DNA from: an uncultured Bacteroidota bacterium
Lineage (GTDB): Bacteria; Bacteroidota; Bacteroidia; Bacteroidales; P3
Assembly: GCA_902784865.1 (NCBI GenBank)
Contig: CACZWL010000002.1
Location: forward strand, 115,515-179,514
Direction: 5' to 3'
DNA length: 64,000 nt
Under the pieces are notes generated by a model. That model did not search any database. It was not told the DNA's origin and saw only the letters and a program-made list of their open reading frames with translations. A program made the translations under genes and the position numbers. Numbering within the stretch: position 1 is the first letter of the stretch; each line of letters starts with the position of its first letter. Of this stretch, positions 1 through 64,000 are shown in pieces.

Positions 1-66
1 TACGCCTTTTTTTTGAATTATAATAAAAAACTTTTCTTTTGGCACAGAAATTGCACTCTCGAGGGT

Positions 67-597
67 ATGGATAAGATGGATTTCTCAGTCGACAAGCAGG
101 AAGTCACCGAAGGCGACATCGTGCAGGTGACGTGGCAGTGCAACAGCGCCGACCGCGTCGAGCTTACCCTCGACAATGGTCACCGCACCTCTGTCATCCC
201 CCTCGAACTCGCTGGCTCTAAGCGCTTTCGCCTCAACCGCTCCAAAGGGCGCACCCGCCTCACCATCACGGCGTGGGTGGGCGACAAGAATTATTCCAAG
301 ACTCTGAAAGTCAAGGTGAAGGAAATTCCTGTCACCCGTGCCGAGACCGTCGATGCCCGCGGCCGCCGCCAGTGGGTGCCGCAGCATTGGGTCGACCGCC
401 TGCGCACCTCGTGGCAGTCCGCCACAGCCCGCCGCCGCATGGCCCTCCAGGCTCTGCCACCCGAGAAGCAGATGGCTTCGCGGACGCTCATGGTTTTGGG
501 TGCTATCATGCTGGTAACCATGTTCTTCCCCAGGCTCGCCTCGGTCGGTCTGCTGGCCCTTGCGGCCTACCTCCTCTGGGTGCTCTGGAAACGCTAA
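67..597 (+). CDS. Membrane-anchored protein with N-terminal beta-sandwich-like domain, unknown function
   Basis: The 176-residue product starts at the ATG at 67; an upstream in-frame TTG at 13 would add 18 residues with no sign of a ribosome site. Residues about 5-85 alternate hydrophobic and polar residues like an Ig-like or beta-sandwich module (motifs such as VTWQC and LTITAWVG). A basic, Arg-rich stretch follows, then two hydrophobic segments near the C-terminus (about 137-155 and 157-173) ending in WKR. With no signal peptide, the N-terminal domain probably faces the cytoplasm and is anchored by the tail. I do not recognise the family. A repeat element lies just downstream. Confidence 0.6.
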   Translation: MDKMDFSVDKQEVTEGDIVQVTWQCNSADRVELTLDNGHRTSVIPLELAGSKRFRLNRSKGRTRLTITAWVGDKNYSKTLKVKVKEIPVTRAETVDARGRRQWVPQHWVDRLRTSWQSATARRRMALQALPPEKQMASRTLMVLGAIMLVTMFFPRLASVGLLALAAYLLWVLWKR

Positions 598-630
598 CTG
601 TTCAGATCGCGCCGAGTTGTGTTCCCTCAT

Positions 631-722
631 TTTCCCATCGATGGGAAATGATGGGAAAGAGTCGAAGTATTCACCTACCAGATACCTACCAGACACCTAC
701 CAGACACCTACAGGATACCTGG
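631..722 (+). repeat. Dispersed intergenic repeat, copy A (hairpin plus tandem CCTACCAGA units)
   Basis: The left end holds TTTCCCATCGATGGGAAATGATGGGAAA-like material able to fold on itself, followed by GAGTCGAAGTATTCACCTACC and then repeats of AGATACCTACC/AGACACCTACC. The same order occurs at 9253-9321 and, reversed, at 19083-19157 and 23958-24030. All copies are intergenic. Confidence 0.8.
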
Positions 723-794
723 CTGGCGGATGGCATCGGGTGGCATTTTTTTGTATTTTTTTCGGCCGTATGTCGGCAATTGCCGAAAAATCAC

Positions 795-802
795 TATCTT
801 TG
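795..802 (+). promoter_or_regulatory. Bacteroidota -7 promoter element for nadC operon
   Basis: TATCTTTG matches the TAnnTTTG -7 box. It lies 65 bp before the nadC start and about 70 bp after repeat copy A. No convincing TTTG -33 box sits at the usual spacing. Confidence 0.6.
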
Positions 803-867
803 CAGTGAGAAACTGTGGCCCGGAGGGTCGCTGTTTTGTGGGTTATTTATCATATAATCAATCGCTT

Positions 868-1713
868 ATGACGAACATTGACAACCTAGACGACCTGATA
901 AAAATGGCTTTGCGCGAAGACGTGGGCGACGGCGACCACTCCACCCTCGCCTGCATACCCCCCGACGCTATGGGGACGGCCAAGATGATTGCCAAGCAGG
1001 AGGGCATCCTCTGTGGGGCTGAAGTCGGCCGACGGGTCTTCCAGATTGTCGACCCCTCGCTCGAGGTGTCGCTCCTGGTCGCCGACGGCACACCCATCAG
1101 CAAAGGCGACGTCCTCATGACCATCCACGGCCCTTCGGGCAGCATCCTCACCGCCGAGCGCACGGCCCTGAACTTCATGCAGCGCCTTTCCGGCATCGCC
1201 ACCGAGACCCACCGCATGGTGCAGATGCTCAGCGGCCTGGATACCAAGCTCCTCGACACGCGTAAGACGACCCCCAACATGCGGCTGCTGGAGAAGTACG
1301 CCGTGAAGTGCGGCGGCGGCACCAACCACCGTATCGGCCTGTACGACATGGTGATGCTGAAGGACAACCACATCGACTTTGCCGGCGGCATCGAGCAGGC
1401 CATCGACCGCACGCACGACTACCTGAAAGCCAAGGGGAAAGCCCTCCGCATCGAGATCGAGGTTCGCAACCTCGACGAGTTGCAGCGTGTGCTTGACCAC
1501 GGCGGCGTAGACCGCATCATGCTCGACAACTTCGACACGGAGACCCTCCGCGAGGCGGTGCGCCGCATCGACCACCGCTACGAGACCGAGGCCTCCGGCG
1601 GCATCACCGAGGCCACGCTGCGCCAGTATGCCGAAACCGGTGTCGACTTCATCTCTGTCGGTGCGCTGACCCACCACATCAAAAGTCTTGACATTTCGCT
1701 GCTGAAGCAATGA
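868..1713 (+). CDS. nadC: Nicotinate-nucleotide pyrophosphorylase (carboxylating)
   Basis: Quinolinate phosphoribosyltransferase converts quinolinate and PRPP to nicotinate mononucleotide in de novo NAD synthesis. The 281-residue product has the usual length for the family. It shows the N-terminal REDVGDGDHST motif, the PRPP/quinolinate-binding stretch with TRKTTPNMRLLEKYAVKCGG and the NHRIGLYDMVMLKDNH signature, and the C-terminal SGGI and ISVGALTHH motifs. The start at 868 follows the promoter; upstream in-frame codons from 730 are not conserved-looking. It overlaps the next gene by 4 bp (ATGA), so translation is probably coupled. Confidence 0.95.
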   Translation: MTNIDNLDDLIKMALREDVGDGDHSTLACIPPDAMGTAKMIAKQEGILCGAEVGRRVFQIVDPSLEVSLLVADGTPISKGDVLMTIHGPSGSILTAERTALNFMQRLSGIATETHRMVQMLSGLDTKLLDTRKTTPNMRLLEKYAVKCGGGTNHRIGLYDMVMLKDNHIDFAGGIEQAIDRTHDYLKAKGKALRIEIEVRNLDELQRVLDHGGVDRIMLDNFDTETLREAVRRIDHRYETEASGGITEATLRQYAETGVDFISVGALTHHIKSLDISLLKQ

Positions 1714-2765
1714 CATCGGTAGGAGTTTGGGCACGCACGCTGCGCCTTTGGGGCAAGCGGCAGTGGCGCCACCTGCTCTACAAGCGGTGGGTGCGCCAGA
1801 TGCTCTTTTTCCTCCAGAACTTCTCGCTCCCCGGAGGACGCGGGGTGCCGCTCTACGACATCATCGGCTACTTCATCGCCGGCTCGTTCGGCAGCTCCAT
1901 CGCCCAGCGGGCCAAAGGCTTGGCTTTCAGCTTCCTCTCCGCCCTGCCGCCGCTGATGATATTCATCTTCTCGCTCATCGCCTATCTGCCGTTCGACGGC
2001 TTGCAGGACGAGTTCCTCGCAGAACTCTCGCAGATAGTTCCCGGCAAGATAATGGACCCCCTGTCGGATACGATCAACGACGTCATGGGTCACAAGCACA
2101 CCACCCTCCTGTCGATAGGTTTCATCTCCTCTATCATCCTGGCGGCCAATGGTATGAACGGCTTTATCCTGTCGCTCAACTTCGCCAATCAGACCGTCGA
2201 GAAGCGTCCGTTCATCCAGCGCTTCCTGCTCTGCATCATGATGGTGTTCGTGCTCTACGTCATCATCGTGCTGGTTCTCGGCCTGCTCATCGGCCACAAG
2301 TACCTGCTGCAGCTCATCTTCAGCCAGGGGTGGCTGACCGATACCAAGGCCAATACCCTGATGTTCAACATCGGACGCTGGGTGCTGCTTTCGCTGGCCA
2401 TGCTCTTCGCGCTGGCCTTCATCTACTATTTCGCGCCGGCAAGCCGCCAGCGCGTGGGCTTCTTCTCGGCGGGGTCGGTGCTGGCCACGGGCATGTTCTT
2501 CGTCCTTTCGTGGGGTTTTGGTATCTATATCAATAACTTCAGCCGCTACAACCTGCTCTATGGCTCCATCGGAACGCTGCTGCTGCTGATGCTGTGGATC
2601 TACTTCAGCTGCATCGTCATCCTGGTGGGCTACGAGCTCAATACGAGTATCTACAACGGCACCATCCGCCAGAAGAACCGCCTGGCCCGCATGGAGCTCC
2701 GCAATAAAATACAAATATTCAAAGATGATAATACAGAAGAAACACGGGAAGGTGGTGTCCGATAG
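1710..2765 (+). CDS. YihY/BrkB-family inner membrane protein
   Basis: The 351-residue protein has about six hydrophobic helices, with conserved small-residue motifs typical of the YihY/BrkB (formerly RNase BN) family, for example FSFLSALPPLMIFIFSLI and LLLLMLWIYFSCIVILVGYELN near the C-terminus. The role of the family is uncertain; transport has been proposed and the ribonuclease assignment was withdrawn. The start overlaps the nadC stop by 4 bp. The 3' end overlaps the following methyltransferase by about 40 bp if the upstream start of that gene is used. Confidence 0.85.
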   Translation: MTSVGVWARTLRLWGKRQWRHLLYKRWVRQMLFFLQNFSLPGGRGVPLYDIIGYFIAGSFGSSIAQRAKGLAFSFLSALPPLMIFIFSLIAYLPFDGLQDEFLAELSQIVPGKIMDPLSDTINDVMGHKHTTLLSIGFISSIILAANGMNGFILSLNFANQTVEKRPFIQRFLLCIMMVFVLYVIIVLVLGLLIGHKYLLQLIFSQGWLTDTKANTLMFNIGRWVLLSLAMLFALAFIYYFAPASRQRVGFFSAGSVLATGMFFVLSWGFGIYINNFSRYNLLYGSIGTLLLLMLWIYFSCIVILVGYELNTSIYNGTIRQKNRLARMELRNKIQIFKDDNTEETREGGVR

Positions 2766-3951
2766 CGGCACCGCCAGGGAGACTTTCAAGATGGTGGCCA
2801 AGACGATGGTGAGCCTGGAGGAGGTGTTGGCCGACGAGTTGCGCGCCATGGGTGCGCAGAATGTAGAGGTAGGCACGCGCGCGGTGGAGTTCGAGGGCGA
2901 CATGCGCCTGCTCTACCGGGCCAACTACACGTGCCGCACGGCTCTGGCCATCCTCAAGCCCTTTGCGGAGTTCGATGCCGACACCGACCAGGAACTCTAC
3001 GACCAGGTGTACCGCATCCGATGGGAGAAGATTATGGATGTCGACGCCACCTTCATGATCGACTCCACCACCAGCGGCGAGATATTCACCCACAGCTACT
3101 ATGCCGCCCTGAAGACCAAGGACGCCATCGTCGACCGCTTCCGCCGCAACTTCGGCAAGCGCCCCTCGATCGATACGGAGAACCCCGACTATAAGTTCAA
3201 TCTCCATATCCGCGATAACCACGTCACCCTGCTGATGAACTCCAGCGGCGACTCGCTGCACAAACGTGGCTACCGCCAGGGTGTAGGCGTGGCCCCCATC
3301 AACGAGGTGCTGGCGGCAGGCCTGCTCAAGCTGGCCGGTTGGCAGTGCGACAGCAACTTCTACGACCCCATGTGCGGCTCGGGCACCATGCTCATCGAGG
3401 CAGCCATGATGGCCAACAGCATCCCCGCGCAGTACTACCGCGGAGGCCGCTTCGGCTTCATGCGCTGGAAGGAATTCAACCTCGGCGAGTGGAAGAGTGT
3501 CAAGCAGGAAGAGGACCGCAAGATAGGGTCGCTCGACTTCGAGGGCGAGATCTGGGGCAACGATATCGACGAGCGCGTCATCGAACAGTGCGAGAAGAAC
3601 TTGGAATTCACCAAGTTGCATAAGGATGTCATGCTGCACATCGGCAGCTTCGAAGACCAGGAGCCGCCGGAGGGTAAGACGCTGATAGTCACCAACCCGC
3701 CCTACGGTGAGCGCATCAAGGTGGAAGACCTCAACGCGATGTATGAGAAGTTGGGCGACACCTTCAAGCGCCTCTACGGCGAGAACTGCGACGTGTGGCT
3801 CATTACCAGCGACTTCGAGGCCATGAAGCACATCGGCCTCCGCCCCTCGGCCAAGATACCCGTGCAGAACGGATCGCTCGACTGCCGCTTCCTCCACTTC
3901 GAGGTATACGAAGGCAGCAGGAAGGCTAAGTATCAGCAGGATGCTGAGTAG
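2725..3951 (+). CDS. THUMP-domain class I SAM-dependent RNA methyltransferase (RlmL N-half type)
   Basis: The 408-residue protein carries an N-terminal THUMP RNA-binding domain (about 20-170) and a C-terminal Rossmann methyltransferase. It shows the motifs NFYDPMCGSGTMLIEAA (SAM binding) and IVTNPPYGERI (NPPY catalytic motif of N-methyltransferases). Family members methylate guanines in 23S rRNA. The length fits the single-module RlmL/YcbY-like proteins of Bacteroidota. The ATG at 2725 overlaps yihY; 2791 is an alternative but would cut into the predicted THUMP start. Confidence 0.88.
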   Translation: MIIQKKHGKVVSDSGTARETFKMVAKTMVSLEEVLADELRAMGAQNVEVGTRAVEFEGDMRLLYRANYTCRTALAILKPFAEFDADTDQELYDQVYRIRWEKIMDVDATFMIDSTTSGEIFTHSYYAALKTKDAIVDRFRRNFGKRPSIDTENPDYKFNLHIRDNHVTLLMNSSGDSLHKRGYRQGVGVAPINEVLAAGLLKLAGWQCDSNFYDPMCGSGTMLIEAAMMANSIPAQYYRGGRFGFMRWKEFNLGEWKSVKQEEDRKIGSLDFEGEIWGNDIDERVIEQCEKNLEFTKLHKDVMLHIGSFEDQEPPEGKTLIVTNPPYGERIKVEDLNAMYEKLGDTFKRLYGENCDVWLITSDFEAMKHIGLRPSAKIPVQNGSLDCRFLHFEVYEGSRKAKYQQDAE

Positions 3952-4738
3952 CGAAGAGGTGAAGCGAATAGCCCTCGAGGTGGGGTTCGACGCCTGCGGC
4001 ATTGCCCGAGCCGATGCCCTCACCGACGAGGAATACCCCCTGCGGGGCTGGCTCGCAAAAGGCTGGCACGCAGGGCTTTCCTATATGGAGCGCAATGTGG
4101 AGATGCGCATGGACCCGCGGCTGCTGGTGCCCGGTGCGCGGAGCGTCATCTGCTGCGTCAGCGCCTACCCCCCTCCAATTCTCCCCCTTGGCAAGGAGGA
4201 GCGCCCCGAAGGGGGGTGGGGGTATAAACCTGGCGTAGCCGCCTATGCGCAGGGGCGCGAGTATCATAAAGTGCTCAAGGACATGCTTTTCAGCCTGCGC
4301 GAGCGGTTGGGCATCGACGGCAAGGTCTGTTGCGACACCGTCCCCATCAGCGACAAGCACTGGGCGGCCCGTGCCGGCCTCGGCTTCATCGGCCGCCACA
4401 CACTCCTCGTCACCCCGCAGTGGGGCTCGTGGGTCAACCTCGGCGAGATTGTCACCACCGAGGAATGCTCGGAGTATTCAGAGTATTCCGAGTACTCAGA
4501 ATACTCCGAGTATTCTGAATGCTCTGATAATCCCGACTTCTGCGCCAGGTGCCGCCGCTGCGTCGACGCCTGCCCCAACCACGCCATAGCCCCCAGCGGC
4601 CCTCCGATGATCGACGTCAGCCGCTGCACCGCTTACTACACCACCCACCACGAGCGCCCCATCCCCCCCGGCCACGTCACCGCCGGCTATACCCAAGGTT
4701 GCGACATCTGCCAGCTCGCCTGCCCGTTCAACAGGTAG
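3941..4738 (+). CDS. queG: Epoxyqueuosine reductase, shortened and carrying two in-frame repeats
   Basis: QueG reduces epoxyqueuosine in tRNA to queuosine using cobalamin and two 4Fe-4S clusters. The family core is visible: residues 131-158 with the conserved Asp132 and WAARAGLGFIGRHTLL, the first cluster motif C201-x2-C204-x2-C207-x3-C211-P, and the second motif C254-x2-C257-x3-C261-P. The protein stops at residue 265, just after CPFNR, whereas family members continue for roughly 40 or more residues. Residues 77-96 (Pro/Gly-rich) and 176-195 (SEY repeats) are low-complexity inserts absent from normal QueG. It overlaps the preceding gene by 11 bp. Activity cannot be assumed. Confidence 0.85.
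   Translation: MLSSEEVKRIALEVGFDACGIARADALTDEEYPLRGWLAKGWHAGLSYMERNVEMRMDPRLLVPGARSVICCVSAYPPPILPLGKEERPEGGWGYKPGVAAYAQGREYHKVLKDMLFSLRERLGIDGKVCCDTVPISDKHWAARAGLGFIGRHTLLVTPQWGSWVNLGEIVTTEECSEYSEYSEYSEYSEYSECSDNPDFCARCRRCVDACPNHAIAPSGPPMIDVSRCTAYYTTHHERPIPPGHVTAGYTQGCDICQLACPFNR
4169..4228 (+). repeat. C/G-rich repeat inserted in frame within queG
   Basis: A CCCTCC...CTCCCCCTTGG...GGAGGAGCG...GAAGGGGGGTGGGGG block lies inside the coding frame. Similar C-rich/G-rich imperfect palindromes occur between genes at 4740-4815 and 18808-18880. Confidence 0.55.
4466..4525 (+). repeat. In-frame tandem repeat in queG coding Ser-Glu-Tyr units
   Basis: Alternating GAGTATTC and GAATACTC-like 9-bp units encode repeated SEY triplets (residues 176-195), directly before the first iron-sulphur motif. 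The alternation of a unit with its near reverse complement allows hairpin formation. Confidence 0.8.
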
Positions 4739-5000
4739 TTCCCCCACGCGTTCCCGCCCCCTCCCCAAGGGTCTCCCTAGAGAGGACGAAGAGGGGAAGA
4801 AGAGGGTGGGGGGTTATTGCTGTATGTCAGCCTGTTATAAATGTGCGATTTTGGGTGTTTTTTCAGTTTCTGTTCAAAAAAAAATCACACCTTTTCCGTA
4901 GGGTATAGCAAAGGCCTTGGCTGCCGTCATTACGGGTGTAACTTCAGCTCAATCAGTGCTGTAACAGGAGGATGGTGAAAAAAGTGTGTGCGGTTTATAA
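4739..5000. other. Intergenic region with C/G-rich repeat remnant
   Basis: After the queG stop there is a C-rich/G-rich block (about 4740-4815) resembling the block inside queG, which suggests that repeat sequence replaced or displaced the natural 3' end of queG. Nothing gene-like was seen from 4816 to the promoter near 5010. Confidence 0.4.
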
Positions 5001-5009
5001 AAATAATAG

Positions 5010-5017
5010 TATATTTG
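5010..5017 (+). promoter_or_regulatory. Putative -7 box for lipoprotein with structured leader
   Basis: TATATTTG fits TAnnTTTG. A transcript from here would have an untranslated leader of about 250 nt that includes the hairpin at 5104-5217. Confidence 0.5.
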
Positions 5018-5103
5018 CAAAATAATCATCAATAAAAAGTAAAAAGAAACAGTAAGAAACACAGATAGATAGAGTATAATAAGGCGTATTCGCTTTTCTT
5101 CAG

Positions 5104-5217
5104 CATCGTTGAAATCTCGACAATTTCAATCTATCATTACGCAAGGAAAGAGAATCGCTCACGGAACCGTGGGCTTTTCTTGTTCGTAATGATAGGTAGT
5201 CGAGAACCTCAACGATG
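5104..5217 (+). ncRNA. Large structured 5' leader / candidate cis-regulatory RNA
   Basis: Three nested helices can form: CATCGTTGA 5104-5112 with TCAACGATG 5209-5217; TCTCGAC 5115-5121 with GTCGAGA 5199-5205; and CTATCATTACG 5131-5141 with CGTAATGATAG 5185-5195. The apex holds a small stem, GCTCACGG/CCGTGGGC (5157-5174), followed by TTTTCTT, which resembles an intrinsic terminator. The element lies in the leader of the lipoprotein gene at 5270. I do not recognise it as a named riboswitch class. Confidence 0.55.
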
Positions 5218-5269
5218 GACGGAGATAGGTTCACGGCTTTTTTTATTAACCTTTTTAAATAAAACAAAA

Positions 5270-6187
5270 ATGAAAAGAATGTACATTGCAATGGCTTGCG
5301 CAGCCATGATGACGGGCATGATGTTCACTGCCTGCCAGAAAGACGACGACAATTCCAACAATGGCGACACGCCGGCCCCTGCCGTCGGCGGGTTCCGCGA
5401 GGACGGGGCTAGCAACGCCCTCTTCTCGGTGGCCGAAGGCCGCCAGGTGCGCTTCTCGCGCGGCAACCTGCAGTACCAGGCCTCAACGGGCACATGGCGT
5501 TTTGCTGCCAAGCAGTATGAATGTATCGGGGAAGGCAACCATGGCGCCTCGGAGACCTACGACGGCTGGATTGACCATTTCAGCTGGGGAACGAGCGGCT
5601 GGGAGAGCGGCGCTACAACCTACAAACCATGGCAGCTTATGGCATTACCATGGGATGGAAACTACCCCGGCGGCTCTGCTGACAACGACCTCACCGGCGA
5701 ATATGCCGAGGCGGACTGGGCGTGGCACAATGCCATCAGCAACGGCGGCAACCAGACGCACAAGTGGCGTACGCTGACGGGCGAGGAGTGGAATTATCTG
5801 ATTAGCATCCGTGCCAATGCTGACAGCAAGGTTGGCATAGGTACGGTGAACGAGGTTCATGGTCTGATCTTGTTGCCCGACGCATGGACTACGCCTGAAG
5901 GTCTGGCGTTCAGCACAGAGTATACTGGTTGGGACGACAATGTTTACACCGTTGAGCAGTGGAAACAAATGGAAGACGCCGGTGCTATATTTTTCCCTGC
6001 CGCCGGCTATAGCACTGGCTGGAGCAGCGTGTCGACTTATAAAGTCGGCGAATATGGTGACTATTGGGCATCCACTCACTATGACGATGATGAAGCACGG
6101 ATGCTGTCATTTGACGTTACAGGCGTATCGGGCGACTGGTGGGCCACACGGGCAGGCGGCCGTTCGGTAAGACCTGTCACGGAGTGA
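5270..6187 (+). CDS. Secreted lipoprotein of a Bacteroidota family with C-type-lectin/FGE-like C-terminus
   Basis: The 305-residue lipoprotein has a signal sequence ending at FTA-Cys22. After an Asp/Asn-rich linker there is a conserved-looking domain starting with FSVAEGRQVRFSRGNLQYQ and containing TWRFAAKQY and HFSWGTSGW. The C-terminus (YWAST ... GRSVRPVTE) resembles the end of Bacteroidota/Fibrobacter major paralogous or C-type-lectin-fold domains, a fold also used as variable protein by diversity-generating retroelements. No reverse transcriptase is nearby. The start at 5270 gives the shortest intact lipoprotein signal; the 30 upstream codons fall in the RNA leader. It is probably exported to the cell surface; the ligand is unknown. 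Confidence 0.75.
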   Translation: MKRMYIAMACAAMMTGMMFTACQKDDDNSNNGDTPAPAVGGFREDGASNALFSVAEGRQVRFSRGNLQYQASTGTWRFAAKQYECIGEGNHGASETYDGWIDHFSWGTSGWESGATTYKPWQLMALPWDGNYPGGSADNDLTGEYAEADWAWHNAISNGGNQTHKWRTLTGEEWNYLISIRANADSKVGIGTVNEVHGLILLPDAWTTPEGLAFSTEYTGWDDNVYTVEQWKQMEDAGAIFFPAAGYSTGWSSVSTYKVGEYGDYWASTHYDDDEARMLSFDVTGVSGDWWATRAGGRSVRPVTE

Positions 6188-6209
6188 TATTCCGCATTCT
6201 CACTGCATG

Positions 6210-6246
6210 TGTGGCGCCACGGTACCGTGGCGCCACAGTTTTTTTT
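6210..6246 (+). terminator. Intrinsic terminator: perfect 28-bp palindrome plus T tract
   Basis: TGTGGCGCCACGG-TA-CCGTGGCGCCACA (6210-6237) is a perfect palindrome followed directly by a run of T. It starts 22 bp after the lipoprotein stop. Confidence 0.85.
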
Positions 6247-6313
6247 CTGGCAGTGGGGCAATTTAAAAGCAGGGCGCACGTTATGGTGTGGATTAATTTT
6301 ATTGTAAAACAAA

Positions 6314-8383
6314 ATGTATAAACAAACCCATCAACAACACGCAAGTGCGCGCTGTGTGGCGCCTCGCTCCCCAAAGGTCGCGCTGCGCTTCAGGCGCTTC
6401 TGCCGGGCGGGGTGGGCGGCCTACAGCTCGATGCACCGCGAGGTGACCATCGGGCGGCTGGCCACCCGCGTGGCCGACAGCAGCCTCGCCAAGTCGGCCG
6501 TCGCCTGCTGTCTGCTGGCCGCAGTGGGCACCCCCACGATGGCGCAGACCGACGACCGCGAAGCGCGCACGCTCCCAGAGGTGGAAGTCTCGCTCGACTC
6601 CCTCGCCTCGTCGCTCACCTCCGTTGAGCCCGCGGCGGTTCTCACCGCCAACGATTTCCGCCAAACTTCCATCCGTTCCATCGCCGACCTGGTGGCTCTG
6701 CTGCCGGGGGTGGACCTCCGTACCCGCGGCGGCAACGACGTGCAGGCCGACCTCTCCATGCGGGGCGGCACCTTCGACCAAATGCTCGTCCTGCTCAACG
6801 GCATCAACCTCACCGATGCCCAGACGGGTCACCACACGCTCGATATCCCCATCGACATTTCGATGGTCGAGCGCGTCGAGCTGCTCACCCCGGCCCAGTG
6901 CATGGCCCGCGGCCTGGCGGCCTTCTGCGGTGCGGTGAACATCGTCGTCAGCGAGCAGTACCGCGACCGCCTGCTGGCCGACGTCAGCCTGGGGAGCCAT
7001 GCTACGGCTAAAGCTACTGTGTTGGGAACCAGGGCGCTGGGGCGTTGGTCGCTCACCGCCGCCGCGGCCTACAACCGTTCCGACGGCTACCGCCCCAACA
7101 CCGACTACCGCCACGGAAGCCTCTTCCTCCAAGGGCTTCGCCACGGCGGCCGATCCGACCTCCACCTGCAGCTCGGCGGCCAGTTCAAGGACTTCGGCAG
7201 CGCGGGCTTCTATTCCACCACCTTCCCCGACCAGTACGAGGCCACACGCACCCTGGTGTTTAGTGGTCAGTGGTCAGTGGTCAGTGGTCAGTGGCGTTGG
7301 TCGGCTTCGGCCTATGGGCGCCTTCACCGCGACCGCTTCGAGCTTTTCCGCGAGGGATATGCCGACGATGTACCCGGCTGGTACACAGGGCATAACCACC
7401 ACCTCTCCTCGCTGGCTGGCGCCGGTGTCCGCGCTGTGCGTCAGCTGGGGGTAGGGGAGTGGGTGGCTGGCGCCGAGGTGCGTCGCGAGGGCATCCGCTC
7501 CAATGTGTTGGGCCTGCCCGACAGCACCCTCGCCAGCCCCTATACACATGCTGCTGTGCGCACGTCCTCAGTTGTTTACACCGGCTACGGGCTCCGCCGC
7601 GGACGCTTTGCCGCCGAGGCCACCGCCCTAGGCCTCTACAACTCGCACTTCGGCCCCCATTATGGCCTCGCCGCCAACGCGAGGTATGACGTTTCAATTT
7701 TCAATTTTCAATTTTCACTTTCAAGGACCTTCCGCCTGCCGACCTTCACCGACCTCTACTACCAGAGCGCCACCCAGCAGGCCAATCCCGACCTCGGCGC
7801 CGAGAGCAGCACCGCCATCGAGGGGAAGGTGGAAAGCAAAAAGTGGAAAGTGGGCGAGCGCTCAGCCTTCGGATTTCAGCTTTCAGCATACTACCGCGCC
7901 GGTGCCGACATCATCGGCTGGGTGCGGCCCACGGAGGACGACCTCTGGCTCTCGATGAACCATACCGCCGTCGACGCCCTCGGCCTTGACGCGGCAGCCC
8001 AATTTCAATTTTCAATTTTCAATTTCCAATTCTCCTACTCCTTCTGCCACATCGAGGCCGACAGCCGCGGCCTCCTCGCCTCGTCGGCCATCGACCACCT
8101 GCGCCACCGCCTGCAGGCGTCGGCCGGCATCAAGGTCGATAGGTTCAGCTGCCACCTCTCGGCCACTTATCGCTTCCGCGAAGGCCAGTATGTCGAGGAC
8201 GGCGTGGCGCACAACTACGGCGGTGCCCTGCTTGTCGATGCCGCCGCGGAGTACGCCCTGCGCCCTGCGCTGACCCTCTACCTGCGTGGCTACAACCTCT
8301 TTGACGCCTCGTGGCGCGACCTTGGCGGCGTCCCCCAGCCAGGCGTCACCCTCGCCGCAGGCCTCCGGCTCCAGCTGGAATAA
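6314..8383 (+). CDS. TonB-dependent outer membrane receptor
   Basis: The 689-residue product has a plug domain (about 80-210: LPEVEVSLDS, TANDFRQTSIRSIADLVALLPGVDLRTRGG, LLNGINLTDAQTG, MVERVELL) and a C-terminal beta-barrel ending in an aromatic-rich GVTLAAGLRLQLE strand. Such receptors import iron chelates, cobalamin or glycans using TonB energy. The long N-terminus before the signal-like segment (residues about 57-76, ending MAQ) resembles the extended N-termini seen in Bacteroidota BtuB-like receptors, so 6314 is preferred; 6431 is the alternative. Three simple repeats are inserted in frame (7262-7294, 7691-7722, 8000-8034), probably in barrel loops or strands. The substrate is unknown. 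Confidence 0.88.
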   Translation: MYKQTHQQHASARCVAPRSPKVALRFRRFCRAGWAAYSSMHREVTIGRLATRVADSSLAKSAVACCLLAAVGTPTMAQTDDREARTLPEVEVSLDSLASSLTSVEPAAVLTANDFRQTSIRSIADLVALLPGVDLRTRGGNDVQADLSMRGGTFDQMLVLLNGINLTDAQTGHHTLDIPIDISMVERVELLTPAQCMARGLAAFCGAVNIVVSEQYRDRLLADVSLGSHATAKATVLGTRALGRWSLTAAAAYNRSDGYRPNTDYRHGSLFLQGLRHGGRSDLHLQLGGQFKDFGSAGFYSTTFPDQYEATRTLVFSGQWSVVSGQWRWSASAYGRLHRDRFELFREGYADDVPGWYTGHNHHLSSLAGAGVRAVRQLGVGEWVAGAEVRREGIRSNVLGLPDSTLASPYTHAAVRTSSVVYTGYGLRRGRFAAEATALGLYNSHFGPHYGLAANARYDVSIFNFQFSLSRTFRLPTFTDLYYQSATQQANPDLGAESSTAIEGKVESKKWKVGERSAFGFQLSAYYRAGADIIGWVRPTEDDLWLSMNHTAVDALGLDAAAQFQFSIFNFQFSYSFCHIEADSRGLLASSAIDHLRHRLQASAGIKVDRFSCHLSATYRFREGQYVEDGVAHNYGGALLVDAAAEYALRPALTLYLRGYNLFDASWRDLGGVPQPGVTLAAGLRLQLE
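7262..7294 (+). repeat. In-frame tandem repeat AGTGGTC in TonB receptor
   Basis: Four to five copies of a 7-bp AGTGGTC unit encode SGQWSVVSGQW within the barrel region. The unit length is not a multiple of three, so the frame survives only by copy number. Confidence 0.85.
7691..7722 (+). repeat. In-frame TTTTCAA repeat in TonB receptor (copy 1)
   Basis: Tandem TTTCAATTTTCAATTTTCAATTTTC units (7 bp) encode SIFNFQFSLS. The same unit recurs at 8000-8034 and at 47393-47425 in an unrelated gene. Confidence 0.85.
8000..8034 (+). repeat. In-frame TTTTCAA repeat in TonB receptor (copy 2)
   Basis: The tandem 7-bp unit encodes QFQFSIFNFQFS between barrel strands. Confidence 0.85.
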
Positions 8384-8410
8384 TTTTCCGCCGTTATCAG
8401 AAAAAAGTAT

Positions 8411-8418
8411 TATCTTTG
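8411..8418 (+). promoter_or_regulatory. -7 promoter box for FGE-fold gene
   Basis: TATCTTTG lies 21 bp before the ATG at 8440, giving a very short leader. Confidence 0.65.
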
Positions 8419-8439
8419 CAATATAAATTCGATATCGAT

Positions 8440-9240
8440 ATGACATACAAAGGACTGATACTCATGATTGTTACCGCCGCTCTCATCGCGGGGCTGGCTT
8501 CGTTTACCATGCGCGGCGAGGACGGCGAGACCCTCTCGGTGGCCATCCCCGGCACCGACCTCAAGCTCGACCTCGTCCTGGTCCGCGCTGGCACCTTCAC
8601 TATGGGCGCCACCCCCGAGCAGAGCGACAAGACGAACTATGCCAAGCCTGTCCACCAGGTCACCCTCACGCAGGACTACTACATGGCAACCACCGAGGTG
8701 ACGCAGGCTGTCTATCAGTCGGTTATGGGGGCGAATCCCAGCAGCCACGCCCTTGGCGGCGACTATCCCGTCGACGGTGTCAGCTACGAGGATGCCGTGC
8801 GCTTCTGCGAGCGCCTCTCCGAGCTCACGGGTCGCCGCTTCAGCCTCCCCACCGAGGCCCAGTGGGAGTATGCCGCACGTGGCGGACACAAGGCTCCCAA
8901 GCAGCAGACGCCATACGTCGGCAGCGCCAATATCGGCTCGGTCTGCTGGTACGACCACAACGCCTCCGCCAAGCCGCACCCCGTGGCGCAGAAGCAGCCT
9001 AACGTGCTGGGTATCTATGATATGAGCGGAAATGTCTGGGAGTGGTGCCTCGATTGGTACGACGACTATAGCTCCGCGCCGCAGACCGACCCCACGGGCG
9101 CTGCCAAAGGCACGATGCGTGTCAGTCGCGGTGGCAGTTGGTGCAACGGCTCGCGCTTCAGCCGCCTCTCCAACCGCGACAGTTCGTTCCCCAATGCCAG
9201 CAACGACTGCCTCGGCTTCCGCGTGGTGGTCCTTCCGTGA
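8440..9240 (+). CDS. Formylglycine-generating-enzyme-fold (SUMF1-like) secreted or membrane protein
   Basis: The 266-residue protein has an N-terminal hydrophobic segment (about 5-22) acting as anchor or signal, then the FGE/SUMF1 fold: GTFTMGA, YYMATTEVTQAVYQSVMG, YPVDGVSYEDAVRFCERLS, FSLPTEAQWEYAARGG, YDMSGNVWEWCLDWYDDY, VSRGGSWCN and CLGFRVV. True FGE converts cysteine to formylglycine in sulfatases, but in Bacteroidota many relatives are non-catalytic carbohydrate- or protein-interacting domains. The cysteine pair of aerobic FGE is not clearly present, so enzymatic activity is doubtful. The start is fixed by the promoter at 8411. Confidence 0.8.
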   Translation: MTYKGLILMIVTAALIAGLASFTMRGEDGETLSVAIPGTDLKLDLVLVRAGTFTMGATPEQSDKTNYAKPVHQVTLTQDYYMATTEVTQAVYQSVMGANPSSHALGGDYPVDGVSYEDAVRFCERLSELTGRRFSLPTEAQWEYAARGGHKAPKQQTPYVGSANIGSVCWYDHNASAKPHPVAQKQPNVLGIYDMSGNVWEWCLDWYDDYSSAPQTDPTGAAKGTMRVSRGGSWCNGSRFSRLSNRDSSFPNASNDCLGFRVVVLP

Positions 9241-9252
9241 AAAGTATCCAGA

Positions 9253-9321
9253 TTTTCCCATCGGTGGGTAACGAAGGGAAAGAGTCGAAGTATTCACCTA
9301 CCAGACACCTACCATTCACCT
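9253..9321 (+). repeat. Dispersed intergenic repeat, copy B
   Basis: TTTTCCCATCGGTGGG..., GAGTCGAAGTATTCACCTACC and AGACACCTACC units occur in the same order and orientation as copy A. Confidence 0.8.
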
Positions 9322-9423
9322 AGAGGGTCCGTATTGTATGCCGACTGCCATTTTGGCAGTCGGCTTGCTTTTGGCATGCATCTTGCCCCCCGTTTCGTGT
9401 CGAATATAAAAAACATTATATAT

Positions 9424-11319
9424 ATGCAAGGCAAGCTTAACGTTCAGACCGAGAACATCTTTCCGGTCATCAAGAAGTTCCTCTATTCGGACCATGAGAT
9501 TTTCCTGCGCGAGCTCATCTCCAACGCCGTCGACGCCACGCAGAAACTGAAGACCCTCAGCACCCGCGGCGAGTTCAAGGGCGAGCTGGGCGACCTCACC
9601 ATCGAGGTGGAAATCGACTCCAAGAAGAAGACCCTCACCGTGCGCGACCGCGGCATCGGCATGACCGCCGAGGAGGTGGAGAAGTACATCAACCAGATAG
9701 CCTTCAGCGGCGTCACCGACTTCATGGAGAAGTACAAAGACAACCACGAGCAGCTCATCGGCCACTTCGGCCTCGGCTTCTACAGCGCCTTCATGGTCAG
9801 CGACAAGGTGGAGATATTCACCAAGAGCTGGAAGGACGAGCCGGCACAGCACTGGAGCTGCGAGGGCAATCCCGAGTTCACCATGGAGGAGGACAAGAAG
9901 CACACCGACCGCGGCACCGACATCGTGCTGCACATCGCCGACGACTGCAAAGAGTTCCTCGAGGAGGGCACCGTGCTGCAATTGCTGAAGAAGTACTGCC
10001 GCTTCATGCCCGTGGCCATCCGTTTCGGCGAGGAGAGCGTGTGGGTGGACAGCGAGACAGAATGTGATAAAGACGGCAAGCCCAAACGCGTGGAGAAAAA
10101 GCAGCCCCGCATCATCAACGACCCCGATCCCGCTTGGAAAAAATCGCCGTCGTCGTTGACCGACGAGGATTATAAGAAATTCTACCACGAGCTGTTCCCC
10201 ATGAACTTCGAGGAGCCGCTGTTCCAGATTCACCTCAATGTTGACTACCCCTTCAACCTCACAGGCATCCTCTACTTTCCCAAGGTGCGCAAGACCATCG
10301 ACCCCAACCGCAACAAGATACAGCTCTACTGCAACCAGGTCTTCGTCACCGACCAGGTCGAGGGCGTGGTGCCCGACTACCTGATGCTGCTGCACGGCGT
10401 GCTCGACAGCCCCGACATCCCGCTGAACGTCAGCCGCAGCTACCTCCAGAGCGACGGCAACGTCAAGAAGATATCGCAGCACATCAGCAAGAAGGTGGCC
10501 GACAAGCTGGAAGAGATGAGCAAGAAGAAAGAGGGTGAAGAGAAGAGCGCGTTGGAGGAGAAGTGGGACGATATCAAGATCTTCGTCCAGTACGGCATGC
10601 TGACAGATGAAAAATTCTGCGAGCGCGCCATGAAGTTCTACCTGCTCAAGGGTGTCGATGGCAGCTACTACACCCTCGACTCCTACCGCGAGAAGATCAA
10701 GGCCCTCCAGACCGACAAGGACAAGACCGTCTGCTACCTCTACGCCAGCAACGCCGAGGAGGAGCATGCCTACATCGAGAAGGCCAAGGCCAAAGGCTAC
10801 GACGTGCTGCTGATGGACTCGCCCCTGGAGAGCCACTTCATCAACCTGCTGGAGCAGAAGCTCGAGAAGAGCCGCTTCGTCCGCGTGGACAGCGACACCG
10901 TCGAAAAGCTCATCCCCCACGACGACAGCATCCCCGAGAAGCTCACGAAGGAGGAGAAAGAGAAGCTGCAGCCTATCATCGAAGGTGAAATCGACAAGCA
11001 GCGCTTCACCGTGCAGCTCGAGAGCCTTGAGGAGAGCGACGCGCCGATGCAGGTGACGCAGAGCGAGTTCATGCGCCGCTACCGCGAGATGGCGCAGACC
11101 TCCGGCGGCGGCATGGGCTTCTACGGCGAGCTGCCGGAGAGCTACAACCTGGTGGTCAACGTCAACCACCCCCTCATCGGTCGCGTGCTCGCCGAGACCG
11201 ATGCCGAGAAGCAGAAAGAACTCGTCCACCAGCTCGCCGACCTGGCCCTGTTGGCCAACGGCCTTCTGAAGGGAGAAGCCCTGAGCAAGTTCCTCAAGCG
11301 CTCGGTGGAGATGATTTGA
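9424..11319 (+). CDS. htpG: Molecular chaperone HtpG (HSP90)
   Basis: The 631-residue HSP90 contains the full GHKL ATPase domain: FLRELISNAVDA (catalytic Glu and Asn), VRDRGIGM, GHFGLGFYSAF. The middle domain includes LPLNVSRS-like LNVSRSYLQSD, and a dimerisation domain follows. It folds client proteins in the cytoplasm. Start 9424 begins with MQGKLNVQTENIF, typical of the family; the upstream 30 codons in frame are not conserved-looking. It stands alone and ends at a strong terminator. Confidence 0.96.
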   Translation: MQGKLNVQTENIFPVIKKFLYSDHEIFLRELISNAVDATQKLKTLSTRGEFKGELGDLTIEVEIDSKKKTLTVRDRGIGMTAEEVEKYINQIAFSGVTDFMEKYKDNHEQLIGHFGLGFYSAFMVSDKVEIFTKSWKDEPAQHWSCEGNPEFTMEEDKKHTDRGTDIVLHIADDCKEFLEEGTVLQLLKKYCRFMPVAIRFGEESVWVDSETECDKDGKPKRVEKKQPRIINDPDPAWKKSPSSLTDEDYKKFYHELFPMNFEEPLFQIHLNVDYPFNLTGILYFPKVRKTIDPNRNKIQLYCNQVFVTDQVEGVVPDYLMLLHGVLDSPDIPLNVSRSYLQSDGNVKKISQHISKKVADKLEEMSKKKEGEEKSALEEKWDDIKIFVQYGMLTDEKFCERAMKFYLLKGVDGSYYTLDSYREKIKALQTDKDKTVCYLYASNAEEEHAYIEKAKAKGYDVLLMDSPLESHFINLLEQKLEKSRFVRVDSDTVEKLIPHDDSIPEKLTKEEKEKLQPIIEGEIDKQRFTVQLESLEESDAPMQVTQSEFMRRYREMAQTSGGGMGFYGELPESYNLVVNVNHPLIGRVLAETDAEKQKELVHQLADLALLANGLLKGEALSKFLKRSVEMI

Positions 11320-11376
11320 TCGGGTGAGGAGGTGCCTCTAATGAGGCCCCACCCGACGGCTCACAAATATCAAAGA

Positions 11377-11423
11377 AGCCACGAATCTGCCATGTGATCT
11401 ATGGCGGATTCGTGGCTTTTTTT
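11377..11423 (+). terminator. Intrinsic terminator after htpG
   Basis: AGCCACGAATCTGCCAT (11377-11393) pairs with ATGGCGGATTCGTGGCT (11401-11417) with one G-U pair, followed by seven T. Confidence 0.9.
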
Positions 11424-11464
11424 GTATCTGGAAGGCAGTGCCGGTGCAGGCCGTGGCAGAAAAA

Positions 11465-11494
11465 GAGAGGCTCCTGCAGTTGCAGGAGCCTCTC
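11465..11494 (-). terminator. Intrinsic terminator for the convergent DUF1015 gene
   Basis: GAGAGGCTCCTGCA-GT-TGCAGGAGCCTCTC is a perfect inverted repeat. On the minus strand it is followed by CTTTTT, so it terminates leftward transcription coming from 11515-12837. Confidence 0.8.
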
Positions 11495-11514
11495 GGTGTC
11501 TGTGTGTGCTATGA

Positions 11515-12837
11515 CTAGCAGAGTTCGTGGATCACGAGGCCGGAGCGGAGTTTGGGCTCGAACCAGGTGGTCTTCGGGGGCATGATGTTGCCGGTGTCGG
11601 CAATGTCGATGATCTGCTTCATGGAGACGGGGTAGAGGGCGAAGGCGACCTTCATCTCGCCGCTGTCGACGCGACGTTTCAGCTCGCCGAGGCCGCGGAT
11701 GCCGCCGACGAAGTCGATGCGCTTGTCGGTGCGGAGGTCCTTGATGCCGAGCACCTTGTCGAGCACGAGGTTGGAGAGGATGGTGACGTCGAGGACGCCG
11801 ATGGGGTCATTGTCGTTGTAGGTGCCGGGCTTGGCGGTGAGGCTGTACCAGACGCCCTCGAAGTACATCGAGAAGTTGTGGAGCTTGGCGGGTTTGTATT
11901 CCTGGGTGCACTCGCAGTGGCAGGGGAATTCGCACTCGCACTTGCCGCCGTTCTTGGTGCAGTCGCACATGCACTCGATGTCGAAGTTCTCCTGCAGCTT
12001 GGCGAAGAATTCCTTGCCGCTGAGGCCGTTGAGGTCTTTGACGACGCGGTTGTAGTCGATGACGTTCAGCTGGTTGTCGGGGAAGATGACGGTCATGAAG
12101 TAGTTGTACTCCTCGCGGCCGGTGTGGGCGGGGTTCTGCTCTTTCTTCTCCTGGCCGACGAGGGCGGCGGCGGCGCTGCGGTGGTGGCCGTCGGCGATGT
12201 ACATGGCGGGGACCTGCTTGTCGAAGATGTCGACCAGTTCGTCGATGAGCTTGCGGTCGTCGATGACCCAGAAGCGGTGGCCGAAGCCGTCTTCCTTGGC
12301 GACGAAGTCGTAGATGGGCTTCTGTGCGGTGACGGAGGCCACGATCTCGTCGATGCGGGCGATGGAGGGGTAGGCGAAGAAGACCGGCTCGACGTTGGCG
12401 TTGGTGATGCGGACGTGCTTCATGCGGTCCTCTTCCTTGTCCTTGCGGGTGAGCTCGTGCTTCTTGATGACCTTGTTGACGTAGTCCTCGCTGTAGGCGC
12501 AGGCCACGATGCCGTACTGCCACTTGGCGTCGGCGGCGGTGGGGTTCATGCTCTGGGCGTAGATGTAGAGTTTCTCCTCCTCGTCCTTGACCAGCCAGCC
12601 GAGGTCCTTGAACATGTTGTAGTTCTTGACGACCTGAAGGTACACCTCGGGCGAGTGCTCGTCGGTGCCTTTGGGGAGGTCGATTTCAGCCTTGGTGACG
12701 TGCAGCAGGCTGTAGGGGTTGCCCTCGCATTCGACGCGGGCCTCTTCGGAGTTCAGCACGTCGTAGGGACGCGATGCCAGTTTCTCGACGATATCCACCG
12801 GGGGGCGGAATCCTTTGAAGGGTTTGATAACGCTCAT
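11515..12837 (-). CDS. DUF1015-family protein with a cysteine-rich insert
   Basis: The 440-residue protein matches the DUF1015 family (ParB/sulfiredoxin-like fold, related to the SerK-type kinases): IKPFKGFRP at the start, ASRPYDVLN, ADGHHRSAAA at 215-224 (a signature of the fold), YNRVVKDLNG, and the C-terminal GIRGLGELKRRVDSGEMKVAFALYPVSM. The function is not firmly established; members often sit near serine biosynthesis genes, which is not the case here. Residues 289-310 hold eight cysteines in C-x-C pairs not expected in the family, suggestive of metal binding. The -7 box CAAAGATA (minus strand, 12883-12890) drives it. Confidence 0.88.
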   Translation of the reverse strand: MSVIKPFKGFRPPVDIVEKLASRPYDVLNSEEARVECEGNPYSLLHVTKAEIDLPKGTDEHSPEVYLQVVKNYNMFKDLGWLVKDEEEKLYIYAQSMNPTAADAKWQYGIVACAYSEDYVNKVIKKHELTRKDKEEDRMKHVRITNANVEPVFFAYPSIARIDEIVASVTAQKPIYDFVAKEDGFGHRFWVIDDRKLIDELVDIFDKQVPAMYIADGHHRSAAAALVGQEKKEQNPAHTGREEYNYFMTVIFPDNQLNVIDYNRVVKDLNGLSGKEFFAKLQENFDIECMCDCTKNGGKCECEFPCHCECTQEYKPAKLHNFSMYFEGVWYSLTAKPGTYNDNDPIGVLDVTILSNLVLDKVLGIKDLRTDKRIDFVGGIRGLGELKRRVDSGEMKVAFALYPVSMKQIIDIADTGNIMPPKTTWFEPKLRSGLVIHELC

Positions 12838-12882
12838 ATTGTGTCTGTTTTAATTGTTGATTTTTAACGTTGTTTGAGGCTG

Positions 12883-12890
12883 CAAAGATA
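12883..12890 (-). promoter_or_regulatory. -7 promoter box for DUF1015 gene
   Basis: The minus strand reads TATCTTTG, 46 bp upstream of the start. Confidence 0.6.
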
Positions 12891-13198
12891 CTAACTTTTC
12901 GCGACATGGCGAAAATAATTTGGCATGCGGAGCATAACCAACTGGTTCTGAAAGCGAAACAATGGCTCGCGCGGCGAGGGCAGGGGGGAGGGCGTGCCGG
13001 GGCGCGGCGGAAGGTCGGGAACAAAGGCGTAAATTAAGTTAAAAAGTCGTAATTTAACATTTATTAGGAAAGTTGGCGGCCTGTTTTCGGAAGTATCATT
13101 TTCCGTCCAAACAGCGCCTGCGGAGGGGAAAAACACCGCGCAACGGCCAGTGGTACAGTGTGTTATATTTATATGGCTGGTTCGCAGCCGTTTACGCC
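12891..13198. other. Intergenic, nothing recognised
   Basis: The roughly 300 bp between the DUF1015 promoter and repeat copy C shows no supported gene, RNA or strong hairpin. Confidence 0.4.
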
Positions 13199-13244
13199 AT
13201 CTGGTAGGTGAATGGTAGGTATATGGTTCGACTCTGGTAGGTGA
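13199..13244. repeat. Dispersed intergenic repeat, degenerate copy C
   Basis: ATCTGGTAGGTGAATGGTAGGTATATGGTTCGACTCTGGTAGGTG contains the TGGTAGGT units and the TTCGACTC core, but lacks the hairpin end. Confidence 0.65.
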
Positions 13245-13252
13245 CTGAAAAA

Positions 13253-13306
13253 CGATTTGTTAATAGATGTTAAACGAGGGTGTGTTTAACATCTATTAAC
13301 AAATCG
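13253..13306. repeat. Perfect 23-bp inverted repeat with 8-nt loop
   Basis: CGATTTGTTAATAGATGTTAAAC (13253-13275) and its exact reverse complement (13284-13306) flank GAGGGTGT. There is no T tract, so it is probably not a terminator. It touches a gene fragment on its right. Confidence 0.85.
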
Positions 13307-13308
13307 CC

Positions 13309-13431
13309 GCCGACCCCACACTGATGACCAAGGAGGAATTCTTCGCCCGCGTGGACGAGGCAAAGAAAGGCCCCTCCTATGAACTGAAAGAGGGCGAGAC
13401 GATAGAAGACCTGCTTGAACGTGTCGGCTGA
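13309..13431 (+). pseudogene. C-terminal fragment of a small Bacteroidota protein
   Basis: Open codons from 13309 (ADPTL, then MTKEEFFARVDEAKKG...) to the stop at 13431 read like the C-terminal tail of the small partner proteins often found with toxins in Bacteroidota; no start or promoter remains upstream. The inverted repeat at 13253-13306 abuts the break. A start at the ATG 13324 would give only 35 residues. Confidence 0.4.
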
Positions 13432-13572
13432 TGGCGAGCCCCCCCCGTTTCATATCCGTATCATGCTTCCGCAAACTACTGGACAACGATTCCAGTTTAG
13501 AGCCGTATTGGATACACCTGCGGCGCGGACATCCGTCCACACCGCAGGTGTATCCGCTATTGATTTCAATCG

Positions 13573-14262
13573 CTATAAATCTTCTCCGTTGGCCTGATTC
13601 TTCTCGTTGTCGTAGAAAATATTGATATAGTAACGTCCGAAGTGTTCGCTAATCATAAACCACACGGACTTGTGCGATACCTTATCCAACAAATAATCCA
13701 TCGCGAGGGTTAATCCTGCAGTTTGTCTCTCTTCTTCGCCCATGTTATCCCATTTTTCCTCGCCATATTCGGAAATTATTTTGCCAATCAGCCATTCGGA
13801 AATACCAGTCGTGTCTTGGTCAGCTTCCGTCACCTGGTAATATGCAGCCTGATATCTTTTGTTATGTACTGACATTTCATATGAAATATCTTCTTCGTCA
13901 TTAAGCGCATATTGTCCGAGAAGATTTTGAGGAAGGTACTTCCCATTTTTTTCGAACTGACTGCATAACGTATTGAAACGTATTTTGATTTCGCCCTCAG
14001 TGGTACCCACGGCATCGGCGACCATGATACGGTAGACCTTGTTGTTGTTCGTGACAACATGCAGGTTCACACTGCGACCGTTGAACTGACCGCTCAACAC
14101 ATCGTCAGAAGCGTTATAGGTAAACCCTTTGGCTTTGAGTTTTTGAATCATGGCAGATTTTGTGCCGTCAATGGGGATTCCCAAAAACTGTGTTACATTC
14201 TTTTGCGCAAAAGCCGCAACGGAGAGCATCAATGCTATCCCGAGAGTAAGAATCTGTTTCAT
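13573..14262 (-). CDS. Secreted hypothetical protein
   Basis: The 229-residue protein has a clear signal peptide (residues 1-19, ending AFAQ). The mature part begins VTQFLGIPIDGTKSAMIQKLKAKGF, a pattern seen in a Bacteroidota family of exported proteins of unknown function, and continues as a mixed alpha/beta domain without recognisable catalytic residues. It is more AT-rich than its neighbours. A possible minus-strand -7 box (CAAAGATA, 14490-14497) lies 230 bp upstream. Confidence 0.7.
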   Translation of the reverse strand: MKQILTLGIALMLSVAAFAQKNVTQFLGIPIDGTKSAMIQKLKAKGFTYNASDDVLSGQFNGRSVNLHVVTNNNKVYRIMVADAVGTTEGEIKIRFNTLCSQFEKNGKYLPQNLLGQYALNDEEDISYEMSVHNKRYQAAYYQVTEADQDTTGISEWLIGKIISEYGEEKWDNMGEEERQTAGLTLAMDYLLDKVSHKSVWFMISEHFGRYYINIFYDNEKNQANGEDL

Positions 14263-14549
14263 TTTTTATCCTTTCTTTTACATTGTTTATACATACAGAA
14301 GCGTGGTGCCGTGTACCACTTCTTCTGATGAGGGTCCTGAGAAATTACCTTTTGGTGGAGAAACAGACAACAGCCCACGCTATACGCGCAAAGCCGTCAT
14401 ACTCTCTTGCACCAATATGAAAGTTTCTCAGGTTTTCATCAGCAAGACGAAGATATAACGCTTCGACGATTTCCTTATGAAATCGGATGCAAAGATACGC
14501 ACTTTTTCCGACGCGGCCAAATTTATTTTGCCAGTTCGCGGAATTGTCG
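14263..14549. other. Divergent intergenic region
   Basis: It holds a minus-strand TATCTTTG box (14490-14497) and, at its right edge, the promoter for the flavin reductase gene. No gene is supported in the remainder. Confidence 0.4.
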
Positions 14550-14557
14550 TATTTTTG
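14550..14557 (+). promoter_or_regulatory. -7 promoter box for flavin reductase-like lipoprotein
   Basis: TATTTTTG lies with TTTTG about 20 bp upstream (14526-14530), 23 bp before the ATG at 14581. Confidence 0.7.
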
Positions 14558-14580
14558 CAGCCCGAAAAAAGATACAACCG

Positions 14581-15276
14581 ATGAAACAAACCATCCTCAC
14601 CCTGGCTGCGGCGGCCGTGCTCTTCGCCGCCTGCGGCACCAAACAGGAGACCGTCAAGGAAGAGTCTAACCAAAACAATGTTACCACAATGGAACTGAAA
14701 AATGTAAGCGAGCGCGTCAATATGGGCGCCAAACTGTATGTCACGCCGCAGCCGGCGCTGATGATTGCCACCTACGACGGCGAGGGCACCCCCGACGTGA
14801 TGATGGCCGCCTGGGGTGGCCAGTACGAGGGCAACCAGGTCTGCTTCCAGCTGAGCAGCCACCAGACCACCGACAACCTGCGCCTCAACAAGGCCTTCAC
14901 CCTCAGTTATGCCGACGCCCGCACGGTGGCGGAGAGCGACTACTTCGGCATCGCCAGCGGCCGCGACGTGAAGGACAAGGTGGCCGCCGCAGGCTTCACC
15001 TGCACCAAGAGTCAGAACGTGAATGCCCCCATCATCGACCAGTATCCCCTGGCCATGGAGTGCAAGGTGGTGGAGATGATTGAGCGCGGCGAGGGCGGTG
15101 CCTTCGTCGTGGGCGAGATTGTCAACGCCGTGGCCGACCCGTCGATTCTCACCGACGGCAAGATCGACATCAAGAAGCTCGACCCCGTGGCTTGGGATGC
15201 CTCGAGCCTCAACTACATCACCCTTGCCGACAGTGTGGGCAAGGCATGGCACAGCGGCAGGGTGTTTATGAAATAA
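14581..15276 (+). CDS. Flavin-reductase-domain protein with lipoprotein signal
   Basis: The 231-residue protein has a lipoprotein signal (residues 1-19, LFAACG) followed by a flavin reductase-like FMN-binding domain (about 37-231: NMGAKLYVTPQPALMIATYDGEGTPDVMMAAWGG, CFQLSSHQTTDNL, FTLSYADA). Family members are normally cytoplasmic and begin near the internal Met at 14689. The intact lipobox and the promoter spacing favour the longer lipidated form, which would act outside the cytoplasm. Its partner and substrate are unknown. A perfect terminator follows. Confidence 0.8.
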   Translation: MKQTILTLAAAAVLFAACGTKQETVKEESNQNNVTTMELKNVSERVNMGAKLYVTPQPALMIATYDGEGTPDVMMAAWGGQYEGNQVCFQLSSHQTTDNLRLNKAFTLSYADARTVAESDYFGIASGRDVKDKVAAAGFTCTKSQNVNAPIIDQYPLAMECKVVEMIERGEGGAFVVGEIVNAVADPSILTDGKIDIKKLDPVAWDASSLNYITLADSVGKAWHSGRVFMK

Positions 15277-15291
15277 CCTTCTCTGCCCAAT

Positions 15292-15333
15292 AACGCCAGC
15301 GGCCGGCACCTCAAGGTGCCGGCCGCTGGCGTT
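15292..15333. terminator. Bidirectional terminator, perfect 20-bp inverted repeat
   Basis: AACGCCAGCGGCCGGCACCT, a CA loop, and the exact reverse complement sit between convergent genes, with short T-rich flanks on the plus side. Confidence 0.85.
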
Positions 15334-15336
15334 TGT

Positions 15337-15741
15337 TTAGATCCGCCTGAATATCATCTCGGTGGGGCTCCCGAACACAGGGTCGTAGTACAGACGCATC
15401 CGCCCCGCGGCTTCGTCGATCTCGATGCTGAACGTGAGGCTCTCGGTCGAAGATTCAGCCTCGCCGTCGAAGTCGAAATACGTCTCGGTGCGGCTCAGCC
15501 GCAGCTCGTGCCTATTGTCGCGCAGGGCATAGTCCCATGTGCCGTCTTCCAGCGGTCTGCTGAGCGGGTTGCTGTTGGCGACATACACCTCTTCCCCGCA
15601 GAAGGTCAGCGTTGTGCGGTCGTAGCCCGAGGGCTTCGTCGTCATTTCCCAGCGCCCGTCGGGCAGGTACTCGTAGTCCTTCTCGCAGCCGCCCAGCGCC
15701 AGCGTTGCCAGCGCTATTAATGTCAGGAGTGTCTTCTTCAT
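15337..15741 (-). CDS. Small lipoprotein, unknown function
   Basis: The 134-residue lipoprotein has the signal MKKTLLTLIALATLALGGC. The mature domain resembles small lipocalin-like or DUF-type exported domains with repeated beta strands (GRWEMTTKPSGYDRTTLTF, GTWDYALRDN). The start at 15741 is chosen because seven upstream in-frame codons precede a normal signal sequence. It lies 4 bp downstream of the C1 peptidase on the same strand, so it is probably co-transcribed. Confidence 0.7.
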   Translation of the reverse strand: MKKTLLTLIALATLALGGCEKDYEYLPDGRWEMTTKPSGYDRTTLTFCGEEVYVANSNPLSRPLEDGTWDYALRDNRHELRLSRTETYFDFDGEAESSTESLTFSIEIDEAAGRMRLYYDPVFGSPTEMIFRRI

Positions 15742-15745
15742 ATCG

Positions 15746-17164
15746 CTACTCTTCGGGGGCAAACATGGGATCCCAGGCGGGCAGCATCACGGGCTTCTGG
15801 TTCATCATGGCGAGGATATTGGCGGGGATGTACTTCTCCTCGAGCACCACGCGGAACATGTACTCGTTGAACCAGTCGTTGGTCATGATGAGGTTGCCTT
15901 GCCATCCGCTGTTGATGCCCCAGCTGTTCTCCACCATCCACTTCAGCGGCGTGCCGTCCTTGTCGAGGTCGACAGCGCAGAGGGTCATGGCGTGGCTCGA
16001 GCCGCTGGCGTAGGTCGTCACACGCTGCTTCTTGTCCATGCCGAAGGTGGTGCCCATAAGGCTCTCGTAGTCATAGTTGTTCATGTCCATGAAGCCTTTC
16101 TCGCTGTCGAGGAACTTGCCCACGTCGCAGCTGAAGTACATCATCGTGCTGTCCTTGATGCTGGCAATGCACATCGGGGCTATGTCCTCCATCGGCAGGT
16201 TCAGGTAGCGCCAGTTCTGGCCGTCGTACACGTGGCGGTCGTACTGGATTTCATATACCTTATAGTATTCGCGCGTGGGGTCGTTCATTACCATGTAGTA
16301 CTTCGAGAAGTCGGTCTTGGCAAACTTCTGGTAGAACTCCATGGGGGTGTAGGTGGTCGTTTCCACTATCTCGCCCTTGGCGTCTTTCTGCTGCCAGGAG
16401 AACTGTGCCGGAGGCTCGCCCATGGTGAGGGCCAGCATGCGATAGATCACGCCGAGCATCTCAGTCTTCTTGGCCTGCAGCTTTTGCGCCGTCATGCCTT
16501 TCTGGCCGGCCATCTCGCGCAGCTGGAGGCCATCCTCGCGGAGCTTGAGGGCTATGAGGTTGCTGATGCTCGAGGTGTTGTTGGTGTTGTAGGTCTCGGG
16601 CATCACGTCGGCAGGCACCAGGCCGTACTTGTCGATCAGGTTGGCCACGCCGGTGAACTGGCCGCCGTCGCTGATGGGGTTCTTGAAGAGCCACTGCACC
16701 TCCTGGTCGTCGATGGGTTTCTTGTAAGTGTCGATCATCGCCTGCAGGAAGAGGTTGCTCTTCTCCAGCTGGTCGTAGAAGAACAGGTAGGCCTGCGAGA
16801 ACTGGAAGTCGGCCGGCAACCCGTGCTTGCGGATGGTCTGGTTGCGCAGCACGTTCATCCCTGTGAACATCCAGCAGCGGCCACTGCTCTTTTGGTCGGT
16901 GACGGCCTTGCTGACGACACGGTTCGAGAAGTGCGAGTCGAACCTCGTCGCGTTCTCGTAGTTCATCGCCAGCTTCTTGGGGCTTTGGCTCACCATGATG
17001 TTGCGCAGCGCCTTGTCGCTGGCCGAGCTGCCGAATCCGCGCTTCATCTGCTGCATCATCTCGGTGCTGATGCCTCCGCCAGCCTGTTGTTGTTTCTTCT
17101 GCGCCACGGCGCCCCCTGCGGCAAGGCCCATGGCAAGTGCAAGTGCAATGTACTTCTTTGTCAT
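15746..17164 (-). CDS. Exported C1-family cysteine aminopeptidase (PepC/bleomycin hydrolase type)
   Basis: The 472-residue product has a signal peptide (1-21, ending AVAQ) and the PepC/bleomycin hydrolase fold. The catalytic triad is visible: Cys97 in QKSSGRCWMF, His391 in SGSSHAMTL and Asn413 in MVENSWG. It would trim peptides in the periplasm or outside the cell, unlike cytoplasmic PepC of Firmicutes. It is divergent from the M20 dipeptidase gene, with which it shares a promoter region; both digest peptides, so joint use in amino acid acquisition is a fair inference. Confidence 0.9.
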   Translation of the reverse strand: MTKKYIALALAMGLAAGGAVAQKKQQQAGGGISTEMMQQMKRGFGSSASDKALRNIMVSQSPKKLAMNYENATRFDSHFSNRVVSKAVTDQKSSGRCWMFTGMNVLRNQTIRKHGLPADFQFSQAYLFFYDQLEKSNLFLQAMIDTYKKPIDDQEVQWLFKNPISDGGQFTGVANLIDKYGLVPADVMPETYNTNNTSSISNLIALKLREDGLQLREMAGQKGMTAQKLQAKKTEMLGVIYRMLALTMGEPPAQFSWQQKDAKGEIVETTTYTPMEFYQKFAKTDFSKYYMVMNDPTREYYKVYEIQYDRHVYDGQNWRYLNLPMEDIAPMCIASIKDSTMMYFSCDVGKFLDSEKGFMDMNNYDYESLMGTTFGMDKKQRVTTYASGSSHAMTLCAVDLDKDGTPLKWMVENSWGINSGWQGNLIMTNDWFNEYMFRVVLEEKYIPANILAMMNQKPVMLPAWDPMFAPEE

Positions 17165-17210
17165 ATCGTTCGTTGTTTTTTTGTTTCGACTCTGTACTGT
17201 TTTCGCGGTG

Positions 17211-17277
17211 CAAAGATACGAAAGTTTTCCTTTGCAGTAAAATTATTTTTGCCAATCGGCAAAAATTCGTATTTTTG
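17211..17277. promoter_or_regulatory. Divergent promoter pair for C1 peptidase and pepD
   Basis: The minus-strand TATCTTTG (17211-17218) faces left, and the plus-strand TATTTTTG (17270-17277) faces right with TTTG at 17248-17251, 18 bp upstream. Confidence 0.75.
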
Positions 17278-17310
17278 CACCGGAAAATAATCACAAAAAC
17301 AGTATACAAA

Positions 17311-18807
17311 ATGAAACAAGACATCCTCAAAAACCTCAAGCCCGCGCGTGTGTGGCACTATTTCGGCGAGATCATGCAAATCCCCCGCCCCTCGAAGCAC
17401 GAGGAGCGCATCTCGGCCTACCTCGTCGACTGGGGCAAGAAGCAGGGCCTCGAGACCAAGAGCGACAAGCTGGGCAACGTCCTCATCCGCAAACCCGCCA
17501 GCAAGGGCTACGAGAAGAGCCCCATGGTGTGCCTCCAGGCCCACATGGATATGGTCTGCGAGAAGAACTCCGACAAGAAGTTCGACTTCATGAAAGACCC
17601 CATCCAGCCTGTGCTCGACGGCGAATGGCTCACCGCCGACGGCACCACCCTCGGCGCCGACGACGGCATCGGCGTCGCCGCCATCCTCGCCATCCTCGAG
17701 GACAAAACCCTCAAGCACCCGGCCCTAGAGGCACTTATCACCGTCGACGAGGAGACTGGCCTCACCGGCGCCATGGGCCTCAGCAAATCCTGGCTCAAGA
17801 GCGAGATACTCCTCAACTTCGACGACGAGGACGAAGGCGAATACTGCATCGGCTGCGCCGGCGGCATCGACACCACCGTCGAACTCGACTACAACCTCGT
17901 GCCCGTCCCCCGGGGCCACCAGGCCTTCCGCCTCCGCGTCTACGGCCTCAAAGGCGGCCACAGCGGAGACGACATACACCGCGGCCGCGGCTGCGCCAAC
18001 AAGCTCCTCAACCGCATCCTCTGGAACGCCACCTACAAGCACTCCATGCGCCTCGCTACAATCGACGGCGGCAACCTCCGAAACGCCATAGCCCGCGAGG
18101 CCGAGGCCGTCGTCACCCTCCCCGAAGCCCAGGTCCGCCCATTCAAGACCATGGTCACCAAGATGGCCAAAGCCATGCAGTTCGAATTCCGCACCACCGA
18201 ACCCGACATGAAGGTCGAACTCAAAGCCGTCGACACCCCCAAGAAGCTCATCGACAAGGAAACCCAGGAGAAGCTCGTCGGCGTCCTCTACGCCTGCGCC
18301 CACGGCGTGCTGGCCATGAGCCGCGAGGTGGACAACTTCGTCGAAACCTCCACCAACCTCGCCAGCATCAAAATGAAGGAGCGGAAACCCCAAAACGCAA
18401 AAGGCAAAACGCAACCCTCCGGCACCATCCACATAGCCACCAGCCAGCGCAGCAGCGTCGAAAGCGCCAAGATGGCCGCCGCCGAGAAAATCGAAGCCAC
18501 CTTCCGCCTCATCGGCGCCCGCGTCTCGCACGGCGACGGCTACCCCGGCTGGACACCCAACCCCGACAGCCGTGTCCTCAAAGTCGGCGTTGCCGTCTAC
18601 AAGAAGATGTACGGCCGCGAACCCGTCGTCCGCGCCATCCATGCCGGCCTCGAATGTGGCCTTATCGGACAGAAATACCCCCACATGGACATGATAAGCT
18701 ACGGCCCCACACTCCGCGGCGTCCACAGCCCCGACGAGCGCATCGAGATAAAGACCGTCGAAATGTTCTGGAACCAGACCGTCGAAATACTCAAAGCACT
18801 GAAATAA
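17311..18807 (+). CDS. pepD: Aminoacyl-histidine dipeptidase (M20 family PepD)
   Basis: The 498-residue metallopeptidase of the PepD type hydrolyses Xaa-His and other dipeptides. Zinc-site motifs are present: QAHMDMVCE (His/Asp), GADDGIG, DEETGLTGA (catalytic Glu pair), LNFDDEDEG and the lid-domain GGHSGDDIHRGRGCANK. C-terminal AIHAGLECGL and GPTLRGVHSPDERI complete the family pattern. The length is normal. The stretch KERKPQNAKGKTQPSG (about residues 354-370) is an A-rich low-complexity segment with a CAAAACGCAAAAGGCAAAACGCAA-like repeat, probably a small in-frame insert. Confidence 0.93.
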   Translation: MKQDILKNLKPARVWHYFGEIMQIPRPSKHEERISAYLVDWGKKQGLETKSDKLGNVLIRKPASKGYEKSPMVCLQAHMDMVCEKNSDKKFDFMKDPIQPVLDGEWLTADGTTLGADDGIGVAAILAILEDKTLKHPALEALITVDEETGLTGAMGLSKSWLKSEILLNFDDEDEGEYCIGCAGGIDTTVELDYNLVPVPRGHQAFRLRVYGLKGGHSGDDIHRGRGCANKLLNRILWNATYKHSMRLATIDGGNLRNAIAREAEAVVTLPEAQVRPFKTMVTKMAKAMQFEFRTTEPDMKVELKAVDTPKKLIDKETQEKLVGVLYACAHGVLAMSREVDNFVETSTNLASIKMKERKPQNAKGKTQPSGTIHIATSQRSSVESAKMAAAEKIEATFRLIGARVSHGDGYPGWTPNPDSRVLKVGVAVYKKMYGREPVVRAIHAGLECGLIGQKYPHMDMISYGPTLRGVHSPDERIEIKTVEMFWNQTVEILKALK

Positions 18808-18910
18808 CCATCCCCCCCCAATCCCCCGGAGAGAAGCGCCTCCCCCTCCCCTAGCGTAGGGGGGGCGCCCACAGGGGGCACGCAGCACCCACCACAAACC
18901 ACCACAAACC
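18808..18910. repeat. C-rich/G-rich imperfect palindrome
   Basis: CCATCCCCCCCAATCCCCC...GCGCCTCCCCCTCCCCTAGCGTAGGGGGGGCGCC is followed by CACCACAAACCACCACAAACC repeats. It resembles the C/G-rich blocks at 4169-4228 and 4740-4815 and may be a REP-like element. The remaining 18911-19080 shows nothing recognisable. Confidence 0.5.
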
Positions 18911-19082
18911 CATAACCTCAAAAAAGAAAAGATACGAAATTTTTTTGATAAGTAATAGCTCAATCTTATTTTACATATAATTGCCATCTAATTGACCATT
19001 AATTAATGGACAAATCGCGGCAATTCGTGTTAAAAAACATGATTGCCGTTTCTGGTTGCTTACTCATAGGAATTAAAGCCAC

Positions 19083-19157
19083 CCGGTAGGTGTCTGGTAG
19101 GTATCTGGTAGGTGAATACTTCGACTCTTTCCCATCATTTCCCACCGATGGGAAAAA
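19083..19157 (-). repeat. Dispersed intergenic repeat, copy D
   Basis: GGTAGGTGTCTGGTAGGTATCTGGTAGGTGAATACTTCGACTC is followed by TTTCCCATCATTTCCCACCGATGGGAAA, a 9-bp stem hairpin. It is in reverse orientation to copies A and B, directly upstream of the TIR operon promoter. Confidence 0.9.
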
Positions 19158-19172
19158 CCGGGCGAAAAAAAA

Positions 19173-19204
19173 TTTGGCAGTTCGTCTTTTTTTATGTATC
19201 TTTG
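19173..19204 (+). promoter_or_regulatory. Promoter of the TIR/RyR operon
   Basis: TTTG (19173-19176), 20 bp, then TATCTTTG (19197-19204), 43 bp before the first start codon. It begins 16 bp after repeat copy D. Confidence 0.8.
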
Positions 19205-19246
19205 CAACGGATTATATACGCCTTTTTTATATATAAATTTTTGGAA

Positions 19247-21064
19247 ATGAAGAGAAACTACATGAAGCAGTTGCTGATTTCTATGTTGATTTTGTCGTTT
19301 GCCGCCATGTCGCACGGACAGGAGGCTGCGGACGACAGTCTGTGCGTCGACCGTAGGGACCTGTTGCAGATGATACACGCCCCCGTCAGCGACCCGAACA
19401 ACACGACGCTGATGGACCTGATGGACGCAAAGGGCTTCCAGCTGGGCAGCAACACAATGCAGCGCCACGACACCGTGGACGGCATACCGCTGAGCTACCG
19501 TTGCCAGGTCTGGTACGCCAACGCCTCGGGCCAGATGATACCGGCGGTTTATGTGTGCGAATCGGAACAGGGTCTCTCGAACATGATCATCCTCAACCTG
19601 GACTATAGCCGGGAGTGCACCATGGCGCTGACCAACGCCTTCCACGAGAGCGGATACATGTACGACGGCCGCCGCAACGTCTATACAGGCCGCGACGCAT
19701 GGGAGAAACACTCCGGCCTGTACGAGGCGGAATATGCCGAGACGGACAAGGACCGCCTGCTGACGATGCGCTTCCAAAGCGAGATAGCCACGTATGTCAA
19801 AAAACAGGCCGAGTATAGAAAGAAAGTGGTCGAAGAAAAACTCAACCGCGCTGACCAGCTGGTCTCCCTCCACAAGTTCCAGGCGGCCATAACCACGCTC
19901 GACACCCTCTTCCGCTGGTACGAACCCATGGACGACGACCTGTACAACAAACTCATGTACGTCAAACGCGAACAGGTCACATACTACAAGCAGGAACTGA
20001 CCCGTTCGGTCAACGAACAGGGCGACATGCATGCCGGCATCGCCTGGTGCGACTCGCTCGCTGCCGTCGACGCCAGCGACGACTCCATCCTGCTGGTGCG
20101 CCAAGTGCTAGAGGATCAGGCGAATAATATCTATCCCAAGTACTCGACGTTCATGCCCATCAGCTACCGGACGGTGGTGACCCGCCTGGAGGACATCATA
20201 AACAAGGAAATCCGGGCGAACAGAACCACCAAGGCCCAGTCGTTGAACTTCGAATTCACCTTCCTCACCACCTGGGAGAACCGCTCGCACGGAAACATAC
20301 AGGTGAATGTGGAACGCGGCTTCCTGCAGTCGCGCTCAAAAGAAAGAAACCGCAACAGCATCCTCCAGTCGCTCGTCGACAGCCTGGCGGCCCTGCCCGT
20401 CATCCAGCCTGTCTACCGCTATGGCATCAACATCAACACCAGCGAGCGGCTGGCCGGACGCATCGACTGGGTGCTCAGCGAGTTGAAAATCGACGGCTCT
20501 GCCGACGTCCGTCCCGACATGAAGATGTATGTCGACACCATCGAAGCCCGCTACTTCACCAACAACGACCCCACTGCCGTAGGCAAAAACAGGATGAAGC
20601 TGCCCTACCGCCGCGACTACACTTTCGGCATCACCCGAAAGCAATATGCCGGAAACACATACACCGACGTCTCCCTGCTCGGGTTCAAGACGTCGGGGCC
20701 GCTGTCGTGGATGCCCTCGCTGATCATCCCGGGCCTGGGAACAAAGAACCAAGGCCGCATCTCGTCGGCTGCCGCACGCGCCATCCCCTTCTTCATCTTC
20801 GGCGGCCTCTCGGCGGCAGGCTTCGTGCTCAAAGGCAAGGACTACGAGCGCAACCCATGGGGAACCGGCTCCTTCTGGACCTTCGAGCATTTCGACGAAA
20901 TATTGGCCTACGGCGGCATGGCCATCGCAGGCACCATCTACCTGACCGACCTGGTGCAGAGCATAAAGGCCACAATCGTCAACAGGTCTCGCTCGAAAAA
21001 ACTTCGCAACGACCTGAAGAATAACGTAATCGATGTCCGAATGGACGAGATACACATCAAATAA
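19247..21064 (+). CDS. Exported/membrane protein of unknown function, first gene of TIR-RyR operon
   Basis: The 605-residue protein has a signal sequence (1-24, ending SHGQ). A helical region around 180-330 (VKKQAEYRKKVVEEKLNRADQL, FQAAITTLDTLFRWYEPMDDDLY) looks TPR-like. Two hydrophobic segments follow near the C-terminus (about 512-528 and 552-568), then a basic tail (RSRSKKLRNDLK). The large N-terminal part is therefore probably periplasmic and the tail cytoplasmic. No enzyme motif is recognised. It lies 18 bp upstream of the TIR gene on the same strand and behind one promoter, so it is likely the third component of the system. Confidence 0.7.
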   Translation: MKRNYMKQLLISMLILSFAAMSHGQEAADDSLCVDRRDLLQMIHAPVSDPNNTTLMDLMDAKGFQLGSNTMQRHDTVDGIPLSYRCQVWYANASGQMIPAVYVCESEQGLSNMIILNLDYSRECTMALTNAFHESGYMYDGRRNVYTGRDAWEKHSGLYEAEYAETDKDRLLTMRFQSEIATYVKKQAEYRKKVVEEKLNRADQLVSLHKFQAAITTLDTLFRWYEPMDDDLYNKLMYVKREQVTYYKQELTRSVNEQGDMHAGIAWCDSLAAVDASDDSILLVRQVLEDQANNIYPKYSTFMPISYRTVVTRLEDIINKEIRANRTTKAQSLNFEFTFLTTWENRSHGNIQVNVERGFLQSRSKERNRNSILQSLVDSLAALPVIQPVYRYGININTSERLAGRIDWVLSELKIDGSADVRPDMKMYVDTIEARYFTNNDPTAVGKNRMKLPYRRDYTFGITRKQYAGNTYTDVSLLGFKTSGPLSWMPSLIIPGLGTKNQGRISSAAARAIPFFIFGGLSAAGFVLKGKDYERNPWGTGSFWTFEHFDEILAYGGMAIAGTIYLTDLVQSIKATIVNRSRSKKLRNDLKNNVIDVRMDEIHIK

Positions 21065-21082
21065 CGCCCCGCAACCTCGCCT

Positions 21083-22036
21083 ATGGACCACCCTATTTTC
21101 ATAAGCTACTCTACCCAAGACAAGGAAATTGCCTTCAAAATAGTGCAATACCTTGAGGGCAACGGGCATACATGCTGGATAGCCCCGAGGAACATCACCT
21201 CGGGCATGGACTATACCGATGTCATCAACGAAGCCATCGAGGACTGCTCGGCCTTGGTGCTGGTCTTCTCGGAGCACTCGGTGAAGTCGCAGTTTGTCAA
21301 AAAAGAACTGACCACGGCAGTATCCTACAACAAGACCATCCTGCCGTTCAAGATATCAGAGGTGGAGCTGAAAGGCGGCTTCCTCTTCATGCTGAACAAC
21401 GTGCAGTGGATCGACGCCACCAGCAGGCCCGAGAGCAAATTCCCCCAGATTATCGACGGCCTGGAGGGACGCATGAGCGCCCCCGACCACTCCACACCGA
21501 ACACCGCCAAAACCAAATCGGCGCAAAGCACCAAAATCATGCTTATCGCAGGCGCCGTCATCGTCGCTGTGGCCCTCCTCCTCCTCCTGCTCATCCCCAA
21601 AGGTGAAGAAAACGGGCAACCGGCGGCAGACACCGTTCCCCAGGCCGAACCCCCAGCCGTAGAGGCTGCGCCTAAAGCCGATACTGTTTTCGTGGAAGTG
21701 CCCTCAAAGGAGAAACCTGCCACCAGCCCAAAGGACACAAAGGGTGGCAAAGTCAAAGAAAATGATAAAGGCAGCAAAGCAGTCGAACCGGAAGCCGCTG
21801 CAGCGCCCGAACCGGAACCCGTCAAAATGGCCGAACCCGTAGCAGAACCGGCACCTGCCGCAGCGCCCGCAAAGACAACGGCCAACGACAGGGCTCAGAA
21901 AATGGGCCGTGCCCGCCGCTACCTGAACAACAAGAAGTACCAGGCAGCCTTGACCATCTTCGAGGAGCTAAAGCGCGAAGACCCGTCCGACAAAGCCTTG
22001 GATGCCCTCATCAACGAGTGCCGGAGCCATCTGTAA
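21083..22036 (+). CDS. Membrane-anchored TIR-domain protein with TPR-like tail
   Basis: The 317-residue protein starts with a TIR domain (1-130: FISYSTQDKEIAFKIVQYLE, CWIAPRNITSG, SALVLVFSEHSVKSQFVKKEL). Glu75 in FVKKEL sits where the catalytic glutamate of NAD-cleaving TIR domains lies. A single membrane helix follows (about 151-171), then a long Pro/Ala/Glu/Lys-rich linker (about 175-265) and a short TPR-like repeat (268-317: GRARRYLNNKKYQAALTIFEELK). TIR domains in bacteria cleave NAD+ or produce NAD-derived signals in defence systems such as Thoeris. It lies 19 bp before the channel-like gene, so the three genes form one operon. Confidence 0.85.
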   Translation: MDHPIFISYSTQDKEIAFKIVQYLEGNGHTCWIAPRNITSGMDYTDVINEAIEDCSALVLVFSEHSVKSQFVKKELTTAVSYNKTILPFKISEVELKGGFLFMLNNVQWIDATSRPESKFPQIIDGLEGRMSAPDHSTPNTAKTKSAQSTKIMLIAGAVIVAVALLLLLLIPKGEENGQPAADTVPQAEPPAVEAAPKADTVFVEVPSKEKPATSPKDTKGGKVKENDKGSKAVEPEAAAAPEPEPVKMAEPVAEPAPAAAPAKTTANDRAQKMGRARRYLNNKKYQAALTIFEELKREDPSDKALDALINECRSHL

Positions 22037-22055
22037 ACCCACCAGCCCCTGCGCC

Positions 22056-23909
22056 ATGTTCAAGTTTCGCCTCTGGATCAACCGCCTGCTGCAAAGCGGC
22101 ATGTGGGGCTACTTGGTGGTACTCTCCATAGCCATCGTCGTGCTCTCCCTTATCGTGACAGTGGCTTCGCTAGTGGAAGAGTCCGTTTGGTGGAACATCT
22201 TCTACGCCCTAGGAATCAATCCGGTGGACGAGACGTCGCCGCACACGCACACCTGGCTCTACCTGCTGCTGGGGGTGGGCGGAGCCCTGGTGTTCGGCGG
22301 CCTTATGGTCACCGTCTTCACCAGCGGCGTAGAACGCTATGTGGAGCAGGTCAAGGAAGGTCAGATACGCTACAGGCGCCTGCGCGGACACGTGATAATC
22401 ATAGGCTGGAACCACACTACGGTGAGCCTGATCGGCCAGGTCTGCCACAAACATCCCCACTCGAAAGTGCTCCTGTTCAGCTCGGCCTCGCCGCTTGACG
22501 TGCGTGCCGAACTGGTGGCATCGCTCGACCCTAAGGATGAACACCGCGTAATCATCTATGCCACAGGCAACCACAGACCCGACGACCAGCTTGAAGACCT
22601 CTGCTTCCATAGCGCCGTCGAGGTCTATATTACATTGGAAGAGGACGACAAGTACCCCCAGCAGTTTGCACAGCTCACCATCCTGGCACCCATATCGCAG
22701 CTCGCGGCAGGTTCGGCGCACGGCAGGTCCATGCCCCTTCGCATCAACCTCATGGTCAGCGACGTGGAATCGTACAGCGCCCTCCAGCGGCTCGGATTGC
22801 CAAAAGAATACTATTGCTCTGACGACGGCAAGCAGACTCTTGATATACACATTTTCAACTTCTACGAGAACTGGGCACGCCTGCTCTGGGGCTATGGCGG
22901 AAGCGACGCTTACGACCCGCTTGACTTCGAACCGATGGAAGGGACCGACAAGCACGTCCACCTGGTCATCGTCGGCTTCGGCGATATGGGCCAGGCCCTG
23001 CTGATGGAGGCCATCCGCATCTGCCACTACCCCAACGGGCAACAGACGCTGATAACGGTGGTCGACCCTCAGGCCGACGAGCTGAAGGAGCGCCTCTATG
23101 CCCAGGTGCCGGGCCTGCAGGCCATTGCCGACATCGGGCTGAGCTTCGTCAGCGCAAAAGTCGAAGCCGCGCCGGTAAGAGCGCTCCTCGAGCAGTGGGC
23201 CTGCGACAGAAACAAACTGCTCACCCTGGCCGTCTGCATACCCAACCCCGACGAGGCATTGCAGGCAGCGCTCAGCCTGCCGGAGCCGCTGTTCTACCAG
23301 CGCGACCTTTGCGCCACCGGGCCACTGACCGCAACCAAACACCGCCTCGTCGAGAACAGGAACCGCACAAGGGTGCTCGTGCGCCAAGCCGTCGAAAACA
23401 GCCCACAGGCCATCGTCTCACCCCTCCAATACCCCAACCTGCGCATCTTCGGAACGAGCCCCGACGGCGTCAATGTCGACCTGCTCAGCGACGAACTCGC
23501 CATCACCATCAACGGCCTCTACTGGGACAACATCCTGGGAACCGCCACCAACGCCGACATCGCATCGCGCCGGCAAGCGTGGCACCAGCTCTGGTTCGAC
23601 ATCAACAAGACACCCGAATCCTCAAAAGTGGCCTCCCGCTACCAGGCCGACCGCTTCCGCTCTCTCATCGCCATCCTGCGCCGAAACGACATCTCCCGCA
23701 ACCCCGGCCTCCTCGAGCAACTGGCCGAGAGCGAACACCGCCGCTGGATGGCCGAACGTATCCTCGCAGGCTGGCGCGGCACACGGGCAGGTGAGCATCG
23801 GGTCGACGAACTCAAGCTGCACAGCAGCATAGTCCCCTACAGCGAACTGCCCGAAGGCGAAAAAGAAAAAGACCGCAATGTCATCACCTTCGCCGCAAGC
23901 ATCGCCTGA
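22056..23909 (+). CDS. RCK-type ion-channel-like protein with C-terminal RyR domain
   Basis: The 617-residue protein has two membrane helices (about 17-39 and 68-90). A regulator-of-conductance-like Rossmann region follows (IRYRRLRGHVIIIGWNHTT from about 105), in the style of Castor/Pollux channels, and a second Rossmann region starts near 306 (HLVIVGFGDMGQALL). The last 60 residues match the RyR domain family named after the ryanodine receptor: LAESEHRRWMAERILAGWR, then SSIVPYSELPEGEKEKDRNVI. Such domains are thought to sense ligands. Pore selectivity cannot be judged. The pairing with a TIR protein suggests ligand-gated membrane permeabilisation. Confidence 0.82.
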   Translation: MFKFRLWINRLLQSGMWGYLVVLSIAIVVLSLIVTVASLVEESVWWNIFYALGINPVDETSPHTHTWLYLLLGVGGALVFGGLMVTVFTSGVERYVEQVKEGQIRYRRLRGHVIIIGWNHTTVSLIGQVCHKHPHSKVLLFSSASPLDVRAELVASLDPKDEHRVIIYATGNHRPDDQLEDLCFHSAVEVYITLEEDDKYPQQFAQLTILAPISQLAAGSAHGRSMPLRINLMVSDVESYSALQRLGLPKEYYCSDDGKQTLDIHIFNFYENWARLLWGYGGSDAYDPLDFEPMEGTDKHVHLVIVGFGDMGQALLMEAIRICHYPNGQQTLITVVDPQADELKERLYAQVPGLQAIADIGLSFVSAKVEAAPVRALLEQWACDRNKLLTLAVCIPNPDEALQAALSLPEPLFYQRDLCATGPLTATKHRLVENRNRTRVLVRQAVENSPQAIVSPLQYPNLRIFGTSPDGVNVDLLSDELAITINGLYWDNILGTATNADIASRRQAWHQLWFDINKTPESSKVASRYQADRFRSLIAILRRNDISRNPGLLEQLAESEHRRWMAERILAGWRGTRAGEHRVDELKLHSSIVPYSELPEGEKEKDRNVITFAASIA

Positions 23910-23957
23910 GCTCTCCCACCCAAAACTCAGAAATCAGAAATCAAAAATCAGAACTCT

Positions 23958-24030
23958 CCTAGGTGTCTGGTAGGTATCTGGTAGGTGAATACTTCGACTC
24001 TTTCCCATCATTTCCCACCGATGGGAAAAT
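23958..24030 (-). repeat. Dispersed intergenic repeat, copy E
   Basis: Over the TAGGTGTCTGG...GATGGGAAAA core it is essentially identical to copy D, including the TTTCCCATC...GATGGGAAA hairpin. It sits just after the RyR gene, so copies D and E flank the operon in the same orientation. Confidence 0.9.
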
Positions 24031-24130
24031 CGTGGAACTTTTTTCCGCATCCGCAAGCTCCTGGTGGAGTGAGGGGGGTGACAGGCCCGCCCTCTTCAGG
24101 AAATCCCAGGAAGCCCAGGGGGATTCCCTG

Positions 24131-24159
24131 CATCTGGTAGGTGAATACTTCGACTCTGG
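24131..24159 (-). repeat. Dispersed intergenic repeat, partial copy F
   Basis: CATCTGGTAGGTGAATACTTCGACTCT only; the hairpin is missing. The 100 bp between E and F contains nothing recognisable. Confidence 0.75.
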
Positions 24160-24183
24160 AGCGATTTGGCGCACTTGCCCCCC

Positions 24184-24239
24184 CCAAAAAAAAAGCGTCT
24201 CCCACCCGCAGTATCTGTATGCCAGGGTGGGGGACGCTT
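24184..24239 (-). terminator. Intrinsic terminator for serS
   Basis: AAGCGTCTCCCACCC (24193-24207) pairs with GGGTGGGGGACGCTT (24225-24239). Nine A on the left side give a U tract on the minus strand. Confidence 0.85.
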
Positions 24240-24266
24240 ATGCTTGGTATATGGTTGAAAATAAGC

Positions 24267-25541
24267 TTAGTCGATGCGGTCGAAGCCCAGGTACGGGCGG
24301 AGGCACTCCGGCATGACGATGCCGTCGGGGGTCTGGTTGTTCTCGAGCAGTGCCGCCACGATGCGCGGCAGGGCGAGGGCCGAGCCGTTGAGGGTGTGGC
24401 AGAGTTGCATGCGGCCGTCGGCGTCCTTGAAGCGGAGCTTCATGCGGTTGGCCTGGAACGTCTCGAAGTTCGACACCGAGCTCACCTCGAGCCAGCGTCC
24501 CTGGGCGGCGCTCCACACCTCGAAGTCGAACGTCATGGCGGAGGTGAAGCTGATGTCGCCGCCGCACAGTTTCAGCACGTGGTAGGGGAGGCCGAGTTTC
24601 TGGAGGAGGGAGCCTACGTGGCGCTTCATGTCCTCGAGGGTGTCGTAGCTGCGGTCGGGGTGCTCTATGACAACGATCTCGACCTTGGAGAATTCGTGCA
24701 GGCGGTTCAGTCCACGGACGTCCTTGCCGTAGCTGCCCGCCTCGCGGCGGAAGCACTCGGAGTAGCCTACATGGCGTATGGGGAACTGCTTCTGGTCGAG
24801 CACGTTGCCGCGGTAGATATTGGTGATGGGCACCTCGGCGGTGGGGATCATGTAGAATCCGTCGAGGGGTATGGCGTACATCTGACCCTCCTTGTCGGGC
24901 AGCTGGCCTGTGCCGAGGCCGGAGGCTTCGTTGACCATCAGCGGCGGCATGATCTCTTGGTAGCCGGCATTGGCGGCTTCGTTGAGGAAGAAGTTGATGA
25001 GGGCGCGCTGCAGGCGTGCGCCCTTGCCCTTGTAGACCGGGAAGCCTGCGCCCGTAATCTTGTTGCCCAGCTCGAAATCGACGATGTCGTACTTCTGGCA
25101 GAGGTCCCAGTGCGGCAGCGCACCCTCCGGCAGCGCGGGCTTTGCGCCCCACTCGTCGACCACCACGTTGTCCGCCTCGCTCTTGCCTTCGGGGACGGTG
25201 GGGTGGGGGGTGTTGGGCAGGCTGATGAGCTTGGCGTTCAGCGCCTCTTCGGCCTCCGTCTGGCGGCGCCCCAGCTCCTCGCTCTCCGCTTTCAGCTTCC
25301 CGCTTTCAGCTTTGCGGGCCTCGGCTTCGTCGCGGCGGCCTTCCTTCATGAGTACGCCGATTTCCTTGGCGATGCGGTTCTGGTCGGCCTTGACGGCGTC
25401 GGCCTTGGCCTGCAGCGCCCGACGTTCTGCGTCGAGGGCGATAATCTCGTCGATACGGGCCTCGACATCCTTGACATTCTTGATCTTAAGACGGGAGATG
25501 CACTCCTCGCGATGATCCTTGATATATTGCAGTTGCAGCAT
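24267..25541 (-). CDS. serS: Seryl-tRNA synthetase
   Basis: This 424-residue class II synthetase charges tRNA-Ser. It has the N-terminal coiled-coil arm (about 25-110), motif 2 (GYSECFRREAGSYGKDVRGLNRLHEFSKVE), the TAEVPITN serine-site stretch and motif 3 (HTLNGSALALPRIVAALLENNQ). The start at 25541 (MLQLQYIKDHREE) is typical; 21 upstream in-frame codons are not. In the arm, AESGKLKAESEEL is encoded by a short direct repeat (GCTGAAAGCGG), so the arm length may vary between strains. The cognate tRNA-Ser gene lies about 1.1 kb away on the same strand. Confidence 0.97.
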   Translation of the reverse strand: MLQLQYIKDHREECISRLKIKNVKDVEARIDEIIALDAERRALQAKADAVKADQNRIAKEIGVLMKEGRRDEAEARKAESGKLKAESEELGRRQTEAEEALNAKLISLPNTPHPTVPEGKSEADNVVVDEWGAKPALPEGALPHWDLCQKYDIVDFELGNKITGAGFPVYKGKGARLQRALINFFLNEAANAGYQEIMPPLMVNEASGLGTGQLPDKEGQMYAIPLDGFYMIPTAEVPITNIYRGNVLDQKQFPIRHVGYSECFRREAGSYGKDVRGLNRLHEFSKVEIVVIEHPDRSYDTLEDMKRHVGSLLQKLGLPYHVLKLCGGDISFTSAMTFDFEVWSAAQGRWLEVSSVSNFETFQANRMKLRFKDADGRMQLCHTLNGSALALPRIVAALLENNQTPDGIVMPECLRPYLGFDRID

Positions 25542-25631
25542 CTTACTATAATGTTTATGATACGCGATAACGCCCGCGCGGAGAAAATATTGTGCCACCC
25601 GCAAAATAAAAATGCGTACGGCGATAGTGCA

Positions 25632-26087
25632 CTACAGGTGAAGGACGGTCTGGTCCTGTCCGCAAGTGTCGGCCTGCTGCGCGTGGCTATCGGCGACCAG
25701 CAGCTTCGCCACCTGCGGCAGTACCTGCAGGTCGGCGGGGAGCCACTGCATGCCCTGCAGGTCGGCCGGACCTATCCAGCGCGAGGCGCTGTGTTCCAGC
25801 AGGGTAGGGGCGCCCAGGGGGCGGCAGTGGTAGAGGTGCATGGTGAGGTGGAAGTCGGGGTAGTCGTAGTCGACGGTGGCGACGAGCGACAGCACCTCCA
25901 CCTCAAGCGAGAGCTCCTCGCGCAGTTCGCGCCGGAGGGCCTCGACGGGGCTCTCGCCCGCCTCGAGTTTGCCGCCGGGAAACTCCCACCATCCGGCCCA
26001 GGGGCCGTAGCCACGCTGGGTGGCAAAAAGGTGGCCGGCGCTTACGATAGCGCCGGCCACCACTTCTATTCTTCGCTCAGCAGTCAT
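25632..26087 (-). CDS. Nudix hydrolase, MutT-like
   Basis: The 151-residue protein has the Nudix box GKLEAGESPVEALRRELREELSL (G-x5-E-x7-REUxEE), with Ser in place of the usual Gly near the end. The upstream RGYGPWAGWWEFPGG is typical of (8-oxo-)dGTP pyrophosphatases that clean the nucleotide pool. Its start codon directly abuts the stop of the upstream lipoprotein gene, so the two are co-transcribed. Substrate assignment from the motif alone is tentative. Confidence 0.85.
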   Translation of the reverse strand: MTAERRIEVVAGAIVSAGHLFATQRGYGPWAGWWEFPGGKLEAGESPVEALRRELREELSLEVEVLSLVATVDYDYPDFHLTMHLYHCRPLGAPTLLEHSASRWIGPADLQGMQWLPADLQVLPQVAKLLVADSHAQQADTCGQDQTVLHL

Positions 26088-26579
26088 TTACTCTCTGGTC
26101 AAGGACATCTTGACCTCCATTGAAGCAATGGACAGATTGAAAGAATTCTCCATCTCGAGCTTCGTCTCGTTGAGGGTGGTGGTGATCATAGCCAGTTTGT
26201 TGTTACCGAAATAGGCGGGAGTGCCCGGGATGCACGATGCGGGAATGGTGATGTTGCCACCGGAGATGGTGATGGGGACAGTCTCCTCGACAGGCAGTCC
26301 CTTCTCAGGGTCAACGGTATAGAAGGTCAACGTGCTGTCGGCGTTGAAGGTGAAAGGGACCTCGCCCGGCTTGAAGGTCAAGGTGTCGTTCCCCTCGCCA
26401 TCCACATCGGCGCCAACGCCAGAGATAGAGTAGACCACGATAACGGTGTCGGCATCCCACGTGCCTTGCAGGAGTTCATAGTCGATTTCGCTCAAACCCG
26501 TTTCCTTTTCGCAGGCAACAACCCCGAAAGCGAGGGCTGCCATCATGAACATGCTGAGGACTTTTGTCTGTTTCTTCAT
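26088..26579 (-). CDS. Lipoprotein of unknown function
   Basis: The 163-residue lipoprotein has the signal MKKQTKVLSMFMMAALAFGVVAC. The mature part begins with an acidic spacer, then LLQGTWDADTVIVV, a start often seen in exported lipocalin-like Bacteroidota domains, and ends in beta-strand-rich sequence. No catalytic motif is seen. It is directly followed, without spacing, by the Nudix gene. Confidence 0.75.
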   Translation of the reverse strand: MKKQTKVLSMFMMAALAFGVVACEKETGLSEIDYELLQGTWDADTVIVVYSISGVGADVDGEGNDTLTFKPGEVPFTFNADSTLTFYTVDPEKGLPVEETVPITISGGNITIPASCIPGTPAYFGNNKLAMITTTLNETKLEMENSFNLSIASMEVKMSLTRE

Positions 26580-26624
26580 AAATTCAATTTTTTATTTACA
26601 ATGTTTTTAGTGTTTCCATTCTTG

Positions 26625-26709
26625 CGGAGAAAGAGGGATTCGAACCCCCGGACCCTCGCAGGTCAACGGTTTTCAAGACCGCCGCAATCGACCACTCTGC
26701 CATTTCTCC
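26625..26709 (-). tRNA. tRNA-Ser(UGA)
   Basis: The minus-strand sequence begins GGAGAAATGGCAGAGTGG, has the anticodon loop CTTGAAA (anticodon UGA), a long class II variable arm, a GGTTCGAATCC T-arm and an acceptor 3' strand TTTCTCC plus discriminator G. The 85-nt length fits serine tRNAs. CCA is not encoded. Confidence 0.95.
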
Positions 26710-27012
26710 TGATGGTTCCGCCAAGCGAAAACGGGTGCAAAATTACCACTTTTCTGCGACATGACCAAATTTTTCTTTCTATACACTGACACTCAGCATA
26801 TTATGTCGTTCGGAAATTTTTCGGCCAAAAACTGGAAAACAGCCCGAAAATGCACTTTTGCAACAGGCTGGTTTTCATGGTTTTAATGCCACCCTCTTCT
26901 TCCTTTCTTCGTCTATGGTAGGGCATTGCCGGGGTATGGGGGCTGGAGGGGAAAATCGGGGCGGTGGATAACGTGTTGAAAAGTCGCCTGCGCGCGAATG
27001 GAAAAATATGCG
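26710..27012. other. Intergenic region without recognised features
   Basis: About 300 bp between tRNA-Ser and the acyltransferase promoter. Short open frames are not supported, and no strong hairpin or repeat was seen. Confidence 0.4.
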
Positions 27013-27020
27013 TATCTTTG
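27013..27020 (+). promoter_or_regulatory. -7 promoter box for acyltransferase-purL
   Basis: TATCTTTG lies 26 bp before the acyltransferase ATG. Confidence 0.65.
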
Positions 27021-27045
27021 CATTTTGAAATAAGCCTCAACAGAC

Positions 27046-27615
27046 ATGAAAAAGATCTGGATAGCAATAGTAAAGCTCAAGGGCTGGAAGTTCCACCTGC
27101 CCGAGGCCGGCAGCAGGCCGGAGCTGCAGCGCTGCATCATCGCCACGGCACCCCACACGGCGGCGTCGGACTACACCATTGGCACGGCCTACCTCTGGAG
27201 CCTCGGCGTCAACGGCAAGATTTTCATCAAGAAAGAGTACTTCCGCTGGCCGCTGGGCGGGCTGCTGCGCAGCCTGGGCTGCATAGCCATCGACCGCGGC
27301 AACCGCCACAACGACATGGTGGGCACGGCCGTGCGCGAGTTCGGCAAAGGCAATCCGATGTCGATAGTCATCACGCCCGAAGGTACCCGCAAGGCTACAA
27401 AGCGTTGGAAACGAGGGTTCTGGGAGATTGCCCACCAGGCCAATGTCCCCATCGTGCCAGCCTATATCGACTACAGCAAGAAGGAGATTGGCCTGATGGA
27501 AACCATCTGGACCACAGACGACTACGAGGCCGACCTGCTGCGCCTGCGCAGCCTCTACCGCAAGGAGTGGGCCAAGTATCCGGACCAGTTCATCGAATTG
27601 AAAACTGAAAATTGA
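27046..27615 (+). CDS. 1-acyl-glycerol-3-phosphate acyltransferase family protein
   Basis: The 189-residue PlsC-like protein carries the HxxxxD catalytic motif (HTAASD, residues 37-42) and the PEGTR acyl-acceptor motif (about 113-117). It lacks a long membrane anchor, like the short Bacteroidota members that act at the cytoplasmic face on lysophospholipids or other lipid acceptors. The 3' end is built from a GAAAACTGAAAATTGAAA simple repeat that may have replaced the original tail. PurL starts 9 bp downstream. Confidence 0.85.
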   Translation: MKKIWIAIVKLKGWKFHLPEAGSRPELQRCIIATAPHTAASDYTIGTAYLWSLGVNGKIFIKKEYFRWPLGGLLRSLGCIAIDRGNRHNDMVGTAVREFGKGNPMSIVITPEGTRKATKRWKRGFWEIAHQANVPIVPAYIDYSKKEIGLMETIWTTDDYEADLLRLRSLYRKEWAKYPDQFIELKTEN

Positions 27616-27623
27616 AACATACC

Positions 27624-30600
27624 ATGGTAAGACGTATTTACGTTGAGAAGAAGGCTCCTTATGCCGTGAAAGCCAAGGAGTTGAAGGAAGAAATGAGCCA
27701 GTACCTCGGCATCGAGGCCGAGGCGGTGCGCGTGCTCATACGCTACGACATTGAGAACGTGAGCGATGCGACGTTCCGCACGGCGCTGTCCACCGTATTC
27801 AGCGAGCCGCCGGTAGACGATGTCTACGAGGAGCAATTCCCTCATAATGAGGGCGATTTCTGCTTCACGGTGGAGTACCTGCCTGGCCAGTTCGACCAGC
27901 GCGCCGACTCGGCGGAGCAGTGCGTGCAGCTGCTCAACGACACCGAGCAGCCCATCATCAAAAGCGCAACAACCTATGTCATCTCTAGTAAATCTAGTTT
28001 TTCTAGTGAAACTAGAGAAAAGATTGTCGCCCACTGCGTCAACCCCGTGGACAGCCGTCGCGCCGACGGCCCCAAGCCCGCTACACTAGAAGAGCACTTC
28101 GACGAGCCGGCCGATGTGTCTGTGCTCGAAGGGTTTAAGGATATGGCTGAACCGCAGCTCAAGGAGCTCTACGGCAGCCTCGGCCTGGCCATGACCTTCG
28201 CCGACTTCCAGCACATACAGCGCTACTTCCGCGACGAGGAACGCCGCGACCCGACGATGACAGAAATCCGCGTGCTCGACACCTACTGGAGCGACCACTG
28301 CCGCCACACCACCTTCGCTACCGAGCTGAAAGACATCGAGTTCGACGACGGCTTCTACCGCCCCCTGATCGAGGGCGCCTTCCAGCAGTACCTGGCCGAC
28401 CACAAGGAATTCTATGCCGGCCGCACCGACAAGTACGTCTGCCTGATGGACATCGGCACCCTGGCCGCCAAGCGCCTCAAGAAGGCTGGCATCCTCGACG
28501 ACCAGGAGCCGAGCGACGAGATCAACGCCTGCTCTATCGTGGTGCCCGTCAAAATCGACGGCGTCGAGGAGGAGTGGCTCATCAACTTCAAGAACGAGAC
28601 GCACAACCATCCCACTGAAATCGAGCCCTTTGGCGGCGCTGCCACCTGCCTCGGCGGCTGCATCCGCGACCCGCTGAGCGGCCGCACCTACGTCTACCAG
28701 GCCATGCGCGTAACCGGCGCCGCCGACCCCACCAAGCCGCTCAGTGAGACCCTGCCGGGCAAGCTGCCGCAGCGCAAAATCGTCACCACCGCCGCCCACG
28801 GCTACTCCAGCTACGGCAACCAGATCGGCCTCGCCACGGGCTTGGTCAGTGAGATTTACCACCCCAACTACGTGGCCAAACGCATGGAGATCGGCGCGGT
28901 CATCGCCGCTGCGCCACGCCGCGCTGTGAAACGCCTCACCAGCGACCCCGGCGACGTCATCATCCTGCTCGGCGGCCGTACCGGTCGCGACGGCTGCGGC
29001 GGCGCCACGGGTTCTTCCAAAAGCCACACCACCGCCAGCCTCACCACCTGCGGCGCAGAGGTGCAGAAGGGCAACGCCCCCACCGAGCGCAAGATACAGC
29101 GCCTCTTCCGCCGGGAAGAGGTGTCGAGCCTCATCAAGAAGTGCAACGACTTCGGTGCCGGCGGCGTCAGCGTGGCCATCGGCGAACTGGCTGACGGCCT
29201 TCAAATTAACCTCGATAAGGTTCCAAAAAAATACGCAGGTCTCGACGGCACCGAGCTGGCCATCAGCGAGAGCCAGGAGCGCATGGCCGTCGTCGTCGAC
29301 CCCAAGGACGTGGACCAGATGCTCAAATACGCCGACGAGGAGAACCTCGAGGCCACCGTCGTCGCCACCGTCACCGCCGAGCCCCGCATGGTCATCAGCT
29401 GGCGCGGCAAGGAAATCGTCAACCTCAGCCGCCGCTTCATCGATACCAACGGCGCCCACCAGGAAACTACCGTCCGCGTCAAAATGCCCAGCGAAACTAG
29501 TTATACTAGCGAAACTAGTTATACTAGCGTTAAAGACCTCTGGCTCAACACCCTCGCCGACCTCAACGTCTGCTCGCAGAAGGGGTTGGTCGAGATGTTC
29601 GACAGCTCGATTGGCGCCGGCAGCGTGGTGATGCCCTTCGGTGGCAAGTACCAGCTGACGCCCACACAGAGCATGATTGGAAAGCTGCCGCTCCTCGACG
29701 GCCAGTGCGACACCGTCACCATCATGTCCTACGGCCTCGACCCCTACCTCATGTCGTGGAGTCCCTTCCACGGCGCGGCGTGGAACGTGGTCAACAGCGT
29801 GGCCAAGATCGCCGCCGCCGGTGGCGACGCCAGCCGCGTGCGCCTCACCTTCCAGGAATATTTCAAGAAACTGGGCAACGACCCCTACCGCTGGGGCGAG
29901 CCCTTCAGCGCCCTCCTCGGCGCCTACCACGCACAGATGGGCCTCAAGCTGCCCTCCATCGGCGGCAAAGACTCCATGAGCGGCACCTTCAACGACATCG
30001 ACGTGCCGCCCACGCTCTGCTCCTTCGCCGTCGGCATCAGCGACCTGCAGCATGTCGTAACCCCCGAACTCAAGCAGACCGGCAACCGCCTCGTGCTGCT
30101 CGACATCAAGCAGGACGCCTACGACATGCCCGACTATGCCGACGCCATCGGCCAGTACGCCGCCTTGCGTCGCGCCATCGAGGCCGGACAGGTGTGCAGC
30201 GCCTACGTCGTCGGCTTCGGCGGCCTGATAGAGGCCGTCAGCAAGATGGCCTTCGGCAACAAGCTGGGCGTCAGGCTCTCCGTAAGCGACGGCACCGCCG
30301 TCGCCCAAGCCCTCACCGCCAAAAACTACGGCCACATCGTGGTCGAGGTGCCTTCGGTGGACGGCCTCCCCTTCCGCTGCACGGAGATTGGCGAGGTGAC
30401 CGACACGGCCGCCTTCGAGGTGAACGGCGAGAAAATCGCCCTCGCCGACGCCCTCGCCGCTTGGCAGCGCCCCCTCGAAAGCGTCTTCCCCACCAGAACC
30501 CCTTCCCCCGTAAGCGGCGATTCCATCGCCGCCAGCCTCTACCACGCCGCCCACCCCAAGACCCATACAACGTATCAACCTATCAACTTATCAACTTCGA

Positions 30601-31400
30601 CAAAGCCGAAAGTCTTCATCCCCGCCTTCCCCGGCACCAACTGCGAGCTCGACTCCGCCCGCGCCTTCCACCGCGCCGGTGCCGAGAGCGAGATTATCGT
30701 CTTCCGCAACCAGAATGGCCAGCAGATTCGCGAGAGCGTCGAAGCCTACGTCGAGGCCATCCGCCGCAGCCAGATTGTCATGCTCCCCGGCGGCTTCAGC
30801 GCCGGCGACGAGCCCGAAGGCAGCGCCAAGTTCATCACCAGCGTCTTCCGCAACCCGAAGATTGCCGACGCCGTCATGGAACTGCTCCAGAAGCGCGACG
30901 GCCTCATGCTCGGCATCTGCAACGGCTTCCAGGCCCTGGTCAAGCTCGGCCTGGTTCCCTACGGCGAGATCCGCCCCCAGGCCGAGGATGCACCCACGCT
31001 GACCTTCAACACCATCGGCCGCCACCAGAGCAAGATGGCCTACACGTGCGTCACCAGCAACCTCAGCCCTTGGCTGCGCAAGGCCGAGCTGGGCGCCACC
31101 TACGCCATCCCCATCTCGCACGGCGAAGGCCGCTTCGTGGCGCCGCAGAAGTGGCTCGACCGCCTCTTCAAGAACGGCCAGGTGGCCACGCAGTATGTCG
31201 ACCTCGACGGCAACCCCACTATGGACGAGGAGTACAACATGAACGGCTCCTACATGGCCATCGAAGGCATCACCAGCCCCGACGGCCGCGTCCTGGGCAA
31301 GATGGGCCACAGCGAGAGAAGAAGCCACGGCAGCGCAATGAACATCCACGGCAACGACGACCAGCAGATCTTCGAGAGCGGCGTGCAATACTTCAAATAA
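27624..31400 (+). CDS. purL: Phosphoribosylformylglycinamidine synthase, large single-chain type
   Basis: FGAM synthase performs the glutamine- and ATP-dependent fourth step of purine synthesis. The 1258-residue chain contains the PurS-like N-terminal part, the two ATP-grasp-like AIRS halves (TYWSDHCRHTTF, NETHNHPTEIEPFGGAATCLGG, GGVSVAIGELADG, GGKDSMSGTF) and a C-terminal class I glutaminase with nucleophile Cys in GICNGFQALVKLG and SHGEGRF. The N-terminal sequence (VRRIYVEKKAPY, YDIENVSD) is like the Clostridium-type clade rather than the proteobacterial one. Three short in-frame simple repeats lie at 27981-28020, 29491-29528 and 30571-30598. Start 27624 is preferred over 27612 by resemblance. 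Confidence 0.95.
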   Translation: MVRRIYVEKKAPYAVKAKELKEEMSQYLGIEAEAVRVLIRYDIENVSDATFRTALSTVFSEPPVDDVYEEQFPHNEGDFCFTVEYLPGQFDQRADSAEQCVQLLNDTEQPIIKSATTYVISSKSSFSSETREKIVAHCVNPVDSRRADGPKPATLEEHFDEPADVSVLEGFKDMAEPQLKELYGSLGLAMTFADFQHIQRYFRDEERRDPTMTEIRVLDTYWSDHCRHTTFATELKDIEFDDGFYRPLIEGAFQQYLADHKEFYAGRTDKYVCLMDIGTLAAKRLKKAGILDDQEPSDEINACSIVVPVKIDGVEEEWLINFKNETHNHPTEIEPFGGAATCLGGCIRDPLSGRTYVYQAMRVTGAADPTKPLSETLPGKLPQRKIVTTAAHGYSSYGNQIGLATGLVSEIYHPNYVAKRMEIGAVIAAAPRRAVKRLTSDPGDVIILLGGRTGRDGCGGATGSSKSHTTASLTTCGAEVQKGNAPTERKIQRLFRREEVSSLIKKCNDFGAGGVSVAIGELADGLQINLDKVPKKYAGLDGTELAISESQERMAVVVDPKDVDQMLKYADEENLEATVVATVTAEPRMVISWRGKEIVNLSRRFIDTNGAHQETTVRVKMPSETSYTSETSYTSVKDLWLNTLADLNVCSQKGLVEMFDSSIGAGSVVMPFGGKYQLTPTQSMIGKLPLLDGQCDTVTIMSYGLDPYLMSWSPFHGAAWNVVNSVAKIAAAGGDASRVRLTFQEYFKKLGNDPYRWGEPFSALLGAYHAQMGLKLPSIGGKDSMSGTFNDIDVPPTLCSFAVGISDLQHVVTPELKQTGNRLVLLDIKQDAYDMPDYADAIGQYAALRRAIEAGQVCSAYVVGFGGLIEAVSKMAFGNKLGVRLSVSDGTAVAQALTAKNYGHIVVEVPSVDGLPFRCTEIGEVTDTAAFEVNGEKIALADALAAWQRPLESVFPTRTPSPVSGDSIAASLYHAAHPKTHTTYQPINLSTSTKPKVFIPAFPGTNCELDSARAFHRAGAESEIIVFRNQNGQQIRESVEAYVEAIRRSQIVMLPGGFSAGDEPEGSAKFITSVFRNPKIADAVMELLQKRDGLMLGICNGFQALVKLGLVPYGEIRPQAEDAPTLTFNTIGRHQSKMAYTCVTSNLSPWLRKAELGATYAIPISHGEGRFVAPQKWLDRLFKNGQVATQYVDLDGNPTMDEEYNMNGSYMAIEGITSPDGRVLGKMGHSERRSHGSAMNIHGNDDQQIFESGVQYFK
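27981..28020 (+). repeat. In-frame CTAGT-type repeat in purL (1)
   Basis: ATCTCTAGTAAATCTAGTTTTTCTAGTGAAACTAGAG encodes SSKSSFSSETR in a domain junction. The CTAGT unit recurs at 29491-29528. Confidence 0.75.
29491..29528 (+). repeat. In-frame tandem repeat in purL (2)
   Basis: Two copies of an 18-bp unit (AGCGAAACTAGTTATACT) encode SETSYTSETSYTS between catalytic domains. Confidence 0.85.
30571..30598 (+). repeat. In-frame TATCAAC repeat in purL (3)
   Basis: CGTATCAACCTATCAACTTATCAACTT consists of 7- to 8-bp units at the linker before the glutaminase domain. Confidence 0.7.
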
Positions 31401-31440
31401 CTCACCCCTCCGAGGCCACCGGCCTTGCGCCAGCACAGTC

Positions 31441-31472
31441 AAGACAGGCGACCTGACAGGGTCGCCTGTCTT
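31441..31472 (+). terminator. Hairpin after purL
   Basis: AAGACAGGCGACC (31441-31453) pairs perfectly with GGTCGCCTGTCTT (31460-31472). The T tract is weak, so termination efficiency is uncertain. Confidence 0.6.
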
Positions 31473-31570
31473 CCGTCAGCATATACCACCATAGATATAC
31501 ATATAGAAAAACCGCCATGGATTTTCAGCATCTCGCACAAATTATGATTCCCGCCCGTGCGAAACATTAA

Positions 31571-31602
31571 TTTTGCCATATCAGAAATTATACGTATTTT
31601 TG
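31571..31602 (+). promoter_or_regulatory. Promoter at left edge of AT-rich island
   Basis: TTTTG (31571-31575), 19 bp, then TATTTTTG (31595-31602), a canonical Bacteroidota promoter in front of the remnant genes. Confidence 0.75.
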
Positions 31603-31626
31603 CACTTTAAAAATAAAGAATAAAAA

Positions 31627-31695
31627 ATGGCAAACTACAGCCTTTCTGGTCACGAAGCATTTGCTTGCAAGTCGTCGTGGCGCAAGAAAAGGTAA
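31627..31695 (+). pseudogene. Truncated start of a DUF4007-like gene
   Basis: The 22-codon frame encodes MANYSLSGHEAFACKSSW before a quick stop. The SGHExF...W pattern resembles the beginning of DUF4007 proteins, found in phosphorothioation-related and other defence islands. It has a canonical promoter 24 bp upstream, which suggests that it once headed the operon. The rest of the gene is gone. The resemblance rests on a short stretch and is tentative. Confidence 0.4.
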
Positions 31696-31719
31696 TACAT
31701 TAAAAAGAGCAACTAAGCA

Positions 31720-32690
31720 ATGGGCAAAGATCTGACAACAAGAAAAGGTCGCGCATCCAAACATGAGGAGGCGTTCTTCCCCGTACCTCCCGCTGAGAAC
31801 AATCTGCCAGAATGGTATGCAGAGACCCTCTCCACGCTGAAGGAACTCATTGCCAACAGCCGGAGGCAGATCATGTGGACTGCCAACGTGCAGATGACCA
31901 TGATGTATTACCAGATTGGCAAACATATCCTCCAGCGACAGAAAGCAGATGGATGGGGTGCCCGTATTGTTGACAGGCTCTCTGCTGATTTGAAAACGGC
32001 ATTTCCCGACCAAAACGGATTCTCGCCGAGAAACCTGAAATACATGCGCCGCTTCGCCGAGATTTGGCCCGACGAAGCAATTGTGCAACGCAGCGTTGCA
32101 CAATTGCCCTGGCGTCACAACATCTGCCTGATGGAAAAGGTCAAAGAGCCCAATCGCAGATTGGCTTATGCGATGGCGGCAATAAAAAATGGATGGAGCA
32201 AAAACATCCTCGAACTACAATTGGACAACTACACCTTGGAACGTGAAGGCAAACTGCCGAGCAACTTCGACGGGACACTTCCCGCTGTGCAGTCCGATAT
32301 GGTGCAACAGATGTTCAAAGACCCCTACCTTTTGGATTTCACCGGTGCCGATGCCAATTTTTCTATCACCTGCGACTGCGTTGCTATGTGGTGATAGAAC
32401 TGAAAGCCGTGCCCTTCAATCCCGACATGATGGGACAGCTGTCCTTCTATCAAACCGTGGTGGACGAAACCATGAGGCATGAAACCGACGGCAAGACCAT
32501 TGGCCTTCTTTTGGTGAAAAACAAGAACGAAACGGTGGTGCGCTATTCGCTTGCCGGAATGAGCAAGCCCCTAGGAGTGGCATCGTGGGAGACAGAAGTC
32601 AGCCGAGAGGTCGCCGACAAATGGGTATCGAACTTGCCCACGATAGCGGAACTTGAAAAAGAACTTGAAAAGGAGGAGTCCCCCAAATGA
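31720..32690 (+). pseudogene. Broken DUF1016/YhcG-type PD-(D/E)XK nuclease gene
   Basis: The N-terminal DUF1016 region is intact (31720 to about 32350: WYAETLSTLKELI, QIGKHILQRQ, FSPRNLKYMRRFAEIWP, LPWRHNICLMEKV). The nuclease C-terminus continues in another frame (FYHLRLRCYVVIELKA, then FNPDMMGQLSFYQTVVD, IGLLLVKNKN, KPLGVASWE) to 32690. At about 32355 DFTGADAN is joined directly to FYHLRL, so a stretch that in family members includes the catalytic Asp before LLFYH is deleted and the frame is shifted. The gene is therefore inactive. It was probably part of the defence cluster. Confidence 0.85.
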
Positions 32691-32839
32691 CTAGATGGCA
32701 CATATTAGGCATATCTGGAGGCAAAGATAGCGCAGCGCTATTTATCGGCGATACATCGGTGTCCTTTCGGCGATACGTCGGTGGTTTTATTTCTTCGTCC
32801 CTTCTTCGTGGGATCTTTGTGTCTACTTTGCTGCTATGA
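32687..32839 (+). pseudogene. N-terminal remnant of a PP-loop PAPS-reductase-like (DndC/CysH-type) gene
   Basis: The ATG overlaps the stop of the nuclease remnant (ATGA). The frame reads HILGISGGKDSAAL, the ATP-binding PP-loop motif (SGGKDS) of PAPS reductase/DndC-like proteins, then runs into GGCGATACATCGGTG-type repeat sequence and a stop at 32839. No further family sequence follows. DndC-type enzymes act in DNA phosphorothioation; related PAPS reductase-like proteins occur in BREX-like islands. Confidence 0.55.
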
Positions 32840-32990
32840 TGAACCACTTAAAAGCCAGCACTTTGTATAAGCGACCCATAACAAAAGTAACCTATTGATT
32901 TTCAACTAATAGTTCAATTACCCTTGTTGGACGAGCCGACGGCACACCACGGCGATCCTTCGGCGGTCTCTCGGCGACCATATTATTTCA
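32725..32990. repeat. Short direct repeats of GGCGAT...TCGGTG type
   Basis: TATCGGCGATACATCGGTGTCCTTTCGGCGATACGTCGGTGG is followed, near 32940-32985, by related ACGGCGATCCTTCGGCGGTCTCTCGGCGACC. Both blocks lie where the PP-loop gene is interrupted. Otherwise 32840-33025 holds no gene. Confidence 0.5.
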
Positions 32991-33025
32991 GTATTACATT
33001 TTTAACAGCCGTTGAAAAATACTTT

Positions 33026-33057
33026 TTGTCAATTCAAAAAGATTGTGTATCTTTGCA
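33026..33057 (+). promoter_or_regulatory. Promoter of the NurA-HerA-GHKL-rSAM operon
   Basis: TTTTTG ends at 33030. After 19 bp comes TATCTTTG (33050-33057), and the start codon follows 35 bp later. It is the only convincing promoter before the six-gene operon. Confidence 0.8.
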
Positions 33058-33092
33058 GTTTGAATCATAACGGTAATAGGACAAAGAATGTA

Positions 33093-34268
33093 ATGAAAAT
33101 ACTAGACTTCATAGAAAAGGACGGTGAAGGGAAGTATGCTTGTTATAAAACAAAAAAACTTATCCTCGACCAAAACGACCAAGATACACTTGATTACGAC
33201 GACAAAGCCCCCGCCGCAACCAATAGTGCCAGTATCGCAGAAACTGACCTCACGAGAAACGAAACTGTTACTATCAGCCAACAAATGATGAAACTGGCCA
33301 GTACCCCTCTTTTCTCTTATTTCCTTGATGGTTCTCGACATGTTTACAAAGTAGATGATATTGCAATAGGGAACCGAATCTTCCCATTCCTAGCAGGTCA
33401 AATTGTGGTAGGGTGTTGTGTGAGAAAAGACAGAGATATTTTCAAACGTCATTCTGTTACACGAAGGGTTTTACTATCGTTACCTCGTAACTTTAACTAT
33501 GACGACGACAAAGAGGCAAACTTTTGTCGTATGTACTGCGAGAAAATAAACGAGGAGTTGGCAAAAAATCCCTTTGTGCAGGAACATGGCATCAAGATAG
33601 ATAAGATTTTGCTTTATCCCACAGACGGGTCAAAGGAAATTACCGCAGATAAGAATGGCTATAAAAACAGCGGTACTGCAAAGATTCAGAACGAGATGAC
33701 AGACGAGGAGCAGTTGATGGTTGCTGAACTTTGCAAAAACAACCTGCTTGACAACGACCACTTCCTAATAAAAGATGGCTCAATAGAATACAATCCCAGC
33801 TATTCTAATCTTTCAATCACAGAATGGAACCAACTCCGCTCCAATTATAAACACGTGGTGGGAGTATCAAAGATGTTTAACCCAGACTTATTGCGTGACT
33901 TCAAGGGTCATCGACTTTCAAAAACCATCGCCAATTTAAAGCCTTTTGAACGGACAAAAGTTTATAGATACCCGGCTTCTGGCAATCAATCGGAGTTTGC
34001 CATGTGGTATCTTAGATTACGAAAAAAAGACTTCCGAGAAACTCACTTTTCCGATGTTATCAAATGCGAAATGGTTTTGGAAGAAAAGGGTGGTCTGTTG
34101 GACACCCAGCTTGTTGACCTCATTAGTGCCAACCTTATCCGCGAAGCTTATCCCACTTGTTATGGCAAAGACAGTCGCTGGGCGAACCACCTCTATCCAG
34201 TTTTCCTTACAGAGAGTTTCTGTAAATCAAACTATATTAATCAGAATATAATCCTAAATCTCTTTTGA
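33093..34268 (+). CDS. NurA-like nuclease
   Basis: This is a 391-residue protein. Residues 76-82 (FLDGSRH) match the NurA signature in which an aspartate followed by Gly-Ser binds the catalytic metal (Asp79 here), and the gene is directly followed by a HerA-type ATPase, the standard partner of NurA in DNA end resection and in several phage-defence systems. The rest (RVLLSLPRNFNYDDD, KTIANLKPFERTKVYRYP, MWYLRLRKKD, LISANLIREAYP) is compatible with a divergent NurA fold. Start 33093 follows the promoter; the 27 preceding codons in frame span it. AT-rich compared with core genes. It is separated from the next gene by 1 bp. Confidence 0.65.
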   Translation: MKILDFIEKDGEGKYACYKTKKLILDQNDQDTLDYDDKAPAATNSASIAETDLTRNETVTISQQMMKLASTPLFSYFLDGSRHVYKVDDIAIGNRIFPFLAGQIVVGCCVRKDRDIFKRHSVTRRVLLSLPRNFNYDDDKEANFCRMYCEKINEELAKNPFVQEHGIKIDKILLYPTDGSKEITADKNGYKNSGTAKIQNEMTDEEQLMVAELCKNNLLDNDHFLIKDGSIEYNPSYSNLSITEWNQLRSNYKHVVGVSKMFNPDLLRDFKGHRLSKTIANLKPFERTKVYRYPASGNQSEFAMWYLRLRKKDFRETHFSDVIKCEMVLEEKGGLLDTQLVDLISANLIREAYPTCYGKDSRWANHLYPVFLTESFCKSNYINQNIILNLF

Positions 34269-34269
34269 T

Positions 34270-35937
34270 ATGACCAAAATTATCGGCAAAGTATCCGCAA
34301 CGGAAAAGGACCCTTCAACTATTGATGAGTTTTATTTTTGGACTGACAAACGCCAAATATTGAGCCCCTTTGACATTGTAAAAGTAGAGCACGAGTGCAA
34401 CTCAACAACCTATGGTGTTATAGAAGAGATTAATCATGTGACAGATTCCCCCAGTCATTTTACAAGTTACATTTCCAGCGACTTTGGAGATATCGACGAT
34501 AATATTGGGAATATGAATCGACTGGGCATGAATTATGTGAAAGTGCGTGTTTCGTGCAACACACAGAACATATACACTCCAGTTTTGAACGACCGTCGTG
34601 TCTCTCTATGTGACGAAAACGATATTAAAGTTGCTCTGGGTCTGAGCGAGAAGGATGTACAAAACCCATTGGTGTGTGGATACCTGCAAATGTACCAAGG
34701 CGATGCTGCCATTAAAGTCCCTGTAGTTCTCAACTCGCACTTCCTTCTTGGTCCTGATGGCGCACATATCAACGTCTCCGGTATTTCCGGTTTGGCAGCC
34801 AAAACGTCATTCTCCATGTTCCTATTGAAAGCCATACAGGAGAAATTCCGTACTGAAAATGGAGAAACTGTTGCCTTTGTGTTTTTCAATGTCAAAGGAC
34901 GTGACCTTATGGCCATTGATGAACCAAACTCCGAACTGTCGGGCAAAGACCAAAAGATTTACCATGATCTTGGATTATCGGCACAACCATTTGATAACGT
35001 CAGCTATTATTATCCATACAGCAAGGATAAAGCAACCGCCAACGTTCAAAGCTATGCACAGCCAGAAGATGTAAACAAACAAATAAAACAAGGTAAAGCG
35101 AAGAAGTATAAATTCATCTATGAGAATTGTATTGATAAAATAGACCTTCTATTGGCAAATGAAGATGATTCTACCGGAACGCTCGAAAGTTGTGTGAACT
35201 ACATAATAAATCGGCAAGAACCATTTAATGCTGTTGATAGTTGGACAACTCTTCGCGACAAGATCGACGAGTGTACCAAAACGGAAGCGAATGGCGGAAA
35301 GAAGAATGAAATCCAAGTCACAAGCTGGCGTAAGTTCAAAAGATGCGTGAATAAAGCCATTCAAAACCCACTTTTCGCCAGCAATTTAAACGATGCTACA
35401 GGTGAAGTTGATTTGACAGAAGAAATTTCCAATGGACTTACCGCAGGACAGGTAATGGTGATAGATATCGCACGACTTGATGATAACGCCCAAAGTTTTG
35501 TCTTTGGAAGCGTTGCTCGAGCCATCTATGATATGAAACTCGGAGCTGAACGAGACAATATACCGGAAAAGGTGATTATGTTTGTAGATGAGTTAAACAA
35601 ATATGCCTCCAATGATGTTCCCAAAAGTTCACCCATTCTTCAACAGCTGCTTGACATTGCCGAACGAGGACGCTCTCTAGGTATTATTCTTTTCTCCGTT
35701 GAGCAGTTCCGAAGTGCTATTCACGACCGCGTAAAAGGCAACTGCGCCACTCAGGCCTATGGGCGAACAAATGCAATTGAGGTGTCAAAATCTGATTATA
35801 GATACATTCCTAAAGTGTATCAAAATATGATGACACGACTATCGCCAGGAGAGTATATTATATCCAACCCCGCGTTGCGCTCACTTGTTAACATAAGATT
35901 TCCACGTCCCGCATATAAACAATATCCAAATGGTTAA
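34270..35937 (+). CDS. HerA-like DNA translocase ATPase
   Basis: The 555-residue ATPase of the HerA/FtsK clade has an N-terminal beta-barrel-like region (IGKVSATEKDPSTIDEFYFW), a modified Walker A GISGLAAKTS (171-180, Lys178-Thr179; the Gly before the Lys is replaced) and Walker B VIMFVDELNKYA (Asp440-Glu441). The arginine-finger/sensor stretch LLDIAERGRSLGIILFSVEQFRSAI follows, and the C-terminus has a NIRFPRPAYKQ pattern. HerA forms hexamers that feed DNA to NurA. A middle insertion (about 215-390) is longer than in archaeal HerA. It overlaps the next gene by 8 bp. Confidence 0.85.
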   Translation: MTKIIGKVSATEKDPSTIDEFYFWTDKRQILSPFDIVKVEHECNSTTYGVIEEINHVTDSPSHFTSYISSDFGDIDDNIGNMNRLGMNYVKVRVSCNTQNIYTPVLNDRRVSLCDENDIKVALGLSEKDVQNPLVCGYLQMYQGDAAIKVPVVLNSHFLLGPDGAHINVSGISGLAAKTSFSMFLLKAIQEKFRTENGETVAFVFFNVKGRDLMAIDEPNSELSGKDQKIYHDLGLSAQPFDNVSYYYPYSKDKATANVQSYAQPEDVNKQIKQGKAKKYKFIYENCIDKIDLLLANEDDSTGTLESCVNYIINRQEPFNAVDSWTTLRDKIDECTKTEANGGKKNEIQVTSWRKFKRCVNKAIQNPLFASNLNDATGEVDLTEEISNGLTAGQVMVIDIARLDDNAQSFVFGSVARAIYDMKLGAERDNIPEKVIMFVDELNKYASNDVPKSSPILQQLLDIAERGRSLGIILFSVEQFRSAIHDRVKGNCATQAYGRTNAIEVSKSDYRYIPKVYQNMMTRLSPGEYIISNPALRSLVNIRFPRPAYKQYPNG

Positions 35938-37678
35938 TAATATGCAAAACATAAACAATCCAGTTATTGGCATTGATCTTCTGAAAATGCTGATGTTGCA
36001 GCTTTACAGTAATCCCCGCTGCATCTACCGAGAGTATATACAGAATGCATTGGATTCAATTAACGAGGCGGTAAAGACCGGTATACTTGCCCAAGAGAAA
36101 GATGGTCGGGTGTCAATTAGTATCACAAAAAGCGACATTTGCATCGAGGACAATGGAACAGGTATCCGAAGTGGTATGGCGGTCAAAGTTCTCACCGATA
36201 TCGCAAATAGTGTAAAGAATGGCGTTGATACTGCTGGACAGTTCGGTGTTGGCCGCCTCTCTGGGGGTGGGTATTGTGAGGTTCTTGAATTTGAAACAAC
36301 CTACAAAGGTGAAGATGTATCAACAATCGTTTCATTCGATACAATGGCATTGAAAGATTTGGTTGAAAAAAAACAAATTGATATTTCTGCCGAAGATGCC
36401 ATGAAGATAATATGCACCACGAGTACTAAGCCCGCCGAACCAAATGAACACAGGTTCATTGTTCGTCTGAAAAATGTTATCAATTCAAGAGAGATTCTGC
36501 TAGATATTGAAGAAATACGGAACTATATCATCGAATATGCTCCAATTGACTATTCCGTACTATTTAATTCCTTGATAAATAATTGTCCTCAGACAGAATT
36601 TGTGAAGAGACACAAAAAAATAGACAAAATAAGAGTGTCTCTTAATGACTACTCCGATATCGAAAAGGGATATGGGGTTAAAGTTTTAGGCATGGGTGAC
36701 CCAATCGAGAAAATTCGTTATTTTGAATTCCCAAAACATCCCAAATACGGTTCTCTTGGGTGGGGGTGGTATGCTGTTACAGAATTTTCTGTGCAAATTC
36801 CGGAAGAAAAAGATTGCTTGTCTGGAATTAGGCTGCGCAAACATAATATTTCATTAGATAAAGATTTGTTGAACACGGCATTCAAACAGAATCGAGGTAA
36901 TCGTTATTTCTATGGGGAAATTTTTATAGACAATGACAATATTGTTCCAGATAGCGGAAGACAAGGTCTGGCTGCAGGAGAAGCGGCTGATGCTCTAATG
37001 TTAGAAATCAAGAGATACTTTTCTGACACATTAGGTGCTGTATATTATCGTGCAAACAAATTAAAAACAGCGCTTAGCAAAGCATCTGAAATGGTGGGAA
37101 AAATCAGTAATCCCAGTTTTTCCAATGCAGTAGAACCTTTAACAAAGAGACTACAGGACTACATTAATGAATTTAACAAGGCCGCCACACCTGATGCAAA
37201 AGAAGAAATAAATGATGTTATTGCAATCTATAAAAACAAGTATAATACCGAATTAAAATCAGAAGTAGAGAAATATCTCGCACCTAAACAAGAGCCAAAG
37301 GCGGATAAACAAGATATTCTCGATATGATAGCAGCACCAGTAGTGTGCGAGCCCGTCACGCCCACACCTCCTGTCAAAACTCATAGTTCGAATATTCCAG
37401 AGACATCTCCAGAAATAAGCCCCATTATATCACTATCTCCACAACAACCTTCAATTCTTCCAAGCACACCGCTGGTCAATACACCCAAACAGAAAAAAAC
37501 AGTTCAATCCAAATCAAAAGTAGACGAGATATTGTCTTCGCTTGAAGGAGGGCACTATACTCTCGAACAGATTGATTTGCTGAAGAAGGTTTTTAGTACA
37601 ATGCTTATTGTTTGTTCTTCTTCTCAGAAAAAGAGTGTTATTCAATTAATGGAGATTGCAGTGAATAGCCTCAAATAA
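35930..37678 (+). CDS. HSP90-like (GHKL) ATPase protein
   Basis: The 582-residue product carries a Bergerat-fold ATPase domain: YREYIQNALDSI with Glu35 and Asn39, EDNGTGI with Asp74, and glycine-rich lid GQFGVGRLSGGG (103-114). A middle region (about 230-370) and a helical segment follow, then a Pro/Ser-rich linker (about 455-525) and a short helical C-terminus. Such standalone HSP90-like proteins occur in anti-phage and DNA-processing systems. The start at 35930 overlaps herA; the internal ATG at 35942 is equally possible. The lid and catalytic residues appear intact, so ATP hydrolysis is likely. Confidence 0.85.
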   Translation: MVNNMQNINNPVIGIDLLKMLMLQLYSNPRCIYREYIQNALDSINEAVKTGILAQEKDGRVSISITKSDICIEDNGTGIRSGMAVKVLTDIANSVKNGVDTAGQFGVGRLSGGGYCEVLEFETTYKGEDVSTIVSFDTMALKDLVEKKQIDISAEDAMKIICTTSTKPAEPNEHRFIVRLKNVINSREILLDIEEIRNYIIEYAPIDYSVLFNSLINNCPQTEFVKRHKKIDKIRVSLNDYSDIEKGYGVKVLGMGDPIEKIRYFEFPKHPKYGSLGWGWYAVTEFSVQIPEEKDCLSGIRLRKHNISLDKDLLNTAFKQNRGNRYFYGEIFIDNDNIVPDSGRQGLAAGEAADALMLEIKRYFSDTLGAVYYRANKLKTALSKASEMVGKISNPSFSNAVEPLTKRLQDYINEFNKAATPDAKEEINDVIAIYKNKYNTELKSEVEKYLAPKQEPKADKQDILDMIAAPVVCEPVTPTPPVKTHSSNIPETSPEISPIISLSPQQPSILPSTPLVNTPKQKKTVQSKSKVDEILSSLEGGHYTLEQIDLLKKVFSTMLIVCSSSQKKSVIQLMEIAVNSLK

Positions 37679-37682
37679 CATT

Positions 37683-39659
37683 ATGAGACCGAAAAAAAGA
37701 AGAAAAGTACTGCTTATTGAGCCTAATTATGCTAATAAGTTTCCGCCAATAGGATTGATGAAAATATCAACCTATTATAGGAATCGTGGCAATTGGGATG
37801 TGGTGTTTTATAAGGGTGATTTGACGACCTTTGTAATTGAACGTATTGCGGACAAATGTATTGCCGAACTTGATTTGATTGACAACTCCATTGATTGGGC
37901 CATCCGAAAAGACAGAATATTTGACTATATCAAGACTCGTAAACGGGAGGCGCTGGAAAGTATTGGCGTGGATGATTCCGATTTTGGATTATTGTTGCGA
38001 GGAAAACTGGATGACTACAAGAACTACTATTGGAAGGGCATATGGAAGCAGGAACCCGAATGGGATCGCGTGTGTGTAACCACGTTATTCACCTTTTACT
38101 GGGATATTACGGTGGACACGATTAACTTTGCGAAACAACTTGTAAAGAAGCCCAAAGACTTGAATGTAGGAGGTGTGTTGGCATCCATCCAGCCCGATCA
38201 ATTGTATGAAGCTACTGGAGTAAAACCTTCTGTTGGTGTTCTCAACAAGCCAGGTGTATTCGATAAGGGAGATACTCAAATCATCGACGAGTTGCCTCTC
38301 GATTACTCCATCCTTGATGAAATTGACTATAAATATCCGATGTCAAATGCTTTCTATGGCTATATGTCGCGCGGATGCATACGGCATTGTGCTTTCTGTG
38401 CTGTTCCTACGCTCGAACCTGTCTATACTCCGTATATCTCGCTTACCGACCGCATCAATGGCATCCGTGAACGATATGGCGACCAGAAAGACCTTTTGTT
38501 GATGGACAACAATGTCCTTGCTTCCGAAAGGTTCGAGGATATAATCAACGAAATCAAAGCCTGTGGATTTGAACGAGGTGCAAAATTCTCACAACCCAAT
38601 TTGCTTGAGATATCTGTAAGGAATCTGCGTGATGGTTGGAATGACCGTGCGTATATTCGCAAAACGCAGTCGTTGATAAGTGAGTTCTACGAAACGCTAA
38701 CAAATAAAGAAGAGTCGTATGAGGTTTATAAGATACTAGAAAGATATCATATCAAGAAGTTGATTACCTCAAAGAAAGAGAATCTTCTTGCTGCTTATGA
38801 GGAAATTAAACCGTATTACGATAAACATTTCCACGCTGGATTGAAACAGAGGTATGTCGACTTTAATCAAGGAGTAGACGCTCGTCTGTTTACGGAAGAG
38901 AAAGCTCGTATGTTGGCTTCAATCGCCATTCGGCCATTGCGCATCGCTTTTGATGATATTAAGACTCGTCCCGCTTACGAAAAAGCAGTCAGATGGAGTG
39001 TGTCGGCGGGTATCAAAGACTTTTCGAACTATCTGCTTTACAATTTCAAGGATGAACCTATTGATCTCTACCGAAGACTTAAGATTAACGTCGACCTATG
39101 CGAAGAATTAGGCGTTAGCATTTACTCTTTCCCGATGAAATACCATCCCTTGTATGGAGATAATAGCCACGATAGAGATTACATTGGAGAACATTGGAAT
39201 CGTAAGTATATCCGTGCAATTCAAGCCATTCTTAATAGCACAAAGGGGAAGGTGGGTAAAGGTGTTGAGTTCTTTGGAGAAGCTTTTGGGCACACGGAAG
39301 ATGAGTATTTTGAACTGCTCGAAATGCCCGAAACCTTTATCTTGTACCGATTCTTCTTTAAGTGGTTGGATGAGAAGACTGGACGAGGTACAGAGCATTG
39401 GAAAGGACTTTGGTATCATTGTAAAGAGAAGGTATCCGAATTGGAATGGAACAAAATTGAGGATGTTATTCATACCAATGTGTTTAATGACGATACAATC
39501 CTTGACTTTGCCGACGATGAAGTGAGAGAGTTGTTGCGCTGTTATATGGATTATCGCAAGGACATCATTACGCCAGGCACCGAGCTCTACGATTTGAAGA
39601 AGGAATACGACCAGCACCCAACAAGAAAGTTGCGGAGAAAGGAGCAGCATGAGGCCTAG
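37683..39659 (+). CDS. Radical SAM enzyme with cobalamin-binding-like N-terminus
   Basis: The 658-residue protein begins VLLIEPNYANKFPPIGLMKISTYYRNRG, typical of B12-binding radical SAM enzymes. The cluster motif C232-IRH-C236-AF-C239 binds the 4Fe-4S cluster that cleaves SAM. Further downstream it has LLLMDNNVL, VDFNQGVDARL and IRPLRIAFDD, which fit radical SAM core strands. The long C-terminal region (about 440-658) is unassigned. The substrate is unknown; inside this operon it may modify nucleic acid or a partner protein. It overlaps the next gene by 11 bp, so expression is probably coupled. Confidence 0.85.
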   Translation: MRPKKRRKVLLIEPNYANKFPPIGLMKISTYYRNRGNWDVVFYKGDLTTFVIERIADKCIAELDLIDNSIDWAIRKDRIFDYIKTRKREALESIGVDDSDFGLLLRGKLDDYKNYYWKGIWKQEPEWDRVCVTTLFTFYWDITVDTINFAKQLVKKPKDLNVGGVLASIQPDQLYEATGVKPSVGVLNKPGVFDKGDTQIIDELPLDYSILDEIDYKYPMSNAFYGYMSRGCIRHCAFCAVPTLEPVYTPYISLTDRINGIRERYGDQKDLLLMDNNVLASERFEDIINEIKACGFERGAKFSQPNLLEISVRNLRDGWNDRAYIRKTQSLISEFYETLTNKEESYEVYKILERYHIKKLITSKKENLLAAYEEIKPYYDKHFHAGLKQRYVDFNQGVDARLFTEEKARMLASIAIRPLRIAFDDIKTRPAYEKAVRWSVSAGIKDFSNYLLYNFKDEPIDLYRRLKINVDLCEELGVSIYSFPMKYHPLYGDNSHDRDYIGEHWNRKYIRAIQAILNSTKGKVGKGVEFFGEAFGHTEDEYFELLEMPETFILYRFFFKWLDEKTGRGTEHWKGLWYHCKEKVSELEWNKIEDVIHTNVFNDDTILDFADDEVRELLRCYMDYRKDIITPGTELYDLKKEYDQHPTRKLRRKEQHEA

Positions 39660-42552
39660 CATGCAGAAATATTATGAAGGTCTGGTGTCTAAACAACCTG
39701 AATCCGTTAAACGATTTCTTTTGAAGAATCGATTAATGAGGTATGAAAAAGCTTTTATATGGCTGGACAAGTCCGATAAGATATTTATCACAAACGGTTT
39801 TAAAAAAGGTATTGAATTACGAGCGGATTACGTGTTCAATAAACTTTGCAAAAAATATAGAGCACAACAGCATCAAGAAATTTCAGAAGATCCAGTCAAC
39901 CAACGAAAAAATTATTTCATTGAGTTCAAACCCTTGGCTGTTGAGCTTCAACATTCTGAACTATTATTGTTGCAGGAGTACTGCATAGCATCGATACGTA
40001 GTTTATCCAGATTATCTCAAAATATTTTGTTGGCAAATGGATTATATGGTATAGAACAACTGTTTCCATATATTAAAGGCGAAAAAAGAATCGCAGAGCT
40101 TTTAAAGAGTTCACCCAGAAGAAAGACAAAGGATGAATTATATGGATTGCTTAAAGGTATTCGGCGTAAGGTGGAAGAAAAGTCTAAAATAGCACAACTA
40201 GAAACAACCGATTTCCCTAAAAAGGACAAAACACAAAATGTCAGTATAGAAGAGATAGACGATTTCAAATTAGAGCCCATAGGAGAATCCCCGTCTTTGA
40301 GAAATGACACTGAAGATAAAATGGAGTTATCGTTTGCAGAATGGCAAAATAAATTATCTGTAAGATCGAGAAATATTTTGGAAACAAATGGTGTCACATG
40401 CCATAAAGATTTAAAGGCTTTATTTGATAAAAAATTCTTTTCTTTTAAAGATTTAAAAGGCTGTGGCGCAAAGAGCGCAAAAGAATTAATGGAAATGGCT
40501 AATGCTCTTATAGAGCTGGAGCCACAAACAACAGATAATGTTGACAAAGAAAAAATAAATAATCTTGAAAGAAAAATAAATAGTTGCCATTTGACAACAA
40601 GAGCCAAGAATTTTCTAAAAGAAGCAAATATTGAGACCATAGGAGATCTTGTATCTCTCAATAGAGATGATGTACTAAGATTTAAACATATTGGTCGAAA
40701 AACAATATTTGAATTGGATGTTTTTTTGGAGGGTTTGGGGCTTTCCTTTGGAATGAATCTGACAGGTTGTTCCCGTGAAAATAAAGCAAATGATGTAATT
40801 GATCCAATTCTCGCTTTATTTTCAAACGAAGCAAGATCATTTGCAACATTTTTTAAGGAAAAGCAGGGCCATCTCCCAATGATATTTTTACTATACGAAA
40901 GATTAAACTCTCTTGCAGAATATGAAGAGATGATATTCAAATTATATTATGGAATAGCTGATGCCTCTTCTTTTTCATACGACAAAACTAACTCAGATAA
41001 GAATGATTACTCAATAGAAGGTCGATCCCCGTTGTCAATTGAGGAGATTGCAGAAAAATATTGCCTAACACATGAACGTGTTAGACAAATTCTTGTAAAA
41101 GCGCAGAATAGATTTGTGAATGCGGCAAAACTATTACGTAATCACAGAGACTGGTGTTATTATGGGTTGGATAAAAATCCTCTCTTCGTTTGGAATGTGG
41201 ATGATAACTTACGCAACCTGTTGTCTTTGGAAGATTCAGAATTAAAGATTTACGTGCGCGAAAACTCTCATACAGAACCAGATGTTTCCTTTCTAAATAA
41301 AAAAACCATAATTGACGAATACCTTTTAAAAATATTGCTTATTGGCTGTGACATGAGCCTGTATTGGATTGATTCAGAAAGAGTCGAAATACGTACTGGT
41401 TTATCAAATAAAAAAATAAAGCCAAACGAACCAAAAGCCACTAATATTCTCATGATAACTGGCAGACTTGACTCTTTCAAGTTTAACAAGGCTATCAAAG
41501 AGGTTTTCCGGTTGTATAAGGTCAAGACGGAAGATGATATACTTGTTCCAATAAAAAGCTGTTTTGTCGACAATTCTGACTATTGGTCCTCAGAAAGAAA
41601 GCTGGCAGATAATGAAAAAAATAGTTTAGAATGTTTATTGACAAATCTTTTTAAAGAGATATGTGATGCCTTTGTTGATAATGGGAATCTTTTTGTGAAG
41701 GCAAATAAGATTGATTATGGAACGTTTGCATATGAAATACTCAAAATTGCTGGTACACGGTTACATCGAGATGTTTTATTTACTAGATTAAATAAAGTTT
41801 GTGAAGAAAAAGGGTTATCGGTTCTTGTTGATCCATTACGGTTCTCGTTATTATTGTCTAAGGATTCTCGAATTGTAACATATGGTAAATCTGGTTTTTG
41901 GGGATTGAAAGAATGGGGGGAGGTAACTGGTAGCATCCGAGACATAGCAGTTAAGATGGTTCGGAAATCAAAAGAGCCGATTCAAATAGAAGACCTTGCA
42001 AATAGGATTCTCTTGCATCGACCTGATTCTGCCTTTGATAATGTGACAACAATTATTCGTCAATCTGTATACATGGGGGAATTTGTGCTCTTCTTTGATG
42101 ACTATATCGGCCTTAAGGGTAAAAAATACGATGACAAATATGTCATATATCCAACCTCATTTGACGAGTGGGTTGATACGTATAGGAATTATGTGCAAAA
42201 CAACAGACACCATCCTTATTGTGGCCAAAATGGATATGAGGGATACTTATATCGATGGCATTATAAAGCAAGCCAATTGACGGACTTGTCGCCAGATGAG
42301 ATTGTAAAAATAGATATTCTCGACAAAGAGCTCTCACACTATCCCCATAATGCAACCGAAAACAAATTCCTTCATAATTGCAATCTTTATAAAAGGTTTG
42401 TCGAAGGAAACAATCGCATGTTAAAAGAATCTGACGACAAAGATCTTTTCAAGTGGTTTTACTCTGCCAGTCGCGATTACAGTTCGTATAACGATAATCG
42501 CACTAAATACTTCAGCCAACTACTTCAGTATTTATCCAATAAACTATATTAG
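39649..42552 (+). CDS. Large protein combining RNAP alpha-CTD-like, sigma region-4-like and HARE-HTH-like domains
   Basis: This 967-residue protein is assembled from parts of the transcription machinery. Three helix-hairpin-helix units resemble the RNA polymerase alpha C-terminal domain (about 118-170, 234-285 and 311-370, e.g. LTTRAKNFLKEANIETIGDLV, FKHIGRKTIFEL). A sigma-70 region-4-like HTH lies at about 460-490 (LSIEEIAEKYCLTHERVRQILVKAQNRF core). Residues about 762-825 (SIRDIAVKMVRKSKEPIQIEDLA) resemble the HARE-HTH domain. The C-terminal 140 residues are unassigned. It overlaps the radical SAM gene. A DNA-binding or transcription-linked sensor for the operon is the likely role. Confidence 0.75.
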   Translation: MRPSMQKYYEGLVSKQPESVKRFLLKNRLMRYEKAFIWLDKSDKIFITNGFKKGIELRADYVFNKLCKKYRAQQHQEISEDPVNQRKNYFIEFKPLAVELQHSELLLLQEYCIASIRSLSRLSQNILLANGLYGIEQLFPYIKGEKRIAELLKSSPRRKTKDELYGLLKGIRRKVEEKSKIAQLETTDFPKKDKTQNVSIEEIDDFKLEPIGESPSLRNDTEDKMELSFAEWQNKLSVRSRNILETNGVTCHKDLKALFDKKFFSFKDLKGCGAKSAKELMEMANALIELEPQTTDNVDKEKINNLERKINSCHLTTRAKNFLKEANIETIGDLVSLNRDDVLRFKHIGRKTIFELDVFLEGLGLSFGMNLTGCSRENKANDVIDPILALFSNEARSFATFFKEKQGHLPMIFLLYERLNSLAEYEEMIFKLYYGIADASSFSYDKTNSDKNDYSIEGRSPLSIEEIAEKYCLTHERVRQILVKAQNRFVNAAKLLRNHRDWCYYGLDKNPLFVWNVDDNLRNLLSLEDSELKIYVRENSHTEPDVSFLNKKTIIDEYLLKILLIGCDMSLYWIDSERVEIRTGLSNKKIKPNEPKATNILMITGRLDSFKFNKAIKEVFRLYKVKTEDDILVPIKSCFVDNSDYWSSERKLADNEKNSLECLLTNLFKEICDAFVDNGNLFVKANKIDYGTFAYEILKIAGTRLHRDVLFTRLNKVCEEKGLSVLVDPLRFSLLLSKDSRIVTYGKSGFWGLKEWGEVTGSIRDIAVKMVRKSKEPIQIEDLANRILLHRPDSAFDNVTTIIRQSVYMGEFVLFFDDYIGLKGKKYDDKYVIYPTSFDEWVDTYRNYVQNNRHHPYCGQNGYEGYLYRWHYKASQLTDLSPDEIVKIDILDKELSHYPHNATENKFLHNCNLYKRFVEGNNRMLKESDDKDLFKWFYSASRDYSSYNDNRTKYFSQLLQYLSNKLY

Positions 42553-42554
42553 GA

Positions 42555-43400
42555 ATGATTGTTTCGACATATCCCGGAAAACCGCTTGCAGGAATGGAAA
42601 AGTATAAAAAGCTCTACCATTTTACTTCATTTGACACTTTTGTTAGGATATGGTTGTCAAAGAAATTGAAATTCGGAAGCATGCTTGAGGTAAACGATAT
42701 ACAGGAATCCATGAAAGGCATCTCTGTTTCCCATCCCCATCGCTTACCAATAATGTTTGCATTTCAAGATATCGTTACACACTACAGGCAGATTAGCTTT
42801 ACAATGGATCAGGATACTTTCATTAAAGGATACATGAATACCATGATGTGGGGATACTATGCGGATAAGTCTCATGGAGTGTGTATTGAGTTTGACTATG
42901 ATAAACTAGTAATTCCATGTGATGTTCTAAAAGGGGTTGTGGAATACCAGGACATCGTACCTCAAAGAGTTGATTTGCCAGATTCGGTGAATACAATTGC
43001 AGATGTGAAAGAGTTCGTTTTGTCGGAACAAAAAAAATTATTCTTTGTGAAGCAAAAAGGATGGATAGGGGAAAACGAGTATAGGCTTGTAAGTGACAAT
43101 CATAATTATCTTGACATTGATGGAGCAGTAAGCCGTATTTACCTGACATCCTATGAAAGTGATGAATGTAAGTGGGTGGAGCAACTAGTAGATGGCACGG
43201 TATCCGTCATGTGTTTACATTATTTGAACAATCTTCCTATTGCATCTGACACTAAAAAGTTAAGAGAACAAATTGAAAAAGCAAGAAACAAAACAGGAGT
43301 TTTGAATCAGATATCCGAGCAAGCGAAGTTATTTTATAAAAAACACAAAAATGACGAAAACGAGCCTTTGATATTGAATGAATATATTATTAAAACATAA
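42555..43400 (+). CDS. DUF2971-family protein
   Basis: The 281-residue protein starts 2 bp after the previous stop. It carries the DUF2971 hallmarks: YKKLYHFTSFDTFVRIWLSKKLKFGS near the start, MMWGYYADKSHGVCIEFDYD in the middle and KGWIGENEYRLV later. Family members of unknown function occur often in defence islands; structural arguments have linked them to ADP-ribosyltransferase-like or other effector folds, but this is not certain. It is the last gene of the six-gene operon. Confidence 0.8.
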   Translation: MIVSTYPGKPLAGMEKYKKLYHFTSFDTFVRIWLSKKLKFGSMLEVNDIQESMKGISVSHPHRLPIMFAFQDIVTHYRQISFTMDQDTFIKGYMNTMMWGYYADKSHGVCIEFDYDKLVIPCDVLKGVVEYQDIVPQRVDLPDSVNTIADVKEFVLSEQKKLFFVKQKGWIGENEYRLVSDNHNYLDIDGAVSRIYLTSYESDECKWVEQLVDGTVSVMCLHYLNNLPIASDTKKLREQIEKARNKTGVLNQISEQAKLFYKKHKNDENEPLILNEYIIKT

Positions 43401-43523
43401 TCACAAGGGATGCCACATGCTCCTCTACAATAATAAGGTAAAACAGAATGAACCATTTCCCACTTTTTCAAACCTCAATTAAATGCGAATTGGAAATTTC
43501 ACTATAAATGCGTTAGTCTGTAT

Positions 43524-43554
43524 TTTGACATTTGAAATAAAACCCATATCTTTG
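43524..43554 (+). promoter_or_regulatory. Promoter for DUF4143 ATPase
   Basis: TTTG (43524-43527), 19 bp, then TATCTTTG (43547-43554), separating this gene from the operon upstream. Confidence 0.8.
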
Positions 43555-43621
43555 TACCCGGAAAAAAACAAGAGATAGCATTAAGAATAAACACGACGAA
43601 ATCCATACAATAAGTAAAAAA

Positions 43622-44848
43622 ATGCAAAAACAGGATTTGATATATCGCAAGCAATATATGCAGCAACTGCATAGCCTAAAAGACCAGAATATCATAAAGG
43701 TAATTTCTGGAGTGCGTCGTTGTGGGAAATCGACATTGCTGATGATGTTCGCCGATGAACTGATAAATAATGGAGTACAAAAAGAGCAAATTCAATTCTA
43801 TAATTTCGAAGATCTTGACACGTTGGCCATTGGCGACATCTACCAAATCCATACACACATCAAGAATCTGCTGGTCGAAAACACACCAAACTATATCTTT
43901 CTGGATGAGGTTCAAAATATCAAGGAGTTTCAACGATTAGTCGACAGCCTCTATATCAAGTCCAATGTGGATGTCTACATCACAGGTTCTAACGCCTATA
44001 TGCTCTCTGGCGAGTTGGCCACTTTGCTGACTGGACGTTATGTGGAAATCAACCTTCTTCCACTACAGTTTTCTGAATACTACAATTTTACAGTATCAAA
44101 ATCGCCAAACTTATCAAAATTGGAAATTTTGGCGAATTTTATACATTACGGTGGTATTCCTGAGTATGTTAAACAACTCATTGCAGGAGAAAAACAGGCT
44201 GACCTATTTGCTGATAGTATATTGAAGACAATTGTAGAAAAGGATATCTTCAAACGTCTCAACATTACCAACAAGCACGATTTCAACAAGATCCTTGATT
44301 TTATTTTCGACTCAGTGGGATCGTATGTATCTCCTCGTTCTATATCCGACACGCTCCGTTCGCAAGGTACGGTGGTTGACAAAGAAACAGTGGCCAAATA
44401 CCTCGATGCAATGTGCGAGGCTTATCTAATCTACAAGGTTCCTCGATTTGAAATAAAAGGCAAAGGTTTATTGCAAACCCTAAACAAATACTATGTTGTA
44501 GACCCCTGTTTCGCCAAAGTACGCTTAAAGAAAGGAATTCTAAAAGACCGTTCTCATTGGCTTGAGAATATGGTATACCTTGAACTTGTCCGACGCAACA
44601 GAGATGTATTCATCGGCAAGCGCAACAATCTGGAAGTTGATTTTGTTGTCACGGACTACGACGGCTATACATCCTATTATCAAGTGGCTTGGACAACTGA
44701 AAATCCAGAGACATTGGAACGTGAATTGGCATCGCTCCGAGCAATCAAAGATTCCAACCCGAAGTATTTGCTGACGACGGACAACGACTTTAACCCTGTG
44801 TACGACGGCATTCGAAAGTTAAATGTAATTGACTGGTTTCTACAATAA
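43622..44848 (+). CDS. AAA+ ATPase with DUF4143 domain
   Basis: The 408-residue protein has Walker A SGVRRCGKSTLL (about 29-40), Walker B YIFLDEVQNI, the sensor-1-like YITGSNAYML and a C-terminal DUF4143 region including an endonuclease-like VDFVVTDYDGYTSYYQVAW. Such ATPases are common in Bacteroidota and archaeal genomes, often as single genes; they have been discussed as toxin-antitoxin-like or mobile-element genes without a settled function. It has its own promoter. Confidence 0.88.
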   Translation: MQKQDLIYRKQYMQQLHSLKDQNIIKVISGVRRCGKSTLLMMFADELINNGVQKEQIQFYNFEDLDTLAIGDIYQIHTHIKNLLVENTPNYIFLDEVQNIKEFQRLVDSLYIKSNVDVYITGSNAYMLSGELATLLTGRYVEINLLPLQFSEYYNFTVSKSPNLSKLEILANFIHYGGIPEYVKQLIAGEKQADLFADSILKTIVEKDIFKRLNITNKHDFNKILDFIFDSVGSYVSPRSISDTLRSQGTVVDKETVAKYLDAMCEAYLIYKVPRFEIKGKGLLQTLNKYYVVDPCFAKVRLKKGILKDRSHWLENMVYLELVRRNRDVFIGKRNNLEVDFVVTDYDGYTSYYQVAWTTENPETLERELASLRAIKDSNPKYLLTTDNDFNPVYDGIRKLNVIDWFLQ

Positions 44849-44882
44849 AAATGCGTAAAAGTGCGAAAGTTAAAATGAGTAT

Positions 44883-44951
44883 ATGGATAAGTTTCAGGAA
44901 GCAATGTGCGCTTTTGCCAATGATATGCCAGGCTCCCGAGAGAAAGGATAG
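44883..44951 (+). pseudogene. Short gene fragment
   Basis: A 22-codon frame (MDKFQEAMCAFANDMPGSREKG) reads like a piece of a protein and runs to a stop. Nothing upstream continues it. It is probably debris at the right edge of the acquired region. Confidence 0.3.
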
Positions 44952-44956
44952 TGTGA

Positions 44957-45250
44957 GACGGTGTTGATGGCACCCAAGATGATACCCAAGGTGGCACCCA
45001 AGGTGGCACTCAAGGTGTTACTCAAGATGTTACTCAAGGTGTTACTCAAGATGATAATCTTGATGCGTGGATAGAAGAAAATATACGTCAAAATCCAAAG
45101 ATAACAACAGATGAATTAGCTAAGTTGAGTAATAAGGGAATTGCTACAATCAAACGCCACATTGCCAAACTGCCACACATCAGATATGTAGGTAGCGGCT
45201 ATAGCGGTCATTGGGAAGTACTAACGGAAACAAAAAAAAACAGGAACACG
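44957..45250 (+). pseudogene. C-terminal winged-helix remnant of an ATP-binding/Fic-type regulator
   Basis: There is no start codon. The frame opens after a stop at 44954, encodes a TQG/TQD-rich 12-bp tandem repeat (44966-45058), then a winged-helix segment (PKITTDELAKLSNKGIATIKRHIAKL, GSGYSGHWEVL) typical of the C-terminal tails of Bacteroidota AlbA-type or Fic-type regulators. The frame continues without a stop into the GH97 start codon. The catalytic or ATP-binding front half is absent. Confidence 0.65.
44966..45058 (+). repeat. 12-bp tandem repeat (ACNCAAGRTGNN)
   Basis: About seven units encode Thr-Gln-Gly/Asp-x. Repeats of this kind form the flexible linker in the parent regulator family. 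Confidence 0.85.
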
Positions 45251-47683
45251 ATGAATAAAGTAAAGACGCTTTTGTTACTATGGGGACTCATTCTCATCAC
45301 TTCGACAGTCAGGGCTGGCGAGTCCGATACGTTGAGGCTGAAGAGTCCGGACGGACGGATGGAGGCGCGGTTCGCGCTGAAGGACAGCGTGCCGCACTAC
45401 GCGCTGTATCGCGACGGGAAGGCGGTCGTGCTTCCGTCGCGCATGGGTTTTACCCTGGAATGGCGCGACGATATGGCACACGCCTTTGTGCTCAAAAATG
45501 TGGAGCACAGCACATTCGATGAGGTATGGCAGCCGGTGTGGGGCGAGGAGGCCAATATCCGCAACCGCTACAACGAGTTGCTGGTGACGTTGGCGCAGCC
45601 TGTGGGGACGGTGCACAGCATGGACAGCTCGACCTACAGGCGTCCCACGGTGATGCGCATCCGCTTCCGCCTCTACGACGACGGGCTGGGGTTCAGGTAT
45701 GAGTGGCCGTCGGAGGACAATGCGCTGGTCTACTTTTGGTTGACCGATGAACTGACGGAGTTCCGCCTGGAGGGCGACCACACGGCGTGGTGGATACCGG
45801 GCGACTACGACACGCAGGAGTTCAACTACACCCAGAGCCGCCTGAGCGAGGTGAGTGAACTGCACAACAACCCGCACCTCACCGGCGGATGGCCCTGGAA
45901 GAGCTTCTCCGACAGCGGCGTGCAGACAGCCCTGCAGATGAGAACCGACGACGGACTCTACATCAACATCCACGAGGCTTCGGTGCTGGACTATCCGACG
46001 ATGAACCTCAATGTTGAATGCGTTAATGCGCCATTGCGTGAGTGCGTGAGTGCTGACGCGCAAAAAAACAACGCAATAACGCAATCACACAATAACGCAA
46101 TCACTCTGAAGGTACACCTCACGCCCGACGCCACGGGGTACGTGGGGCGATTGCAGACACCCTGCGTGTCGCCTTGGCGGACTGTGCAGGTGTGCGAGAA
46201 GGCCACCGACGTACTACGCTCGCGCCTGATACTGAACCTCAACGAGCCGTGCGCGATAAAGGACGTCAGCTGGATTCACCCGGTGAAGTACATGGGCGTG
46301 TGGTGGGAGATGATCAGCGACAAGAATTGCTGGAGCATCACCAACGACTTCGCGTCGGTGCGCCTGCCGGAGCCTGGTATGCAGGACGGCAACCTGCGGG
46401 AGACGCGGCAGGGAGTCACGGACTACACCAAGTGCAAGCCCCACGGACGCCATGCCGCCAACACGGAAAATGTGAAGCGATACATCGACTTTGCGGCGGA
46501 GAACGGTTTCGACGCCCTGCTCGTCGAGGGGTGGAACATCGGCTGGGAGGACTGGTACGGCAAAGAGAAGGACTTTGTGTTCGACTTTGTCACCCCCTAC
46601 CCCGACTTCGACCTGCCGGGGCTGAACCGCTATGCCCACCAGAAGGGTATCCGCCTCATTATGCACCACGAAAGCAGCTCGTCGATAGGCAACTACGAGC
46701 GCTGGATGGACACGGCCTACCGGCTGATGAACCTCTACGGCTACAATGCCGTGAAGAGTGGCTACGTGGGCAAGATAGTGCCGCACGGGGAGCACCACTA
46801 CAGCCAGCCGCTCATCAACCACTACCACCGAGCGGTGGTGGAGGCGGCCAAGCGGCGCATCATGGTGAATGCCCACGAGGCGGTGCGCCCCACAGGCCTC
46901 TGCCGCACATGGCCCAATATGGTTGGCAACGAGAGCGCTATGGGCACCGAGTTCCGCGGGCGCATCATGCCGGGGCACACCACCATACTGCCGTTCACGC
47001 GGCTGCAGGGTGGGCCGATGGACTACACGCCCGGTATCTTCGAGACCGACATGGAGAAGAACGCCCCGTGGAACAAGGGCGACCTGATGCGGCATACGAT
47101 ATGCAACCAGCTGGGCCTGTACGTCACCTTCTACTCGCCGCTGCAGATGGCGGCCGACTTCCCCGAGCACTACGAGCCCCACATGGATGCCTTCCAGTTC
47201 ATCAAGGACGTGGCCGTCGACTGGGATACGAGCATTTATATAGCCGCCGAGATCGGCGACTATATCGTCACGGCCCGCAAGCCGAAGACCTCGACGCTGA
47301 ACAAGGCCGCCGAGGGGGTCGGACTGTTACCCGACGGCAAGCGGGGCGTCATCAACAGCGCCACCCGCTTTGTGTATGCCATCCCCGACACAGTTTCAAT
47401 TTTCAATTCTCAATTTTCAATTCCCAGAGACACCTGGTTCCTCGGCGGCGTCACCGACGAGGAGGCCCGCGAGGTGGAGGTGAAGCTCGACTTCCTTAAG
47501 CCCGGCCTCAAATACGAGGCCACCATCTATGCCGACGGCAAGGACGCCTCGGGGCTGCCGGGCGAGGGCTACAATCCCAAGGCCTACACCATCACCAAGA
47601 AACGGGTCACCGCCAAGAGTCGGCTGAAGCTGCACATGGCGCCCTGTGGCGGTTTTGCGGTAAGCCTTCGCGAGGTCAGATGA
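45251..47683 (+). CDS. Glycoside hydrolase family 97 (SusB-like alpha-glucosidase)
   Basis: The 810-residue secreted enzyme (signal 1-22) degrades alpha-glucan oligosaccharides. It has an N-terminal beta-sandwich (LKSPDGRMEARFAL), the (beta/alpha)8 barrel with IHPVKYMGVWWEM, FDALLVEGWNIGWEDWYG, LIMHHESSSS and NAHEAVRPTG, and a C-terminal beta domain. Glutamates in MHHESS and VGNESAMG are where the inverting GH97 subfamily has its bases, suggesting an inverting alpha-glucosidase. Two in-frame repeats (46012-46104 and 47393-47425) interrupt it. It overlaps the next gene by 4 bp. Confidence 0.92.
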   Translation: MNKVKTLLLLWGLILITSTVRAGESDTLRLKSPDGRMEARFALKDSVPHYALYRDGKAVVLPSRMGFTLEWRDDMAHAFVLKNVEHSTFDEVWQPVWGEEANIRNRYNELLVTLAQPVGTVHSMDSSTYRRPTVMRIRFRLYDDGLGFRYEWPSEDNALVYFWLTDELTEFRLEGDHTAWWIPGDYDTQEFNYTQSRLSEVSELHNNPHLTGGWPWKSFSDSGVQTALQMRTDDGLYINIHEASVLDYPTMNLNVECVNAPLRECVSADAQKNNAITQSHNNAITLKVHLTPDATGYVGRLQTPCVSPWRTVQVCEKATDVLRSRLILNLNEPCAIKDVSWIHPVKYMGVWWEMISDKNCWSITNDFASVRLPEPGMQDGNLRETRQGVTDYTKCKPHGRHAANTENVKRYIDFAAENGFDALLVEGWNIGWEDWYGKEKDFVFDFVTPYPDFDLPGLNRYAHQKGIRLIMHHESSSSIGNYERWMDTAYRLMNLYGYNAVKSGYVGKIVPHGEHHYSQPLINHYHRAVVEAAKRRIMVNAHEAVRPTGLCRTWPNMVGNESAMGTEFRGRIMPGHTTILPFTRLQGGPMDYTPGIFETDMEKNAPWNKGDLMRHTICNQLGLYVTFYSPLQMAADFPEHYEPHMDAFQFIKDVAVDWDTSIYIAAEIGDYIVTARKPKTSTLNKAAEGVGLLPDGKRGVINSATRFVYAIPDTVSIFNSQFSIPRDTWFLGGVTDEEAREVEVKLDFLKPGLKYEATIYADGKDASGLPGEGYNPKAYTITKKRVTAKSRLKLHMAPCGGFAVSLREVR
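46012..46104 (+). repeat. In-frame repeat/palindrome in GH97 gene
   Basis: Left half GTTGAATGCGTTAATGCGCCATTGCGTGAGTGCGTGAG and right half CAACGCAATAACGCAATCACACAATAACGCAATCAC are loosely inverted and internally repeated (GCGTTAATGCG / AACGCAAT units). The insert adds about 30 residues (ECVNAPLRECVSADAQ, then NNAITQSHNNAIT). Confidence 0.7.
47393..47425 (+). repeat. In-frame TTTTCAA repeat in GH97 gene
   Basis: GTTTCAATTTTCAATTCTCAATTTTCAATTCC encodes SIFNSQFSI. It is the same unit as in the TonB receptor 40 kb away. Confidence 0.85.
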
Positions 47684-48165
47684 GTGCGATGGGTACATAT
47701 ATATACGCGTCCCCGATGGGAAGCCTCGCCATCGAGCACGACGGCGAGGGGGTGGTGGCGCTGCGGTTTACCGAGGAGCGGCCACTGCCAGGCGGCTGCC
47801 CGCAAGTGTTGGCAGATACGGTGCGGTGGCTTGATGCCTACTTCGGCGGGGAGGTGCCTGGTGCCACGCCCGCGCAGAGGCTCCACGGGACGGAGTTCCA
47901 ACGGAGGGTATGGACGGTTCTGAAAGACATACCCTACGGAGAGACAATCACTTATGGCGAGCTGGCGCGGCGCGTGGGCTGCCGGTCGGCGCAGGCTGTA
48001 GGGCAGGCCGTGGGGCGCAACCCCATCGCCATCATCATCCCCTGCCACCGCGTGGTGGAGGCTGGTGGCCACCTCGGCGGCTATGCCCATGGCGTGGACC
48101 GCAAGCGGAGGCTGCTTGGATTAGAAAAACAGTATATTAACCGATTAAAAATCAATCAACAATGA
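47680..48165 (+). CDS. ogt: Methylated-DNA-protein-cysteine methyltransferase
   Basis: The 161-residue suicide repair protein removes alkyl groups from O6-methylguanine. It has the PCHRV active-site motif with acceptor Cys, preceded by GRNPIAIII, and an HTH-like stretch PYGETITYGELARRVG. The start overlaps the GH97 stop (ATGA) and the stop overlaps the next start, so three genes are coupled. The length matches Ogt-type proteins without an Ada domain. Confidence 0.95.
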   Translation: MSAMGTYIYASPMGSLAIEHDGEGVVALRFTEERPLPGGCPQVLADTVRWLDAYFGGEVPGATPAQRLHGTEFQRRVWTVLKDIPYGETITYGELARRVGCRSAQAVGQAVGRNPIAIIIPCHRVVEAGGHLGGYAHGVDRKRRLLGLEKQYINRLKINQQ

Positions 48166-48818
48166 AGAAAATCAAATTATTCGCGTTTGCAGTGGCAGCC
48201 GTGGCGATGCTCGGCGCCTGCAACCAGAAGGGCGAAGTCGCCGCCGAGGCGGAAGTGGCTTCGACAGACAACATTTACCAGTTCACGGTGCTCGACGGCG
48301 ACCTGAACCCCGTCAGTCTGGCCGACTATCAGGGCAAGGTGCTGCTGGTGGTGAATACCGCCACAGCCTGTGGCTTCACCCCGCAGTATGCCGAGCTGCA
48401 GAAGATGTATGCCGCCTATGGTGGCCGTGGGCTGGAGATCCTCGATTTCCCCTGCAACCAGTTCGGCCAGCAGGCTCCTGGCAGCAACGAGGAGATACGC
48501 GAATTCTGCACCGGTACCTACCAGACGACCTTCCGGCAGTTGGCTAAGATTGAGGTTAACGGCAATGCCGAGGATGTGTCGCCCCTCTATGTCTGGCTGA
48601 AGGAGCAGGCGCCCTTTGCCGGCTTCGACACTACCGACCCGCGCGGGGCCTACATGGACAAGATGATGCGCGCGCAGGACCCGGCCTACGACCAGTCGCC
48701 CGACATCAAGTGGAATTTCACCAAGTTCCTGGTTGACCGAGAGGGCAATGTAGTGCGCCGCTTTGAGCCTACGGAGCCGATGGAGACAGTAGAGAAAGCT
48801 ATCGAGGTGCTGCTCTGA
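48162..48818 (+). CDS. Lipoprotein glutathione peroxidase (thiol peroxidase, GPx type)
   Basis: The 218-residue protein has the lipoprotein signal MKKIKLFAFAVAAVAMLGAC and a GPx domain with the Cys catalytic motif NTATACGFTPQY, the second motif FPCNQFGQQAPGSNEEI and KWNFTKFLVD. Such Cys-GPx enzymes usually reduce peroxides with thioredoxin. The lipid anchor suggests action at the envelope. The start overlaps the ogt stop by 4 bp. Confidence 0.93.
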   Translation: MKKIKLFAFAVAAVAMLGACNQKGEVAAEAEVASTDNIYQFTVLDGDLNPVSLADYQGKVLLVVNTATACGFTPQYAELQKMYAAYGGRGLEILDFPCNQFGQQAPGSNEEIREFCTGTYQTTFRQLAKIEVNGNAEDVSPLYVWLKEQAPFAGFDTTDPRGAYMDKMMRAQDPAYDQSPDIKWNFTKFLVDREGNVVRRFEPTEPMETVEKAIEVLL

Positions 48819-48840
48819 GTGCTGGGCAGCAGGCAGTAGA

Positions 48841-48865
48841 AAACCCCGTCCGAAGGGCGGGGTTT
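48841..48865 (+). terminator. Intrinsic terminator after glutathione peroxidase
   Basis: AAACCCCGTCC-GAA-GGGCGGGGTTT forms an 11-bp stem with one G-U pair. It lies between convergent genes and may serve both. Confidence 0.75.
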
Positions 48866-48945
48866 CTAGATCTAAAAAATCTAAAACAAATTACTTTTCT
48901 TTCCTGTTTTACTCTTTCTCTGACAAGAAAGCACTTCAATCAGAC

Positions 48946-49206
48946 TTAGTCTTTCTTGGCGTACTTTTTGTACTTGTTCATGAACTTGTCTACGCGACCA
49001 GCGGTGTCAACCAGCTTGAGCTTGCCAGTGAAGAAGGGGTGAGAGGTGTTCGAGATCTCGAGTTTGACGACGGGATACTCGTTGCCATCGGTGTAGACGA
49101 CGGTCTCTTTCGTGTTGGCGCAGCTCTTGGTGAGGATCATGTGGTCGTTAGACATGTCTTTGAATACCACGAGGCGGTAGTTGTCGGGATGAATTCCTTT
49201 TTTCAT
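48946..49206 (-). CDS. rpmE2: 50S ribosomal protein L31 type B
   Basis: The 86-residue protein begins [21 protein letters not shown] and contains [23 protein letters not shown], as in L31. It lacks the four zinc-binding cysteines of type A, so it is the zinc-independent form. The promoter is on the minus strand at 49280-49310. Confidence 0.95.
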
Positions 49207-49279
49207 TTTGTCTTTTTTTGCCGTCTAACCCGTTGTCTGTCAGACGATTGTTTATAATTTGGTTTTACTTTTCGTGCTG

Positions 49280-49310
49280 CAAAGATACGAACATTTTTTT
49301 GATTGGCAAA
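49280..49310 (-). promoter_or_regulatory. Promoter for rpmE2
   Basis: The minus strand reads TTTG (49307-49310), 19 bp, TATCTTTG (49280-49287). Confidence 0.8.
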
Positions 49311-49405
49311 ATATTTGTTGCAATATGTTGAAAAAAAATCTACAATTGGTACGGTGAAGGGTGTTTGCGGGCAATAAAAGTTGAGGAACTGCGTTATGGC
49401 GGTGT

Positions 49406-49924
49406 ATGAGAAAGACGATATTTCTTGCTGGCGGATGCTTTTGGGGCGTCCTGCACTACCTGAAGCAGGTGGCCGGCGTGTTGAATACCGAGGCGGGCTA
49501 TGCCAATGGCAACAATGCTGAGTCGGCACCGAGTTACGAGGAGGTGTATACCGACTTGACGGGCTATGCCGAGGCGGTTCGGGTGGAGTATGACGCAAGG
49601 ATTCTGGACTTGCGCAAGTTGTTGAAATTGTATTTCTTGTGTATCGAGCCTACATCGGTGAACCGCCAGGGTGAGGATGAGGGGACGCGATACCGTACGG
49701 GTATCTATTACATTGATCCAGTGGATCGTGTGGTGATTGACGAGGTCTATCGCGAGGTTCAGCACGGCTACAGTTGTCCGTTGGCGGTCGAAGTGGCGCC
49801 TCTGGAGGTGTTCTATCCGGCTGAAGAGCACCACCAAGACTACCTGGAAAAGCACCCCGACGGATACTGCCATCTGCCTGATGCTCTGTTTGAAATGGCG
49901 CGTCTGGCCAATAAAATTTCGTAA
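49406..49924 (+). CDS. msrA: Peptide methionine sulfoxide reductase MsrA
   Basis: The 172-residue enzyme repairs methionine-S-sulfoxide. It has the catalytic GGCFWGVLHY motif, then GYANGN, SYEEVYTDLTGYAEAV, GTRYRTGIYY and EEHHQDYLEKHP. The length is normal for a single-domain MsrA. The sequence ends shortly before the tRNA-Leu promoter. Confidence 0.96.
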   Translation: MRKTIFLAGGCFWGVLHYLKQVAGVLNTEAGYANGNNAESAPSYEEVYTDLTGYAEAVRVEYDARILDLRKLLKLYFLCIEPTSVNRQGEDEGTRYRTGIYYIDPVDRVVIDEVYREVQHGYSCPLAVEVAPLEVFYPAEEHHQDYLEKHPDGYCHLPDALFEMARLANKIS

Positions 49925-49951
49925 AAGGAGTTGTAATTGAAAAAAAGTGTG

Positions 49952-49959
49952 TATCTTTG
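49952..49959 (+). promoter_or_regulatory. -7 promoter box for tRNA-Leu
   Basis: TATCTTTG lies about 40 bp before the tRNA. Confidence 0.65.
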
Positions 49960-49998
49960 CACCCGATTTCCGGCCGCGAAAGACGGCCGGAGAGAGTT

Positions 49999-50080
49999 GC
50001 GGACATGGCGTAATCGGTAGCCGCGTCAGACTTAGGATCTGGTTCCGAAAGGAGTGGGGGTTCGAGTCCCCCTGTCCGCA
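49999..50080 (+). tRNA. tRNA-Leu(UAG)
   Basis: The acceptor GCGGACA pairs with TGTCCGC; the anticodon loop CTTAGGA gives UAG. A class II variable arm and the GGTTCGAGTCC T-arm are present. Length 82 nt. Confidence 0.95.
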
Positions 50081-50120
50081 CGAAAGAAGACCGAATATGT
50101 GAGACAAGAAGATGGAGTAA

Positions 50121-51425
50121 ATGACAGAGAACAAAAGAAATACGACGGGTTTCAGGGCATGCCGGAGAGGTGTGTCCTTGTTGGCGTTATTTTTTTTGTT
50201 CGCGCACGCGTACGCGTCGTATATAGTTGTCCCGATGGACGAGAGTCAGAAGAACCACCTGAAAGCCTACGGTGTGGCCTATTGGACGCTGCAGCGTGAG
50301 GCGGAGGTGACGTGGCTTCTGAACTATCGCGGCGGGGCTTTCATGACGAAATATGCCGAGGGCATAGAACGCGAGTGCAAGTTGAGGGGGGTAACATGCG
50401 AGGTGATTGCCGACGGGCAGAGCAGTGCCATACTGAGCCACATTGCTGACCCTGCGGTGAATATGGACGCCGTGAAGCTGCAGAAAGCGCCGAAGATAGC
50501 GGTCTATTCGCCCAAGAACAAGTTGCCGTGGGACGATGCGGTGACGCTGGTGCTGACTTATGCCGAGATACCGTATGATGTTGTGTATGACGAAGAAGTG
50601 GTCTCCGGCGTGCTGCCAACTTACGACTGGCTGCACCTCCATCACGAGGACTTCACGGGCCAGTATGGCAAGTTCTGGGGTGCGCACCGTACGCAGCAGT
50701 GGTACATTGAAGATGTGAGGCTGCAAGAGACCACGGCCAACAAGCTGGGCTTCAGTAAGGTGAGCCACCTGAAGCTGGCCGTGGCAAAGAAAATCCGCGA
50801 CTTTGTGATGGGCGGCGGTTTCCTGTTTGCCATGTGCTCGGCACCAGATAGTTACGATGTGGCGTTGGCTGCCGAAGGGGTTGATATCTGCGACGTGATG
50901 TTCGACGGCGACCCTATGCAGCCTAATGCGCAGAGTATGCTGGATTACAGCAAGTGCTTTGCATTCAAAGATTTCCGCATCAGCACTAACCCTACGGAAT
51001 ACGAAATATCGACCATCGACATTGACGACCGCGCACGGCAGCGTGTGGTGAACGAGAAGAACGACTTCTTTGTCCTGTTCGATTTCTCGGCCAAGTGGGA
51101 CTGGATTCCCACCATGCTGACGCAGAACCACACGCGGGTGGTGCACGGCTTCATGGGCCAGACTACTGCTTTCCGCCGCCAGACGGTGAAGACGAGCTGC
51201 GTGATACTGGGCGAGAATAAAGAGCTGGACGAAGTGCGCTACCTGCACGGCGAGTATGGCAAGGGGACGTGGACCTTCCTCGGCGGGCATGACCCGGAGG
51301 ATTACCGCCACTATGTGGGCGACCCGCCTACCGACCTCTCGCTCTATCCCAATTCGCCAGGCTATAGATTGATACTGAATAACATACTGTTTCCCGCAGC
51401 CAAGAAGGAGAAACATAAAACATGA
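50121..51425 (+). CDS. Secreted conserved Bacteroidota protein of unknown function
   Basis: The 434-residue protein has a signal-like hydrophobic stretch (about 16-33, LLALFFLFAHAYA). Conserved-looking segments are YIVVPMDESQKNHLKAYGVAYW, WLLNYRGGAFM, YDWLHLHHEDFTGQYGKFWG, GGGFLFAMCSAPDSYD and the C-terminal YRLILNNILFPAAKK. Relatives are often labelled asparagine synthetase B in databases, but no AsnB glutaminase or synthetase motifs are visible, so that name should not be used. It overlaps the following gene by 4 bp. Confidence 0.8.
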   Translation: MTENKRNTTGFRACRRGVSLLALFFLFAHAYASYIVVPMDESQKNHLKAYGVAYWTLQREAEVTWLLNYRGGAFMTKYAEGIERECKLRGVTCEVIADGQSSAILSHIADPAVNMDAVKLQKAPKIAVYSPKNKLPWDDAVTLVLTYAEIPYDVVYDEEVVSGVLPTYDWLHLHHEDFTGQYGKFWGAHRTQQWYIEDVRLQETTANKLGFSKVSHLKLAVAKKIRDFVMGGGFLFAMCSAPDSYDVALAAEGVDICDVMFDGDPMQPNAQSMLDYSKCFAFKDFRISTNPTEYEISTIDIDDRARQRVVNEKNDFFVLFDFSAKWDWIPTMLTQNHTRVVHGFMGQTTAFRRQTVKTSCVILGENKELDEVRYLHGEYGKGTWTFLGGHDPEDYRHYVGDPPTDLSLYPNSPGYRLILNNILFPAAKKEKHKT

Positions 51426-52732
51426 GAAATATGAAGAAGACTCTACTGATAGCGGCCCTGATGATGGCCGCAGGCGCCCTGACGGCGCAGAATGGAAAAT
51501 GGACCCAGTACAATGTCCGCTCGTCGGAGATTTGCAGCGACAACATCTCGGCCATCGCCACCGATGGCATTGGCGTGTGGGTGGGTACCTACAACGGATT
51601 GTGCCGACTGAAAGGCAACTCGTGGATGGACTATGCAATGTTCAACGAGAAGCTTAAGAACCAGTCGGTTAACTGCCTGATGGTCGACAAGCGCGGCATG
51701 CTGTGGATTGGCACCGACGACCACGGCGTCATCGAGTTCGACGGCACGCATTGGACTGAGCACAGCGACGTTACGCGCCGTCTGAAGATGAAGTTCGTCA
51801 AAGAGATGGTTGTCGATCAGGACGGCGTGGTGTGGATAGGCGTGACGCTGGGCGGCCTGGTGAGCTACGACGGCAACGAGTGGCACAAGTACACCCCTGC
51901 CGACTGCGACCTGCTGAGCGACTTCATCCTCGACCTGGCGGTGGACCGCGTGAACCGCAAGTGGGTGACTACCAACGAGGGCATCAGCGTGTACAACGGC
52001 ACCCGCTGGCTCAGCTATACGACGAAGAATTCGGGCCTTCCCAGCGACATCGTGCCCGCCGTGGCCATCGACAAGAAGAACGTCAAGTGGTTCGGCACCC
52101 TCGGCGGCCTGGTGCGCTACGACGGCGAGACCTGGAAGGTGTGGAACACCTCGAACAGCCCCCTGCCCAGCGACCAGGTGAACGACATAGCCATTGACGA
52201 CGACGGCCTGCTCTGGATTGGCACCGGCGCTGGCGCTGCCGTGTTCGACGGCGAGAAAGAGTGGGTGGTCTTCACCGCGAAGAACAGCCGTCTGCCTGGC
52301 GGCAACATCTACAAGGTGGCCAACGACAGCCGCGGCAACCACTGGTTCGGCAACGATGCCAAGGGCCTTGCGCGCCTGAGCGGTTTCGTCATGCCCGGCC
52401 GCGAGCCTTCCGTGCCTGCCGAGCCCGAGGTGGCAGTGGCCGAACTCGAGCGCCCCGCCGTGCAGCCCGAAAGCAAGCCCGAACCCAAGCAGCAGGCCAA
52501 AGACGAGCAGATCCGTATCGTCCCGTTCCTCTCCGAGGGCTATGTCACCATCGCCATGGAGAGCGCCACGGCCTCGGTGGAGTTCCTGGACAATAGCGGC
52601 CGCACCATCAAGACGGTCTCGGAATACCGCAACGGCCAGAAAATCAAGATTGACAAGATGCCGAAGGGTATGTACCGCGTTGTGGTGAAGACCCCGAGCG
52701 TCACGAAGCGCATCAAATTCAACCTGAAATAA
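51422..52732 (+). CDS. Beta-propeller protein with type IX secretion-like C-terminal domain
   Basis: The 436-residue protein has a signal peptide (ending LTAQ) and then repeated two-component-regulator-propeller blades (IATDGIGVWVGTYNGLCRL, MVDKRGMLWIGTDDHGVIEF, AIDDDGLLWIGTGAGAAVF). After a Pro/Glu-rich linker, the last 75 residues (SVEFLDNSGRTIKTVS, MPKGMYRVVVKT) resemble a type IX sorting domain. It is translationally coupled to the upstream gene. Start at 51422 or at the internal ATG 51431 (MKKTLL). The ligand is unknown. Confidence 0.82.
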   Translation: MRNMKKTLLIAALMMAAGALTAQNGKWTQYNVRSSEICSDNISAIATDGIGVWVGTYNGLCRLKGNSWMDYAMFNEKLKNQSVNCLMVDKRGMLWIGTDDHGVIEFDGTHWTEHSDVTRRLKMKFVKEMVVDQDGVVWIGVTLGGLVSYDGNEWHKYTPADCDLLSDFILDLAVDRVNRKWVTTNEGISVYNGTRWLSYTTKNSGLPSDIVPAVAIDKKNVKWFGTLGGLVRYDGETWKVWNTSNSPLPSDQVNDIAIDDDGLLWIGTGAGAAVFDGEKEWVVFTAKNSRLPGGNIYKVANDSRGNHWFGNDAKGLARLSGFVMPGREPSVPAEPEVAVAELERPAVQPESKPEPKQQAKDEQIRIVPFLSEGYVTIAMESATASVEFLDNSGRTIKTVSEYRNGQKIKIDKMPKGMYRVVVKTPSVTKRIKFNLK

Positions 52733-52752
52733 CAAACAATCAGCAATAAACC

Positions 52753-54816
52753 ATGAAAAGAATCGCACTGCTGCTGTGTGGCTTGCTGCTTGCTATGGGC
52801 CTGCAGGCGCAACAGCTTTCCCCTGTCAAGTGGGCGTATAGCGTCAAAGAGACCTCGCCCACGGAGGCCGAGCTAATATTCACTGCCAAGCTGGATGCCG
52901 GTTGGCACCTCTACTCGCAGCACACCGACCCGCTGGGGCCCCTCCCGAGCGTGTTCGAATTTACTAAGAGTGCTGACTATCAGTTGATAGGCGCAGTGCA
53001 AGAACCCAAACCGCACGAGGAGCTGGACGACATCTTCAAGTGTGTCGTCAAGTCTTTCAGCGGCACGGTCGTTTTCAGACAGAAGATAAAGCGCGTCTCT
53101 GACAAAGACTTCACTGTCAAGGGTGTGCACAGCTATCAGCTCTGCAACGACGGCAGCTGCATAGCCCCCGAGGACAACGATTTCAGTTTCAAGGTTCCCG
53201 GTGCTAAACAGGCTGTAGCCGAGGAGGTCGCGGCTGATACCGCCGCCGCTGTCACCGAGCCTGCGATATCGGCCGACACCCTCGAGCCCGCGCAGGCCGA
53301 GGTTGACGCGGCACCCGCCACCACCGACACCCCCAGCGAGGAAGAGCCGCGCCAGAGCCTGCTCTGGATATTCCTCATAGCCCTCGGTGGCGGCATCCTC
53401 ACCATGTTCACTCCCTGCGTCTTCCCGATGATTCCGATGACGGTCAACTTCTTCATGCATGGAAGCGACAACAAGCGTAAGAACCGCCGCCAGGCTTGGT
53501 TCTTCGGCTTTTCGATAGTGATGCTCTTCGCCGTGTTGGGTGCTATCCTGGCCTTGTTGCTGGGTCCCGAGGCGCTCTATACCATGGGCACCCACTGGAT
53601 TCCCAATATCATCTTCTTCGTCATCTTTTTCACCTTCGCACTGAGTTTCTTCGGGCTGTTTGAGATCAAGATGCCCGAGAAATGGGTCAATGCCAGCGAC
53701 GAGCAGGCCGACAAAGGCGGCTTCCTGGCCCCCTTCTTCATCGCCCTGACCACGGTGCTGGTCTCGTTCAGCTGCACCGGCCCCATCCTCGGCGCCGCCT
53801 TGGTGGGCCTCACCACCAGCAGCACCGACCGCTGGGTGTCGCTCGTCACCATGCTGGGCTTCGGCATCGGCTTTGCCCTGCCGTTCACCCTGCTGGCCAT
53901 GTTCCCCCAGTTCCTCAAGAATATGAAGAGCGGATCGTGGCTCAACACCGTCAAGGTGGTCTTCGCTTTCCTCGAACTGGCCTTCGGACTGAAGTTCCTG
54001 CAGCAGGCCGACCTATACTGCAACTGGGGGCTGCTAGACCGCGAGGTCTATCTCTCGCTCTGGATAGTCATCTTTGGCCTGCTGGGGCTCTACCTGCTGG
54101 GCAAGCTGCGCTTCAAAGGCGACGACCCCGTCGAACACCTCGGCACAGGCCGACTTATGCTGGCTATCATTGACTTGGCCTTTGTGGTCTATATGATTCC
54201 CGGCCTCTGGGGAGCGCCTCTCAAGGGCATTAGCGGTTTCCTGCCTCCGATGGAAAGCCAGGACTTCAACATAGAGAAGATAGTGGCCCAGCATGCCCTC
54301 TCCGCAGGCCCCGCCGCCGTGCAGGCTGGCAAGTTGCCGGCTGACCGCAAGTATGCCGACAAGCTGCATGTGCCGCTAGGCTTCGAGGCTTTCTTCGACC
54401 TCGACGAGGCCAAGGCCTACGCCAAAGCCAACAACAAGCCCATCTTCATCGACTTCACCGGCAAGACCTGCGCCAACTGCCGCGAGATGGAGCACTATGT
54501 ATGGGTCGATCCCGAGGTGAAGCGCATCCTCTGCGAGGATTATGTCATCGTTTCGCTCTTCTGCGATGAGAATACCATCGAACTGCCTGAGAACGAGTGG
54601 GTCGTTGACGACAAGGGTCGCACCCTCAAGACCCTCGGCCGCCGCAACCTCAACCTCGAAAAGACGGCCTACAATATGAATGCCCAGCCCTACTATGTGG
54701 CCATCGACGCCGACGGACGTGTGCTCACCAAAGAGAACTACAAATACGACCGCGACGTGCAGAAGTTCGTCAAGTGGCTCGAAGAAGGAAAGGTAAATCA
54801 CAGCAAAATGCAATAA
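52753..54816 (+). CDS. dsbD: Thiol:disulfide interchange protein DsbD
   Basis: The 687-residue protein moves electrons across the inner membrane to periplasmic thiol proteins. It has a signal peptide (ending LQAQ), the DsbD alpha domain with HSYQLCNDGSCIAP, a helix-rich membrane part beginning near 200 (GGGILTMFTPCVFPMIPMTV, FIALTTVLVSFSCTGP) and a C-terminal thioredoxin domain with FTGKTCANCREMEH. All redox cysteines appear present. An acidic Ala/Pro/Glu linker joins the first two parts. It may keep the nearby exported thiol enzymes reduced. Confidence 0.95.
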   Translation: MKRIALLLCGLLLAMGLQAQQLSPVKWAYSVKETSPTEAELIFTAKLDAGWHLYSQHTDPLGPLPSVFEFTKSADYQLIGAVQEPKPHEELDDIFKCVVKSFSGTVVFRQKIKRVSDKDFTVKGVHSYQLCNDGSCIAPEDNDFSFKVPGAKQAVAEEVAADTAAAVTEPAISADTLEPAQAEVDAAPATTDTPSEEEPRQSLLWIFLIALGGGILTMFTPCVFPMIPMTVNFFMHGSDNKRKNRRQAWFFGFSIVMLFAVLGAILALLLGPEALYTMGTHWIPNIIFFVIFFTFALSFFGLFEIKMPEKWVNASDEQADKGGFLAPFFIALTTVLVSFSCTGPILGAALVGLTTSSTDRWVSLVTMLGFGIGFALPFTLLAMFPQFLKNMKSGSWLNTVKVVFAFLELAFGLKFLQQADLYCNWGLLDREVYLSLWIVIFGLLGLYLLGKLRFKGDDPVEHLGTGRLMLAIIDLAFVVYMIPGLWGAPLKGISGFLPPMESQDFNIEKIVAQHALSAGPAAVQAGKLPADRKYADKLHVPLGFEAFFDLDEAKAYAKANNKPIFIDFTGKTCANCREMEHYVWVDPEVKRILCEDYVIVSLFCDENTIELPENEWVVDDKGRTLKTLGRRNLNLEKTAYNMNAQPYYVAIDADGRVLTKENYKYDRDVQKFVKWLEEGKVNHSKMQ

Positions 54817-54857
54817 TCGCGCGCGTACGCGTACATAAAATATAAATTGAGTATACC

Positions 54858-56690
54858 ATGAGAAAGACACTAGCCCTCATCGCCGCCCTCGTGGTCGGCA
54901 CGGCAACCCTCTATGCAGAGCCCGTCACCCCCGGCAAGGCCCACGATGTGGCTGTCCGTTTCTGGAACAAGCATCGCCCTGCGCACGTCAAACCACTCAA
55001 CGCCATGGCAGGCCGTGTGCCTATGCCTGCCTTTCCCCACCTCTATGCCTTCTCGGCAGGCGAGACGGGGTTCGTCCTTGTCAGCGCCGACGACCGCGTG
55101 CGCCCGGTGCTGGCCTACTCCTTCGACGACAAGTTCTCCGAGAACGTCAACCGCGAGCTGGCCTACTGGCTCCGCGGCTACGAGGGCCAGATAGCTGCTG
55201 CCGTCGAGGCCGACATGGCCGCCTCGGATGTTGTGGTACAGGAATGGTCCGACCTGCAGGCCGACGCCGACACCATTGTCTCCATACAGCACGTGCCGGC
55301 GCTGATGACCACCCGCTGGGACCAGGGCGAGCCTTTCAACGACCGCTGCCCCTACGACTCGGCGTTCAGCGACCGCGCTGTCGTCGGATGCGTGGCCACC
55401 GCCATGGCGCAAATCATGAAATATTGGAACTATCCGACCTTCGGCACCTCGTCGCACACCTACAGCCACTACCGCTACGGCGACCTCAGTGCCGACTTCG
55501 AGAATACCACCTACCTCTGGGACTACATGCCCGACATGCTCGACCGCTTCTCGCCGATCATGAATAGAAAGGCCGTGTCGACCCTCTCGTACCACTGCGG
55601 CGTGGCCGTCGAAATGTGGTACGACATCTCGGCCCACGGCGGCAGCGGTGCCCAGTCGGTTTGCTACCCCAACTGGGGCATAACCCACTGCGCCACCTCC
55701 GCCTTCTCCGACTACTTCAAGTACAGCGTCGACATCACCCACCGCTACCGCGACGGCTTCCACGACACAGGCTGGGCCAGCATGCTCGACGCCGAGCTGG
55801 CCGGCGGCCGCCCCATGTACTATTCCGGCTACGACGACGACGGCGGCCACGCCTTCGTGCTCGACGGTTCCGACATCCAGCGCCGCTACCACTTCAACTG
55901 GGGCTGGTCGGGCTACGGCAACGGCTACTACACGATGGACAACCTCGCCCCCGGCGTCAACTCCGGCATCGGCGGCAATGCCACCTATACCTTCAACCAG
56001 AACCAGGGCGCCATCTTCGGCATCGAACCCGGCGTCGTCGAACAGTTCGACACCGTCGACTACCTCGACAGCGTCTGCGTCGGCAGCCGCTACGCCTACT
56101 TCCGCGAATACACGCTGATGGTCAACAACGTCCTCAACCAGGACTTCATCCTCCTGAAACACCTCGACACCGTCTTCCGCTACAGCCTCAAGCAGGTCCC
56201 TCGGAACATCGTCTTCGTCGACCCGGGCCGCGCGCCAGGCTTCGGCTACACCGAGACCTACTGCTTCACCGACGGCTTCGTCCTGCCCGAGTGCACCTTC
56301 TCCAAGGCCAACCACCGCTTCATCGGCTGGTGCCGCCATAGCGACGGCGTCAGCAGCGGACTGCTGCAGCCCGGCGAGAGGATCATGATCACGGACGACG
56401 CTACCTTCTACGCCATCTGGGAAAGCACCCTCGCGGGCATCGACGATGCCGACACCGACGTCGAGTTCTCCTTGGCGCCCAACCCCGTGGGCGACCGCAT
56501 GACCGTGACCTACGGCGGCTCCGCATCCGCAACGCTCACACTCCTCGACCCCCTGGGGCGCACCGTCCTGGCGGAAAAACTGTCGCACGGCGAGACCCAA
56601 ATTTCGCTCGCCACGCTCCCCGCAGGAGTCTACATCGTCCGCGTCGACAATGGTGCAGGGGTTTGTAATCAGCGCATAATCAAGCAATAG
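54858..56690 (+). CDS. Secreted C10-family cysteine protease (streptopain-like) with type IX C-terminus
   Basis: The 610-residue product has a signal peptide (1-20), an N-terminal propeptide (HDVAVRFWNKH, FVLVSADDRVRPVLAYS) and the C10 catalytic domain with Cys in VVGCVATAMAQIMKYW and His in GGHAFVLDG, followed by YHFNWGWSGYGNGYY. An InlB-like stretch (FVLPECTFSKANHRFIGWC) and a type IX sorting domain (LAPNPVGDRMTVTYGG ... GVYIVRVDN) follow. It is probably secreted and surface-bound, acting on host or food proteins. It lies near dsbD but has its own leader. Confidence 0.92.
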   Translation: MRKTLALIAALVVGTATLYAEPVTPGKAHDVAVRFWNKHRPAHVKPLNAMAGRVPMPAFPHLYAFSAGETGFVLVSADDRVRPVLAYSFDDKFSENVNRELAYWLRGYEGQIAAAVEADMAASDVVVQEWSDLQADADTIVSIQHVPALMTTRWDQGEPFNDRCPYDSAFSDRAVVGCVATAMAQIMKYWNYPTFGTSSHTYSHYRYGDLSADFENTTYLWDYMPDMLDRFSPIMNRKAVSTLSYHCGVAVEMWYDISAHGGSGAQSVCYPNWGITHCATSAFSDYFKYSVDITHRYRDGFHDTGWASMLDAELAGGRPMYYSGYDDDGGHAFVLDGSDIQRRYHFNWGWSGYGNGYYTMDNLAPGVNSGIGGNATYTFNQNQGAIFGIEPGVVEQFDTVDYLDSVCVGSRYAYFREYTLMVNNVLNQDFILLKHLDTVFRYSLKQVPRNIVFVDPGRAPGFGYTETYCFTDGFVLPECTFSKANHRFIGWCRHSDGVSSGLLQPGERIMITDDATFYAIWESTLAGIDDADTDVEFSLAPNPVGDRMTVTYGGSASATLTLLDPLGRTVLAEKLSHGETQISLATLPAGVYIVRVDNGAGVCNQRIIKQ

Positions 56691-56710
56691 CAAAATAGTT
56701 GAAGAAAAAT

Positions 56711-56741
56711 TTTGTCATATCGGGAAAACTTCGTACCTTTG
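56711..56741 (+). promoter_or_regulatory. Promoter for initiator tRNA
   Basis: TTTG (56711-56714), 19 bp, then TACCTTTG (56734-56741), 30 bp before the tRNA. Confidence 0.75.
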
Positions 56742-56771
56742 CATCCGATTTCCGACAAGGGAATAAGAGAG

Positions 56772-58360
<1,589 letters not shown>

Positions 58361-58377
<17 letters not shown>

Positions 58378-58522
58378 AATACTTTTCCTCCTTGTATTTC
58401 TCTGTTATTATCTGTTGTTCTGCCATAATCTCCAATGTTCTCAAAATCTCTTTGACCTGTTCATCGTCGTAGGCACGTTTCCCTTTGTTCAAAATTATCT
58501 TTGCTTTTGTCAAACTAATCAT
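58361..58522 (-). CDS. Small protein upstream of the recombinase
   Basis: A 53-residue product (ISLTKAKIILNKGKRAYDDEQVKEILRTLE) whose end overlaps the recombinase start by 17 bp. Small acidic/helical genes of this kind precede serine recombinases in Bacteroidota mobile elements; the function is unknown. The start at 58522 is chosen because the preceding codons lack coding character. Confidence 0.5.
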
Positions 58523-58803
58523 AGCACCTTCAGTGCTAATGTCCGCATTGCTGCGGTTATTTGCTTTTCCACCTCTCACACGGATTTTGCGGCTCCGTCG
58601 TGAGACTTCTGCTCGATGTGGGTAGCTTATCACCCGTTCATCCGATAACGATTGGCTATGGACTGTTATTACAACTTTTCATAGCCAAAATATACAACAA
58701 TTTTCCTAATTCTCAAAAAAAGGTTCATAATAATTGTTTATTCAGATGAAATTTACGCAAATCGTTTCTTCAGCTGGATGGCTCAAGAATCCGTTCCCTT
58801 TCT

Positions 58804-58867
58804 ACATATACCCTATTATCCCTGCCAGAATTCCCTCCGAGCTATAATTACCCTATTATCCCTACTG
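58804..58867. repeat. Direct repeat TACCCTATTATCCCT, two copies
   Basis: Copies occur near 58806-58820 and 58849-58863 in a 480-bp region with no gene. The second, ATTACCCTATTATCCCTA, differs at one base from the 18-bp recognition sequence of the homing endonuclease I-SceI. No such enzyme is seen. The rest of 58523-59005 shows nothing else. Confidence 0.6.
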
Positions 58868-59005
58868 TGCAGGGAGGGGGTGGCGCATAGGGGGACTCGC
58901 GTATCCCGCCCTGCCTACTCCTCCCCCTCAATCCATTCAATGAGGTACACGGATTTACACGAATTGTGCGGAACCTGATATTTATAGATATATAATCATA
59001 GTACA

Positions 59006-59677
59006 ATGAATTTGGAAGACGAGAGAATAGTAAAAAGGATTGTGGGTAACTGTATTCACGGGGTGCTTTCTTTGAATCATGTCAAACAACACGCCGATTA
59101 CCTCCTCAACAACGAGCTGCCTATCATATACCAGTTTGAAGAAGACACACTGAATGGCAGCAGACCGCATAACTTCAACTACATTAACAATTATATCGAC
59201 TCACTGCGAGACCCGACAAGAAGCGCTCTGGATTTGGGACGACGACACGCTTACGAGACCGCAGCGAGCTTTATTTCCTACACTATGCTTCGAGTGTTTG
59301 ATACGAGCCTAAAAGAAAGGAGCATACCAAATATGTGTGTGGTTCCAGTGCCTACGGCTCCGAGCCAGCCAGCTTACTATGCCGAATGGAGCGAGATTCT
59401 TCAACGTGTGGAACATTGTACGGGTGTTCGCGAGTGTATGGAAGCATATTCCTATTGGGGTGTGAGAGACCCTCACAGACACAGAGAATCGGAAGGTTTA
59501 CCCGTGGGATTCATAGACACAATCGCTCTTGCCAATGAGGAAAGCGAGTACGCCAACGTGGTGCTGGTGATTGACCGAATGTACAGAGGCACAGAGATGC
59601 TTGAGATGAAGCACAAGCTCGAAGAAAACGGACACACGGTTATACTTGGAATTTGTCTATCGCGAGTAATACTCTGA
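59006..59677 (+). CDS. Phosphoribosyltransferase-fold protein of a mobile element
   Basis: The 223-residue protein has an N-terminal helical region (1-95) and a C-terminal part with CVVPVPTAP (about 112-120) and NVVLVIDRMYRGTEMLEMKHKLEENGHTVIL (about 186-216). The latter resembles the PRPP loop of PRTases of the ComF type, where an Asp-rich hydrophobic strand precedes a Thr-Gly turn. The canonical DD pair is replaced by DR. It could be an orphan PRTase-like effector or regulator. It ends at a good terminator. Confidence 0.45.
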   Translation: MNLEDERIVKRIVGNCIHGVLSLNHVKQHADYLLNNELPIIYQFEEDTLNGSRPHNFNYINNYIDSLRDPTRSALDLGRRHAYETAASFISYTMLRVFDTSLKERSIPNMCVVPVPTAPSQPAYYAEWSEILQRVEHCTGVRECMEAYSYWGVRDPHRHRESEGLPVGFIDTIALANEESEYANVVLVIDRMYRGTEMLEMKHKLEENGHTVILGICLSRVIL

Positions 59678-59697
59678 AAGAACTGATTCAGTAGCAG

Positions 59698-59726
59698 GGA
59701 GGCTTGGAAAAAGTCTCCCATTTTTT
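59698..59726 (+). terminator. Intrinsic terminator after PRTase-like gene
   Basis: GGGAGGCTT-GGAAA-AAGTCTCCC followed by ATTTTTTG. Confidence 0.8.
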
Positions 59727-59961
59727 GTGTATATATCTAATCCTATGGAATTTAGGACAGGGTTTCAGTAGCAATTTTCAGGAGAAAAACAAGTATCAGC
59801 CTGAACCACCAAGATTTAATGTGCCAGTTATTATTTTTTACGCCTAAAAATCAACGCAATATCACCGTGTCCCACGGGACATGATATCCAAAACAGTAGG
59901 TTGGGAGATGGAACCGTCAAGGGAAAGGAAACAAAGAGGGACCAAAGCAGGAGCGATGTCG
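59727..59961. other. Intergenic, nothing recognised
   Basis: The stretch between the terminator and the lipoprotein gene is AT-rich and has no supported frame. Confidence 0.35.
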
Positions 59962-61020
59962 TTACTTGTCAGTGTATATCACTGTATATGTGGCATCGCC
60001 TCTTGCTATGACGGAGTGTGGATTATCGGTACTGCCGTCGCTCCATCTTACAGGTCTACATTGGCAGGTGCTTAAAATAACGGTTGCACCGTATTCATAC
60101 TTGCCACCCCCCATTTCAAGACGACCGCAAGCATCGGCATTTTCGGGATGTTGAGGTACAGTAATTGTGCAGAATTGCGGTATATTGGCCGACGTGCCGT
60201 CTTTGTATATGTAGTATTCTTTGCTTTTCTTATACCAGTTAGAAGTACTTTCTTCCACTTCCCTCAAAATAGGATAGTCATTATGATAAACGTATCTGTA
60301 ATTGTACTCTACGGTGTCGCGCGTTTCTGTTTCGGAATCACCACTACCCATATGATAGCCCTCTTGATTTATTGTAATTGTCCTAATGCTGGTGACATTG
60401 TTTTTTGATAAATGACAAGGGGATTCAGGATTCTCCAATAACCAGTAATTCTCTAAACCCACCCAAGGTGTGTGCCTATTATCGTAAGTATAATATGTGT
60501 ATTGCTCATATCTGGAATAGGTGCCGTCGTTGCTATTCCAATTATTCAGACACTCTTTATGTGTCTGTACAAGGTTCCCATTCTCCCATACGAAAGTCGT
60601 TGTCGTTGGCACACAAGCGGTACACATCCTTTCTATCGTTTCAATCTCGCCGTTTTGGTTGTATGTAAGCGTGAACCAAGGAGCGAAGGAGCTTCCTGTA
60701 TACAAATCGCCTGTGTTTATTCTTGTGATTCTTCCATTTCTAATAAAGGCACGGCGTTTGAGATTGCCTTGAGCATAGTAGATTGAGATTGTGTCATCAT
60801 TATATTCTATAGCCTCTCCACAAAAAGATACGACTGTGCTGTCTTGCCAAATGACATCACCTCGACCAGCATCCCCCTGCGTATGATTATCGTGTTCGTT
60901 TATATAGGTGGAGCTGGCTATTTGTGCCAACCGTTTATCGCTGGGCTGCTGCGTGTCGTCTTTGTGGCAGGCAGTCATTATAGAGGCTATGGCAAGCAAT
61001 ATAAGTGTCTGTCTCTTCAT
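59962..61020 (-). CDS. Lipoprotein with DUF4595-like and repeat-like regions
   Basis: The 352-residue lipoprotein has the signal MKRQTLILLAIASIMTAC. The body consists of beta-strand repeats (FTLTYNQNGEIETIERM, TTTFVWENGNLVQTHKEC, YNYRYVYHNDYP) as in DUF4595/RHS-like exported domains of Bacteroidota. The last 60 residues (GGGKYEYGATVILST, RWSDGSTDNPHSVIARGDATYTVIYT) match an InlB-type beta-repeat. It is probably surface-exposed cargo of the mobile segment. The minus-strand -7 box TACTTTTG lies at 61046-61053. Confidence 0.7.
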   Translation of the reverse strand: MKRQTLILLAIASIMTACHKDDTQQPSDKRLAQIASSTYINEHDNHTQGDAGRGDVIWQDSTVVSFCGEAIEYNDDTISIYYAQGNLKRRAFIRNGRITRINTGDLYTGSSFAPWFTLTYNQNGEIETIERMCTACVPTTTTFVWENGNLVQTHKECLNNWNSNDGTYSRYEQYTYYTYDNRHTPWVGLENYWLLENPESPCHLSKNNVTSIRTITINQEGYHMGSGDSETETRDTVEYNYRYVYHNDYPILREVEESTSNWYKKSKEYYIYKDGTSANIPQFCTITVPQHPENADACGRLEMGGGKYEYGATVILSTCQCRPVRWSDGSTDNPHSVIARGDATYTVIYTDK

Positions 61021-61045
61021 TGTTTTTCTTCATTGAAATTTGTTG

Positions 61046-61053
61046 CAAAAGTA
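61046..61053 (-). promoter_or_regulatory. -7 promoter box for the 352-residue lipoprotein
   Basis: The minus strand reads TACTTTTG, 26 bp before the start. Confidence 0.55.
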
Positions 61054-61140
61054 CGAATTTATTTCCAAACGAATAAAACTATTTTAGTTTGACTTTGTAA
61101 GAATTTCCCTTATCGACTTGCGTAGTACAAGAAAAAGTTG

Positions 61141-61148
61141 TACATTTG
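61141..61148 (+). promoter_or_regulatory. -7 box before a small open frame
   Basis: TACATTTG with TTG about 20 bp upstream, 19 bp before the ATG at 61167. Confidence 0.5.
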
Positions 61149-61166
61149 CAAACAAATTTATCTCAA

Positions 61167-61283
61167 ATGAGACACTTATTGAATTTTATCAAACAAATTG
61201 GACCCGATGGCTTACCCTATTTGTGGGTAAATGGGTATTTCTTCGAGTGGAGAAATGGTTGTTGGGTGTTCACAGGCAAATAA
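61167..61283 (+). CDS. Putative 38-residue small protein
   Basis: The frame MRHLLNFIKQIGPDG..., rich in aromatic residues (YLWVNGYFFEWRNGCWVF), directly follows a Bacteroidota-type promoter. It lies between two lipoprotein genes on the opposite strand. The function is unknown; translation is unproven. Confidence 0.35.
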   Translation: MRHLLNFIKQIGPDGLPYLWVNGYFFEWRNGCWVFTGK

Positions 61284-61358
61284 TACCAACTGGTTTTATT
61301 TGCAATGCCGAATGATGTCGGTGTTTAACGGCGGCAAGGGCCTCCTTGTCCGTCGTTT

Positions 61359-61850
61359 TTATTCTCCGTCCCATTCGTTGTCAATTAGCAGATGTATTCC
61401 TATGATTGTCGTGTCTCGTCCGTTTGGGTCGTCGTCTATCCCTTTGGCTGTCGTGTCGTGTATCCATTCTTTCAGTATGAAGCGGCAGTAGTGGTTCGTT
61501 CCGTCATCGTCCGTGTGTCGAAGGATATAACCGTGTCCTTCCTCCAACTGTATGCCGTCGCGCCATCCGTTTCTCGGTGCCGCCGTGATGGAGCATAGGT
61601 CTTCCACGCTGCCATAGTGGTAAAGGCCGTCGGGTTTGTCATCGGTCGAAACATCTTCGCCCAAGTCAACATACATATATGGCGCATTGACAGCGGCCAC
61701 CATACCGTTGGAGAAGTTGATGAGGGTTGTGTTGTCGTAATGTTGCCACTCTGTTCTATAGTAGTTGTTCAACGTGCACTCGTCTTTGGGCTTGTTGCAA
61801 GAGACCAGCCCGATGCCGCACAGCACGGCGAGTAAAAACAATTGCTTCAT
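61359..61850 (-). CDS. Lipoprotein of unknown function
   Basis: The 163-residue lipoprotein has the signal MKQLFLLAVLCGIGLVSC. The mature part is acidic, with DNTTLINFSNGMVAAVNAPYMYVDLGED, and lacks known motifs. It sits between the resolvase and the larger lipoprotein on the same strand, as element cargo. Confidence 0.65.
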   Translation of the reverse strand: MKQLFLLAVLCGIGLVSCNKPKDECTLNNYYRTEWQHYDNTTLINFSNGMVAAVNAPYMYVDLGEDVSTDDKPDGLYHYGSVEDLCSITAAPRNGWRDGIQLEEGHGYILRHTDDDGTNHYCRFILKEWIHDTTAKGIDDDPNGRDTTIIGIHLLIDNEWDGE

Positions 61851-61924
61851 CTTGTTGTCGTTTTTACAGATTATTTATATATAACAACGTACTTTCCCCA
61901 TTTTTATTGTGTTGCTATATAATA

Positions 61925-62575
61925 CTACCTGATTTGGAACTCTCGCTTCAGACGCTGTATAGTGCTTCCCGAAGTGTCAGTAAGTTTAGCAATTTCAGCG
62001 ATTTTGTACCCTTTCCGCAGATATACCAACACGTCTTTGTACTGTTCTTCTTTCTGCTCATGAGTCTTAACGCTGCCTTTTTTGCGCCCAAGCCGACCAC
62101 CTTTCTCAATGTAGATTCGGCGACCGCTATTCAGTCGGTAGTAAATGTTCTCGCGCTCAAGCTCTGCACAAGTTCCCAGTGTGGCAATCAGAATAGGAGT
62201 GAACATACTCGGCTTGCCGTTCCCGTCGAGCAAGTTCATCTGCTCCTTTTGGAAATAGACATTGATACGGCAGTCCACGAGGTCACGGACGGTGGCAAGA
62301 ACCTCAAAGGTATTACGCCCAAGCCTCGATAACTCCGATACGAGAAGAGTGCCGATTCGATTGCACTTGCAGAACTCAATGCAGTCCATCAAAACGGGTC
62401 TCTCGACGTTCTTCTTGGCTCCGCTGATATGCTCTTCATATACCTTGACAAGGTTAAGGTTGCTGCGGTCGGCGTGTGCCGTCAGGTCTTTGACCTGCCT
62501 CTCTGTATTCTGTCGGTCTGTGGTTGATGACACTCTCGCGTATATGGCTGCTGTATGGTTGCTCTTGGTGTTCAT
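61925..62575 (-). CDS. Serine resolvase/invertase-type recombinase
   Basis: The 216-residue recombinase shows AAIYARVSSTTDRQNTERQV (catalytic Ser in ARVSS), a VSELSRLGRN motif, the long helix LERENIYYRLNSGRR and a C-terminal HTH (YKIAEIAKLTDTSGSTIQRLKREF). It fits the resolvase/invertase class and may invert or resolve DNA within the element. It is distinct from the large recombinase near the tRNA. Confidence 0.92.
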   Translation of the reverse strand: MNTKSNHTAAIYARVSSTTDRQNTERQVKDLTAHADRSNLNLVKVYEEHISGAKKNVERPVLMDCIEFCKCNRIGTLLVSELSRLGRNTFEVLATVRDLVDCRINVYFQKEQMNLLDGNGKPSMFTPILIATLGTCAELERENIYYRLNSGRRIYIEKGGRLGRKKGSVKTHEQKEEQYKDVLVYLRKGYKIAEIAKLTDTSGSTIQRLKREFQIR

Positions 62576-62762
62576 AATATTCTTTGATTTATTTGAAGTT
62601 AAACTTTGGGTACCTTCACTGCTGCGGTAACAGACTTTTTTGATTTTTTTGACTGGATTAGTTTTTTGACCATCTCAACTGTCAAAAATATAACGGATTT
62701 TTCTGACTATTATTACAAAAACTCCTTCATTTTCAGTTTGTAGGATGTGTATTTCCACGCTA

Positions 62763-63650
62763 CTAACAAGTAGCCTGTGGATGCCACCTTTTTTCATCCA
62801 ACAAAATATCCATCAGCGAGTAACTACGTCGCCCTTTTTGAACTCGAATCAACCTATCAAGTAGCGCACAGAAAAGCCTCGAAAGGGTGTAATCATTCTG
62901 CAAACCTGTATACAGGTCGACTTCTGACATTCCGAGCTTGTTCAAGGACGGTTTCAAGGTCTTATGGTTCCCACAGTTGACCTCAATGCGGTACAATCGA
63001 GCAAATCCCACGGCATCGGTGATATAGTCCTTGTGGCTCTCATCTTCAATTTCCCTTGTCTTGTTGTACAACCTCAACGACAGGGACCCGTTTGAATTTT
63101 TGACAACAGGCATCGGATTTGACATCGGACGCTTTCGGGTGTTATTCCCTGCGATATGCAACACGTCGGCAACCTTTTGTTCGACACCTTCAACTTTCTT
63201 CCCGTTTATAATCAAGTCGTACTCGCTATTCTTGTACAGTTGGTAAAACCGACGTATGATGCAGAAGTTAAAATCGACGGCAATATCAACCTTGCTGACT
63301 TGTTTGAATTCCAGTCCAAGTACATCTTCAAGGTAGTATCGGATGGCCACGAACATGGTGTTGTAAAGTGCCTGATTCTCATAAACAATGTAGACGTGCT
63401 GGCGGTTGGGGTTTGGGGACCCGAAGTGAAGATGTCCAATGCAGCAGTCAAATACTCCCAGTTCCTTCTTATAGTCTTGCACGATAATCGAAAACTCATT
63501 TTCATACAATCGGCTCTGGTCCCGTATCAGAGTTACAGACTCAAGCTCATACTTCGGCACATTCTTGTCGGACAGGTATGCCCGTACTTCGTCGCTGGCT
63601 GTGTAGGTGAGTTCCAGCCTATCAAGGTTAATTCGGCTTTGTTTACGCAT
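62763..63650 (-). CDS. Replication-initiation-factor-like protein
   Basis: The 295-residue protein has the pattern FKQVSKVDIAVDFNF (about 120-134), similar to the conserved core of the Rep_trans/replication initiation factor family used by rolling-circle plasmids, phages and conjugative elements. SLRLYNKTREIEDESHKDYI and RLYRIEVNCGNHK are also in keeping. The catalytic Tyr is not identified with confidence. It fits a mobilisable or replicative element in this segment. Confidence 0.5.
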   Translation of the reverse strand: MRKQSRINLDRLELTYTASDEVRAYLSDKNVPKYELESVTLIRDQSRLYENEFSIIVQDYKKELGVFDCCIGHLHFGSPNPNRQHVYIVYENQALYNTMFVAIRYYLEDVLGLEFKQVSKVDIAVDFNFCIIRRFYQLYKNSEYDLIINGKKVEGVEQKVADVLHIAGNNTRKRPMSNPMPVVKNSNGSLSLRLYNKTREIEDESHKDYITDAVGFARLYRIEVNCGNHKTLKPSLNKLGMSEVDLYTGLQNDYTLSRLFCALLDRLIRVQKGRRSYSLMDILLDEKRWHPQATC

Positions 63651-63659
63651 AGTTTGTTA

Positions 63660-63667
63660 TATATTTG
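63660..63667 (+). promoter_or_regulatory. -7 promoter box
   Basis: TATATTTG between the divergent Rep-like gene and a small plus-strand frame. Confidence 0.45.
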
Positions 63668-63722
63668 TACAGAATCAAATATACAACAATGAAGCCTGAA
63701 TTTGAAAAATAACCGATGGAGA

Positions 63723-63905
63723 ATGAGTTATTTAACAATGTTTAACTTAGTCGGTCTCGATGTACCGAGAAGGTGGCAGAATGGGTTTCGTTGGGTCGGG
63801 AATGAGATGCCGCAGGTTCCACAACTTTTCCAAGTCTTCAAGGAACTGGTGCGAAAAAACGACTTCCCCCGCTACCTAAAACAAAAAGTGAGCAGACGCC
63901 GTTGA
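63723..63905 (+). CDS. Hypothetical small basic protein
   Basis: A 60-residue product, rich in Arg/Lys at the C-terminus (FPRYLKQKVSRRR), ending at the edge of the IS-like sequence. It follows a promoter-like box. No family is recognised and it could be a truncated gene. Confidence 0.3.
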   Translation: MSYLTMFNLVGLDVPRRWQNGFRWVGNEMPQVPQLFQVFKELVRKNDFPRYLKQKVSRRR

Positions 63906-63906
63906 A

Positions 63907-64000
63907 GTGACCCCAAAAAGTTGGACGGATTAATAAAATCAGTTAATTTGTCTGCAGAAATGAGTTCGGTATTGTACCGGACTCATTTTTAGTTTCAGTT
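63907..64000. mobile_element. Probable terminus of an IS3-family insertion sequence
   Basis: GTGACCCCAAAAAGTTGGAC resembles the inverted repeat of IS3/IS150-group elements. It is followed by AAATGAGTTCGGTA-TTG-TACCGGACTCATTT, a hairpin with a T-rich tail like those at the ends of such elements that block read-through. The transposase lies outside the window, so only the end is seen. Confidence 0.5.

Follow-up and report, generated by a model that had tools for sequence, protein, structure and literature searches.

A mobile gene cluster joining NurA-like and HerA-like proteins to an HSP90-type ATPase and a radical SAM enzyme: a candidate anti-invader system

In a stretch of 64,000 nucleotides of Bacteroidales DNA (the window), we analysed an operon whose first four genes, A to D, encode a NurA-like nuclease, a HerA-like ATPase, an HSP90-type ATPase and a radical SAM enzyme. 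These four genes recur in the same order in several phyla. In the window they lie on a mobile island and are followed by a hypervariable protein, E, which changes together with one patch of the HSP90-type protein. On balance, the cluster is probably a mobile anti-invader system in which E would recognise, C would switch, NurA-HerA would degrade and D would mark self. It would thereby add a HerA-nuclease defence in which an HSP90-type switch and a radical SAM enzyme are central; to our knowledge, neither an HSP90-type nor a radical SAM protein forms the core of any named anti-phage system.

Locus layout and genomic island

The operon comprises six co-oriented ORFs, labelled A to F. Their positions, and those of the promoter-like site and the surrounding island, are:

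33093..34268, + strand: gene A, NurA-like nuclease, 391 aa
34270..35937, + strand: gene B, HerA-like translocase ATPase, 555 aa
35930..37678, + strand: gene C, HSP90-type GHKL ATPase, 582 aa; the variable patch is residues 251-480
37683..39659, + strand: gene D, radical SAM enzyme, 658 aa; B12-fold-like N-terminus; CxxxCxxC at 232/236/239
39649..42552, + strand: gene E, hypervariable modular protein, 967 aa
42555..43400, + strand: gene F, DUF2971 protein, 281 aa; optional
33025..33055, + strand: promoter-like site of the operon, TTTG-N19-TATCTTTG, by motif match
31401..45235, no strand: island lying between purL and a GH97 gene, about 13.8 kb, by comparison with the genome G316

The tight spacing of six co-oriented genes described in the original prediction is real: B and C overlap by 8 bp and D and E by 11 bp, and the remaining junctions are gaps of 1 bp (A/B), 4 bp (C/D) and 2 bp (E/F), with the start of A placed at 33093 by aligning relatives. 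The shared promoter proposed for the operon is borne out in its promoter-like form. Its site is one of 10 matches in the window to TTTG-N19..21-TAnnTTTG, which we take to be the Bacteroidota promoter consensus, against 0.37 expected. A second promoter-like match, at 43524-43554, precedes the next gene, and the operon therefore probably ends near 43400. The operon is also AT-rich between GC-richer flanks, as had been noted. Its G+C content is 33-43% in 1-kb blocks from 33 to 44 kb of the window, and that of the three 1-kb blocks upstream is 65, 53 and 49%; downstream, G+C is still low up to 45 kb (41%) before climbing to 55%.

Other genes and remnants share the island. A YhcG/DUF1016 nuclease gene at 31720-32690 is in two overlapping pieces, and the first part of the profile of its C-terminal domain is unmatched. 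Just upstream of the operon, at 32689-32760, lies the 5' fragment of a truncated PP-loop gene with the motif SGGKDSAA (PAPS reductase/DndC-like by eye). The gene at 43622-44848, which has the promoter-like site at 43524-43554 as its own, encodes an AAA_14-DUF4143 ATPase (PADLOC candidate PDC-S01). A remnant with an HTH-like tail at 44880-45235 runs in frame into the GH97 gene and resembles, by eye, the end of an AlbA_2-type gene.

Mobility of the island

The genome that contains the window (2.40 Mb in 43 contigs) belongs to the Bacteroidales, going by named relatives. The distance from purL to the GH97 gene is about 13.8 kb in the window and 79 bp in the same-genus genome G316; it is about 120 bp in G296 and about 1 kb in G302. 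The purL-GH97 neighbourhood is itself variable, since only 8 of the 15 genus genomes searched have a GH97 match of any kind. Full-length D occurs in 2 of 37 genus genomes, and in the second of these, G298, it lies on a contig apart from purL. At the level of the order, a D match of any kind was found in 18 of 295 genomes, and one of at least 500 residues in 10. NurA is present in 11 of these 295 genomes and near full length in eight, of which six have it on the same contig as D; in the other two it is close to a contig end, in one case beside HerA. The island is thus mobile, being patchy in occurrence and missing from an empty site in a same-genus genome. Around the A-B-C-D loci that were clustered (a set without L135 and the four from viral or phage records), no non-core family appeared in more than three.

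A conserved four-gene unit

Of 131 loci with D, most of them located via searches with D, 35 have A, B, C and D together and in this order (L062 and L135 are one locus). D is at least 500 aa long in 33 of the 35 and shorter in two. The hosts are Bacteroidota, Lentisphaerota, Kiritimatiellota and Bacillota, along with phage or viral contigs; the D search gave 27 named loci. The conserved neighbourhood that the original prediction called for is therefore present for A-B-C-D. It does not extend to six genes as one system, and a six-gene unit was rejected because E (12 of 49 loci) and F (2 of 49) are optional.

Individual loci depart from the intact unit. HerA is broken in L029, HSP90 in L031 and the radical SAM gene in L033, and NurA is cut by the contig end in L063. 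Genes are interposed among A to D in L035 (a second HSP90 gene and a member of family x7), in L033 (families x23 and x7) and in L067 (a 220-aa protein and a DndB-like protein). Distances for A to D across loci give Pearson correlations of 0.64-0.97. By rank, the Spearman coefficients are 0.27 for C against D and 0.50 for A or B against D, and because these are low we do not claim strict co-inheritance.

The pair of HSP90 and radical SAM genes is a wider core than the four-gene unit. Among the 43 full-length D genes with flanks available, 40 have C within 2.5 kb (the exceptions are L068, L160 and L194) and 29 have A or B within 8 kb. The shorter forms of D, many of them phage-borne, lack C in 41 of 43 cases with flanks.

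A NurA-like nuclease and a HerA-like motor

The NurA and HerA identities had been proposed from sequence alone and are supported, for A by a structural model and for B by profile comparison. Searches of A against Pfam and PADLOC profiles gave no family match above chance level, and the E-value against NurA by profile alone was 0.48. The AlphaFold model of A (pLDDT 82) has as its best Foldseek match the Deinococcus radiodurans NurA (7f6d_G, E 1.7e-11, TM 0.52/0.59), followed by the Thermotoga nuclease TM1739 and then by chain 8wfd_G of TdpAB (E 5e-6). Invariant in 22 sequences are DGS79-81, E206 and KDGS227-230; D79, E206 and D228 among them may be the counterparts of the catalytic residues of NurA. 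The model thus supports A as a NurA-fold protein with predicted nuclease activity. The profile of B matches D. radiodurans HerA (7f6d_B) with an E-value of 8.6e-49, and K178-T179 and D440-E441 are invariant in 23 sequences. The usual glycine ahead of the Walker A lysine is replaced, and the PADLOC matches are weak and to HerA/mad8 only (best 3.4e-6, to mad8). These data support B as a HerA-like motor with Walker A and B motifs.

In D. radiodurans and archaea, NurA and HerA are adjacent genes as well, with the same predicted fold as A and sequence similarity to B. There they are repair genes, whereas here they form one mobile operon with HSP90 and radical SAM genes. One study reports that the NurA-HerA of D. 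radiodurans degrades DNA and that HerA-NurA performs end resection (PMC9960219). This link to DNA repair counts against a defence function. The cluster could accordingly be read as a repair or recombination module that travels on mobile elements without serving defence, and distant HerA relatives followed by SbcD- and SbcC-type genes, as on all four of the plasmids L025, L026, L027 and L028, would fit such a role. Patchy occurrence, the cassette-like variability of E and the lack of any non-core family in more than three of the clustered A-B-C-D loci make it highly improbable in our view. On some of the four plasmids, sigma-factor or ImmA/IrrE genes lie nearby.

The HSP90-type ATPase and the radical SAM enzyme

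For C, the HSP90-like GHKL ATPase that had been predicted is upheld by a match to HATPase_c_3 (Pfam E 2e-8) and by an ATP site that is invariant in 21 sequences (E35, N39, D74, G78, G103, G106 and G108). The similarity to HtpG (E 4.7e-11) covers profile positions 10-132 only. C thus carries a GHKL ATP site with an Hsp90-type glutamate.

The radical SAM assignment of D likewise stands, with a CxxxCxxC motif that is invariant in 23 of 23 sequences; the Pfam radical SAM match itself (E 0.013) is under the curated cut-off. The nearest Foldseek neighbours of its model (pLDDT 85) are TsrM, MgmA, AprD4 and TokK, with TM-scores of 0.32-0.37. The N-terminus may have a B12-binding fold, the matches to TsrM, MgmA and TokK having E-values of 5e-7 to 6e-4 and low TM-scores of 0.33-0.36. 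Within the D family, Pfam detected the B12-binding domain in one relative only (L045), under the cut-off of that Pfam family. The model suggests a B12-fold radical SAM enzyme; with TM-scores this low, any chemistry proposed for D is tentative.

The optional proteins E and F

The original prediction described E as a protein built of alpha-CTD (aCTD), sigma-4 and HARE-HTH-like modules. The first two are well founded (aCTD Pfam E 9e-16, sigma region 4 Pfam E 3e-4). The HARE-HTH module is weak, its sole basis in the window being an RNAP delta match with an E-value of 0.06. The E of the window has one clear and one degenerate aCTD-like copy, and its last ~125 aa are more conserved. Among the 12 members of the family, aCTD was detected in nine, sigma-4 in seven, and HARE-HTH reached at best an E-value of 0.0084, in one member. 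All 12 loci with full-size E fall within one branch of the D tree; L036 and L056 gave partial, weak matches. The better aCTD copies retain the LSVRA-NCL and GKKS motifs, which are presumably the DNA contacts of this domain. These modules would suit DNA binding, and may also fit a polymerase decoy; the sensing of polymerase state suggested earlier is at most a candidate role.

The aCTD and sigma 4 are both phage targets, and in plants HSP90 serves immune receptors. E might thus be a mosaic of phage-attacked RNAP parts that a phage protein frees from HSP90, turning NurA-HerA on. Such a guard could explain why one fast-changing protein gathers aCTD and sigma region 4 modules and, weakly, delta-like ones, why the middle region of the HSP90-type protein changes along with it, and why identity between its aCTD copies and the RpoA encoded in the window's genome reaches 60%. 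Their identity to RpoA nevertheless spreads from ~28 to 60%, a decoy need not retain DNA-contact residues, and full-size E is confined to 12 of 49 loci, so we think a decoy unlikely.

F was found in the window and in L046. It was correctly named a DUF2971 protein (Pfam E 4e-8) and matches the PADLOC model PDC-S31. An aCTD-like domain also ends a 540-residue, ATPase-like ORF elsewhere in the window's genome (L246, near 36215 on contig C16).

Linked variability of E and the HSP90 patch

The DNA of the window and that of L046 are 92-100% identical over A, B and the start of C. Identity falls to 64-76% in mid-C and to ~50% over most of E, where the sequences are in effect unalignable; over the end of E and all of F it is back at 97-99%. 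D is 71-98% identical by block. The proteins behave in the same manner: A, B and C1-250 are each 99% identical, C251-480 is 73% and the variable part of E 30% identical, and D ranges from 87 to 96% by segment.

A trio of loci (L047, L048 and L052) has A at 97-99%, B at 99-100% and C1-250 at 98-99% identity. Between L047 and L048, similarity is kept in both the C patch (92%) and the variable part of E (76%); in the pairs L047-L052 and L048-L052 it is lost in both, at 79-80% and 34-35%, respectively. Towards its end, D groups differently, L047-L052 being 99% identical and the other pairs 84%, and so does C481-582, with 92% for L048-L052 and 81-85% for the other pairs (L047-L052 81%). The joint change of E and the C patch is based on this one pair and one trio. 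We read it as the exchange of recognition cassettes whose products may bind each other. As E and C251-480 change together among copies with 99% identity in both NurA and HerA, it suggests that E is a variable recognition subunit to which an HSP90 switch is coupled.

Proposed mechanism

Three features lead us to infer a role in defence: the cluster is mobile, one of its subunits changes rapidly, and its neighbours include AbiL/Ari-type and PDC candidate genes. The earlier suggestion of such a role is thus plausible. In the mechanism we favour, E (in other lineages replaced by other genes or absent) would recognise a trigger or a DNA target. C would be the ATPase switch, coupled to E via the variable patch 251-480; in other families, GHKL ATPases act as dimer switches driven by ATP. 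The HerA ring would then thread DNA into NurA, leading to its degradation, in line with the DNA degradation reported for the D. radiodurans pair. D would modify a macromolecule; the role we favour for it, which is the least certain step, would be to mark host DNA as self so that NurA-HerA spares it. Natural copies with 99% identity in NurA and HerA and very different E proteins make recognition directly testable with nearly the same effector, and D offers a possible lead to a new DNA modification.

Comparison with known systems

The combination had been called unnamed, and we found nothing to the contrary: none of the PADLOC 2.0 models matches A or D, and the best match of C has an E-value of 0.0065. 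A literature search (without preprints and most subscription journals) found no system joining NurA, HerA, HSP90 and radical SAM proteins. The defence systems Sir2-HerA and HerA-DUF4297 likewise combine HerA with an enzymatic partner; here the partner is NurA, and further proteins are added. We file the cluster among the HerA-nuclease anti-invader systems, with a real chance that it is a new class.

Tdp, a phosphorothioate-based system, consists of TdpAB, which degrades DNA in defence, with TdpC, a PP-loop sulfur-transfer protein. A resembles TdpAB in structure, but the present cluster has HSP90 and radical SAM proteins instead. When L029-L038, L046-L072, L135, L136 and the window were scanned for the PP-loop motif, which would not detect a divergent gene, the 5' fragment in the window was the sole match; membership of Tdp was rejected, as the PP-loop gene is missing from the loci scanned. 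Dnd and Ssp systems share a DndB-like (DGQHR) gene with L067 and with plasmid relatives, but differ in the DndC-type PP-loop motif, which is absent from the loci scanned here.

Residues 296-494 of E match the aCTD region of PglW from type 2 BREX (E 3.6e-6), over ~200 residues only. In PglW, wHTH modules come after a similar aCTD, in a half described as sensory (PMC12839542). None of the nine proteins scanned matched the PADLOC models for PglZ or PglX, so the cluster is not type 2 BREX. E also weakly resembles the sigma region of MzaA from MZA (E 0.04). Among the matches listed, none links A to D to BREX or MZA. HsdS, the hypervariable subunit of type I restriction systems, is similarly placed amid conserved partners; family and profile searches gave no match between it and E.

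Relatives on plasmids and phages

Three alphaproteobacterial plasmids that were read carry the D-HSP90 pair with a DndB-like DGQHR protein, a PIN-like protein and a second HSP90; two of them are conjugative by PLSDB typing, and the Pfam PIN_8 and DndB assignments were checked on one of the three. In L067 the NurA-HerA and DndB-like sets are found together; the DndB-like match there (E 5e-82) comes from an iterated profile that includes L067 itself. DndB-like genes occur in 5 of 10 loci of a related D-C clade. In the D tree (65 rows), the five DndB-linked loci form one clade (99/94) and L067 lies elsewhere; the NurA-HerA label requires 8 changes, compared with 21.8 after shuffling, with long branches that make the deep joins unsafe.

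Phages have related genes as well. In Marinitoga camini virus 1, a D-like gene adjoins HerA and NurA, and A-B-C-D is found in three IMG/VR loci and one phage record. The cluster might accordingly help a mobile element or phage, by self-protection or by excluding rivals, and the conjugative plasmids with D-HSP90 pairs would agree with this. We consider it distinctly unlikely, as 31 of the 35 A-B-C-D rows are genome records and no non-core family recurs in more than three of the clustered loci, a set from which the viral and phage loci and L135 were excluded.

Near shorter viral relatives of D (109 of the 213 listed proteins were scanned), the leading neighbour families are DNA methyltransferase (9), terminase (8) and ParB-like (6), as raw counts without a control; a PAPS reductase also adjoins phage kin of D. 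The DndB-like genes and the phage kin of D among methyltransferase and ParB-like genes point to DNA as the likely target. This would also be expected of restriction-modification proper, with D marking DNA at sites chosen by E in the manner of HsdS and NurA-HerA destroying unmarked DNA as in Tdp. E does vary like a specificity subunit and its better aCTD modules keep their motifs, relatives have DndB-like partners, phage kin of D adjoin methyltransferases and the PAPS reductase, and TdpAB is the third structural match of A. Methyltransferases, however, are common in phages, and D is also found where E is absent. In addition, we know of no DNA-modifying radical SAM enzyme of D's class. We therefore hold this possible but doubtful. 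A broader and more tentative view, which we find rather doubtful, is that the HSP90-radical SAM core defines a mobile immunity class in which D would place a DNA mark of new chemistry. Its interchangeable modules would be NurA-HerA and the DndB-like and PIN proteins, with a hypervariable RNAP-part recognition protein in one branch.

With regard to the anti-invader system that we favour, PADLOC-type neighbours seem commoner than in a control: 219 PADLOC models were matched among 95 neighbours, compared with 84 among 95 control proteins. The models overlap and do not count distinct members, so this excess is tentative. The control came from six same-order genomes, mostly not those of the test loci, and omits the 5 of 100 control proteins from L151; the control stretches themselves have GajA and restriction-type matches.

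Two further families accompany the core. Members of x7 (319-333 aa; no clear Pfam match in the two tested) lie beside an HSP90 gene and near D in all four loci in which the family was found (L033, L035, L045 and L057). Family x9, for which a Pfam search gave no clear match, directly follows D in L058, L059 and L071, all of which are without E, and may be a counterpart of E.
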